Assembly: GCA_963082975.1 (NCBI GenBank)
Contig: OY720344.1
Span: 91,890,538-91,954,537 of the forward strand
Reading direction: 5' to 3'
Source of the DNA: Labia minor
Lineage: Eukaryota > Arthropoda > Insecta > Dermaptera > Spongiphoridae
Length of the DNA stretch: 64,000 bases
Shown here in pieces: positions 1 to 64,000 of the stretch; the stretch's first letter is position 1, and each line of letters opens with the position of its first letter. Below the pieces are notes generated by a model, which saw only the letters and a program-made list of their open reading frames with translations, made no database searches and was not told the origin of the DNA. Both the position numbers and the translations under genes were made by a program.

Positions 1-937
1 CATGTGAAATTTGGTGTGAAAAAAATTTAATAAGTTAAATGTTTCTTATCGTACCTTTCGAAATAAGAATTATTGCCAATTTTGTATCAATTAATTATTT
101 TAATGATAAAAATCGTTCCATAAAAATGTTTCGAACATTAATTTTATGAATAGACATTACAGAGCACACTTTTCCATTTTTTAAACAATTAACATAATTA
201 TATATTTTTTATACCAACAAAAATTTTCTTGTTCATTTCAAATATGAATCATATACACAAAGAAAATATTGTTTTAAAATATTTAAAAAAAAAATTTAAA
301 ATTGATTTTGTAGTAGATTCAAGGAAAATCTTATAATCAATAATTGATTATTTATTTTTTTTTTCAAGAGAAAATCATTTAATTTAATCTTGATTATCAC
401 TATAGTCGAAGATTATTATAATGATCAAGTCAATTAAAATTGATGATTAGGGAGGAGATTTGATTAAGTGGCGGATTAAGGTTATAGGCACTTTGTTTGT
501 GAGCCCTTTTAATATTATATATGCAATTATTTTTGTTGTTACCTAAACGAAAACAATAGATAGTTTCTTTTTATATCTTAATTAGATATTTTATAATTTT
601 ATAGCTACAATTTTTTACTAGTATTTGTATTTAAAATTAAACTTTAAACTCATTCGTTTCAAAATAAAGTATTAATTACTCATTTCTTGAGTGAATATAT
701 ACAAAATTAGAAAATATTTTTAAATAAAAATTGAATATTAACAAAAAAAAAACATTAATATTTTTGCATTTTGGACCCCTTCTATACCTGGGTAAAACGC
801 CATTGATGTGGTTACTACAAACAATAATAATTTTCACGATAAATAAGATCTCTCTAAAATAAATAATTAGATGAGACAAGCAACAAACACACTCATTAAC
901 ATTTCTATCCTGATAAAAGATAGTTAGTCTGATTATA
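1..937. other. Gene-free left edge
   Basis: AT-rich sequence with no recognisable gene. Bases 1-26 match the part of family B repeats just inside their TCGGTCGGTAAAA end (ATGTGAAATTTGGTGTGAAA), so the window cuts into an old copy. The rest shows only A/T runs. Confidence 0.5.
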
Positions 938-1282
938 CAGTGGCGTAACGTGATCTATTATGTTTAGGGGGGCAGGGGGGGGGGGGTCCGGGGGTCTCCC
1001 CCGAAAAAAATTTTGACAAAATAAATTATTTATTTATTCATAACGTTTAGACAATACTTATACGTAATTTAATGTTTTTTTTACTTTTGGGTTCTCAGTT
1101 ACAAAACTAATCACTTTTAAATTTATTTTTTGCACAATGTTTGGGGGGGGGGGGTGCATGTGCCCCCTCCCCGTGCCCCTCCTCCCCGGCCCGACGCCAT
1201 TGCATATATATATATATATATATATATATACAAACACACACACACACATTAACATTTCTATCCTGATAAAAGTTAGTCAGCT
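889..1282. repeat. Direct repeat of about 40 bases flanking the MITE
   Basis: The stretch from ATTAACATTTCTATCCTGAT through GTTAGTC occurs at about 895-929 and again at about 1247-1279, just outside the MITE and the (TA)n tract. This is far longer than any hAT target duplication, so it points to a local segmental duplication or a slippage event around the insertion. Confidence 0.7.
938..1202. mobile_element. hAT-like MITE with CA(G/A)TGGCGT ends
   Basis: Starts CAGTGGCGTAACG and ends CGACGCCATTG, short imperfect inverted ends of the CAGTGGCG type common in hAT elements. The interior has long G and C runs and no coding. The flanking 8-mers (TGATTATA, CATATATA) are only loosely alike, and a (TA)n tract has grown at the right edge. 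A second, partial copy lies at 16382. Confidence 0.6.
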
Positions 1283-1539
1283 TTTATTTGATTGTATTTA
1301 ATAAAAAAAATAAATATTTTTAATGCATATTAATTTATTTATTTATTGATTAATTGGTGACATTAGTTGTTGATATTTTTTTTAATATTTTCACTTTATC
1401 TTTAAATATTTTATTATTATATTATTTTATTTATTTTTCTCGTTAAAAAATATTTGAATATTATATTTTCGTGTAAAAATGTTTATAAAAATTAATTATA
1501 AGAACGTGTGTTTCATGGAAAATAAAAACGGGGACCATT

Positions 1540-1800
1540 TTTGTTCTAACTCTATATATATATAAGAATCGATGTGCGACTGGTCGATTATTTCTTTAAC
1601 TCGAAAACGTCTAGCGTATGGAATGCCCTATTAAAATTGGGGGATGATTAATGAAACAAGCCTGGGGTAATTCAACGAACCGCCACCAAATTCCCGCTCC
1701 ACGATGACGTCACCGATTACGTCAAACTCTTCGAGCTGAAGTGTTCGTTCCCCCCGTGGCCTGGCAGTCAGTCACATGGCTTGACATAACACTATCGGTT
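1540..1800 (+). promoter_or_regulatory. Probable promoter island of the SLC17 gene with a perfect CRE
   Basis: A GC-richer, non-repetitive stretch in an otherwise AT-rich flank, 280-540 bases before the likely ATG. It contains a perfect cAMP-response palindrome TGACGTCA at 1705-1712 and a second half-site TACGTCA about 10 bases on. A TATATATATA run lies at about 1552-1562. Promoter function is inferred from position and composition. Confidence 0.4.
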
Positions 1801-2083
1801 TTTCATTTGCAATCCCATGCGGCTAAATATTATATTTATTTTCCTATTATTTTAATTTTCAAATATGCTGAATCATGTCCTCCATCGGTTATATAATTCA
1901 TTTATAAATAAATTTTACCTAACATTAGATTCGTGTATATTACCCGATTTTTCTATATTTTAATTGAATTTAATTAATTTAAAAAATTCTCCCAAGTCAA
2001 GATAAAACCTAATTAATATGACCTTCATTGAAAGCAACATATTCTTTTGTGAGCATACAATTTAATCTTTCTCATTTGTCAAC

Positions 2084-5000
2084 ATGCCTCCTAATCCAGA
2101 TTCAGGTAAATACTTATTTATTTAATTTATTGATAAGATAGATACTTGTTGACTTATTTGCATCGTTTAATTCAATTCTTTTCTCTATTTTTTTTGTTGT
2201 CTCCTCTTCATTTGTGAATTCATTTCATTTCATTTGGATCATTATGTTACGGCGGATAGCACCATGTCTTCCTGCACGATTTGTTTTTGGAATTCTCGGC
2301 ATCTTTGGCCTTATTCTTCAATATACAATGAAGGTATGCTCTTTGAATAATTGAAATTGAAAATAGTGCAATATTATAATGTTATGTATAAATGTGTGTG
2401 TGTTTGTATTTGTCTCAGGTGAATTTATCTGTGGCCATTATTGCTATGGTCAAAACAAATGATAGCCAAGAAAATAACAGCACAACACGATATACAAATT
2501 TAACCGATGTCTGCCCAGTGAGAGATACTTCTAGACATGTCTCAAAATACGAGGTAAACTTACAATAATAAGAATTTCATACACCACATCCATTTTTTCA
2601 TCATCCTAGATATATTTACCCTCTTGTGTTTTTTTTATCCTACACATATAAGTATATATATAAAATAATAATAATAATAATAATAAATTATCTTTTTAAT
2701 CTTATATTTTTTTTAATTAATCTATAAAATAGAAAAAAATGTACCAAGAAATCACATAAATAATTATCTTTGATTGGTAGATTTATATATTTTAATTAAT
2801 ACTTTAATTACATATAATTCATTCAAATTGTACTTATTACTTTGCGGTTTTTATAGTACATAATAGAAAAATATATTAAAATTAGGAATAATATTTAATT
2901 CGACAAGTTTGATATAAGATTTAAGATTTTCGAACTTCTCTTTCTATTCATTTATAAATTATTGAATATAATATAAAGTTACCTGTTTTATGAGATGAAT
3001 AAATAATTCATTTATTCATATACATTATATACATTAAAAATTATATAATAAATAGTAGAAATAATAAAATTTTTAATTTTAATATTATATATAATTTATT
3101 GTTATAAATGAATATAAAATTAAATTAATATATATAAATATGTATAAATTTATATTATATTAATATTAATATATATTATAAATATACATACCAATCTTAT
3201 ATATAATTAATATTAATATTAAAATCTTTTATTTACTAAAAATTGATATTCAATTCCAATTTATTTGTTTAATAATTTTATTTAAAATTTTAATAATACA
3301 ATATTTAAATTAAATAATTTAAAACTTGCTTATTTTCTACTATTATTTATTCACACAGTAATAATATTCATAATAAATTAAATGTATAAGTAATAAGGAA
3401 AGAAAATAAATAAATAAAAAACTATTTCGAAATATAATCTCGATTTCAATCTAGTTTAAAAAATTTTTTCTCTGAATAATTTTATAATGTTTATTTTATT
3501 TTATAATATTTATTTGAAATAAATTTTAAAATTTTATTTTATTTTTTATAATAATTAAAACAATATCTTTAATTTAAATAAATGTAATAAATTCTGATTT
3601 ATTTTGATATGTGTGACTTTATAAATATGTACATAAAACCAAACAAGGCGTATAATTATGTGCTTTGGAGTGTAGAAAATATAAATATATAATTTATCAT
3701 TAGTGCTAATTTAAAAACAATTTTGTAATAGTAAAAAAAAGATTTATAATAATTTCTTTTTAAAATATGAATCATTTAAATTGAAAATTATGATCTATAC
3801 TTAACATTTTATTTACTTTACCTATATATTTTTACTGAAATTATATATATTTTTATCAATTTAATATTATTTAGTATAAATCAATATTTTATTGATTTTT
3901 ACATTGAGAAATGGAATTATTATAGTTATAGTAATTATAATAATTTTTCTATATAAATATTTAGTATATAAAAATTATTATTAAAAATATTTATTTAAAT
4001 TCATGGGAGACTATATTTATAAGTTTAATCCTTTCCAAAATTAAATCCAAAAAAACATATATGATGTTTACAAATATATATATATAAGAATGTATTTAAT
4101 TTAATTAATACCGTATTCTATTTTAGGGAGAATTCTATTGGGATAATTTGACGAAAGGACATGTTCTCTCATTTTATTATTATGGTTTTGTTTGCACACA
4201 ATTATTTGGCGGCTATATGTCCAACCGTTTCGGTGGAAGGTTGGTTTTAGGATTGGGGGTATTACTTACTGGCATCTTCACTGTTTTAAGTCCCGAAGCA
4301 GCAAGAATACATGAATATTTATTTATGGTGTGCCGATTTCTAGAAGGAGCTGCATCTGGAGTCATCATTCCTTCTATGAATGCATTATACGCCAATTGGT
4401 TCCCACCTCAAGAACGAAATCGTTTTACTGGAATAATATTTGCTTGTATGATATACGCGAAAATTCTATAAATGATCAAAATAATCTTATTAAATAAAAT
4501 TTATTTTTTTTAGCTACCCATCTTGGAACAGTAATTGGAATGGCTCTCTCAGGATATTTGGCTGATGTTGGTGGTTGGCCGCTTGTTTTTTACTTCTTTG
4601 GCGGATTATCTATTATTTGGTTTTTTCCATGGATTATGCTTGTATACGATTCACCGGAATTGCATCCAAGAATTTCGGAGAAAGAAAAACTATATATTTT
4701 AAGTAGTTTAGGTCGAGAAAATCGAACTAAAAAAATGGTACATTTTATTTATTAATATATTATTTTTAATGATTATAATTGAAAGAAAAATTTTAAAAAT
4801 AATAACTCTTTAATAATGGGATGTTTGCAATGAAATAGAAGGATTGCACATTCCCCCCCTCCCCCTTTATTTTAACTTTAATTAACCAATTAATATATAT
4901 CTAAAAGTTATAAAATAATATTTTATATAATTTTAATTTGAATATAACATTTTTCATGAATATCATTGTTTAATAAAAATTGAACTGTCCTAATCATTAA

Positions 5001-6690
5001 CTCTATTAATTAAAAAAAAATTTTGAAATTATTTTATTTTCATGATTAATCAAAAGACTTTATATAAGAAATATATAAAAATAATAAGTTTATGTCTTTT
5101 GATTTAATTGATATAAAATTGACATTCAATCTAAAACATTTAGTTGTTCATTTTATTTTAAAATCAATTACCTATTTTTAGATAAAAGCACCTGTGCCTT
5201 GGGGGAGTATTGTGACTTCAAAACCTGTGTGGGCGGCTGTCTTTGAACAATTTGGATATACCTGGTTATTATTCACCTTACTTAGTGAATTGCCAACTTA
5301 CATGAGTACTGTTTTGCATTTCGATATTACTGATGCAAGTATTATATAAAAAACAATCATTTTTAAAAAAATAATATCTAATATATTCCTTTATTTTAAA
5401 TAGAGTGGTCTCTTATCAGCACTTCCATACCTTTTTGAATATTTTTCAAGCATTTTTAGTGGAATGTTAAGTCAGTGGTTAACTAAACATGGATATTTAA
5501 CTAAATTAACAACTTATCGTGTTTTTGATGGAATTGGTAAGAATTAAAATATTTATACATTATATAGTTATTGAATAGAGTTTTACAATTATATTTTTAT
5601 TTTCTTTTGATTATGAAAATATTTTTTTTTAATTGAATGAATCATTTAATTGTTAATTAAATTTTATACATTTTCTTTGCAAAATCTAACAAATTATTGA
5701 TAATTTTTGTTTTTTATAAAATGGAATATTATTTTTAGCTGCAATTGGACCTTCAATTTGTTTTATTATCATTTCCTTCAGTGGTTGTGAATATAATACC
5801 ATTCTTGCCCTTTTAATCATCACGACTACTTGTTGCGGATGTTTCATGGGTGGAAGTTACCTTAATCACCTGGATTTGGCTGTTAACTTTGCTGGCTCGA
5901 TAGCTGGAATTTTACATACAATTGGGGCCATACCAGGATTTCTCACGCCAATTATTGTTAGTGCGATAACAAAAGACGTAAGTTATTTTAATAAATATTT
6001 TATATTTCATTCATTTCATTAAGCTTTATAGAAATATATTATAATTAAATAATATTTGAAAAATTATATATATATATATATATATATATTGTTAAATACT
6101 CTTCGTCTACTCTAATCCCAAATCAACTTCCGAATTGATTGATTAGAATAATAACTATTTCTTTGCATAAAATTCAAACCAACTACCTATTATTTAACGC
6201 TACCAAAGACATTCTCCTAAAAATTTATATTAACTTTGAAATTTCATCCTACCTATTTCTTTTCATTTAAATTAAATTTACATTTACGCATTTACCTAAA
6301 AACGTATTAATAAATGCAGATACATGTGTTATTTTATATATTTTTTTTTTTTGAGAAAATCAATAAATACAAATACATATACTAGTATTCCTTTAATCAA
6401 ATTACTTTTTCCAATGTAATATAATTTCTTTTCTTTTTAGAAAATATAATTTTCTCATATCTCTCCCGATACACATGAATAATCATCTCCAGTGTAATCA
6501 ATATCTAATTTTGCTAATGTTTTTGTTTTAGGATACTCTTTCACAATGGAACATTGTATTCTATCTTTCTATGGTGTGCACTATGATTCCATATATATTC
6601 TATTTAATATTTGGCTCTGTTGAAGAGCAACCATGGAATAAAATAGAGGAACGTGAGGATAATACAATAATTAAAACAGACCAAATTTAG
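2084..6690 (+). CDS. SLC17/sialin-type anion transporter, 9 exons
   Basis: Major facilitator of the SLC17 family (sialin, vesicular glutamate and Na/phosphate transporters), expected in the plasma or vesicle membrane. Exons: 2084-2105, 2260-2333, 2419-2553, 4127-4445, 4514-4737, 5182-5334, 5404-5536, 5739-5977, 6532-6690; about 485 aa, normal for the family. Seen: TM1 running into NLSVAIIAMV, a glycosylatable first loop (NNST, NLT), the TM2-TM4 block with GGYMSNRFGG and RFLEGAASGVIIPSMNALYA, then THLGTVIGMALSGYLAD, PVPWGSI, ELPTYMSTVLHFDI, GLLSALPYL, YLNHLDLA and IPGFLTPII, all family landmarks in order. Phases agree at every junction. Intron 6 uses a GC donor (GCAAGT). The start is uncertain: exon 1 (MPPNPDS) joins in frame to 2260 through a pyrimidine-poor acceptor, while an in-frame ATG at 2244 would give 483 aa without it. 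The substrate cannot be read from sequence. Confidence 0.9.
2554..4126 (+). other. Intron 3 of the SLC17 gene
   Basis: Almost pure A/T sequence of 1.57 kb with (TAA)n and (TA)n tracts. No open frame, transposon end or RNA is recognised in it. Confidence 0.6.
5335..5403 (+). other. GC-AG intron in the SLC17 gene
   Basis: The only in-frame join between the exons coding LHFDITD and SGLLSALPYL has donor GAT-GCAAGT and acceptor ATAG. GCAAGT is the strong consensus of the minor GC-AG class. The nearest GT, two bases on, would put the next exon out of frame. Confidence 0.75.
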
Positions 6691-8509
6691 ATTAATTTTT
6701 AGAGGCAGTGTCTTCTCTCTTGCCATAGTTATTATGACTTCCATCTTATTTTAATAATCAATGCAAAATTAGAATCAATCACCAATCAATTACAGTTAGG
6801 GTTTTTTAATACAATCACATATATAGACAATATTTATTTAAAAAATGATTGATTTGAATTCTGTATTTTCATCTTTTTTAAAGCATTATTTTTTTTTTGT
6901 ATATTTATTGCACGGTTATTTCAGTTCACTCATAAAATCTTTTATATTCAATTAAAAACCTATAATTTATATAAAAAAATCATAAATGATTATTTAAAAA
7001 TAGCAATCACATATACATGATTCTATTCAAGTATATATATTTTAATATATATCAAACCAAAACATTCCCATTTATTAAACGAAAATATTTTTATATTTAT
7101 TTCTATGAATTCATGTTACGCTTATTTTCTTAAAAGTATTAAAATAATAATAAAATATAGGTGTAATATTTTAAGATGATAAAAGGTACTTAAATATTGA
7201 AAAAAAAGTTTTTATGATATGTTGATACCTATATAATACCTGTATAATAAAGAGTAATAGTATGGAAAATAAATATGTTAATGTAATATATAAAAGATTT
7301 TGCCCTACTTTAATGAAGATTTTTTATCTTGATAATTCTACAATATTCATAAAAACCATTGAATTTTTTTTTTCAACTGTTAAAAACATATTTAATAAAT
7401 AAATTTTTAGATGAAATTTGAAAGTTAAAAAAAATTAAAAATATTATATTTCTTAAGTGAACAAAATGGAGAATGTACCTTAATTATTAAATTGCTTTAG
7501 ATAGCAATAAATACTATACTATATACTATATTATGTATCTATATAAATATTTTTATTTAAAATAATATTCATTCCTAAAATCACGACTTCCTATTCTTTC
7601 ACTTGCACCTATTATTTATTCTATTATACTACTGGCGTAATTAATTATATAATATAATCATTATATCAGTATAATTTAACTTAATTCTCTATCAAATAAT
7701 CATAATATAGATATAGATTCTTTTATCTATTTACTCTTATCCAACTAGGTTTATGTTTTATTACAGTACTTGTTCTTTATAATCCCAGTCCCTCTGAGTT
7801 AAAACACCTTACTTTTCATTATCATTGAATCTTACTCAATCCTATTTTGAAGCAATTTGTTTTGATTATTTTAATTAGAATTCCAATGAATATTTTAATA
7901 TTATAACGTTTTTTTCAACTTCACTTCATGTCTGCCAGTCTGTCTGTTAGCTCAAATGAAATAGCGATTTTTTATCAATATTAATTTAAGCTAGTGTTAT
8001 GTAAACTTTTGTAGATTTAAATGGGCCCCTAGAAGGTATGGAAGAAATAAAATTAAATTATAATTAATTAATTAATGTAATTAGCAAATAAAGATCGGTG
8101 TTTTATCACTAGAGCTAGCAAATAGGTGGTTATATTATTATTATTATTAAAAAAATAATATTTACATTTGAGAATTTCTAATAAGTGATTAAATATTTTT
8201 TTAACCCCTATTAACATTACAACGTTTTTTACACGATTAAAAAGTTATTTATTTATTTTTCAATATTTTGAAGAGATTTAATAATAAACAGAATAAAATA
8301 AAATAACTATCATTATTTTTAAATTTCATTTATCAAGTGTGTGAAGGAGAATCAACCCTTCCCTTACATTTATAAAGGAAATTTTAACAAATTTTTTTAA
8401 AATAAATTTCTCAAGTCGGAAAATTACAAATTTGAGACTTATAAACTCTAATTACAAAATCTATTACTTTTATTCTTAAATACTTTTTTTAAGATTTTTT
8501 ATTCTTTTG
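6691..8509. other. Intergenic AT-rich stretch after the SLC17 gene
   Basis: Presumed 3' UTR and spacer. The only recognisable content is a copy of repeat E (about 7900-8090). No gene is seen. Confidence 0.5.
7900..8090 (+). repeat. Interspersed repeat E, copy 1
   Basis: Starts near CGTTTTTTTCAACTTCACTTCATGTCTGCCAGTC, includes GCCCCTAGAAGGTAT-GAAGAAAT and ends in TTAATTAATTAATGTAATTAGC. A diverged copy in the same orientation lies at about 33105-33315. The GTCTGTCC-like motif resembles the core of families B and G. Class unknown. Confidence 0.6.
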
Positions 8510-9060
8510 AAATTTTCGCTAAATGGTTCATAGTCAAAGTATGAATAAGTTATTTTTTTCAAATTTCTGAATACAAGAAATATTTACGGTATGTTATGGA
8601 ATTATATATCATAATATTTATTTTTGCAAAACAAATCTTATTTATACTTTGAAATTTGAAAAAAAATATTTTATTCGTACTTTGACTAAGAACAATTTAA
8701 AAAGATATATAAAAATAATTAATATTTATTTATATTTAATAAAAAGTTTAATTAATTGATATGCATATGTATATTTCCATAACATAGCCTAAATATTTCT
8801 GTTTGTCAAAAAAATCTGTTCTGTTGCAAAAAAAATCGTATTCATATTATGACTAAAAACAATATTTTGTAGAAATTTCAAAAGAAGTATAAAAATAATT
8901 ATTATATATTTTTATTTAATCAAAAGATTAAAAAATTGATACCTATTTCAATAACATAGCATAATTTTTTTTTATTCAGAAATTGCAAAAAAAATATCTT
9001 ATTCATATTTTTACTAAAATCGATATTGCGGAAATTTTAAATGATATTTAAAATAAATTA
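8510..9060. repeat. Short tandem array, unit about 165 bases, with an inverted end copy
   Basis: TTATTCnTA-TTTGACTAA-AACAAT recurs at about 8671, 8839 and 9000, each time followed by TATAAAAATAATTA and a CATAACATAG block. The first part (8514-8600) carries the same block in reverse complement (AGTCAAAGTATGAATAAG, then GGTATGTTATGG). The whole is about three direct units with one inverted unit on the left. No coding; class unknown. Confidence 0.6.
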
Positions 9061-9079
9061 ATAACTATTTCTATCTATC

Positions 9080-9700
9080 TATCTCTGTGGTTATGCGGAA
9101 CTTGAAAGTTCTTGGCTGCAGCAACTACATCAACTCCACATCCAACTCCTGCCCTCTCCTAACGCCTTTCCCCGGAGTCCTCATCTTTCTTTGGCCCATA
9201 AATGCTGCCCAGAATCCTATTCTAAAATACTCTACATCTACTCTCGTCCCCCCAGGGTCATCGACCGTGCCTCACACCCATATAATACAACCGGCAAAAT
9301 GATTGTTTTATATATTTTAATTTTGATCCTCTTTGATAATAATTTTGACCCCTTTACTGCATGATAACAGGCAGGGCCGTTCCTAAGGTATATGCCGCCC
9401 GAGTGCGAGAATAATTTTACCGCCCCTTCCCCCAAAGTTGTTAAAAATTTACAAATAAAAAAGATAAAGTTTTTTAAAAAATTGAAAAAAATCGATAATA
9501 TTTAAGATCCTGATCGCAAAATCATTTGACCTTTTTTTAGAACCATAATGAAAAAAATTAAAAAAACAAAATGAATAAGAATTTTAAGGCGACTCGCGCC
9601 GCCCCTAGGCTTACCGCCCGGGTGACACGCACCCCCTGCCTCCCCGGGTCGGAACGGCCCTGATAACAGGCGTTACCCAATTGCGACCTCGATTCAAATT
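9080..9700 (-). mobile_element. LINE fragment (reverse transcriptase C-terminus), split by a hAT MITE
   Basis: The minus strand reads CYHAVKGSKLLSKRIKIKIYKTIILPVVLYGCEARSMTL in three short blocks, then RVF-NRILGSIYGPKKDED. These are hallmark motifs after the reverse-transcriptase domain of non-LTR retrotransposons (KIKIYKTIILPVVLYGCE; FENRILRRIFGP). The fragment has stops and lacks the catalytic part. A hAT MITE (9372-9662) sits within it, so the LINE piece is older. It opens near a (CTAT)n tract at 9067. Confidence 0.8.
9372..9662. mobile_element. hAT MITE with perfect 8-bp target duplication
   Basis: Ends CAGGGCCGTTCC and GGAACGGCCCTG are perfect 12-base inverted repeats. ATAACAGG is duplicated exactly on both sides (9364-9371 and 9663-9670). 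CAGGGCCG ends and 8-bp duplications define hAT elements. At 291 bases and non-coding it is non-autonomous. It belongs to the same family as the copy at 56566, in the opposite orientation. It was inserted into the LINE fragment around it. Confidence 0.92.
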
Positions 9701-10069
9701 CTTCATCTATTTATATATCTAATTAATAGCTAATATTTTATACCAGAATCGTTCTATTAAAACAATTTTTATATAAATAAAATAAATTAGTATATGTCGA
9801 AATTCTTTTTTATTTTGTATAATGGATTTTAATATCATTTCTCAAAAAAGTGAAATCCTGGTAATAATTAAACCAACCGCATCTGATTTCTTAAATAATA
9901 ATAATAAATAATTTAAAAGTGTTAATTTAATAATAATTATAAATATATCGTCGATATAATATATAGATCTTATAAAATTAATCCTTTTATAATTATCAAT
10001 TAACTGAGAATTGAACAAAATTAATTTTTCTCTTTAATTTAATCTCATCGCTCATTTAATTTTTTTATC
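9700..10069. other. AT-rich spacer before ACOT9
   Basis: No gene, repeat end or motif recognised. Confidence 0.4.
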
Positions 10070-10250
10070 TTCCCGGCTAATCGATCTTTGCCGAAAAATT
10101 CCGAAGGAGCAAATGTCAACCGATCGTTGCCATTCCCATCACAATTGTCAACTGTGGTCAACTGACGTTCTTAATCAAGCGGTGACTCAATATCCCTTCT
10201 GTAGCGCACAAATAAAACGTCCCATTTTTGTATTATAATCACATAAAACT
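10070..10250 (+). promoter_or_regulatory. Probable ACOT9 promoter region
   Basis: GC-richer unique sequence 60-240 bases before the ACOT9 ATG, with repeated TGTCAAC/GGTCAAC-type words (about 10115-10165) and no match to the window's repeat families. Assigned by position and composition only. Confidence 0.3.
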
Positions 10251-10309
10251 TAAAAAAACTACCAAATTTTTTAATACATTTATTTATCTTTCAATTAAAT
10301 TTATATAAA

Positions 10310-13300
10310 ATGCTAGTCACTATGAGAAATGTTTTAACTAAATTCATTCGAAATGAATTTTCAACTAGAAACGGGTCAGTAAGGAATTTATATTATATTT
10401 ATATACCCATATATATATATATATAATTAAATTAAGTCATTTGATAAAAATAGAATTATAATAAAACTTTTAAATATACATTTTATTTTATTTTGCAGGT
10501 ATTTTATTCAAAAATCTCCAATTATACCTATTTATTTAAATAAAAATCGAATGTCTTCTTACCAATCTTCTTCAAAAGTTGGTTTCGATACAAGTAAAAT
10601 ATCTACAATAAATGATGGTAAGTTAAAAAAAAAACAAAAAAAAAATTAATCAAAGAGATGGCATATTAAATTTGTATTAATAAAAATCTGACGTATAAAA
10701 AATTTATGATTATTCCAAGGACATGAATGATTAAATGATAATTTTTTTAATATACATGATGACAAATTAAATTATTTAAGTGCAAAGTGTATTTTTATTA
10801 AATAAATAAATTTAATTATAAGATATCCTTATAATATAAATATGTTCATTCATTAAATTTCATTCATTTCGATATCAGGGAATTATTTGAAATATTTTAT
10901 GTGTATTAAATAATCTACTAATTAAAGATAATAATTAATTTTAGTCAGAAGAATGTTAAATTATAATACTTTTTATTTATTCTTAGATTATTTTTCCTAT
11001 ACTATTATAAGTGAATAGATTTAGCCTTTGTTTTAGTTGATATTTATATTTAGGATACTCAAAATACATTAAATTATTAAAAGAATAGTTTAGGAAATTG
11101 ATTTAGATGGGTTAATATTAAGTTACTTTAATAATTTATAAGAGAAATCGGATATATTCATTCAAAAATAAAGTTTTAATTATAATATTTGTTATAATTG
11201 AGAAAATATAAAAATTATTATTTTAAAAATTTGATAAATAAAAATTTTAAGGTCAATTTTGAGGTATAATATATATTTTAACTTGAGAAGGAACTGGCTA
11301 AATATTTCTTATATTAACCAAATAAAAACATTCATTTTTCTATGAAATTGAATTGCATTCATATTTTCAATATATTTTCTAAAAATTCTAATAGATATGT
11401 GAAAAAATTGACTATAACTTGTCAACTTATTTATATATTTTCAAATTTTAAACATTTTTTTTTGAATATGACATAAATCGAAATAATATGATTTATACCA
11501 TATATATTCTAAATATAAATATTTTTCTTTAGCAAGAAATATACTTCGAACTTATATGGGCATCGAAAGAGGATATAAACCAGAATTAGAAAATCGTTCT
11601 CATTTATTAAACCTTTTGCCAAAATCCCAAGATGAATTGCCTGAAAGAACGATGAAAGTGAGTAGAAATTAATTTAAATTTTATTGAATCTAAATTTGAA
11701 TTGGCACATTATCAATTTTTATTTTAGGATAGTTTTGTTTCAGCAACAATACCATTAAGTGTTGATATCGCTATGCATGAAAAATATGTTACTTTCTTAG
11801 GGCATGTAAGAATTGGAAGATTATTGGAAGATATGGATATATTTGCAGGTACGCACCAATTCATAGATTATATTTTATTATTATATTTTAATATTTTTAT
11901 ACTTTTAGTATTGGTTTCACTTAAACATATTTATAATCCAAAACAAAAACCTGAAGATCCAACTCCTTATGTCATTGTAACTATACTTGTAGATCAAATT
12001 GATTTTACTGACATTATTCCTAAGGTAAGTGGACAAAAAAAAGTGTTATTTTCATTTCATATAATTATATTATTAGTAATTTTTAATGTAATTGTTTTTT
12101 TAGCATGATGAAGATATTCGTATCTCTGGACATGTTTCCTGGGTAGGCAAATCTTCAATTGAGACTACAGTATGGCTGGAACAAATGCATGAAGGCACAT
12201 GGAAAAAATTAACACAAGCAGTATTTTTAATGGCAGCCAGAAATTCAACAAACACAGCTGCTGCTATTGTGAATCCTCTTGTACCCGAAACTGACATTGA
12301 AAAAGAAATATTATTAAAAGGAGAAAGTGGGTTGATTTTTAATATAAATATTTATTATTCTAATTAAGTATTTTAAATTGATATATATTTATTTTTCTTA
12401 TTTCTGTGATGAATACAATTTTATCTCGTACTCTCTTTTATTCACTTTAAATACAGAAACATTTAAATATTTTAATTATTTTATTTTTCTTAATTCAGGT
12501 AGAAAAATTTATCGAATGAAGGCAATGGATGATTCTTTACTTAAAGTTTCACCAAATAGTGAAGAACAGAAAACGATTCATGATTTATTTTTAAAAACTA
12601 TTGATTGGAATGATGCTTCTTTACATGAACGACATCTGCCAGAAAATAGTATTTGGCTTGACGATACCAAACTTAGTAATGTTATTTTTTCACATCCCGA
12701 AGTAAGAAGATTTATTATTAATAATATCATAAATGTTCATTTCAATATTTTTAATTTTTTTTTTATTTTAGAATAGAAATTTTCATAATAAAGTTTTTGG
12801 TGGATTTTTAATGAGACAAGCGCTTGAATTAGCATGGAGTTGTTGTTATTTTTTTACAAAAACACGCCCCAAATTGAAACATATTAGCAATATTGGATTT
12901 CGCAAACCAGTTGATGTTAATTCTTTAATTCAAATGCATTCTCAGGTAAAATTTTAATTTACTTTCTATTTCAAAATTACAAACTAAGTTTCGATAACTT
13001 GATACAAAATATAAAGATAAGGATTTTGAAAAATTATTATGCAAATTAAAAAAGTAATTTCAAAATAAACATTTTTAAGTCTATTTTTTATTAAACAAAA
13101 TTAATTTTTTTTTATTAAATAAAATTCATTTAGAGTTTATTTAATTTTTATAATGTATTAAAATTCAAATAATAATTTTCTTTTTCAGATAGTATATACA
13201 GCACAAAACTTTGTTCAAATAATTGTTTATGCAGAAGTTTTTGATCCTTCTATGGATACTCATAATACAACCAATATTTTTCATTATACTTTTCAACTTC

Positions 13301-13487
13301 CTGAAAACGTTAAACAAGTCCTTCCCAGAAGCTACCAAGGTAAATTTATTATTTATTAAATATTTATTTGAAATTATATTTTAATTAATTGAATTGTTTT
13401 TATTTGAAAATAGATGCCATGCTATATTTAGAAGGGCGGCGCCACTTCAATCATGTCTTAATGAATAAGCAATTCACGAATTCATAA
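10310..13487 (+). CDS. ACOT9: Acyl-CoA thioesterase 9 (mitochondrial), 10 exons
   Basis: Hydrolyses acyl-CoA to free acid and CoA in mitochondria. Exons: 10310-10374, 10499-10617, 11533-11657, 11728-11848, 11909-12024, 12104-12326, 12499-12701, 12772-12945, 13189-13339, 13414-13487; 456 aa against about 440 in human ACOT9. The N-terminus (MLVTMRNVLTKFIRNEFSTRN) is basic and lacks acidic residues up to E15, like a mitochondrial presequence. Two hot-dog folds follow. The first has GRLLEDMDIFA, VSLKHIYNP and ISGHVSWVGKSSIE, then NPLVPET. The second has NKVFGGFLMRQALELAW, GFRKPVDVNSL, TTNIFHYTFQLP and the closing YLEGRRHF. Phases match at all nine introns. Exon 1 uses the donor GG-GTCAGT at 10375; the stronger-looking GTAAGG four bases on would put the next exon out of frame. 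Confidence 0.93.
10618..11532 (+). other. Intron 2 of ACOT9
   Basis: A 0.9-kb A/T-rich intron. Nothing recognised beyond splice sites in phase 1. Confidence 0.6.
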
Positions 13488-13689
13488 ATATATTTATTAA
13501 TTTATTTTAATTTATTTTATATTTTTTATAACCATGTTGGAAATGAATGTTAAAGTTTTTTTTACAATCCTGTTGTTATGATCCATTGCATTTATTAATA
13601 TTAACATGTAAATTTTAACCATTATATATAAAAAAAATAATAAATTGATAATACTCAATTCAGATATTTTGTTTGTATGGGAACGTGAA

Positions 13690-14340
13690 AATTTTTTAAA
13701 AATGAAGCCGGCCCGTTCCCAATTTTTAGCCTGTAAAAACTACTATCTTTTCTTATGGCCCTTTCTTAAGACATAATTTCATAGGAAGGGACTTTTATCA
13801 GCTCATTTTAGCTGTACTTCTTTACTTTTTATTTAGTTGTTGACAAGTTGCTATTTAGCTTTTATCATTTGATTCACCATTCGATAATATTTGCCATTGA
13901 AGGAAGGACCTTCCGTTTACCATTTATAGATTGTGCAATTCAAAAATATCAAGTTCCGCACTGCTAAATGTAGTTAAAACACTTAGCACCTTTGAATTGT
14001 TTAAATCGGTGTTTGTATACCGGGAAATCTCACCTTTATGCCTTCTCTCAAACGTTCTGTTATAACAGTTGCAGGTTTTGAGATATATCTAGGTTCCTTT
14101 TTTTATTATTTTCTTTCAGCAGCCTGTAAATCTCATAATTTGTAGCTTTGATCTCTTCTAAGTTTTATTGAACGTTCCCGTTGTAATCTTTCTCATTGTT
14201 CCTTCATTTGTTATTACTGAATTGATTCTTTAGAATGTCTTCTGGTATTAAAAAGCATTGTTATTTTGTTTTGTGGAAGCTCTCATCAGGTACTGTTTCT
14301 TTGTTGTATTATATAAATATAATAATTATACTATAGATAT
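13690..14340 (-). other. Unrecognised stretch with possible decayed coding content
   Basis: Composition is less AT-rich than its surroundings. The minus strand shows a charged stretch, ERLQRERSIKLRRDQSYKL, and further on RLREGIKVRFPGIQTPI, in one frame but interrupted. The first piece resembles the RRDQ-type helix of some UBX/FAF proteins and transposon proteins. I cannot assign a family; it may be a dead gene copy or a mobile-element relic. Confidence 0.25.
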
Positions 14341-15485
14341 TCGTTTAATAAGGTGGTGTATTAACCCCACACTTTTTAGGGGCCTCGCAATATTATATTA
14401 AACTGTGTATAATATATGTTAAGAATTCTTTTTTTATATATTGAATATTAATTGGTTGATTTCTTATTTTTTTGTTCAATAAAATTGTCATCATGAAATT
14501 ATTGTGTAATAAAATCATATTAGTGAAATTATTAGGACACAGGCTCCCATCTTGTTTCATCCGGTTGTGTAGGATACCTACATTTGTAAATTTGAGACAG
14601 ATATACCTTATTGATAGAAACTCAAGGCACCCTAGCTTTTTTAATACCCTCTATCGAAATTTCTAAAAAAAAAAACTAAATTACTTTATCTTCAAGTGCA
14701 TTAAATTCTTCAAAGCATTCAACTGTCTGAAAAATTTTCAAAATCAAAATGAACTTTTGGATCCGTGCCTCCCCCTCCATTCCCCTTAGATCAATTATTA
14801 GGATCACTTATTTGTGGGTTGTGAATTTTTATAAAATTATATTGAAACGACATATTTATAATTTGTATATTATTAATTAAAATATTAATTTACTTGATTG
14901 GTTAATTATTAATATATTTTTCTTTTATTTACTGATAAGTAACTCTTTAAATAAAAAATAATTTAAATTAATTCAACTTTTAGTTGATAACACAAATTTA
15001 ATTTTTGATTTTTATATTTTAAATAGTATTGTTTTATAATATTACTATTAATTAAAACTACTTATATCATTTATATTTCAATCTATTTATGTATTTATCT
15101 ATTTATTCAAGAGAGATATGTATTAGCATTATTATATTATGATTATATTTTATGTAAAGTTGATTTAATTTCACAATATACAAACAATTTGTTATAATAA
15201 AAAAGTTATGATTTTAATATTTATTTTATATATATATTTGAAAGTTTTTCTAAATAAAAATATTTCAACCAAAAACTTAAAATTTATTTCACTTATTTAC
15301 CTTTTAACTAGTATATTTATATATTGTATATTGAAGGAAAGAGAGCGAGTCTAGTGGAAAATTATAAAATAAAAACCCAACATAATAATTATTTTCTATA
15401 TTATCATATTAGTCTCTTTTTAATTGAATATTTTACATATATATATATAGAGAGAGAGAGAATTTTCACAGCTTCTCCCCAATTT

Positions 15486-15768
15486 CTATTTTCCACGATC
15501 ATTCCAATCTCTTTTTTTTTTGTTTCGCTGCCATGAGATGTCATCTTCTTGGAAGCCTACCACAATCTCTTCATTTGTAAAATTAAAAATTGTTGAGTTT
15601 TTATTATGTAAGATTATTTCAGGTTTTATTTCATGTGTTTTTTTGAGATTTGAGTCTCGACTAAGGCTCAGTATCTCAAAAATTCTGTCCTGCAAAATTC
15701 TCCTCAAAATAACGCAAAAACGTCGCGCTTCAAAGCTCAAAAATAAAAAATTAAACACATGGAAATAA
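15486..15768. other. Overlapping open frames on both strands, unassigned
   Basis: The minus frame 15758-15486 (90 codons: MFNFLFLSFEARRFCVILRR, later IFNFTNEEIVVGFQEDDISW) and the plus frame 15520-15768 (82 codons) overlap. The minus one looks more protein-like (mixed charge, GFQEDDISWQRN). Neither shows a known domain, and no splice partner was found. It could be chance in a less AT-rich patch, a pseudogene, or an exon of an unknown gene. Confidence 0.2.
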
Positions 15769-16381
15769 CACTGAAATAATCTTTCAATTATATATAATAT
15801 ATTTACAAAGGATTATAAACTGAATTACATCATATTTAAAAAAAAAACATTTTATCTTTATTCTAAAAAATAAATTCATAATACATTAAATGAACAATTA
15901 TAAATATTTTCTTTTTATAATACAAAGAATAGGATTTAATCCTCAAAATTGATATATATTATATATATTTATAATATATTTATATATAAACAACAAATAT
16001 TTATTTTTAAATTAAAAACACAGAATAATTAAAATTTAGAGTCTTGAATGGACTCATTTTAGATTCTTAATAAAATAATCATGTTTAGGTTTATATAATA
16101 GAAAATATTATATTAAAGGACGGAATCTTTTTAAACACTAGCTAAAAAATTATTCAATTACAGTATATTTAAATTCAGTACGATTTTGTCATGTGCAAAT
16201 TAGTGCATAGAACTCAATGGGATGGTAGATCGAAAAATCATATTTTTATATTTTTTGTCAATAGGATACGATGTTAAAAAATTAAGTATAACTAAAATTT
16301 GTAAAAGTATTTTTCTTAATATAATAACAAAGAGGCCAATTTGCAATATATTATCAGGTCACATAACTACATAGTTACGTT

Positions 16382-16460
16382 CAGTGGCGTCGGGCCGGGG
16401 GGGCAAAAAAATAAATTTAAAAGTGATTAGTTTTGTAACTAAGCGTTTTATGTTTTTAAT
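16382..16460. mobile_element. Partial hAT-like MITE, same family as 938-1202
   Basis: CAGTGGCGTCGGGCCGGGG followed by AAAATAAATTTAAAAGTGATTAGTTTTGTAACT is the reverse complement of the right end of the element at 938-1202, with the G-run shortened. The other end is not recognisable. Confidence 0.65.
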
Positions 16461-17919
16461 TTCATAATTTAATGTTGAAAATTTTAAATTTTTTTTATAA
16501 TTGGCCTTTATGGCCATTTGAATTGATTATATAAGTATAAAATAGGTCAGATTTTATCAATTTATCTTTGAAAATATATTTTCACGAAAAATGATCAAAA
16601 AATAATTATATTTATTAAATAAATCATCTAAAAAATTACGAAAAAATATTTGGTGATCGGAAAAGAATGATCAAAAAAATCCCGTGAGTATGTAGTTGTA
16701 TATAAAAGGAACTTACGATTGAATTATTTTCAATATTGCTGATTGTTCAATTTGCCATCAATTTATGAGGTAGATTTAGAACCTGTCGCTCTTTGATTAA
16801 TGATAAGTGGTGTGATAGATTTAATTTAAGAATATGTTAATGTATATACTTATTTCTATAAAAATTGTTTAAAAAAAATTAAGTATTGTATATAATGCGA
16901 GTAAATATATTAAAATTTCAATTCAATCGAACAATAATATGTAAGATATATAAAATGTATTTTGATTAAATTGTAGGTAAACTTATGAATACTTAATTGC
17001 ACGTATAAATAAAATAATACTTACATAAGTATATATCATCTAAATTTAATATTGAACAAAGCAGTTTAGTTTATATAGATAAATTATGAATTATGACCCT
17101 GAATGTTGTTGAATAAAATTTATGAATATTAACAATTTACAAAATATTGATTATTTAAGATTTTATACATTAAAATAAAAAAAAAGTGAATTATATATTA
17201 TAAAATATGGTTTACAAAAAATAGAATTTGCTTATATAAATAATATGTATATTGTATATTTAAAGCACAGTCATATATATTGCATCGTTAAGAGAGCGTT
17301 TTATTATTAATCCCTTAAAAAACCCTTGAAGGCCTCCCAGCTACCTTAATTCATTTTTTTTTAAACAAAATTAAAAAAATCAAATTAAATAATAATCTAA
17401 AAAAATATAAGTATTAGATTTTCATTGGTTTTTAAATCCAATTTTATTTACAAACCTAACATTTTAAAATTATATTTTTATTTATTTATTTTTTAGAAAA
17501 TTTTTTTTAAAACCATTTTATTCCACCAATATATTGATATCGAAATTCATACCCTTAATTATTAAATTATATTATAATAATAATTCTATTATTTACAATT
17601 TCGAATTCAAATATTTTTATAAGAATAAAAATATTTGATAGAATGATTTTTTTATTTTTAATTAATGAGTAACCTTTGTAGAAATATCACATGAGCTTTT
17701 AAATGTAAAAGATCGAAATAAATTTACTTACTTTTAATAAATGAATAGAAATTTAATAAAAAAAAATCGAATTTATATTAATAATATATTATCATTGTTT
17801 TCAATGTCAATAAAATTAAATAGAATGTAATATGTATTAAAATAAAACATTAAGTAGTTATACTAATAATATACAATCAAATATTAATACCGTGGATGTA
17901 AAATAATTATGATTATACT

Positions 17920-18181
17920 AAGGTGACCATATTTTGAAAACACCAAATCAGGTCATTTTACCTTTGAAACCAAATTGAAATAAATTTTGGAAAAAATTCG
18001 GAAATGTTCAAAAGCTTAGTCCAAAAAACGAACGGTTGAGTTTTTTTTTTTTAAGAGGCAAATTGAAAAAATTTTGAAAAAAATACAAAATGTCCTAAAT
18101 ATTTCAAAAAACGGAACAGATATAAAAAATGAGGACAGTTAAGAAGGACAGAGCTTACAAATGGAGGACGGTTGTCACCTT
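17920..18181. mobile_element. MITE with AAGGTGAC inverted ends
   Basis: AAGGTGACCATATTTT at the left and TTGTCACCTT at the right form 8-base inverted ends around 262 non-coding bases. Internal TTGAAAAAATTTTG-like stretches are repetitive. No clear target duplication is visible, so the superfamily is uncertain. Confidence 0.5.
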
Positions 18182-18826
18182 AATTTTACAAATTAAAATA
18201 ATGAAGTATATATGATGCCCTGATTTCAATAATATTTTTGAGTGTTGTGCTGATTGAATATTTTTTTAAAGTAAAAAGCAACTATTTTACCTTTTTGTTT
18301 TTATATTTTAAAAAGAAAATTCTATTAATGGTTTTAATTAAATTAATATATTTTAGAATTTCAAAAAAATCCTAATTTCATTAGAATTAAAAAAAAAGAA
18401 AAAAAATTTTCTAATTGGGAGTTGAGCTTCTTGATCCTTTTATCCTTATTTATATCAAGTCTGGGAAGGTTCGGTGAACTCTAGATCTAAACTCAATTTT
18501 ATTAAAGGGGATTTATTCCCTCTAGAATAGATTTAAATTATATATATTATTCATCTAAAATTTTACTTCTACCATGGCAATAAATATTATCAATTCTTTT
18601 TTTATATATATACATTAAAAATGAACATTTTTTTTTTTTAATTATATCATTAATATAAAAATTGTGATGATTTATTTATTTTAGTTTTAAAAGAAAACTT
18701 AATGAATGAATGTGATAGATTTATAAAATAATTGATGTATATGTTTATTTAAATGATACCTCTAATATCATTTTGTAATTAAAAGTTATAAGAACACTTT
18801 TGTAGATTGAGATCTGATTGGATTGA

Positions 18827-21800
18827 TTAAACTTGCGTTTGGGGTACGCCATCTTCACCCAAAAGGGTTTTCGCAGATGTTTTTCTGGAAAGAGCCAATG
18901 GTTCCCGATCAGCGACCTTGGATGTGCGACTGCGAGGTCTTGGCGACGAGGAAACAATTTCTCTCCCACCGATGGAGGAGTTTGAGCCCCGAAGAGAGCT
19001 GTTTGTCGAACCGCTTGTGTACCGTTTGGTGGCTGGTGGAGTCGGACCCCGATGCAGTTTAATATCGTCCCGAAATTCATAACCCGAATGGTTGTCCACG
19101 CCTGCTGAGGAGGCATGATGGTTGGTCTCGTTTGCGCCCAACATTAAAATATCACCGTTGAAATATGGGTCCGATTGTCTAAAAGTGCAATTTTTGATAG
19201 ATAATGTTGTGTTTTCTCTTTATAGAATATATAATATTATATATTGTAAGTAAAAGTAATTTCAATCAAATTTAATTATCATAATATAAAATAATTAATT
19301 AGAAATAAAAAAAATATATATAAATTTCACATTAATATTTAAAATATATTAGAATAAATTTATTTTTAATATTTATAAATTAGATAACATTTCAATTAAT
19401 ATACATCATAAATCTATGCATCAATAAATTTTATTTAAAATAAAAGTAACATATAACTTTTTATTCTAAAGGGTATCTCAAAACTCAATGATAAAACTGG
19501 AACAGGAGATTTGTTAATTCAGGATTATCCAAAATAAAAAAGAAAATTTGAATAAAAGTTAATTAACTTTTGAGTTATGCTTTAAGTTTAGAAATATTTG
19601 ATAATTCTAATTTTTATTACCAATGGGATCGATTACATTACAGAAAATAATCAAGAGTATCATACTTTTTGAAAGAAAAAATATTTTTGGCGAATTAATT
19701 CTTGTCTTAAAGAATTTTGATCATTTACTTTTGACTCTTGATATCATAATGTTAAATAAAAATTGTAAAAAAAAAAATTATACATTTATTAAAAATTTCA
19801 AAATGGTGTTAAACTTTATTTTTGTTTTTAAAAAAATATAATATTGGATATAAATAAAGATATAAAAATATAATTGGTAATTTTTCAGATATCAAATAAT
19901 TTTAATATTAATTTTTACTTTTAAATATTATTAAATATTTAACATAAAAACATTTATTTTTTTCAATAATTAAATGGAAAAAAAAATATTTTTTGGACAA
20001 GGTTCTTTCTCATAAAAATGAAAATATTTTATTTTTATTTAAAACAATTATAAAAATTTAACCTCATTTTGTAATATTGTTAAAATATGGCAATTTTTTA
20101 CATAATTTATTATGATGGTTAAATATTATTATTTTGCTAAGATGTCAAGATTCAAAGTTAGGATTAAACTAAATTTATAAGAAAACACATTTAAAAAGAA
20201 CTTAATTCCGACGGAATTAGAAATTAAAATTTTTAGAGCTTCCAAATATCGTAAAATACATAATAAACTTATTAGTATTTAAATCCTCACAACAATTGAA
20301 AGAAGAATATAAAACAATTATTATATATATTATTGTATTATTTAATATTAAATATTTTTATTTTTATATAATGATTTATACAGGGCCGTCCTAAGATTTT
20401 CGGCGCCCGTGGGCTCCTAAAATTTTGCGCCCTTTTTCATAAGAAATTACACAGAATGGTTAGTAAAAATATATAAACTAATAAAAAATGCCGCCCCCAG
20501 AAGGCTTGTGCCCTAGGGCTATAGCCCAATTAGCCCTGTGGTTAGGGCGGCCCTGGATTTATATCTATATTTATTGTTAATATGGATTTTTATTAAAATT
20601 TTAAAAATAAATGTTATGGTTATGTCTAATATTTTTTAAAATTTCATTTTCGCCCCAGGGGTATTGTTAAAAACAACATTATGTAGTTCAATAGTCAGCT
20701 AGTTTTTCTTTATTTGTTAAATTCTATTTTGGAAGAGGTTAAATTAAATTTTATTTTTAACTATTAACAAGAATCTTCAAAAAATAATGATATCTTTGCA
20801 AATACAAATTATGTTACTTGTCTAATTGATGATTATGATGCATTATCGTTTTATTATATTATATATTTTATGATAATATTCTTGTTTTATATATATATGA
20901 TTTTAATAAATTTATTTAATTATTAATGAATTGTTTAATTATGGTTATTAATCATATTTTAATGATAAAATAATAAAAATTAATTAGATATAAATAAATA
21001 AACTTGGGTGCTTATTTTAGTATAAAGCAAAAACACAACATAAAACATTGAAAGAACAAAAAAAACGAAGGTGCATAAACAAAATCGGACACCAAATCAA
21101 AGAAAGAGAGACAGAGAAATGATTAAATAAAGCATGCAGTTATACCGTCTGGCTTTGATCCAGAGGAGGCAGACGATGACGATGACGACTATCATCAAAA
21201 GGCAGGTGCCTGATACACTCCAAAAGGCGATTTGTAAAGGTTCCTTTGCTTCAAACCAATACTATAAGAGAAATATGGAATATTTTACTTGTTAGATATG
21301 TTCAATTAATATAAATTATATTATTTTTTTATTTTATTTCATTTTTTTATAAGCGTAAATATGGTAATGTACCTCAGTAGTCGGTCGGTATGTAGCAACA
21401 AGCATTCCAACTACAGTCGGCATATAATGAGACCAAAATGCCAATTCTGTTTGACGATAATTATATAAAATGGATGAATTGTAGGTGGTATTAATATTGA
21501 GATATTTTAAATGGCCTGTTCTAGCTAAATCAAAATGTAATCCTAAAATATTCTCATAACTTGGATTCCTTTATAAAAAAAAAAACAAAAAAAAAACAAA
21601 TTGAACAAATAATTCTATATATTTATAAAATTAATTAAATTATATATTTTATATACTTACCCATATCGAGCAAAATTAGAATAAGCCTTCATAAAAAAAT
21701 GACTCATATTTCGATCATTATCCGTCCACATTGTTCGTTCTAAATGGAGTTTTTTTGGAAAAAATTCTAAAAATTTTGGATAAATATTAAACAGTTGTAA

Positions 21801-24800
21801 ATTTTCAAAGTTTTAAATTAAAACGTTTAATCATTTGGTTGGTTACTTACCCACATCCATGAATGGAGCACCAGTGAGTAAAAGATGTTCGATGTTGTGA
21901 GGAATACTTCGCCAGCGAGGCAATTTTAACGCTTCGATGGTTGTATTTAGCACATAGAGATATACATCTACATTATTATTGACTAACAGTTTAGCCATTG
22001 CATCAGCTGGAGCACGATATAAGAAATCAGAAAGCATCTAAAATAAAAGAAATATTTTTAAATGAATAATATACAATTGAAAAAAGAATATTGAAGTTTT
22101 TTATTTTACATTTTGATAATAGAGAAAATTTAAAAAGACTTTTATTAAACAATTGAAATTACACTAAAAAAATTAGCTGGGATAGGCACAGAACCCACCG
22201 ACGATTTGAAATAATTTATTTTCCAAACAACATTATATTAAAGTAGCACAAAAATATTTTTAAAACTTGAATTAAAATGACTAAATTATATTATCTTGGT
22301 TTTTATTTTGAGTTTAATTACTCAATTATTAATTACTACTATATTTTAAGTGAAATATTTTCCGACAATGAATATAAAATTAATACTTTGTAAACTGCCA
22401 CTTCGGGCTTTTGGATATACATCAAAAGTTGAAGAATTCATTCTACTGTCGCATTAAGTAAATAAACCAAATTTTATCAAAATCTGTTGAGCCGTTCATG
22501 CTGTACACGTCTATACGGACACACATGGACAAACGGACAGACATCATATTAAAAATACTTTTGTCGGTTAAGAAAATACATGATTATTGGAGATATATAA
22601 AAATCTCCACATGTGCAATTTGGTTTGAAAACAACACCTCCCTTACTCTCGTCGGTCGGTAAAAATCGTAAAAATTGTAGAGCAAATCACTTAAATGAAA
22701 ATGAAGTAACAACGATAATTCACCAAAATGGCTATAGGCTTTGGGGAAATAGAACATGTTCAAATGACTCAAAATGGGCTTTTTTATCAGTGAGAAGAAC
22801 TGCAGATTTAATTAACGATAGTTTACTTAGGGCTCATTTATGGGCAGTTGATCGCAATATCACTAAAACTTAGATAGATGATGTGATTGAGGGGGTGAAT
22901 TCTTATTTGGCTAATTTAAAAGCCCAAGGAGCTGCTCAACACTAAAGAACATGAAAAATCTTGAAACCACCCAGAGATCAACGATTATACTTAAAGATAA
23001 AAGACAAAGTTAAAATAGGCCAACTCTATAAAAAATTGAATATAGAAAACATCAACATTCATATCAAAAGATTGAAATGGAGATAGGCGGGACAAGAATG
23101 GATGACAATCTTTGGACAAAGATAGCTTCTGAATGATCCCCTTTAGAAAAAATAAGAAATGGGGAGAAATTCAAAAAAGATAGACATGTTAAAAATACTT
23201 TTTTCTATTAACAAAATACATGAATAGTGAAGATATGTAAAAATCTCCACATGTGAAATTTAATGTGAAACCTTCCCTTCCTATCGTCGGTCGGTAAAAA
23301 ACAGAAAATAATTTTTATTATTAAATTTATTAACCAATTCAATTTTCAAGTCAATAGGGTAAAAGACATATAAATAAAAAAATACAAGAGAAGTTAAATA
23401 AAAGTCAATAAAAATAATAATTGTATCTTATTATACTCACTTCTATATATCTTTCTCGTATCATAGTCACATTATGTGGATCAGGCCAGTGGGTATACAT
23501 GTATTTAATTGCCTCATATGCTCCATTAGGATTCAATGTATAATTATAACGTAAAACAAATTCACGAATTTTTTGAGAGAAAAATTTTTCATCCACTTCA
23601 TAATGCGGTGCCAGTGAGTCATTATTATCTAAATTAATTAATTAATAAAAAAAAAATTGTTAAAACTTGAATAGTTTAAATAAATAATTAGAAATGGTTA
23701 TTTACAAATCAAATTAGCTGCTTCCTGAGTTGTAACTCCACTCATATATTGGAGGCCGGAGTTATATGCCTCCCGGGCAATAAGTTCTGCAGGAGTCTCT
23801 TTTAAAAATTCCCAATCACTTCGTACCCATCCAGGGTAGAGAGTATCCTCTGGCAAAGTAATATTATGATCTAAAACAGGGGCCCAGGGGAATGATCCAA
23901 TTTGAGGCTAAAAAAAATATTGGTATTTGTGTTAATATTTATAATTAAAAATACAAATACTATACATTTAAATATATATAAATAATTATAATATTTACCG
24001 AAAATTCTCCATTGCCTAATTCATGAGCGCTCCTACCATTTTTAAGACATGTGACTATTTTCCAAGATGATTCTATATTGCACCCAAGACGTATTCCAAA
24101 AACACGAGAAGTATTTACTGCACGGTACCTATCAACTGTCAAAGCCCAATCGGCCACCGCAGAGCCACTCTAAAAAGAAGATTTGGAAAATTGAATTTGG
24201 ATTTTTGGGAATAGAATTGTTTATATTTAAATTTATGTAATAAAAAAAAAGAATTACCTGAGCGATGACACGATGGACAAGATTTCGAGTCCGAGGCCAA
24301 ACCATAAGGATACCAGCACTAGCCGCCCCCGCATCAGGTCCAAAAAGCGTCACACTATTTGGATCCCCGTTAAAATATTCTATATTATCATGCACCCAAC
24401 GTAATGCCATTGCCTGGTCAAGCAATCCATAATTGCCAGGTGATTCTAAATCACCAGTAGATAAAAATCCTTAAAAAAATAAAGCCATTAATAAAATTAT
24501 GAAATACAAATAAAATAAAGATTTGAATAATAATAATAATAAAAATTGAAACTTTTATTTTTTTTATAAATATATATTTAGAAATTTAATTGATTAATAA
24601 TTTTTTCATAGATTCATGTTAAGAATAAAAATAAATTGTAAAGTTTCTATAAATATTGTATAATAATAAATTTAAAAATCTAGAGTGTCTCCACTCGACT
24701 ATCTCGCAAATTTTAATTGGATGAATTAACATATATTATATTTAAATTAAATTTTAAATTAAAATTAATAAATAATATTTATTAAACCAGCTTGTGTTTG

Positions 24801-27800
24801 GTTCTTTGTTGATGGCACCAGGTCGCATTCAGGCGCGTGATTGCCAGTTAAAAAATTTATTCCGGTACTTTCAGCGATTCAATCATGCTGAAATTTTATA
24901 TATAGGATTTTTATACAATTTTTATTCATGTGAAAAACTATCAAACACATATCTTTATTTTTACGGTCAATTTAGGGAAAAAAAGGAAAACGTGGTAGGT
25001 AGGACCTCTTTCTCAAAATTTGATAGAAATCTACGAATTTTGAATAATGTCCGTGTACCAAATTTCATTATTCTAGCTCAAGCTGATTTTACGTAATCTT
25101 GTCTACATACACACTCATCCAGACATTTTTCTTAACCTTACAATTAATGAAAATGACTCAGGGACCTTCAAAACGTATAAAAACATCAAAATCTCGACAT
25201 CGAAAATTTTTGTGATCGCAATACTGTCTCTAGCGAGATAGTGAAAAGTGGTTTATTCAAAACATATAGTTCCTATATATAATGTTTATAATATATATAT
25301 ATATAGAGTTATTTTTTTAAATCTTTTCTTTACTCGCAGTGTAATTAATTAAGATCCAATTTTTTCTTTATTTATTGAAATCATTTTTTTTAATTGTTTG
25401 TCCTTCAGGATCCCCAAGAACGCTTTCAAATTTTTTTTATTAACTAATTTTTTTGTGAACTTGGAGAGATTTGAACTTCCGTTAAGGATGAAATCATGAT
25501 TTGGTAATCTATATTCTAACTATTTAATCTTGATACTAATTAATGAATATTATATTTAGAAAATATTAAAAATAATTTTACTTTACCTAATACACCAAGT
25601 CGATAGTTGATTGTAACAACAACAACTTCATAAAATCCAGCTAAAATATGTGCTGGAAATGAATTGGATGAACCGTGACTGAATTCTCCTCCATGAATAT
25701 ATACCATGGTAGGATATTTTCTTGCTACACCTGCTGCTGTTGTTGGTGAAAACACATTCAAATATAGACAATCCTCATGGACATCTCGAACACCTTTTGT
25801 TGCCCCCGTATACTTGGCAGGCTGTGGACATGCAGGTCCATAATCCACTGCCTGCAAGAGTTGCCATCCCCGATGAACCCTCGGCGGCTGAAAAAAAACA
25901 ATTGTAAATCATCATTAAAGCAGTGTTCAATATTATTTAAATAGTGATACCGATTTTCAAATAAGATTATGATATGCAAAATAAAATAAAATAATTTACT
26001 CAAGATTCATTCATACCTTAGTTAATAATTATATAATATACATATATTGAAAAATGAAAATAGATAACATAATTTCAATCTTCCCAAAATCATTCCTTAC
26101 CTTGAAACGTCCTTCTTTGACAGGCGGTTGTGCATAGGGGATTCCAAGAAAGACGGAAACATTTCCACGGACATACTCGACTGCTCTTGTACCTGGCCGA
26201 TATCCTGATTTAGGATCCGGATCATCATATAGGTACACTTTAAAACCCTGAAATTAAAATTAATAAATAAATAAAAAACAATAAATAAAATAAAAACGAT
26301 ATTTTCATTTCACCAATATTATTAATTTACCTGCACTTGACCAAGATTTGTTTTAACGAAAATATCTCGATCTCGATCGTATAATTTGGAATGATCTCTT
26401 AATTTGCCTTGTAGATCCGGTCTCCAACCTGCAAGGATCCCTGGTTGATCCAATTTCGGTTGCTAAATTAAAAGATAGAAAATAAAATAATAGGGCGAAT
26501 GAGGTTGTAAAATCTTACAAAAATGATATAGAAAAGGGAATTAGAAGAGAATAGAAATTGGATGGAGATTGATGATGAGAGAGAAACGGTTGGATTTTTT
26601 TTCTATATTGTTACAGATTAAATACTATATTTTTCTTAAAATATAATAAATAACTAATAAATAATTATAAATATGAAAAATACTTGACAAAAATTGTATA
26701 ATTGAAAACTTAAAAAAATAAATATCTATCAGAATAATTAATTATAATTTTAATGTTAAGAATTATAAGAAAGTTTGATTAAATAATAATAGTAGATGTT
26801 GATAAATATTTAAAATATATGAAAGAAGAGATTAATGAATATGAATGAGTAATGAATTAATGAAATCATCGCCGTTTTCTTGTTTTATTACAATATTGAA
26901 TTTTTTGTCAGGGAAAACTTATATAGGTATATATATATAATTAATTCAAACTTATATATTTATACATAATTAATTATGTAAATAAATCTATAATTTTTAA
27001 AATATTTATTTAATTAATAAAATGTATTTTTTCAAATAAGCAATAAATTAATCTAGTTTATAAATTTAATGGAAAGAAGAAACAAATAAACAGGTGGAAA
27101 TATTTAATTAGGAAACAGGTTCCACCATTTCCCACAACGCACTCAACTGTGAAAGAATAGGTGTATTTAAGAGAATGTATATAAGAGAGGAGGGGGTGGG
27201 GGAATAAACATAACATACTTGAAATCGATAACGGTCATCACTAGGCAAGATCGGGTTCCCATGATCATCATAAATAAAGCCAGTGCCAAATGCTCCCTGA
27301 CCATATCGTCGATTATTATATTCATATGTCTGATCGTATTCGTTGACTGGCGGGCGATTCTGTGGTCCATAAACAGGTTGTCCAAAGCCAGGTTTCCCAT
27401 ATCCGGGTTGATTAAATCGATAATCTAAAATATTTCAAATAAATTAATAAATAAATTACATTTAAATGATTGAAGAAGATCAAATAATGAAAAAAAATGG
27501 TAATAATTTCAGTCTTGGAATTGGATAATTAATTTTTAATTATTCAGAAGAAAAAAAAAATGTATTCTATTTTTGAATTATGCCTCACTACTTATCACAT
27601 CATTTAGTTTTTTTTTTCTTAGACCTTCTAAATTTCTAGAATTATATTACAAAAAAAAAATAATTTTATAAATATGTAAATGTAAAAATAACATTTATTT
27701 TTTTATATTTTTCTTTTCTCTTTTCAATATATGAAATATTTAAGTTATCTTCATTATACTACTACAATCCTCCAATTGTAGATGTTTTTTCTTATTCATA

Positions 27801-30800
27801 AAAAAAGAAACAGCTATCACATGACAAGAAACTTAGAGGTTTGGCAGCCACATGTCACTTTTTACTATCTGGCCAGTATTGCGAAAATTTTTTAAGTCGA
27901 GATTTTGATGTTTTTATACGTTTTGAAGGTCCCTGAGTCATTTTCACTAAGGTTGACAAACATGTCTGTATGTATGTGTGTGTGTAGACAAGATTACACA
28001 AAAACGGTTTGAGCTAGAATAATGAAATTTGGTACACGGGCATTATTCAAATTCGTAGTTTCTATCAACTTTTGAGCAAGATAGCTCATCCGGAAGAGGG
28101 TCATTACCTTCCACGTTTTCATTTTTTTTCCTCTAAACTGACCATAAAAATAGATATATGTTCGATAGTTTTTCCACAAGAATAAAAATTGTATAAAACT
28201 GCTATATATAGAATTTCAGCTTGATTAAATGGCTGAAAGTAAATTTTTTAACACGTTGACTGCCAAATCACGTGCCTGCACGTGACGTGATGCCTCAACA
28301 GAGCCAAAAGCGCGATGATTTAATAAATTTTATTTATTAAATTTAATTTATAATTTATATATATAATTAATTAAATTTAAATATAATATATGTTAATTCA
28401 TCCAATTCAAATTTGCGAGATACTCAAGTGGAGACACTCCAGATTTTTCAATCTTAATGTGGCTCTCCAGTTCCATGCGCAAATACATATTAATACCTAT
28501 ATTATTTTATTTTCAAAACTCAAAATATTTTATTGAAAATTAAAATATATAAATACTGAAAACAGGATAAAAACACTCGACAGAAAACAGTTTATATTTT
28601 AGATCAAAACTCAAATCTATTGAATACCTAATCCTAATCAAATATCATAATTGAAACAAAAATGTTAGTGGCTCTTTAAAAAACTTATAAATTTTGTAAA
28701 TTGTAACTCTTGGCCGTTCCGACTCAAAAGGTTGCCTACCCATCACCTAAAGTTTATAAAATAAAATGAGGGAATTTAAATTAAAACTTTATCAAGGAAC
28801 TTGTATGTGAAGAGAAAGATGATAAACCAAGCACAGGGTGGGATACAATCTAATAAGGAATGTTGGAAAATTGGGGCGAGATTAGGTTGCAAGGATAGGG
28901 ATGTTTGGAGGAATATGGTTTCTGCGTCTAAGAACTCCATACTCTATAGAACTGCAGAATTGGATAAATAGATAAATTATTTTATTTTTTATGAAATTTA
29001 TTTCAATGAATATTTTATGAATAATTGTGTATATTACTCACAAAATTTTTTATTAATGTGGAGTGGTTTTGATAATTCATTGGTTTATACCGCTGTACCG
29101 TTTGTATTTGAAGAGAATTAAAAAAAAATTAGAACTTAATTTTAACTAAATATTATATTATATTTTATTATTATTTTTTTATTATTTTATATTATTCACA
29201 TAAATAAAGGCAAAAATGATTTAATAAAATTAAATGAGTTTCTAGTAGCATAATTTAAAGTAAATAATTATTTTTATTTATGTTTATGGTATACTAAATA
29301 TATACTATATAATAAAAATGAATCATTGCAAATGTTCGTGTTATATTTATTAGTATTTAAGAGGAAACAACCAACTCTTTTGTAATTTGATTACAAAATA
29401 AACCCAATAGGTCTTTTGAAAATTTCCTGTATTAAAGTTTTAATAAAATACATTAAAGTAAGTTCCGCTTTTAGTTGATTATATAATCAAATATGTGACT
29501 ATAATAGTATATAGGTATAATTTATTTGAATAAAATTTACGTTATTTATTTGTTAATAATTGCAATCAAAATAAACTGGATATTTAATTCGATTAGAAGG
29601 TCAGGAATAAACAATTTCATTTTCTATTAATATTTTTATTTTATTATTTGTTATAAAATGATTTATTATTTTTAATAATATATTTAGTTAATAAATAAAA
29701 TTAATTTATAATTATACTTTTATAAATTAGGTTTATATAAATTATTATTATAAGAAAAATATTAATATCGTATTTTACAGATAAAATGCACAAGACAGAT
29801 ACCCAAATAATTTGATTATTCAATAATAATATAATAAAAAAAACATAAATCTACATTAAATAGATCAAATATTTAATTATCCTTATCTTATTTATAGAAA
29901 AATAGTAGTATGAGTCTTCAGAATTCACAAAAGTTGAAAATTATAAAATAATAATTTTAGTGATATGAAGAAAAAAAAAATTAAAAATAAATTTTTCATT
30001 ATAATAAAAATATTTTATAATTATTTTTATGTTGCATAGAGAAGAATGAAGGAGGAATGTTTTTAAATGAAATAAAATATTTGTTTGGCTGTGTCCCAAG
30101 GAAGATAGCTCGATATTCCTAAATGGAGTTTATTTTGAATGATTGTTAGAATAATTGTTAGAATTTGATCAATGATAACTTCGTGAGATGGAGTTTGATG
30201 TTAAAATGTCTAAATGTCCCAAATAATAATAATAATTTGATATAATAAATTTCGTAATATTTTTTCGGGAAATAAGCTCATTTTAGTAAGCCTTCGCACT
30301 TATTATTATAATGATTTACTATTTAAATATTCTTTTATATTTTGTTATTATTTTTTTATTTAAAATTTTGTGACTTATATCTAAATGTCATGATTCGATC
30401 CAAGACTAAGCACTAAGTTACCTCTTTGTTCATTATTGTAATTAATATTCTATAAATTTCGAATTCCGGGATGAAGAATGAAAACTGAATTTTATAATTT
30501 CTACTATCAATTTATTTATTTATCCCCTTATTTTGACAATCCATATCAAAAGTTAATTAATAAATTTGTAGTAAATAAAATAATTGATTCATTCTTCAAA
30601 ATTCAAACTCTCATAAAAATTCAATTATATATAAATAAAAAAAATATATAAAATAAACTTTACAATATTTGGAATGTTTTATATTAAATTTCATATGAAA
30701 TATAAAAAAGAAAATGAGCGATGATTTTAGTAAATTAATTATCAAAAAAAAAGAAGAAATATTGAAGAATATATAGAAAAATTGAGTAGGTAAATTAAAT

Positions 30801-31095
30801 TAGAATAAATTCTTCATATTTTTTTGGGATTTTCTTTCTCCAAATATATATCAAAATTATTATTTGATTAATTTGCCATTTTTTCATTTTATGTTAAGAA
30901 TTTAATTATATTTAAATAATGAATGAATGAATTACTTGATTGATCATTGTAATTCGGTGGGTATTGTGGTGGGACCTGCTCCCTCCTCGGATCATAGACT
31001 CCTTGACGACCCCAATCCCTGCCGGTCTGACATCCACCAAATCCAACCGTACAAAGCACCAGGCCAATTGACCAGACGACTCTCTTCAGCACCAT
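18827..31095 (-). CDS. Gli: Gliotactin, cholinesterase-like junction protein, 14 coding exons
   Basis: Single-pass adhesion protein of tricellular septate junctions. Exons 5' to 3': 31095-30936, 27424-27219, 26462-26331, 26247-26101, 25887-25587, 24469-24258, 24169-23999, 23907-23706, 23628-23441, 22037-21851, 21739-21661, 21568-21373, 21261-21146, 19178-18827; 882 aa (fly Gli about 950). In order: a signal peptide (about residues 5-20), a Tyr/Pro/Gly-rich stretch (40-110), the carboxylesterase-like ectodomain (about 180-700) with FLGIPYAQPP, EDCLYLNVFSP and YIHGGEFSHG, one TM helix (about 738-761), and a 120-residue Ser/Arg-rich tail ending in TQV, a class I PDZ ligand. The catalytic elbow GxSxG reads GPDAG, with Asp361 in place of Ser, as expected for a non-enzymatic member. 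The start is the ATG before VLKRVVW; no upstream ATG is in frame. All splice phases agree. Large introns hold repeats and a phage relic. Confidence 0.95.
19179..21145 (-). other. Last intron of Gli
   Basis: A 1.97-kb intron between the TM-helix exon and the exon for the cytoplasmic tail, phase 2. It holds a hAT MITE at 20381; the rest is A/T-rich without recognisable content. Confidence 0.7.
20381..20555. mobile_element. hAT MITE with perfect 8-bp target duplication
   Basis: Ends CAGGGCCGTCCTAA and TTAGGGCGGCCCTG, with GATTTATA duplicated exactly on both sides (20373-20380 and 20556-20563). 175 bases, non-coding. The terminal sequence is close to, but distinct from, that of the 9372/56566 family. 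It lies in the last intron of Gli. Confidence 0.9.
22166..22665 (-). mobile_element. Family B element (Helentron-like), copy in a Gli intron
   Basis: One edge reads TTAGCTGGGATAGGCACAGAACCCACCGACGATTT and the other CGTCGGTCGGTAAAAA, so the subterminal inverted repeat is ACCGACCGACGAT. The core has CAAAATCTGTTGAGCCGTTC and CGGACAGACATCAT. It resembles the copy at 62694-63166 over most of its length. Its right edge borders the phage relic. Confidence 0.65.
22679..22943 (+). pseudogene. Fossil fragment of a contractile-phage tail-sheath gene
   Basis: The translated stretch carries the conserved C-terminal core of Myovirus-type tail-sheath proteins: RANHLNENEV, NGYRLWGNRTCS, WAFLSVRRTADLINDSLL and RAHLWAVDRNITKT. 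In a phage this protein forms the contractile tube around the tail. Only about 90 residues of a protein usually several hundred residues long are left, and the copy is broken. It lies in the intron between Gli exons 9 and 10, bracketed by host repeats, so transfer from bacterial (endosymbiont prophage) DNA into the host chromosome is more likely than simple contamination. Age unknown. Source phage not determined. Confidence 0.8.
22994..23187 (+). mobile_element. LINE 3' fragment fused to the phage relic
   Basis: Reading in two frames gives IGQLYKKLNIENINIHIKRL then KWR-AG, and DDNLWTKIAS-SPLEKIRNGEKFKKDR. These match the post-RT tail motif of non-LTR retrotransposons (RRLRWAGH-RMDDNRWTK-TEWRP). 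One frameshift lies between the two blocks, with stops in each. About 50 bases separate it from the sheath fragment. Confidence 0.65.
23188..23305 (-). mobile_element. Partial family B element to the right of the phage/LINE relic
   Basis: TTAAAAATACTTTTTTCT through AAATCTCCACATGTGAAATT to CGTCGGTCGGTAAAAA repeats the last 115 bases of the copy at 22166-22665, in the same orientation. The phage/LINE segment is therefore bracketed by two direct copies of this end. Confidence 0.75.
24680..25242 (-). mobile_element. Family A element (Helentron-like), copy 1
   Basis: On the plus strand it opens with the hairpin GAGTG-TCTC-CACTC, then ACTATCTCGC, and ends GCGAGATAGT. The two ACTATCTCGC copies are inverted. 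The interior has ACCAGC-TTGTGTTTGG, ATCTTTATTTTTACGGTC and AAACGTATAAAAACATCAAA, shared by all A copies. About 560 bases, no coding. Lies in the Gli intron between exons 5 and 6. Confidence 0.75.
27864..28442 (+). mobile_element. Family A element (Helentron-like), copy 2, opposite orientation
   Basis: Begins ACTATCTGGCCAGTATTGCGA and ends TTGCGAGATACTCAAGTGGAGACACTCC. The end hairpin and subterminal repeats are present but slightly decayed. The internal blocks match copies 1, 3 and 4 in reverse complement. Confidence 0.75.
28790..28976 (+). mobile_element. Possible LINE C-terminal scrap
   Basis: An open frame of about 60 codons ends IGARLGCKDRDVWRNMVSAS, then SILYRTAELDK and a stop. The KDRDVWRNMV motif resembles the AQDRDKWRKLV motif that closes many LINE ORF2 proteins. 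Short and unsupported by neighbours, so tentative. Confidence 0.35.
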
Positions 31096-31202
31096 GGTTT
31101 GAAACCCTGGGGCGTTGGCCACATCAGATCTTAGAAGATACGTCGGTGACGCATCACGATGACGAGCTCACTCGATGAGAAGAAAATGATAAAAGCCTCT
31201 TT
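31096..31202 (-). other. Gli: 5' UTR part of the first coding exon of Gli
   Basis: On the minus strand a clean acceptor (GTTTCTGTTGCAG) sits just before 31202, so the exon holding the start codon probably carries 107 bases of 5' UTR. Two short upstream ATGs in this leader open tiny frames that stop quickly. Confidence 0.5.
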
Positions 31203-31425
31203 CTGCAACAGAAACGAATCAGCTCGATAAATTAAAAGTAATATAAAAAAAACAACAAACTATTACATCCTTCACTTGCATTAGTCATAATTCCTCTTAA
31301 ATTGCATTCATTTAATACTATAAATTAATTTTTTATCTTGTTAATGATGAATATTTTTTATTTTATTTTATTTTGAATTTAATTTTATATTTACGTGTAT
31401 ATTATATATATATATATATATATAT

Positions 31426-31433
31426 ATTGGTCT

Positions 31434-31473
<40 letters not shown>

Positions 31474-31481
31474 AGACCAAT
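31426..31481. repeat. Perfect long palindrome with an AT core
   Basis: ATTGGTCTTATTATA at the left and TATAATAAGACCAAT at the right are exact 15-base inverted arms around a (TA)n core; the arms can pair through the core to give a long cruciform or hairpin. A second (TA)n tract lies just before it. Located in the leader intron of Gli. Confidence 0.85.
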
Positions 31482-32064
31482 CAAAAAAATTAATATTTAA
31501 TAAAAATTAAAATTACCAGATTTCAGAAATATAATACGTTTTTATATAATAAAATATTATTTCAAAAAACAAAAATTTTAAACAATAATGCATTGAAACA
31601 AATTTGGTACTTTTAAGCACTATAGTAACATTATTTTAATTATTTATTTTTAATATTAAATTTAATTTAATTTAAAAAAAAAATAAATAATTTAAAAAGA
31701 TGGTAAATAATTAAAATTTGAGAAATTAATTTAATTTAATTAATTAATTAAAATTATTTTTAAACGAATGTAATATTGGAATATAATATTAAGTAAAAAA
31801 AGAAAATAAATACCAGCTTGTATACTTTACTGGAATATTTTAGTAATTTTTTCAATGAAAATAATTAATAAATTTAATTTATTGAAGTTATTATTAGTAT
31901 CCAGTGATAATTAATAAAATTTTAAGAAAAAAAAATGTTATAAGTCATACAAGTATGGCCCTTTAAGTATGTTTACACTTTTCTTTGAAAGATGAGGAAA
32001 GAGAGAGCGATAAAGACAGAAAGAGAGAGAAACTATTAGGCGTGTACAATGGGACAAAACTCAC

Positions 32065-32340
32065 CTGAATTCAATTTCATAAAATGTTCCATTATCGAAA
32101 AGAATACATTGATAATAGTTGATAAGATAATGAAAAAGATTGAGGCAAAATAAACAAATGGATAAAAATGTGACGTTCGAAAAATCCAAAAGAAGCTCCA
32201 CTGTCAGTTGATCGAGTTTGTGTTTGTGACGCTTTAATTAAAAACAGTTTAACGAGTGGAATGGAAGGGGATCGGGGGTGGAGGGGAAAGAGAATCAAGC
32301 AGGTAACTTAAACAACCTGCGCCATCTCGCTACCTGAACA
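32065..32340 (-). other. Gli: Probable non-coding first exon and promoter of Gli
   Basis: On the minus strand CAG-GTGAGT, a near-consensus donor, ends a GC-richer unique stretch at 32065. It pairs naturally with the acceptor at 31203 to make a leader intron of about 0.86 kb. The upstream limit is a guess from composition. No coding potential is recognised here. Confidence 0.4.
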
Positions 32341-33104
32341 GGTATTCTTGTTGATTTTTTAAATTCTTCTCAATCCCCTATTCTTGAATTTAAAATAAAT
32401 ATAATATTAATCATTCTAAAAATAATTTCAATAATATTTAAATTATATAATATATTATAATACAGTCATATCCCAATAATCCTTAATTTCACTTATTGAA
32501 GACTCTATTTTGAAAATTGTTTCTTAATTTTTTTCAGGTAATAAATAAATTAAAAAATTACAAATCATTCAGAATTGAGATTTAATTTAATTTTCTTTGA
32601 TAAGGTGTAAATAAATAAAATAAATAAATATTTATTTTTAAAGTAAATGGAATTTTGAAATTTTAAATTAAGAAAAAAAAGGAATGCAGGTATACCTAAG
32701 CAAATTAGAAATTTTATAAACATAAATGTTTATGTAATAATATACTTAACATTACTATTATATGAAGAATGATTTATAAAATAAATAAATCAATCACTCA
32801 ATCTGGACAAGTTTCAGATATTCAATTTCTATCTTATTTTCTTTCAAAGAGTGATTGAAAATAATCTTGTTTTTTATATTCTACATAATTCGACAATTTT
32901 TTTTTTAATTACGAATTTTCAATTATTTTAATTTGAAATGATTATTAGAGACGACACTAACATAAAATATAAATTTATCCATAAAAATATACTGTTTCTA
33001 TAATTAAGAGTATTAGATGTTTTTTATATCTTATGAAATATTTTATAATAATTTATTAATTAGTATCTTAGAAAATTATACAAATGGTAGACATTATGTA
33101 TTTT

Positions 33105-33315
33105 GTTCGTTTTTTTTAACGTTTTTCTAAACTTCACTTGGCGTCTGTCCGTCCGGGTGTCTGTTCGCTCTTTTGACAAATTGAAATCGATTTTTCATCG
33201 ACTTTTTATTGAAATATACTTTTTAAAATTTTTATAGATATTTCAATGGATCCCTAGAAGGTATAGAAGAAATATAATCGAATTATAATTAATTAATTGT
33301 AAAATAATTAGCGAT
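33105..33315 (+). repeat. Interspersed repeat E, copy 2
   Basis: Matches 7900-8090 in the same orientation: AACTTCACTTGGCGTCTGTCC, then CCCTAGAAGGTATAGAAGAAAT and ATTATAATTAATTAATTG. Class unknown. Confidence 0.6.
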
Positions 33316-34204
33316 TAATTACTTTTAGTAACTAACTCCTTTTGTATTGCTCAGAATAATTTTTTTTTAACGTATTCTGAAGCATAAATTTTGATTTCAG
33401 GATAGATTTTCATTTTGAATGTAATTAAGAATATTTTATAGCATTAAAATTAATGATGAATTCTTATTAATGAGTTGAATGAAGAGGGGTTTGTTCCCCT
33501 TAAATGGTATAGAGAAAAGATCTTTTTTATATATGTCCCCGAAAGAAAAAAAACAAAACAATAACCTTTTTTTTTATGAAGGCAATATGAGTATAATATC
33601 CTATATATATTTATAAAATCTTATATTAATAAAAATTTTTTATTTATAAATATCTAATCTTATTATGCTAGCTAAAATTGTATATAGTACCGGGACCCCA
33701 AGCCTCGGCTCGGTAATTAAGTTAAAAAAAAAGATTCATTATTAATGGGTTTGGTTGGTAATAATATATTAATACCTGATTCACCGAATCGCCATTCAAA
33801 TAATAACATACAAACCTAAAAGTAGGCCTGTAGATATAAAATATATACTTGGGATACTGAGCTTTAAAAATTTATACAATTAATTTTTATATACTTTAAA
33901 AATTATACAATTTTTTAATTATTTATTACAATTGTTAAATTGGATTTCTAAAAATGACCCATTAAAAATTTGTTTCCTAAAATGTTTCAAATTAATTAAA
34001 ATAAATTGATTTTCATTTCAATATAGAAAAACATTCAAATTTACATGATCAAATAAAATAATTGATCCTATATTATAAATAAGCATGGGACACGGAGCTA
34101 TCGCTAAACCCTTTCATAAAAAAATAACAAAATTGTATCAAATACCATTTATTATTCAATATTATTACAATGATTCACACTAATATTAATATTAGAATCA
34201 TGCA

Positions 34205-34385
34205 CTTTGTATTGGTTTTATCCTCTATAAAAATCATCTTTATTAGTTTTTTCTTAATTTAAAATTATATAAGGTCATCCAGCCATTCATGTGGTCACAG
34301 CCTGGTCTTACATATATATTATAAATAAAATAAAATTAAAAATATTTATGTTATATCCATATCTGTTTTTTATTACATTAATAGA
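34205..34385 (-). repeat. Interspersed repeat C, copy 1
   Basis: Reverse complement of about 60030-60210. Shared blocks include GGTTTTATCCTC, TTAGTTTTTTCTTAATTTAAA, a CAGC-GTGGTCACAGCC-like block, and AAAATATTTATGTTATATCCATATCTG. Confidence 0.6.
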
Positions 34386-34419
34386 TATATTAAAATTATT
34401 TGAAATTGTTTCTGTAGGT

Positions 34420-35545
34420 GGAAATTAATTTACTTCAAACCGTCGGACGGTTAATACAATTTAATATTATTTTTTATTAATATCATATCAAAAAAAGAGA
34501 ATTTATTAAAAATTAAAAATAAAAAAAGAAGCCTATTAATAAAAAAATATTTATAATAGAATACAATAAATTTGATTTAAAACAAATTTTAAAAAAATAC
34601 TCAAAATTTAAAACATTTCTTTTATATCATTTGTCTAAAAAATCATATTTTAATTTTTATATAACCAAGAAATCATTTTTGCACTTATAATATAGTTGTA
34701 ATTAATAATTGATTCAAAAACGAAGATAATATAATTTAGCCATTTTAGTTGAAGTTTTGAAAATATTTTTGTATTCATAAAACATTAAAAATAATAATTT
34801 CTGTTTTTTTATAAAATATATACCCTTCACTTTTAAATAGAAAAGAAGAAATATTCAAATATAGAAAGAATAAATACTAAATAATTTAAGTTAAATATGA
34901 TCTAAATATTTTATTAAGATATTTAAATATAAGAATTTAAAAAAAAATATATTAATTCTTTGTTTGGGAATTGTTATTTAATTATGTGCGACATGATTCG
35001 ACTTAAACAGACCATCATTATTTTTTATTAATATCACATAATAAAAAAGAATCTTTTAAACATAATAAATAAAAAAACATCTTGATAAATTATAATAGAA
35101 TATAATCATCTGGATTTAAAACAAATTTAAAAAATATACCCAATTTAAAAATGTCAAAAATTTAAAACAACTTTATATCATCATATTTTAATTTTTATAT
35201 AGTATATATATTTAGTAATTAAAAATAGAGTAATTAAATTAAAATAAAAAACAAAGATAATATAATTTTAATGAGGGTTTAAAAATTATTTTTACTTCAT
35301 AAAATACTAAATATTTTATTTTTATTATTCAATTATAAAATTTATATATTATTATATATTATAGAAAAGAATTAATATTCAAATAAATAAAAAATAATTT
35401 AAGATAAAAATATGATCTAAATATTTTATTAAATTAATTAAAATGAGAACTTTTAAAATAAATTATTTCATTGAATTGATATTTGAATATTAGAATTTAA
35501 AATAAAAAGTTAAATATTATAATAATTCTTTGATTGGGAATCGCT
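34420..35545. repeat. Diverged direct duplication, unit about 550 bases
   Basis: The first unit (about 34420-34985) and the second (about 34990-35545) share, in order, ATTATTTTTTATTAATATCA, a TTTGATTTAAAACAAATTT-like block, TCATATTTTAATTTTTATATA, a GAAGATAATATAATTT-like block, TTATTAA-AT, and an end like ATTCTTTGTTTGGGAAT. The GATAATATAATTTA block also occurs in family B copies (38570, 63050), so both units probably derive from old B-related elements. Confidence 0.6.
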
Positions 35546-35639
35546 ATGATAATTCATTTTTTAAAATGATTCCGTTAGGGCCAGCGAGCCGCGAATTGCT
35601 CTTGAATGAACAATACGGAGAATTATATAAACTTTAAAA

Positions 35640-35900
35640 AATTAATTTCTGCGGTTATTGATTAGATATTAATAAAATTTATAGCCTATGTTACAATAGA
35701 GGTATATAAGAATATTGTGATGTAATTTCATAGAAATCGGTTCAGCCAATTCTGAGTCTATAAAATAGTTATTTTTCGGACAGACAGATAGACATGAAAA
35801 ATTCTAAAGTCACTTTTGGATTCTAGAGGTCTCAGATATGCAAAAAATTTTAAATTCTGAGCAATGTGCAGACAAAAACCTTTTTTTATATATATAGATT
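35640..35900. repeat. Repeat-like stretch D
   Basis: Contains TAGCCTATGTTACAATAGAGG, TTTCATAGAAATCGGTTCAGCC and TTTCGGACAGACAGATAGACAT, the AAATCGGTTCAGCC + CAGACAGA pattern typical of many insect interspersed repeats. Only one copy is in the window, so the family is inferred from pattern. Confidence 0.4.
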
Positions 35901-36365
35901 TATTATTATAAATGAATGTACCAATATATTGCTCAATAATCTTTACCCGACAAAAATACAATAATAATGATTCATTAATTCATCATCATTAATTATAATA
36001 TTTCAACATATGAAATAAAGTTAATATTGTATTAAAATCTCCAATTCTTCAAAACTATAGTAATTAAATTTAATTTAATATTTAACAAGCTATTATATTA
36101 TATTATATTTTATATATTACTTGAATTTTTTATTATTTATAAAAATAAAAAAACAAAATAAACTAATTTTTTAGTGGTTGTAAAATTTATTTAAAACCTA
36201 TTAAATTTCTTCAATAAAAAATAAATTTTGAATAGAAATTGAACATAGTTTAAGAGCGATTATCCTATGAAGAGTTATTAATTCAATTTAAAACCATGAA
36301 GACAATCTACGCCCATAGGAAATTAAGAACCGGCGTTGGTTTGCTTAATGGATGACTAACGAATG

Positions 36366-36380
36366 GTTGTCATGGACAAC
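36366..36380. promoter_or_regulatory. RFX X-box, perfect palindrome
   Basis: GTTGTC-ATG-GACAAC is a 6+3+6 perfect inverted repeat matching the RFX consensus RYYVYY-N1-3-RRHRAC at every position. It lies 57 bases before the ATG of the LRRC27-like gene, the usual spacing for X-boxes in front of ciliary genes. This implies control by an RFX factor in ciliated sensory neurons or sperm precursors (inference). Confidence 0.75.
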
Positions 36381-36436
36381 GTTATATTTACTTAATATAA
36401 TTTCTAGAAGGGATACATTATATTTTTCAAATCAAA

Positions 36437-39400
36437 ATGGTGCTTATTACAGAATTATCTTCTGAAACATTTGATATTACAATTTCCCATTTACCTAATA
36501 AAGATGAACACAGTTATGAACTTAACAAACAAAAAATTAATCAATTTCCTTCATATTTAATAAATTTATGTCAACATATTAAGGTTCGGTCATATATTTA
36601 TATTTAGGAAGTTTTATCTATTTTTGTATACAGGTATTATGGGCTATAAAAATTTTAACAATTAATTATTATATTTTTAGCAACTTTATCTTGAAGGTAA
36701 TCAACTTGTTGAATTACCTGATGAATTTTATTGTAAAATGTCGAATTTAGAATATTTGGATTTGAGAAATAATCATTTAAAAGGTTTATCAAAAAAAATA
36801 TGCCTATTGAAAAATTTAGAAATTTTACTTTTGGAATCAAATAAAATTCAACAATTACCATTAGAATTATGTGAGTAAATTTATGTGTTTTTTTAATTTA
36901 AATAGATAATTTGTTTATTCTTATTTTTTGTATTGTTTTAATTTTTACTAGGTTTGCTTGAGAATTTAAAAGGTTTACAATTGGCTAATAATCCATTAAT
37001 ATATCCAGAGAAAAAAATTATACATCAAGGATTAAATGGAATTTTACAGTTTTTAAAACAAGAGAGTTCTTCCGAAATGATGAAAAAAAATTTATCAATT
37101 AATAATACAAACACAAATATAGTCAAAAGTAATCAATGTTTGAATTATATTAATTTACATATAAATAAAACTTTGTTTTGTTATATGAATTACTTTAATT
37201 TGAATTTTTTAGAAGAAAATAATTTATTATGAAAAATAATATCATTTAATTTAAATTAATCAGAAAGTAATATTCATTAGGAATATGGATGCTTAAGAAG
37301 TTTAACCCCCCTCCCCTCCTCCTTCCCCTCCCCATAGACTTCGATCTCAAAAATCTTAAACTGGAAAATCTGAGACAAAAATATTTATTTTATTTATTAA
37401 GTATTTATAATATTTTTTTACCATTTTAAGTCCTCACATCAGACACTTATGTTAACCGCCTTCACTCCGTAGATTATTTGAGATTTTCTTGAAAAAACAT
37501 CAATTTATATTTTTTATGTATTATTTAAAATGTATTCCTATAAATACCATATTATTTAGAAAATTATTTTATATGAAAAACTAAACAAAATTTAAGTTGA
37601 ATTTTTGAGAAATTCTAAGTACTATATGCTCTGGCCAATTATTATTTAAATATTCCATTTTTTAAAATTTGTCAAATTAATTAGAAATCTCATAATAATA
37701 ATAATTATTATTATTTTTCAGATTATAAATTTCAATGGAAGAAGGATAATAAAATTAATCCTTTTGAAAGAAAGAAGAGGAAAACAAAGTAATATAAAAT
37801 CATATTTTAATAGTGAATACTTTTTTCATTTTAAAGTATAATAAAGTATTTAATAAATAAAATTATTTTTTTAAGAATCCCTACATTAAAAGATATAAAG
37901 GATGAAACAATGAGAAACCTTATGTTAAAAAAACTACGTTTTATAATGGATAAACAAGATAAAATTCTCCAAAAAAACAGGTAGTTATTTCAGTTGATTA
38001 GATACATTAATTATAATTCATTATCATATTATCTTTTACTTTTTAAAGTTGGCACCACAGAAATTTTCATAACATTAAAATGATTTTGTAATTAAAAGTA
38101 AGTGGCGCAACCAGGATTTGATCCTGGGGGGGGGTTCGACTAGCCGCTCCACCTTCCTATGCCCCCCCCTCAAAGACAAATTTTAATTAAGATTTTTTTT
38201 TTTAAATTAAATATTTAAAAAAGTTTTGTAAATAAACACTGATTTTACAAAATCTGGCAAAAAAATTTAATTTTGTATAAATCTCCACGAATCATTTTGT
38301 TAACAGAAAAAAATATTTTTAGCATGTCTGTCCGTCCGTACATCTGTCCATTGTGTGTCCAAATAGACATGTATAGCTTGAATGACTCAACTGGTTGTGA
38401 TATAGTTTGAGATATTTACTTGATGCATCAGTAGCATGAATTTTGGTGTATATCCGGAAACCGGAAGTGGTAGTTTACAAAGTATTAATTTTATATTCAT
38501 TGTGGGAAAATATTTCACTAAAAATATAGTAGTAATTAATAATTGAGTAATTAAACTAAATATAAAGACTAAGATAATATAATTTAATCATTTTAATTCA
38601 AGTTTTAAAAATATTTTTTTTTGCCACTTTATATATATATACATATTTAATGTTGTTTGGAAATTAATTTAATTCAAATCGAACATTTCACTTGAAATGG
38701 ATTGGAACATATCTAATTGAAAATTCTTTGATTGAGACATGTTGCTGAAAGAGAAAGGGAGGAAAAAAGTAAAAGATGTATTAATAGAGAATTGAGTTAT
38801 TTTTTCAAAATTATAAATGTCTACATTTTATCATATTGAAGTTAGATTCGTTATTTATATTCTCATTTCTTTTCCTAATTTACATAGAAATAATTTTTAT
38901 TTATTTTTTATTTTAATTAAATAAAATTGATAATAACATTAAAAAGTTATGATATATACTAAAATGTAAAAGGTTGGAGTGCGATAATAGATTCCTTAAT
39001 GGAAATTTTTATACCACCAGCACATAAAAACATTAAGTTTATAGGTAAAAAAATAAATATATTTGTGTTCACATTTTAATATTTTTATTTTTTTTTATTT
39101 TATTTGTGTATTTTTCAAAAGATTTATCGTCTCAATATTACACTAGATAATAAATTGACAACATATATAAGTGATTTATGGTAATTATTTCATAAATTTT
39201 GTAATATAAATAGATCATATAAAAAGTCTCCCAAAGATTTTGTCAACTTTATTAATTTCAAATGATTCCAAACTTTCATGTTGAAGTTTAGTTCCTCCGT
39301 TATTTCTTGATAGATTGCGTGCAATCGAGCAAATCACTCCTGGGTCCTTCGTTCGCTCACATCATTCCCACAGTATACTTAACAAATTCTTCGACATGTC

Positions 39401-40670
39401 TTTTATATAGTTAATATGCATCACATAGCGTTTATATTGATAATTTACTCATTTTCAAATAAATATAACTTTTTATACAAGCAACCATTAAGAAATCCAT
39501 CTTCACAATATAAAATGTCACCTTTAAAGCACATGTTCGTTTGAGACAAGCGTGTTATCCTAAATATAGGCATCAACACGAAGACTTTTTATATGAATTA
39601 AATCTCAAAAAAATTTTAAAAATATATATATATTTTATTTTAAACAAAGTAAATTTATATAGTACCTAATTATAAGGAAATAATCATATTGATTAGTTTA
39701 TATCAACTCTTAATTTTTTCATCCACTGATTGATTCTAAAATAATTTTTCAATTGATTTATTTTTCTAAATGCTATGTTAAATTACAAGTTTTTTTAAAT
39801 TTTTAAATTATAGTTTTATTGATTAAAATATTTTTAGTAAATTGATTTTGAAAAATATTTTAAGATTAAAAATATGTACTTTAGTAAATATATGAAAAAA
39901 AAAATTTAAATTACTTTTTTATCCAAAAAATTATTTATCAAATATTTTCATAAAAGAACAATAGAAAATTAAATAATTTTTTTCTATTTTATTTCTTAGT
40001 AATAGTAATATAGGAATAAAATAGAAAATTCATTATAAATAAAAAAAATCTAAAATGTTTTCGTGGACTATAAAAACTTGAAAAAAATAGTAAATAGTAA
40101 ATGTGAGGAATTAAAATACATTCATTTGTTTGCTTAATATTAGTACTAATCTATCCTTTTATTTAAATCTTTAAATTAATTTCAGAGATATAGAAACCAT
40201 TAAGTTATGGAGGTGGAAATATAGTCAAATAACTCCTGTCAAGGTAGAAGGTAAGATAAAAAATATTTCAATTTTTTATTTTTTATTAAATTAAATAAAT
40301 TGTCAAAAAAAATATATAGATATTTTCTAAATAGTAGGAAAGTATGGAGGATCATCGATTTTTGAAAGAAATGATGATAAATTTAATAAAATTAAAAAAA
40401 GTATGGCTGTAAATTTTAGAGAGAATTGCCCTAAAAATCGTGAAACTTTTAATAAAACAATGTCAGAAGTTACTAAAACTTTGGCAAATTTAGAATTAAA
40501 AGAAGCTCGAATTAAAGATCGACATTCTTTAGCCAATTATATCAAAAAGGTATTTTATTATTCTATAGTTCTGGTATCGATGGAATTATAAATTATTTAA
40601 ATGGTTGCAGGTTGAAGAGCTTCAAGAACGGTTAAAAGTTTTAAAGATTGTCAACACACATCATTTATAA
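36437..40670 (+). CDS. LRRC27-like leucine-rich repeat protein, 8 exons
   Basis: Exons: 36437-36583, 36681-36870, 36952-37128, 37722-37788, 37876-37980, 40186-40250, 40335-40549, 40611-40670; 341 aa with all phases matching. Residues about 45-130 form three to four leucine-rich repeats (LYLEGNQLVELPDEF, LEYLDLRNNHLKGLSKKI, LEILLLESNKIQQLPLEL, LKGLQLANNPL). The cap IYPEKKIIHQGLNGILQFL is the signature that follows the repeats in LRRC27-type proteins. The C-terminal half is very Lys-rich and mostly helical, ending in a coiled-coil-like stretch (TKTLANLELKEARIKDRHSLANYIKKVEELQERLKVL). The role of LRRC27 is little known; a ciliary or sperm role would fit the X-box. Intron 5 (2.2 kb) holds a family B element. 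The family call rests on the repeat-plus-cap layout; another small LRR protein is possible. Confidence 0.85.
38101..38170. mobile_element. hAT-like end fragment
   Basis: AGTGGCGCAACCAGGATTTGATCCTGG with long G and C runs resembles CAGTGGCGCAACCAGG-type MITE ends. Only about 70 bases, next to the family B copy in intron 5 of the LRRC27-like gene. Confidence 0.4.
38272..38725 (+). mobile_element. Family B element, truncated, in intron 5 of the LRRC27-like gene
   Basis: AATCTCCACGAATCATTTTG, GTCTGTCCGTCCG, CCGGAAACCGGAAGTGGTAG, ATTTAATCATTTTAATTCAA and TGTTTGGAAATTAATTTAAT follow the order seen at 62694-63166. The TCGGTCGGT ends are missing. Confidence 0.7.
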
Positions 40671-41046
40671 ACAACTTTTTTTTTATTAAATATTTTTTTA
40701 AACAAATTTATAACTACTATTTACATATTTACATGAATATAAGAATGTGAAAAATCTCTTTTAATGAATAATATAAAACATTTTCACCCTTAATAAATTC
40801 CTTATTAAAATATATTTATATATATCACAAGAAGTTTTTTTTATTTTTAATAATAAAAGAGATTGAATAGATTATTTTGAAATATTCACTTTTAACATAG
40901 TTTTGTTCTTTTTTAGATTATAAAAATAAAGATCTTAAAAAAGTAATAATAAAAATAAGTGAATATTTTTTTTTAAATAAATGCTTTCCCTTTTTGAAAG
41001 CAAAAACAAAAGAAAAGATAGTAATTATATTTTATTCTTTACACCT
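40671..41046. other. Convergent 3' ends of the LRRC27-like and GPAT genes
   Basis: 376 bases between the two stop codons. Must contain both 3' UTRs; AATAAA- and ATTAAA-like words occur on both strands, so the transcripts may overlap. Confidence 0.6.
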
Positions 41047-44000
41047 TCACAATTTAAATTTATGAATTCGATCCAAAATTTGTCGAATTTCTCGATCGTT
41101 GTCGTAAGTATCTTTTAAATAATAAAGTTTATTTTTTCCTTCATGTTGGCATTCTAAAACGCCCCAGCGTTCAAAGAGTTTAAGAGCACCACGTATGGAA
41201 TCACTAGAAAGACTTTCACCTATAAAAAATATAAATATTGATATTAGCTGAATAAAAAAAATCAATTAATCTATTTATTAGTAATTAATTAATACTTGTG
41301 TATTTTTTTAAAATTTATATTAGATAGAATATGTCTTTTAAAGAAAAAATTGTTCTGCTCTTGCCCTTAATAAAATCATTACAATCACATTCTACTATCA
41401 TAAACTTTATTTTGAATAAAAAGCAGAATGAATATATAGATAGTAAAATATTTCAATTAAAGAAAAAATAACTTACCAAATTTGGATATTCCTAGATCGA
41501 ATTGATTTTTGGTTTCAGCTAAAATTTCTTGTAGAAGATCCCTTTCAAATACTTGTCTACCAACAAGGCCACATAAACATAACGCTGTCACAGTATAAGC
41601 ATCAATAAATGGTGACAGACAGGATTGTAAACTGCTTATTTCTTTCATATTTGATGAAGTATATAATGAAGCCTCTACTTTATTAGAAGAAATTTCATCA
41701 TCAGAAGAATCCAAATGTGAAGCAAATTTTTTTGACCAAATTTCATCTTCACTTAAATCCTCCTAAAAATAATGAATTTATTAAATTATTATTTTGACTT
41801 TATTAATTAAATATGAATAGATTTATTTGCCATTCAAATAATATTACTTGTATTTATTATTTTCAAATGATATAGAAAATTTACATAAATAGGTAAGAAA
41901 TTAAAATAAAAAAAATTACACAATTTATTATACAATATAAATCCATTTTGATTGTTTGCTAAGATCTTTCCTAAAAAAAAGTAAATAATTTTGAGGAATA
42001 CTCACACAATCACGAATGATTAATCCTCTGGCCATAAATGAATCCAGTTCATCATATATTGCTTGTTTAATATTTTGACACGGTCGACAGAAAATAAATT
42101 CATATTGTAGTATATCACAAAGATCTAATGCATTTTGGATTAAATCATCTTCATTAAATTCATTATTTCCTGATATTGCTCCTAATGATCCAATTACTGT
42201 GGCAATCTAGAAAATTGTTTAAATATTTTCAAATACCATCCATTTCATTTAATTAAATTAATAAGAATAAAATTTCTTAAAATCATTTATTAAAATATCG
42301 AAATAAATAAAATTATAACATACCACAGCGTCTAAAGAGAGATGGGAGACCATGGTATTAGCATAATAAGCTAGTTCAATGACATTTGGTAAAAGTGTTA
42401 CAGGTGTAATCCGATCGCCGTCACGTCTTACAAGAGCTGGCCCGAGAACTTGGACAGCATGATCAATTACATCAATACTATCTCCACTAAAAAAAATTAA
42501 ATTTAATATTTAATTAACGATCAAATAAATATAATAATATTAAATAAATAAATAAACAATGTTTTTACCTAAATCCTAAATCACAGTCTTTGCATGCTAA
42601 TTCACGTCTTAAAAAGTCCATATCAGAAATAAGTGTTTCACGTGTGGCACCATTTCGATAACGATAAAGTAACATATATGCTAATAAATTCGTTGACATT
42701 ACAGCCATTGAATGTGTACTATCATAGACAATATGTCTTGCTATTCTATCAACAACTTGACGTTGTTCAGTTGAAACATAATCCGAGCCGTAGAGACTAG
42801 TGGATGAAGGAACTTCATGTAATTTATCATAGGATTTATTATTTGTAGTGAATCCATTTTCTTGGATTTGTGATTTCTCCATTAATTCCTAAAATTTATA
42901 ATAAAATTAAAAAAAATATATTTTTTTTATATTATATATTTTATATTTACATTAGTAATTAATAATATTTACTTTTAAAGAAAATGGCGGGTTAAAGTCT
43001 ATTCGAAGCATTCCATAACTGGAGCGAAAGATTTTCCAAATAGCAGCTACTGCTGACGTAAAACTTTCCATTTTTTTGGGCTGACCAAGCTGTTCTCTTA
43101 CAAAATTGCCTTCTACCAAACGATCATAATTAATTGCTACTGGTACAAGGAGAGCATCTTCAATTGTGCCATCGAGATAGGAATCCACAATGACACTAAG
43201 TAAACCAGCCTAAAAAAAAAGAACATTTAAAAATAAAAATATTTTACCATAAATAAACATGTCAAAATTATAAAATGTATGAAAAAAATTGTAATGTTAT
43301 AATGTTAATTTAGAAGATTTAAGAATTTTTTTTTAAATTATTTGATATTTTTAAATTAAGAGAGAATATGACAAATGACTTTCTTATAATGTTGAATCAA
43401 TTTATAGGCACTTTTTAAGTAATTTAATCAGTTTTTATGTATCCTCGTAAATTCCATAATTTTTTTTTATATTAGAGGTTTAATTAAAGTAAGATATAGA
43501 TTTTAATTAAGAGGATAATACCTTTGGCATACAAGGTTTTCCAGTACGAGTACGTCCTCCTTCAATAAAAAATTCAATATTATATCCGGCTTTGAGAGAT
43601 TCTACCATGTAGGTATGTAATACTGCACGATATACAAGATCACGACGACCTTGCACAGGATCAATTCGCCTTTTAATATAAAAAGCGCCCAGTCCACGAA
43701 GAAGCCAGCTATATAAAAAATAATAAAAAAATATAATTAAATTATTATTTATAGATATTTAAATAACATACATATAAACAATTTCAAATTAAAGATTTTG
43801 TATTTTTAAGAAATTGAATGGTCGGTGAACTTACCCAAAAAATGGAATTTTAAGATTATCTCCAGCTGCAACTAATGGAGGTTTAATACGATTCATTACA
43901 AGGATAAATGTAACAACAATATAATCGATGTGGGATCGATGAAGTGGTAAAAAGATTAAAGGAAGTCCAGTTTCAGATGCCCTGCGAAGCATTTCAAATT

Positions 44001-47000
44001 GTTCTGGATGCCCAACACAACTGGGCATTAATTTAGGTAAGAGTTTATAAACAACCCAGGCAATAAATCTAAAAAAAACATAATGACCAATTTAGATAAA
44101 TAAAAATAAATAATATATTAAATTTTATTTAAATAAATCAAACAATTATCTAATCTATTGTTTATTGATACTTGATTTTGGTATAGAGATTTATTTTAAA
44201 CAATGCACAATATTACCTTAGTAGATTATTTGACATAGTGGAACGCATCGACATCAACAAATTTACAGCTCTTTTATGATGACGTTCAAAAAATGATTTA
44301 AATTTTGATTCTTCATTTGTACTTTGAGCAAATCTTGTATCTCCACATCCGTTTCTTTCGGAATCATTAGCATCCAATCTAGCTGCATTTTCTATTGCAC
44401 TCAAAAGGCGTTCTTCTCTCAGAACACTAGGAACAATCTAAAGAAAAAAAATTTAATAACTTTAATATACATATAGAATTTTTTAATTTAAGCATATTAA
44501 CTATTTAGAATTAAAATACATGCTAATAAAGACTGAATAAAAATAGGTTTGGCTGTAGATGGCAAATAAAAATTTCTTAATACACCTCCATTTGGAAATT
44601 AAAAAAAAAAAAAAAAAAAAAAAATTGAAAGTTTGAAAATTAATTAAAAAATAAAAATAAATAAATTTGTATTTATATAATATGTATTATTTCAATATTC
44701 ATTACTTACTGGAGGAAAATCATGGTTGGGTAATTTTAAAATTTCTTTCAAATGACAGAATTGTCTTGAATACCATGGCGAGGGTCGTAATTCTTCATCA
44801 ACTTGAAGAAAATTTCGTGCACCAAAATTTCTTAACGTTTCGATCATTAGAGTTTTCTGAAAAAAAAAAAATTAATAAATATTGACAAAAAAAAAAAATT
44901 GAAAAATTTTATCAATTAGATTAATATTTTGATAAAATTTATAATGAAAACGTAACGTATTTATTATTAATTTGATATTTCTATTATATAATATAAAAAT
45001 AACAATAGTACGTATTATGAAATATTTGTTCCTTAATGAATTTAATAAACTTCTATTCAAATGAAATTAATTCATCTAATTCCTAATTCCATTTTATAAT
45101 ACATCCCATTGACTACTATTAAAATATGAAATATATCTAATTAGCATAGAATGGTTTCGTTCCAATAAGTGAAGGGTTGATCTAAATTGGAAAGGGGTTT
45201 CACTGTCCGCGTACGGATGCAGCCAATTGATCATAAGTTATATTCTATTGGTTAATAGTCCCTTCGCTCATAAACTTGTTAAAAGTGACCAGAAGTCATG
45301 TAATAATAGGCATGTCCTCGGAGGCCTAAATAGGGATGGTTGAGAAAGGTCTAAAGATTTATTTACTTTGACAATTGCGTAATTTATATATTATATCACC
45401 TAAATGGATTGAATTATTTTAGTTAATATATCTAAATATATATTTTTATATATATGGAGAGAATAGATTAACATGCATTCTAAATATTTTTCTTTTCAAA
45501 TTTTTTTTAAATATATTAGTAAGCTTATTAATGTGAGATTATTAAGGGTTGGCTACGTTCTGTTCAAAGCCCAGCCTTGGGCTTACCGTGGGGAAGGGAT
45601 TCATACACCCGTGCCATAGTATTGGCAGTTCCATTATGAAGAAGTACTCACGCACTTGGACCAAAGAATGGATGATCATATATAATGAAAGGGAGCTAAG
45701 AATAACTTAGGAATGGTGGTCGACAGCTAGAAATAGAAAATGTTGCGTGCGCGCGGGTCTTCGAATCCCCATTCGTCTACGATTTCAAAAATCTAATGTA
45801 CTCCGAAATTGAAACATAAATCCATTGAAATATTGAATATATCAATCATTTCTAAATTTTAATCTAAATATATAAAAGATTGAATTTTTTAATAATTAAA
45901 ATAAAAATAAAATCTTTAGAAATTGTACCGTCTTCATTGAAATTATTATTATTTGATGAAATATATGTATCATCATTAAAAAAAAAAAATCATAGAAAAA
46001 TAGTAAAATCAAAAAACAAAATGTTCGTTTATTGAACACATTAATATTATTAATTCATATTGATTTATAATTATATAAGTTATCAATTTATTTAATTAAT
46101 AAAGGAAAATATACCTAACCAATATTTGTATTTTTAATTTTAAATATTATAGAAATTATTTGAAGTTTTAATGTCAAAAACTATAATTTTCAATAGTTAA
46201 ATAATATTAAAAAAAAAATAATTTAAAAGATAAATAAATTAAATCTTGTCTCTTTCTCTATATAAGAAAATTATGTTTTTCAAAATAAAATGTTTAATTA
46301 TCAATATGATTCAAGAAAAATAAATATATAAATAAATTCCAAATGAGTTCTTAACCAGGAAAAGATAAATCTTAAGATTTAACGGCCAGTCAAAATTATG
46401 ACAAAGAAATGTGGGGTTCTGAACTTTTAAATTGATAAGAGACTTAAAAATAAATCAATTATGTAAATGTCCTAAATTTCAAAAATATAAATAAAATAAA
46501 CAAGAATGAACGCTGGTGGATTGTTTTTAAATTATATTTATAAAATGTGATTGATTAGTAAACTAAAATTTAAAAGTGAAAAATAAAAATAAATAAATGA
46601 AATTTACCGTTGATGGTGAACATTTTTGGCAACACATAGAAATAGTAGGCCTATGAATTGAAGTGGAAATAATTCTAGGAATATTCTTGATGTTTGCAAG
46701 CCGTTGTCGTTTGATCTAAATAGAAAAGTTACAAAAAAAATAACAACAAATAAGTAAATAATATTTTTAAACCTAATTAAAATTTTTTTAAGGATAAATA
46801 TCTAAAAAAAATTTAAAATAATATTTTTATGAATGTATCTTTTAAAAAAATCAACATACGTGAATACTTAAATTAAACATTATGCTACGATGAAAATTAA
46901 TTGACAATAATAATAATATGTTTATGATAGAATAATCTTTCGTATATATTTGATATATAAAATTAAAGTAAGATAAGATGTCGGTGTCCAAAGGTCTTTG

Positions 47001-48252
47001 TCGCAATTTATAATGTATTTGGTATTTAAAGACGATCTGACTCCAGAATAAAGATTAAAATGATTAAACAATTATAATATTTACATATAATAAAAACAAA
47101 GTTCAAGAGGAAACAAAGTTCCTGTAAAATTTTTTATTTGTAAATCTAAGAATAATAATGATTTCTAATTTTTTATTATTCTTTGTTTGAAAGTAGGATA
47201 AATTTAAAACGTAATTATTATTCACAGCTAAAAGAAAACTTTGGATTAATTATGAGTAAATAAAATAATATTTATTTTATATATTTAAGCAATTTATTTT
47301 TCTGGCTGGAATTTATGAATTTTAAGTTTTAATTTATTATTTCGAAATGTTTTGAAAATATAAATATAAAATAATAATATAGATTGATGTATTTTTACAA
47401 ATAAAAATTGTTGAATAAATGTTTGAAGTAAACAATTAAATGCAAATTGAATTTTTTTTTAAATATTTACAAAAAAAAAATGAATTGAACGTTATCTTTG
47501 TCAAACTCTAAATATAATAAATAATTGTATCATAATAAGATTTTATTGTCATTGAAACTGATATAATTAGAAAATTAATCGGTACTAGTCTACTAGTTAA
47601 ATCCAAAACCAGTAGATTCGAAATTTAACAATGGTAGTTGTCTTTTAAAACAATTTAATTTGAAATTTCTAATTGTTGATTCAAATAGTTTGTGATTTCT
47701 TTTAGAATAAATAATAAATCATATTATTAAATTATAATATATAAAATGTCAACATATCCATATGAAATGAATAATAATAATAATATAATGATTTCAAAAT
47801 TGTATTCTATTATTTAATTATAATTATATAGAAACAATTTTGAGATAAATATCAAAAATAATTTAATAAATTAAGAAAACCAGTTAAATTTAATTCTTTT
47901 TTTATTTACTCGTTTTATTTTAATTAATTCCTTTAGTGATTAAAGATATATCAAATCTAAGTATAAATTGAGAGAAGAGTAAACAACTGTTAATGAACAA
48001 GTGGTAAACAAAACAAAATGATGAGTCTATGAACTATTGGATTGATCAGTTAATAGAGAGATGTTTTACCTGTCGATCAAGTGCCTTATCAGTCATGATA
48101 CGGGACACTTTATTATGATAAGCTGTAGGCCGCGGAGTGCCGATTGTGCCAAGCTGCTGGATATGTTTTTGTTTGAGTGCATCTTTGGATGAGGTAGCTG
48201 TTAGTAAATGATCAAATACTTCGTTCGCCTTAGTAATAATTATTTCTGCCAT
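41047..48252 (-). CDS. mino: Mitochondrial glycerol-3-phosphate acyltransferase, 12 coding exons
   Basis: Makes lysophosphatidic acid from glycerol-3-phosphate and acyl-CoA on the outer mitochondrial membrane, the first step of glycerolipid synthesis (mammalian GPAM/GPAT1). Exons 5' to 3': 48252-48070, 46715-46608, 44856-44710, 44437-44217, 44068-43835, 43708-43522, 43209-42973, 42888-42569, 42486-42324, 42206-42006, 41762-41477, 41219-41047; 819 aa (mouse 827). All four acyltransferase motifs are intact: I, HRSHID (263-268) with the catalytic His and Asp; II, GAFYIKRR (305-312); III, FIEGGRTR (345-352); IV, VPVAINYDR (382-390). The C-terminal part (about 450-819) follows GPAT1 in length and in blocks such as LGPALVRR. 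The start ATG follows an acceptor by 10 bases, so a leader exon lies upstream. The gene converges on the LRRC27-like gene. Confidence 0.95.
44857..46607 (-). other. Intron 2 of the GPAT coding region
   Basis: 1.75 kb. Contains two GC-richer patches (45140-45340 and 45540-45790) without coding potential; the second ends in a tRNA-like 3' half. The rest is A/T filler. Confidence 0.6.
45735..45782 (+). repeat. tRNA-Ser-like 3' half, possible SINE relic
   Basis: GCGTGCGCGCGGGTCTTCGAATCCCCATTCGTCTACG in two blocks resembles the variable arm, T arm and acceptor 3' strand of tRNA-Ser (GGGTTCGAATCCC with one extra base). No matching 5' half or A box is seen upstream, so it is not a working tRNA gene. 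It could be a SINE remnant or chance. Confidence 0.3.
46716..48069 (-). other. Intron 1 of the GPAT coding region
   Basis: 1.35 kb of A/T-rich sequence; nothing recognised. Confidence 0.6.
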
Positions 48253-50067
48253 AGCTCGTACTCTGTAAACAAAATAACACCAAAACAATTAATTAATAAT
48301 TGATATGATTTAGTTAAAATAATTTTATTATATGATAACTAGTAAACTCGCTTAAAGTTTAACCATTAAAGTATAATCCGCCTATATATTTATATTCTTT
48401 CACCTGTTAAATAAATCTGCTAAATAATTATTATTGAAAAATTAAAAATAAATTAATAAAATAAATAAAAAAAAAACAAAAACATTTTTATAAATATAGG
48501 CATATCTCAAATTTTTCCATTTTTTTCTAATTTCAAATTAAAAATATTATATACCAATGATTTATAATTTTATGAAAAATAGAGGATCAATTTTGTTTTT
48601 TATATATAAGATAATAATCAGTCTCTTATCTCGCTTATCATTATTGTTTGATTTGATATCGATCTTTGATGTGACAAATTGAGAATTAAACTAAAATTTT
48701 GTTTATATATGTATTTAGCATTATATATTTAACTTTCATACATTCTAGATAGATATAAGATCTTATTTAGGATATAAATTCAATAAAAATACATAAGAGA
48801 TATATTAAAAATAAATATTTTAATTTTTAATTATCGATTGAAAACAGTTAATTTAACATAAAAAAAGATTATCTTATTTAGAAGCGAATAATTAGTAATA
48901 ATTTTGGAAAATGAATCAAATTATTATTAAAAAATGTGAAATTTGCATGTTTTCAATGAAGAATTAAATTAATTCATATATATATAAATAATAAGAATTG
49001 TTCAAACTATATATATATATAAAAAATAATATGTTACATAGTTAAAAAATTTAATGAGAAAAATTATGAATTTATAAATTGATTCTATCGAATATATATT
49101 AACAAAAGTAAATAATCTAGAAATAATAAATCTATTATAGATAATTAAATATGGGAATGTAAAATAATCTAGAAAAGGGGAGTTTAATGATTCATGCATA
49201 ATCTATGTATATACGTATACATATACATATAAATCACAATATCGCTTATTCTTATTTATTTTAAATATAAATAATAATTCAATGATTCCTTGTTTATATA
49301 TATATATATATAAATGTGTATGTGTTAATGAACTTTTGCATAGACAAGTATTAAAGAAGAGAGGCAGGATTCTATTTAAAATGAAATATGAAACTTTATT
49401 AGTAAATTTCAAACAACGTAGATAAAATATTTTGAATTTGCTGTTTAATTGAAAATTAATTTACTTATGATTTATTTAAAATAAAAAACAAATGATTAAA
49501 ATTAAATATTTTAATGAATAGAAATTAAAATATTTTAATTTATTTCAATCTCTATAAAAGATAAATTTGTAGATGGTATTTGCTTGTTAATAAATTAAAG
49601 TAGAATTTAGGTGAAGGATACAATCCTCACTTTACATGATTAAAATACATAATTAGGAATAATTTAATTATGTGATTAAATCATAAAATATATTTTAAAA
49701 CAACATAAGTAAACAAATATAATAATTCGTAACATAACCTAATGTGTGTCCGTTTATCTATTTAGAAAAATCCTATTAAAATTAATATATTATTTCTTTT
49801 TAAAAGGCTATAAATAAATATTATTTCTAAATTGTGACTATATATATAATTTTAAGTACAAAATGAATAAAAATAATTAATTTTATAAAAAATAATATTT
49901 ATATAAAAGGAAGGTATTGGTAAAGAATCTGGATCACCTTTTTTCAACTAAAACAGTCAACTTTTAGTGATATATTTTATTTATCCAAAATTAACCTTAA
50001 TATTTTAATAGAGTATAGAAACGATTAAAACCGTGTATTCCATAATTATTTCACTGATTAAATTAGC

Positions 50068-50588
50068 TGGAGTGTCTCCACTCGACTATCTCGCAAATTT
50101 GAATTGGATTAATTAACACATTTATTATATTTAAATTAAATTAATTATAAATTATAAATTAAAATTAATAAATAATATTTATTAAACCAGCGCGTGATTG
50201 GCAGTCAATGTGTTAAAAAATTAATTCAGGTACTTTCAGCGATTTAATCAAGCTGAAATTCTATATAAATATAGCAATTTGATACAATTTTTAATAATGT
50301 GAAAAACTATTAAACATTTATCTTTATTTTTACGGTCAATTTAGAGGAAAAAAATTTAAAACATTGTAGGTAATGTTACTCTTCCGAATGAGCTACATTT
50401 CTCAAAAGTTGGTAGAAAACTATGAATTTTGAATAATGCCCGTATACCAAATTTCATTATTCAAGCTCAAACACATTTTTCTCAACCTTAGTGAAAATGA
50501 TCCAGGAACCTTCAAAACGTATAAAAACATCAAATTCTCAACATCAAAAATTTTCGTGATCGCAATACTATCTCTGGCTAGATAGTAA
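50068..50588 (-). mobile_element. Family A element (Helentron-like), copy 3
   Basis: Opens TTAGCTGGAGTGTCTCCACT, then GACTATCTCGC, and closes CTATCTCTGGCTAGATAGT. About 520 bases with the shared A interior; the (CA)n segment of copy 4 is missing. Confidence 0.75.
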
Positions 50589-52749
50589 AAATATATTAAA
50601 CTTAGATTTCGTATTGGGTCCAGTTGCCCTACCCTGGTTCCAAATATCCTCAAAGTTAAAATTCTATTTCTATTTAATTATTCTTCTTTTAAACTGAATA
50701 CATATATATAATTTATTTAGTATAATAATTTTTAAGCAATTGAATTTTTTAAACTAAATTCCATAAGAAAATTATCGTAAAAATAATAAATTACACTTCT
50801 ATGTAAAATATCTCTCCACAATTAATAATTTAATTAATTTAATCAGAATAAAGAATAAATCGAAAATTAATAAAATTGTAACTTATTATGCAATGATAAA
50901 TGTACAATGAGAGATAATATTTCAAAAAAATTATTATTATCTCATTTTAATTGTTTAGATTTTATATTCCATATCATTTATCAGATACAATTAAAGAGGA
51001 AATCACTATTCACTGAATTTAATTCATGGAATATCAAAATAAACTATAATTATAAAAAAAAACTATGTCAACTAAATATAGGTTGTTTTAATAACTAATT
51101 TGTCAATTTATATATGAAAGAAAATGATATATATAAGTAAATAAGCAGAGGACAATATCATTATAAGGAAGTGCATGTTTTCAAAATAATAGAAATAAAA
51201 TCTTCACCTATATTTATAGTAATCGATTTAAATACTATATTTTATCATTATATATACATGTATATATCATGAAAACATCCAAGTTCTCAAATAGATTAAT
51301 TAACTCAATGATCCTAATTATATCTTCAAATAAATACTACTCATAATACAATGCATTATTTAAATAAAATGTCATCATTCAATTATAGAATTGTTAAATT
51401 TATTTATTATCAATTGTTTTGACATTATAAAAATGATTCACAAATAAATATACATTTATTTATTTTTCAAAATTTTTTTTTACAATTTTCACATTTTTAA
51501 ATTTTTTTTTAAAATAAATTTTGATATAAATATTTGGAGATTTTATTTAAGTTTATATTAACATTTATATTATATGTATATATATTAACTTTTATATTTA
51601 CAACATACATTAATAATTTCATTCTATCCTCTTTGTTAATTGATGCAGATTATAACCCTGCATATTAATAATAATAATAATAATGATATTAATTAAAATT
51701 AATTAATGAACAATTGAAAGGTAAAAATATGGAAAATGCTAAATAATAACATAATATACTAATATTTGTATTTAAATTATTTCTTCATAATGAAAAAAAA
51801 AATTCTTATATTCTTAATTTTTTTGGAAATACCAAAATTTTGTAAATAATTATTTTAGAATTTTAAATGATACTTAAAAAACTTTTTTCTTGTATTTTAT
51901 TTTCATTTGTTTGATTGTTTTTTAAATAAATAATTTAATCAAATAAATTTAAAATAATCTTTAGAGCTACTTTATGAAGATTATGTGGGATAAATCATTA
52001 AATAATATAAATAATTTTTATTGAACTATATTTATTTATTTAATTCTAAACAAAGATTATTTTAGTTACATATATATATATAGTTAACATACAAAATTTA
52101 ATTATATTGTTCGCATCTTATAAGATTTTGATAAAGACAAGGCCATTTTGCAATCTTTCTTATGTGACAAAAATTCCTAACTTGAGGTATAGGTCAAAAA
52201 GTATTAACCTCTTATTCAAATATTATTTTATCGAACTAATATTTATTTGAATATGCCTTGGTAGATAATTTCGAAATTTTCAATAGATGAATAAAAATTA
52301 TTTGTGTTAGACAGATAATGAGAATCTTGAAATTAGTTCTTTTTCATCAAGAGATCTTATATTTATTAAATACTCATGAAATAAATATCCAAGGGCAAAG
52401 ATATTTATTATTTTAAAGATAAAATATTTAAATATTACCTAGGTAATGTAATTACGTAAGCAAAAAAGATTATTTATTTATCTCTAAACTATAACTATAA
52501 TTCATAAATGATTATTAACTGTAAGTTAAAATAATAATTCATCAAAAATATTCTTGATAAAACACGAATAATGTTTATTTCTGTGAATTTATATTTAGAT
52601 GATTATACTAAACTAACTAGGTACATAACAAATAGATCTAATCTAATTTTAATAAACAATATAAAGAATTTTTAACTGAAAAAAATGATAAGGGAAAAGT
52701 CGTACCTATAGTATATATTTTTTATTTGATTAAAGAATATTTAAGAATT

Positions 52750-53372
52750 AGCTGGAGTGTCTCCACTCGACTATCTCGCAATTTGAATTGGATTAAATAA
52801 CATAATATATTATATTTAAATTAAATTTAATTAATTATAAATTATAAATAATAAATAATAAATATTAAACCAGCGCATGTTTGGCTTTTTGTTGATGGCA
52901 CCACGTCACGTGTTGGCGCGTGAGATTTGCAGTGTTAAAAAATTAATTCTGGTAATTTCAGCGAATCAATCAAGCTGAAATTCTATATATAGCAGTTTTA
53001 TACAATTATTAATCATGTGAAAAATTATCAAACATATATCTTTATTTTTACGGTCACTTTAGAGGAAAAAAAATCAAAACGTTGTAGGTAATGACCCTCT
53101 TCCGGTTGAGCTACATTTCTCAAAAGTTGATAGAAAACTATGAATTTTGAATAATGCCCATGTACCAAATTTCATCATTCTAGCTCAAACCGTTTTTGCG
53201 TAATCTTGCCTACATACATACACACAACACACATACACACACACATACACACACACAGACATTTTTCTCAACCTTAGTGAAAATGATTCAGGAACCTTCA
53301 AAACGTATAAAAACATCAAAATCTCAACATCGAAAATTTTCGTGATCGCAATACTATCTCTGGCGAGATAGT
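52750..53372 (-). mobile_element. Family A element (Helentron-like), copy 4, best preserved
   Basis: Opens TTAGCTGGAGTGTCTCCACT-CGACTATCTCGC and closes CTATCTCTGGCGAGATAGT. Both the terminal hairpin GAGTG/CACTC and the internal-end hairpin CTATCTC/GAGATAG are intact. An (AC)n run at 53217-53259 lies in the middle. About 620 bases, non-coding. Confidence 0.8.
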
Positions 53373-53677
53373 AAAAAAGTTGGATGGATTACAATGCTTA
53401 ACTTTCTAATGATATATATATATATATATATATACTAAAGGAAAGGAAAGAATTCTAATTTTAAATGCAAATAAGTATTTATGTATATTTGCATATTAAT
53501 ATTTTACAAAAAAAAAATTCAATTAAAATTTATTAGAATTTAATTATCTTAAGGACAAGAAATATTAATAAGATATATTAAATAAATAATAATTAATAAT
53601 TTTATTATTTTAAGTATATTCATAATTTCCAAAATATTTATAATAAATGAAAATATTGATTGATAAGTATACCATAT

Positions 53678-53845
53678 CAGTGATTCTCAACCTATGAAAA
53701 CGTTTTTGGGACTAGGCTCTTAAACATTTCCGACTTTTTGTCTAAATTTTTTCAATTTGGTTCTAAAAAAAAGGTAAACCGTTTTTGGGACCACTTTTTT
53801 TACACTTATCTTTTTCTTTGTGTTCCGCCAAATTGAGAATCACTG
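53678..53845. mobile_element. hAT-type MITE with CAGTGATTCTCAA ends
   Basis: CAGTGATTCTCAA and TTGAGAATCACTG are perfect 13-base inverted repeats around 168 bases. Internal GTTTTTGGGAC and TTTTTTCAATTTGGTTCTAAAA recur, and the latter is shared with the MITE at 56566. Flanking 8-mers are not clearly duplicated. Confidence 0.8.
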
Positions 53846-56204
53846 CTATATATATATATGTATAAGAATTAATTATATAATATATAAAAATCAATAAATA
53901 TATTATTTTTATGAATGATAAATAAGGATAAAAAGGTCATTGAATTGTAATAAAAATTAAATATCCTGATGTTACTTTTCCATATTAATATTTATAAATC
54001 ATATCTTTGATTATTTGAAATATTAATTAAAGAGGAAATCAACTAAACCTTATAAAATATTTTAATACTTTATATAATAGATTATTTGAAGTTTGTTAGA
54101 TTAATCTTTCTATATAATTTATATAAGTCTATGAATATTTTAAGAGCATAAATCGTTAGAACTGAAAGTATCAAATAATTTATTAAAGAAATGTTTTTTT
54201 TAATAGGTTATTTTATTTATAATATTTTATAGTTATAACTTGACAATATAGGATTGTGTTATTCGTTAAAATACATATCTGCAAAAATATTTGTACAGCT
54301 AAGTTGGTCAAATTTATTTATTTTATTTCGTGAAGTTGAGTGAACCAAGAACTAGACCTAAAAGAACTTTTAATTTATTTATAATTATAATGAATTAAAC
54401 CCGAAACATGATACTCATAAACGAGTAAATTTTAATATATATATATATAACACCAAATATAATAATATCTAGAATAATGTTATGCAAATCATCTTTTGGA
54501 AAGAAACATGGAAATTTTCATTTTAAAGTTAATTCAATTATGAAAATTAATCGAATATTCAGTATTAGTTCTTCTACATCAAAGTGTAATTCATAGTATC
54601 AAAGTTGTATTATTATTATTAAGTTTAGGTTTATCAATTCTACGAATACTAATAAGTAATATATTATTTTTTTAAATAAAATATGTAATTCTCGTATCGT
54701 TGATGAATTGAATAAAGTATATCCGATCATTTATTTTTATTTTATTCTATTTTTTTAGTAAGTATCAAATTAAATACATTTTAAATCCTTCCTCCCTCCT
54801 TTTTGATGAAAATAATCTTTTTCGTTTTAAAATGACGAAATCGTGTTATTACATCAATTTCACTTGTGAAATATTTGATCCTGTTCTTTGTCACCCTCAG
54901 GCTGCTAATTACCCATCATTTTTTTGTGACCGAGAAATTAAAAAACATAAAAAACAGAAAATATCAGTAGGAAAAAAAATGAATAGTACTTTAAGTTTTC
55001 ACTTTTAAGCATAATATTAGTGTTATGGATATAGGAATATAGGTGATCAAAACAGAATATATGAAAATTTATAAATAATATATTATAATAATAAATAAAT
55101 AAATTTATATTTTCTTTAAACAAAATAAATTTTTCATTCACAGATGTGTGTAGATAATTTTAAAATTTATTAATGTTTATTTGTTTATTATCATTATTTA
55201 TTATTTTTATAATTATTTATATATAAATATATATATATAATAAGAAGTGAGCAAACAGACTCAAGGGTTTTATGAAATTATGAAATAATATTATAAAATA
55301 AACAAAAAAAAATTATGAAATAATATGAAATAAACAAAAAATAATCCAGTAAAATATTTGATTATTTGATTTTTTAAAATTTAAAAAAAATGAGCTTTAA
55401 TAAAAATTTAATTTAATAAAACTATAAAAAAAAATATTTAGAAAAACAAAATTATCAAGTGTCTCATATTATTTCATTAAGTAAAAGTTTCCCTATACTA
55501 ATATGATTAGAAAAATATTAATTATTTAACATTTAAATTATCTACCTGATAATCAATCCATCAATATACATGTATAATTAATAATCTAAAAATTTAAATG
55601 TCTACGTAAATGTAATATTTTTTTTTTAAATTATAATACTAAATTTCTTGTATTTTATTGTATTATTTTAATTATTTATAATATTAATAAATAAAATTAT
55701 TCTGGATAGTATAATTATAAATATTAATGAAGATTTTTTACTTGTCTTAAATTGTGATTGTCAAGAAATACAATAAAAAATATTTGTTAGAGGTCCCTTA
55801 AATAAATTTAATTAATCTGAAAAAATTATGATTTTTATTTAATATGTATTTATTTATTTATATATTTTTTTTAATTCTAAAGGAGTATTTATTTATAATC
55901 TGTTTCATTAAAATTTAATGAGATGAAGCTATAATTTTTAATTGTTAACGAATGTGAAAGTATTCCTTAAAATTTATTAATTTTTAAATTTTTTTAGATA
56001 AGTTGTTATGAAAAGGACTTAAATTTTTTGAGAAAATCATAATTCGACATGTCAAGGTCTTTATTTTAAATTTTTATTGTGATTTCTTAAATGTAGAATA
56101 CCGTTTTTTTTCATTCAGATTAATAATAGTATAATATTAATATATCATTACATAAGAAAGAATAAAGTTATTCAATTTATAACTTATAGCCTATAAGCAT
56201 ATAT

Positions 56205-56236
<32 letters not shown>

Positions 56237-56565
56237 TAGAATTATTGATATTTTTATAATTATAGTATTAAATGATATAAATAAGTATGTGATTAATTTT
56301 CTGACTTAGAATAGATGAGTGGATTTTTTATATTCGCAAATTCATTAAGTTTAAAATAGGTTCGATACCAAATTGAATTATTAAATTAAGATTATTCGTA
56401 TGTAAGATGATTAATTCTTTCTAAAATCCGAAATTACCATGATTTAGAATAATTTGATGACGAAGAGGGTTTTACTAGTTTTTCTGTTAAAATAACATTC
56501 GAGGCATTTCAATAAAATCCAATGGGACATGTGTGAAACATCACTCAAATTAAAAGGGTCGCATA

Positions 56566-56890
56566 CAGGGCCGTTCCGACCCAGGGGTGCTGAGAGTGCG
56601 AGGCACCCAGGCAGGGGGGGCACGAACCGCCTTAAAAGTAATTATTCATTTTATATGTTTTTTTAATTTTATTTTCAATTTTTTCAATATGGTTCTAAAA
56701 AAAAAAGTAAAATGTTTTTGCGATCAGGATCTTAAATACTTTTCGACTTTTTTTTCAATATGGTTCTAAAAAAAATAAATTACTTAAATTTACTTTATCT
56801 TATTTATTTGTAAATTTTTAACAACTTTGGGGGAAGGGGAGGCAAAATTATTCTCGCATTCGGGGGGCATATACCCTAGGAACAACCCTG
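56566..56890. mobile_element. hAT MITE, same family as 9372, near-perfect target duplication
   Basis: Ends CAGGGCCGTTCC and GGAACAACCCTG; flanks GTCGCATA and GTCGGATA differ at one of 8 bases. The right half is the reverse complement of the left half of the 9372 element (TATATGCC, CGAGTGCGAGAATAATTTT, CAAAGTTGTTAAAAATTTAC). 325 bases, non-coding. Confidence 0.88.
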
Positions 56891-58021
56891 GTCGGATACA
56901 CCAAATGAATACAAATATTTTTCAAAAGTTTTCATGAATGACAGTGAAAAATATAACTAATCTAATCAGTATAAAACTTAAATATACTGTTTTGATTTTA
57001 AGTTAAAAAAAAAACAATTCAAAAAAAAGATGATTTAAGAATGATAAGTAAAATTTTAATTAATTTATTTTAATTTCATCATACTTCATAAATTTAATAT
57101 TTATGTATTTTCTTCCCTTCATTGATTTATTTTTTTTATTAAGTGATTATTTTTATTTTAATTACAATCCACATACCAACTTTTTTATTCGACAATTAGA
57201 GAATTATAATATACATAAAATAAATCTTTTTTTTAAAAAAAAATATGTTTATATATTATATAAACATGATTAACTATTTAATCTATTTTATCTATTTAAT
57301 CAAATAGAGAGTAACAAAAGTTTAATTTACGATCTAAACTATACAATGAAGTCTTTAATTTAGATAAATTCCGATTTTTTTAATTATTATTATAAATAAA
57401 ACCAATATTTAAATTTGTTGCTCCAAAAAAGAAAAAGGTGTTTAAATAAAATAAAAAAAAACAGTCATAGAACAATCTAGGCCAAGAAATTTCCACCATC
57501 AAGTCTAAAGTGCGTATAAAATACTTGATCTTAAGAAATTATATGTCAGTCAGTCAACCTCTATATATGTTTAGTGATTAGTAAGATAAGTAATAGTATA
57601 TTGAAATTGTAAACTTGTTCCATATATTCTTTTCAATATGTATATATATATATATACTTATATTTTCAAAGCCCAATATTATTATTATGAAGTATATATT
57701 TAATAAATGTATAATAGGGATTAAAACAATATATAAATAAATATGCCATTTCTTTTTGGATTAAAATAGAAGCTATAATCTTTCAAATTAAATATAAGTA
57801 GGATTGTTAATGAGTTAAGAAGAAGAAGAATTTCATAATAAATTGAATTTGGGATTTTTGATTTGTTTTTGTTTTTTAATATTTATAAATATATAAATAA
57901 TTTATTTTATGTGGATAGGATATGATATTCCACCTAAGAGAAAGGTCTCATCAATAACAGTACTTGAATTGAAACGAGTCAATTGTGTTATTTGAAAGGA
58001 ACGAATTGTCAATGAACTCAC

Positions 58022-58420
58022 CTGGGATAGAAGAGCCAATAGAAAAATAAAAAAACCACAAATTCAATAAAGCCCAACATGATAAGGCTGAGTTATATAG
58101 TTAAATCACTGGTTGTTGAATTGGGAACAAGTAGTACTAGCTCAATGGAATGTGCATCTGTCACATGGTATGTTAAGCGTGGCTGGCAAACAAGTCCTGT
58201 TACCAGCGCGTTCGAAGGCTCACTGAGCGAGAAGGGAGCCGTTCGCATAGCACGTCGTCAACAGCACGCCAACCCAAGCCACTCCACTTATACTTTGATC
58301 CCAAACACATACAACACTCTCTGCTGCTGGTTGGGTTCCCTCACTCGCTACGTTACAAAAATCCGAAATTAGGTAAAAAAAAAAAAAATTAACCCAAGTC
58401 CTCGTTCGAACACGTCAAGG
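58022..58420 (-). other. mino: Probable non-coding first exon and promoter of the GPAT gene
   Basis: On the minus strand CCCAG-GTGAGTT, a near-perfect donor, ends a clearly GC-richer unique stretch. The first GPAT coding exon begins at an acceptor (TTTACAG, exon from 48262) that needs an upstream partner, and no other gene in between could use this donor. A leader intron of about 9.8 kb would result. An open + frame of 97 codons inside (58079-58372) has no recognisable domain. The upstream limit is a guess. Confidence 0.4.
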
Positions 58421-58888
58421 ACGTATTATCCGCTTGTAAATATTAAAAAAAAAGGATCTCCCTTCTAACCCTTCATATTTTATTCATTGATAAAAAAATA
58501 TTCATTAACACTCGCAAGTGGTGGATGTATACAGCATTGCAAATATTATAATAACCTTATATCTTTTCTTTTTTATTTCTTTTTAATCCTTTTTCTATAC
58601 TTTTCTATTGAATCCTTTTCCTTTCTATTCAATTTTCTTTATTTAGGGGGGAGAGTGGCTCACCAATGGGACACAAAAATCCACGGGATGTGTTTATTTT
58701 TTTGTCCTAAATTTTAAATTAACTCGTAGATCTATTAATATATTATATTTATCATTAATATTTATAATAAACTATTTAGATTATATTTTTTAAAATTATT
58801 TTTTATTTATTGTTACTTTATTTGAAAATTTCTTCTTTTCTATTTAAAAATGAAGAGTATATTTTATTTGTTTAATATTAAAAAAATG

Positions 58889-59264
58889 TCGAGTGTCTCC
58901 ACTCGACTATCTCAAAAATTTGAATTGGATTAATTAACATATATTAATTTTAAATTAAAATTAATAGATAATATTTATTAAACCAGCGCTTGATGGCACC
59001 ATGACACGTGTAGGCGCGTGATTGCCAGTCAAAGTGTTAAAAAATTAATTCCGGTACTTTCAGCGATTGAATTAAGCTGAAATTCTATATATAGCAGTTT
59101 TATCCAATTTTTAATCATGCGAAAAACTATCAAACATCCTATATCTTTATTTTTACGGTCACTTTAGAGGAAAAAAAATCAAAACGTTGTAGGTAATGAC
59201 CCTGTTCCGGTTGAGCTACATTACTCAAAAGTTGATAGAAAACTACGAATTTTGAATAATGCCT
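58889..59264 (-). mobile_element. Family A element, copy 5, cut by a mariner fragment
   Basis: GAGTGTCTCCACTCGACTATC and the A interior run up to GAATTTTGAATAATGCC, where other copies continue CGTGTACCAAATTTC. Here mariner coding sequence begins instead, and the far end of the A element is absent. Confidence 0.75.
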
Positions 59265-59700
59265 GTCAATGTCAAACGCTTCAGGAGTGCGTTTAAGCCG
59301 CGCGTTGTAGCAAAAACGGCCTGAATTCGAAGAACGGCACGACAAAGTGATTTTGCAGCATGACAACGCTCGACCACATGTTGCCGGTGAAAACCTGAAA
59401 TGGGATGTCCTACCACACCCGCCGTATTCTTCAGACATTGCTCCTTCGGACTATTACTTGTTCCGGTCGATGACACATGGTCTGTCCCAGCAGAAGTTTA
59501 CTTCATATGAACAATGCAAAAAATGGGTCGATGATTGGATTCCCTCAAAAGACAAGTCGTTTTTTCGAGCTGGCATCCGAAAATTGCCAGAAAGATGGGA
59601 AAAAGTAGTGGCTAGCGATGGACAATACTTTGATTAATATATTTGTAACCATTATTTGAAAATAAATCAATAAATTTCGAAAAAAACGCTCATTATTAAT
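59265..59700 (+). mobile_element. mariner transposase C-terminal fragment
   Basis: Plus-strand reading gives RPEFEERHDKVILQHDNARP, then HVAGENLKWDVLPHPPYSSD, IAPSDYYLFRSMTHGL, WVDDWI and LPERWEKVVASDGQYFD with the normal stop at 59635-59637. The D of HDNARP and the D of IAPSDYYLF match the second and third acidic residues of the mariner DD34D catalytic triad. The N-terminal half, including the first Asp and the DNA-binding domain, is missing; a stop (TTG TAG CAA) precedes the conserved part. About 60 bases of 3' UTR follow. It is a dead fragment embedded in family A copy 5. Confidence 0.92.
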
Positions 59701-60029
59701 TCAAGTTCCCTATAGATACATCATCAATTTTTGGAATCCAACGCCCTAATGGATTTTTTAAATGATTTCAAATTTAAAACGCCAACATTCAATCAAAATA
59801 ATGTATAATCAAATAAAAATGTAAATAAGCGGGAGTGTCCTCCCCTAGACTTTCCCGCATATAAATAGGTATAAAGAGTTGTGAATGAATATTTAGAATG
59901 TGTAAACTTGGTATTGATAAAGGGCCAGGTCGTATTAGTTTATTGGTGTCAAATTGGATATTTGGTAACATTTTTATATATATATATATATAGAATAAAG
60001 TGCTACTTCCGGTTAACTGATATTTTAAA

Positions 60030-60210
60030 TGTAAAAAAAACAGATATGGATATAATATAAATATTTTTAATTTTATTTTATTTATAATATATAAGGGCTG
60101 GCTGTGACGTCATGAAGTGCTGGGTGACGTCATATAATTTTAAATTAAGAAAAAACTAATGAAGATGATTTTTCTCGAGGATAAAACCAATACAAAGTGC
60201 ATAAAACGTG
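60030..60210 (+). repeat. Interspersed repeat C, copy 2
   Basis: Inverted relative to 34205-34385. Contains two GTGACGTCAT words (60100-60135). Confidence 0.6.
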
Positions 60211-60224
60211 GAGATATGTCCTCA

Positions 60225-60543
60225 CGTGAAATTTGATATGAAAATAACCCTTCACTTCCTCTCTTCGATCGGCAATACTAGCACTTCCGGTTTCCGGATT
60301 TGCACCAAAAGTTGATCAATTCATCCTACTGATGTATTAAGTAAATATACCAAATTTCATCAAAATCCGTTGAGCCGTTCAGGCTGTACACATCTATACG
60401 GACGGACGGACAGACATCATGCTAAAAATACTTTTTTCTGTTAAGAAAATGCATGATTCGTGGAGATATGTACCTAAAAATATCCATAGGTGAAATTTGG
60501 TGTGAAAACAATACCTCCCTTACTATCGTCGGTCGGTAAAAAA
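60225..60543 (-). mobile_element. Family B element, partial, nested in family G
   Basis: GTTTCCGG, CAAAATCCGTTGAGCCGTTC, ACGGACGGACGGACAGACAT, TGATTCGTGGAGATATG and TATCGTCGGTCGGTAAAAAA in the standard order. The opposite end is replaced by repeat C. Confidence 0.7.
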
Positions 60544-61019
60544 GAAACGCTACTTGTATAGGTAAAATGTCACTTCCGGTAGTCAGATCATGATGAAATT
60601 TGGTATCTCAATTTTTTTCATATTTTTAAATCTATATACAAAATAGGAAGCAAATATCTCGAAGCAAACTGGTACTTTACTTGAAAGGTAAACGCAACCA
60701 GTGTAGGTAAAGTACCACTTCCGGTTAACCGATTTTGACGAAATTTTGATAGAAATCTACAAACTGTGAATAATATCGGTGTACCAAATTTCGAAGTCCT
60801 AGCTTGTGATTAGTTTTTGAGTAAATGTGCTTACAGACATTACATACATCCATACATCCATACATCCATACATACACACACAGACATAATTCGAAAAATG
60901 GTATTTTCCGACTCAGGGAGGTCTAAAACGTCAAGATCTATCGAAATCTCGAAGTCGAAATTTTTGACGATTCCAATACTTCCCTTATACGAAGTATGCG
61001 TGAAAGTAAAAATGAAGGC

Positions 61020-61660
61020 TTAAAAATAGATCACATAAATTATTTATTGTCGCAATTGAAGTCCTGGGACAAGCGGAAATAAATTTACAAATAAATGAAT
61101 TCAACGTTTTAATATATTTTCCATTGGATTGCATTTAATTCAATGGTTTAAATCAATTACACATTTTCTCACAATCACTACAATACTTGAATGCGATTCT
61201 ATCATGTACATTAACAATGAAGTACAAAATTATATATACTAGTAAAATATATATCAATTCAATATGGTGATCAATACACCTTCCTGTTGTGGTTTTTCTA
61301 TGAAAATGTTCAATAAAATGTTCCTGAGTTCAATAATTTTAAAAAGGGAGCATCAAAGGGTCAGTGACAGTTAATGCCCCTTTTGCTGGATATTAAGAAG
61401 ACCGAATTAAGAAAAAAAATTAAGTACTCACAACAATTATTTATGATTTTTTTTCCTGGAAAAGATGATAAATTCTCTATTATTGTTTATTATTATTTAT
61501 TTATTTTTAAATTATTATTATTATTATATCATATATTAAAATTTAAAAATAATGATTTTCTTCAGGATTATATTGCACGTTAAGAATTTTGAATTATTTC
61601 AGGTGTCTGACGAGTATTGAAATTTTTCTGAGACAATCAAACTGAAATTAACTAATTAAA
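61020..61660. other. AT-rich spacer
   Basis: No gene recognised. A 69-codon open frame at 61374-61583 is A/T-driven (Lys, Ile, Leu, Tyr) and shows no domain. Confidence 0.4.
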
Positions 61661-61661
61661 T

Positions 61662-62032
61662 CAGTGATTCTTTTTTTTACCGCGGCACACTTTTAACGGT
61701 TTAAAAATTTGGCGGCACACAAAGAAAGAGATAACACTAAACCGAGACATTTAGAGCTATATTGTATGAAAAATCGAAAATAAGAGCCAAACTGATTGTA
61801 AGTCTTGAAGCATCAAAATAAGTTTATGATTCTAATAAAATGTTATTATTATTATTAAATGTTGTTAAAATAATTTGTATTTTAAATTATATTATTAAAT
61901 AATTTAAACAAACTTATAAAATAAATAAGTACTTTTTCTTAATTTGAACTTTATATTTGTAAAATTTGGCGGCACATTTGGAAAATTTCTGGGCGCACGA
62001 AAGTGCCGCGACACAGTGGTTGAGAATCGCTA
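61662..62032. mobile_element. hAT-type MITE with CAGTG(G/A)TTCT ends, degraded
   Basis: Left CAGTGATTCTTTTTTTTACC-GCGGCACAC; right GTGCCGCGACACAGTGGTTG-AGAATCGCTA. GCGGCACAC/GTGCCGCG and the outer ends are inverted, as in the CAGTGGTTCTCAACC-CGCGGCACAC hAT families of many animals. The right end is decayed and no target duplication is seen. About 370 bases, non-coding. Confidence 0.65.
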
Positions 62033-62179
62033 TTCTATATTCTGGAATAATATAAACTTGAAAAGATCATTCCATGCATTGAATTATATATTTTATTTCA
62101 ATAGATTTACCGTATATTTAAATATGTCAAAAAGGGCAAATTTCGTTGGAATAAAAAATAGAATATTATTTTAATTTAT

Positions 62180-62690
62180 TATTGAAAGATAATTTATAGG
62201 CATTCTTTAAGGCGGGACCAATTTCCGATCGTTCCATTTTTTAAAAATTAATTAAAAAAAATATATTCATATTGTTTTATAGCTGATTTCTTTTTTTTTA
62301 AAAAAAAAAGAAAACAAAAGAGTAAAAAAATTTTGGCAAATGAGAAATAAAAAACTGTTAATGTTAATCATATTACCAACTAGAAATTTTACTCCTGACT
62401 GTTTTGATCTTTCCTTTTAATCAATACCTTTTAAAAAAAAATAGTTTTATTAAGCCATTTCCATGTCTCTTTTTAAGATTACAGTTATTATTAAATGTGA
62501 AATTCTGCTATAACAATAATAATAAGAATAAATAAAAAAATGTAACTAATTCGCAATGCGACAATATGTAATTATATTTGAAGGATGAGGATGAGAAGTA
62601 GGATTAATTTACAGTTTATGTTGAATATTTCCTGTATGACAAAACATTTTCATTTAAAGGGATCGGTAATTTGAAATTGAATTAATTGAT
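62180..62690. other. AT-rich spacer
   Basis: Nothing recognised apart from poly-A/T runs. Confidence 0.4.
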
Positions 62691-62693
62691 TTT

Positions 62694-63180
62694 TTTTACT
62701 GACCGACGATAGGAAGAGAAGGTATTGTTTTCATATGTGGAGATTTTTACATTTCTCCACGAATCATGCATTTTGTTAACAGAAAAAAGTATTTTTAGCA
62801 TGATGTCTGTCCGTCTGTCCATTGTGTGTACGTAAGGCGTGTATACCTTGAACGACTCAACGGATTATGATAAAGTTTGGTATATTTACTTAATGCATCA
62901 GTAGCATCAATTCATCAACTTTTGGTGTAGACCCGGAAACCGGAAGTGGTAGTTTACAAAGTATTAATTTTATATTCATTTTCAGAAAATATTTCACTTA
63001 AAATATAGTAGTGATAAATAATTGATTAATTAAACTAAAAATAAAAACTAAGATAATATAATTTAGTCATTTTAAATCAAGTTTTTAATTTTTTTTTTGA
63101 TACTTTATATATATATAATGTTGTTTGGAAATTAATTTATTTAAAATCGTCGGTCGGTTCTGTGCCTGGCCACAGCTCAT
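62694..63180 (+). mobile_element. Family B element (Helentron-like), best preserved copy
   Basis: Left CTGACCGACGATAGG (62699 onward), right ATCGTCGGTCGGT (63146-63158), then the hairpin CTGTG-CCTGGC-CACAG and CTCAT. The inverted repeat ACCGACCGACGAT is imperfect by one base on the left. About 480 bases, non-coding; the core has GTCTGTCCGTCTGTCC and CCCGGAAACCGGAAGTGGTA. Confidence 0.75.
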
Positions 63181-63433
63181 TTTTAAAAATTATATTAGAT
63201 AATATAAATCAAAAAAAAAAATATTTCTAAGAACAAAGTGTGCCAAAAGAATATGGGTCATTAATTATGAATGACCCCGATGAGGTGTCTAATCACATCA
63301 TCTTTGTAATAGGACAACAGATGAAAGATGATTAAAGCAATCCATTAAATTTATGACTAACAACATTATTGTGATTGACATTCAAATAATTTTATAAGTT
63401 TTACTACAAAAATAATCAAAATTTTTAGTTTAA

Positions 63434-63627
63434 CCCTTTGCACTCGTATGTCCCCCTACAGGGGTTGTAAACAGGGATGAAAATTTTGTATTTTGAGTTT
63501 TGAACCATCAAACCTTAAAGTTGAAAAGTAATATGTTCTCATAAAAATAATTTTATCCTAATCGATTATGAAAAAAAATTCCGAGTTGGTAGGTACTCTT
63601 CTCAGAAAAAAATACGAGTGCAAAGGG
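63434..63627. mobile_element. piggyBac-type MITE with TTAA target duplication
   Basis: CCCTTTGCACTCGTAT (63434-63449) and ATACGAGTGCAAAGGG (63612-63627) are perfect 16-base inverted repeats, each flanked by TTAA (63430-63433 and 63628-63631). CCC...GGG ends at TTAA are diagnostic of piggyBac. 194 bases, non-coding. Confidence 0.92.
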
Positions 63628-63631
63628 TTAA

Positions 63632-64000
63632 AAGGCATAATGAGTTTAGAAATCTTTATAAATAAAAAGAATAATATTAATATAAAATGTACCTAATGGT
63701 CTTAAAAAAAGACATATAACGAAATATCAAATTTGAAATGGATGTATGTATTGTACAGCAATTGTTTTAATCAGTGAATTGCAGTTGGTTAACATTTGGT
63801 TGCAATTCATAAAAATAATTTTAAATTTTATAAATTTAATATAGTAGTGTTTGTTCATTTGTCTGTCTGTTTATAAACTTTCACTTAGAATTATTTCTCC
63901 TTAAATTTTATAAGAAAAAAAGAAAGAAAATAATTTTTTCAACAATGGTCTATTTAAAATAATAGGGATTTTTCAAATTATTCTAAAAATGAATTAAAAT
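63632..64000. other. Gene-free right edge
   Basis: AT-rich; a weak TGTCTGTCTGTTTATAAAC-TTTCACTTAG patch (63860-63890) recalls repeat E. No gene seen. Confidence 0.4.

Follow-up and report, generated by a model that had tools for sequence, protein, structure and literature searches.

The locus examined here is a host intron that holds a piece of bacteriophage DNA, within a 64-kb window (by which we mean the whole stretch of DNA that was analysed). The intron begins with a GT at 23440-23439 and ends with an AG at 22039-22038 on the minus strand, and the exons on either side of it join into one open frame. This agrees with the first-pass annotation of the sequence, which had placed a phage-like segment between two host exons. 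The phage piece and the host gene lie on opposite strands, so that the piece is antisense. Coordinates of the features are collected in Table 1.

Table 1. Features of the intron and its surroundings (positions of the window).
Feature	Position	Strand	Basis
Cholinesterase-like exon on the 3' side of the intron (open frame ends at 21846)	21846..22037	-	In-frame join; weak COesterase match
Host intron, 1403 bp, GT-AG, holding the insertion	22038..23440	-	Splice sites and in-frame exon join
Dispersed host repeat, copy A	22168..22665	+	83.8% to 62693-63184 (506 columns), 80.1% to 38272-38681 (423), 83.0% to 60282-60542 (271)
Phage WO tail-sheath (FI) gene fragment	22669..22932	+	blastn, alignments, PHROG 23, codon comparison
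Spacer between phage DNA and repeat B, 252 bp	22933..23184	+	No match in any search
Repeat copy B, truncated, 3' part of the repeat in copy A	23185..23308	+	80.6% to A, 82.9% to 62680-62802, 81.7% to 60418-60543
Exon 5' of the intron (outer, 5' end approximate)	23441..23638	-	In-frame join

Host gene

The exon 3' of the intron matched Pfam COesterase weakly, at an E value of 8.1e-4 that falls short of the Pfam cut-off; the exon on the 5' side matched no Pfam family. Two further exon-like frames on the same strand matched COesterase with E values of 2.7e-30 and 4.9e-31. When one exon was used in a homology search, 129 of 131 candidates passed, and the 120 listed among these include neuroligin- and carboxylesterase-type relatives, one of them from Diabrotica virgifera. 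The host gene belongs to the cholinesterase family, with gliotactin as a putative name and another neuroligin-like cholinesterase relative as the alternative. Ordinary host genes lie near the locus as well. A frame at 4127-4471 (+) matches the Pfam family MFS_1 of MFS transporters (E 8.6e-22), and one at 42565-42888 (-) matches GPAT_C, the C-terminal region of a glycerol-3-phosphate acyltransferase (E 7.6e-9). A further frame, at 59311-59637 (+), could be a piece of a mariner-type transposase; it matched NCBIfam IS630 weakly (E 0.0063, with 16 bits where the cut-off is 100) and had no Pfam match.

Identity and extent of the phage fragment

Aligned without a gap over its 264 bp, the fragment is 95.1% identical in DNA to the record MW788656.1, phage WO of Allonemobius socius (blastn, E 3e-114). 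The tail sheath (FI) gene of that phage (product QXF95216.1) is complete, with 1146 bp and 381 codons, and is located among tail genes. The fragment corresponds to codons 244-330 of it, or 87 whole codons, so that a whole gene in the phage stands against an internal piece in the intron. The sheath-like open frame spans 22601-22873 (+), and its residues from about 24 to 90 read like a portion of a contractile tail sheath, from the C-terminal half. Residues 25-90 are identical to the A. socius phage sheath at 66 of 66 positions in a tblastn search of phage records. That search returned 314 records (E<=1e-5), and Wolbachia phage WO occupies the first 7 of the 20 places listed.

The fragment also matches the profile of the sheath family. 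PHROG 23 (tail sheath) was matched by frame residues 22-90 with an E value of 9.1e-28, and the pyocin sheath (PDB 3j9q) matched the frame with an E value of 1.2e-22. The first-pass annotation had proposed the tail-sheath identity and had named a profile search without a sheath match as a result that would speak against it; the profile and DNA matches bear the identity out. The Pfam sheath models scored below cut-off (PF17482, 21.8 against 26.9 bits; PF04984, 16.2 against 31.4 bits) and an NCBIfam search of the sheath piece gave no match, as may be expected because only a fragment is present. The segment had been delimited as 22679-22943. It is real as a sheath segment, but the phage-homologous DNA runs from 22669 to 22932.

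A start codon is absent, and one in-frame stop, TAG, occurs at 22871-22873. The fragment is therefore not an intact sheath ORF, which would run from a start codon through every domain without a stop in between. With 87 of 381 codons, no start and one stop, a working sheath protein is impossible, in line with the earlier description of the piece as broken and short. Megablast of the window against phage records (in pieces 1-10000, 10001-35000, 35001-60000 and 60001-64000) found no further phage DNA, at a sensitivity that would miss diverged phage DNA and with a collection of phage records that excludes Wolbachia chromosomes.

Relatives and donor

A blastn search with 22540-23320 as the query matched 10 phage records. 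Eight of these are Wolbachia phages, and the remaining two are 69.1% and 67.6% identical. At E<=1e-5 the fragment was matched by 37 of 46 loci, the best being the A. socius phage WO (L001, 95.1%), L034 (94.7%) and L017 (94.0%); among the collections searched, 95.1% is the identity of the nearest donor sequence. Every source-named locus that reaches 83% identity is a Wolbachia or phage WO sequence. The IMG/VR contigs (L017-L042) include several at 84-95% identity to the fragment. A search of a large protein collection kept 47 of 57 candidates, and the top two are 89% and 98% identical, with query coverage of 73% and 67%; the best organism-labelled match there is from Orientia, at 73%.

A tree of 264 columns and 19 rows was built from the window piece and 18 of the 37 matched loci, picked by hand. 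The window piece pairs with the A. socius phage WO at a fork that is not strong (support 90/68), inside a set of five rows (the window piece, L001, L003 and the two IMG/VR contigs L034 and L017) supported at 98/93. Its end branch is 0.054 long, against 0.006 for the A. socius sequence. As 8 of the 15 inner branches are open, the finer placement of the window piece is unsure. Taken together, the match of 95.1% over 264 bp and the 98/93 set establish that the fragment derives from Wolbachia or its phage WO. Naming the donor more closely as phage WO of Wolbachia is supported by the best DNA match and by the tree set, and so is the earlier suggestion of an endosymbiont prophage as the source. We rejected a donor other than Wolbachia, since the source-named loci at or above 83% are all Wolbachia or WO and the best source-named locus outside them, Candidatus Mesenet, reaches just 77.8%.

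The sheath gene seems to be broken in some WO copies inside Wolbachia too. In WOcauB1 (AB161975.2), a transposase gene, gp20, lies between gp19, annotated as sheath-like, and gp21, the gene that the sheath match overlaps. The unverified WO record of wMel_KL (MN180251.1) has its sheath split into two annotated CDS.

Divergence of the fragment

The window piece differs from the A. socius sequence by 13 bases in 12 codons. Ten of the differing codons are synonymous, one carries an amino-acid change at the left junction and one is the stop. Random changes would be synonymous in 24% of cases (a neutral expectation in which transitions were weighted two to one), and 10 or more of 12 has a P of 2.6e-5 under neutral decay. 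Such an excess of synonymous differences argues that most of the divergence arose under selection in a working phage gene, before the transfer. The divergence would thus have accrued mostly in a WO phage outside the collections searched, while the gene was still functional.

Sites private to the window piece number 3 of 264 in a comparison with 15 close copies, consisting of 6 named Wolbachia or WO sequences and 9 IMG/VR contigs taken as WO by similarity. The in-frame stop is found in none of the 18 relatives compared. The synonymous excess and the few private sites suggest that the host copy has decayed only slightly since its transfer. The earlier account of a transfer followed by decay therefore stands as to the broken prophage piece in an intron and has to be toned down as to the decay. 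The flanking repeats differ among themselves by about 19%. With differences that are mainly synonymous and few private changes, the transfer looks young relative to these repeats, and a fossil that predates them was rejected on the same grounds.

Repeats, spacer and junctions

In the assembly as given, the fragment is continuous with host DNA on both sides, through the repeats to the exons that join in frame. Repeat copy A stops 3 bases short of the phage DNA, and copy B begins 252 bases to the right of it. Host repeats had been noted on both sides from the outset; copies A and B account for them, and the window holds more of the family, including smaller pieces at 34679-34772 and 35213-35268. 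The other window copies used in Table 1 (62693-63184, 38272-38681 and 60282-60542) are partly shorter than copy A. The direct repeats 22545-22673 and 23185-23308 were considered as a target-site duplication or LTR pair. This was rejected because the identity between A and B (80.6%) is about that to the other copies (80.1-83.8% for A and 81.7-82.9% for B, over stretches of more than 120 bases).

The family is about 500 bp long and is possibly a small DNA transposon: inverted stretches of 13 bases (ACCGACCGACGAT, with one mismatch) lie near the ends of the copy at 62693-63184, although similarity between copies extends beyond the 5' inverted stretch.

The spacer between the phage DNA and copy B gave no homologue in a protein search and no relative elsewhere in the window by DNA comparison or tblastn. 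Pfam had no match in 22955-23083, and 22960-23320 gave no phage match against phage records at E<=1, on which basis a phage origin of the spacer was rejected. By eye, the impression is of the C-terminal end of a worn non-LTR retrotransposon.

At the left junction, a stretch of 7 bases (TCGGTAA) is common to the 16 host and 16 WO bases just outside the break. It is offset by several bases from the register of the phage DNA, and 220 of 20,000 random pairs equalled it; the match may be a chance one (about 1%). The longest shared stretch at the right junction is 3 bases.

Origin of the insertion

WO prophage DNA from germ-line Wolbachia was very probably joined non-homologously into the intron, where it is now a dead pseudogene fragment. 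A Wolbachia with prophage WO in the germ line of the animal or an ancestor would have supplied the DNA fragment. The most likely route is a chromosome break in the intron, repaired by end joining with symbiont DNA as filler, which the bases shared at the two junctions favour weakly. The inserted piece would then drift as a dead fragment, presumably without function.

Among other explanations, the one that survives best keeps the same donor and lengthens the path. The fragment could be a secondary copy: a longer piece of Wolbachia DNA elsewhere in the nuclear genome would have been its source, and either host repair or a mobile repeat would have carried it to the intron. Transfer of Wolbachia DNA to hosts is called common or widespread in the abstracts of two papers (PMC4046930, PMC3798261), one repeat family lies on both sides of the fragment, and the fragment is very short. 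In the megablast survey, however, the fragment is the sole phage match of the 64-kb window, and nothing there favours such a copy, which we consider a serious though clearly less likely course than direct insertion.

Direct insertion of prophage DNA is also preferable to capture by a retrotransposon, in which a non-LTR element would have switched template to a phage transcript and left a chimera of sheath, element end and repeat in one orientation. All three components, with 22955-23180 as the possible element end, do lie on the plus strand, and their order would suit a template switch at the 5' side. Yet the shared orientation is likely to arise by chance, and the element end was recognized by eye and has no homologue, no Pfam match in the part searched and no relative in the window. 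No target-site duplication was noticed either in the comparisons made. Capture of this kind is improbable. Slightly more doubtful still is a reading in which a WO transcript was reverse-transcribed by a host retroelement and entered the chromosome as part of a chimera, which would make phage RNA and not Wolbachia DNA the transferred material; the shared orientation is compatible with it.

An assembly artefact, with prophage sequence of a resident Wolbachia misjoined into the host contig at repeats, could appeal to the host repeats on both sides, as assemblers err in such places. It would require two false joins 264 bases apart, at junctions where, in the 16 bases outside, the longest run common to host and phage is 7 bases on the left and 3 on the right, and with repeat A ending 3 bases before the phage DNA begins. 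It would also have to supply a stop codon that the compared relatives lack. We regard such an artefact as very unlikely. Least credible of all is co-option by the host, which might, for example, use the fragment to regulate the gene or as an antisense RNA element of it: the intronic position and a frame unchanged in protein ahead of the stop would suit it, but selection in the phage accounts for that conservation, a stop is present and a start absent, and Rfam had no match at gathering scores across the whole window.

Comparison with known insertions

Transfers of WO DNA into insect chromosomes have been published for a grasshopper, tsetse and a woodwasp, so this kind of transfer is already established and the event described here is not exceptional. 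The grasshopper Chorthippus parallelus carries phage WO haplotypes in its nuclear genome, and they are present there in uninfected animals (PMC4675112). There, as here, WO DNA moved from Wolbachia into an insect chromosome, but the grasshopper has Wolbachia DNA of at least 448 kb and 144 kb as well as at least 3 WO haplotypes (by the orf7 marker), in contrast to one piece of 264 bp. The tsetse Glossina morsitans likewise has phage WO sequence in its chromosomes (PMC3998919); its phage regions are found on two main insertions and are kin to the resident phage, whereas ours is a short isolated piece from a donor outside the sampled sequences. In the woodwasp Sirex noctilio, one of the Wolbachia pseudogenes groups with phage tail proteins, and this remnant of a tail gene is attributed to WO (PMC8962096). 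That genome contains 12 Wolbachia pseudogenes, several of them on scaffold 13, unlike the single intronic fragment beside repeats in the present case. A paper on Liriomyza states that, among transferred Wolbachia elements, some contain apparent prophage regions (PMC12092117).

In the searched text of the Formica exsecta paper (PMC6469114), a term search found phage named just in a reference, and the excerpts of PMC5062602 and PMC13320244 do not name a tail-sheath insertion. No mention of the fragment described here was found in the accessible parts of the openly licensed PMC literature. The insertion is thus a probably inert, young-looking case of a known kind of symbiont-to-animal DNA transfer, and it leaves in place the view that insect chromosomes have received WO DNA on more than one occasion.

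The fragment marks a past (or present) infection of the animal's germ line by a WO-bearing Wolbachia, and the lineage need not carry Wolbachia now. As an intronic insertion it provides a presence/absence marker and is thus datable. PCR or read screens for WO tail genes could score positive in such an animal without a live symbiont.
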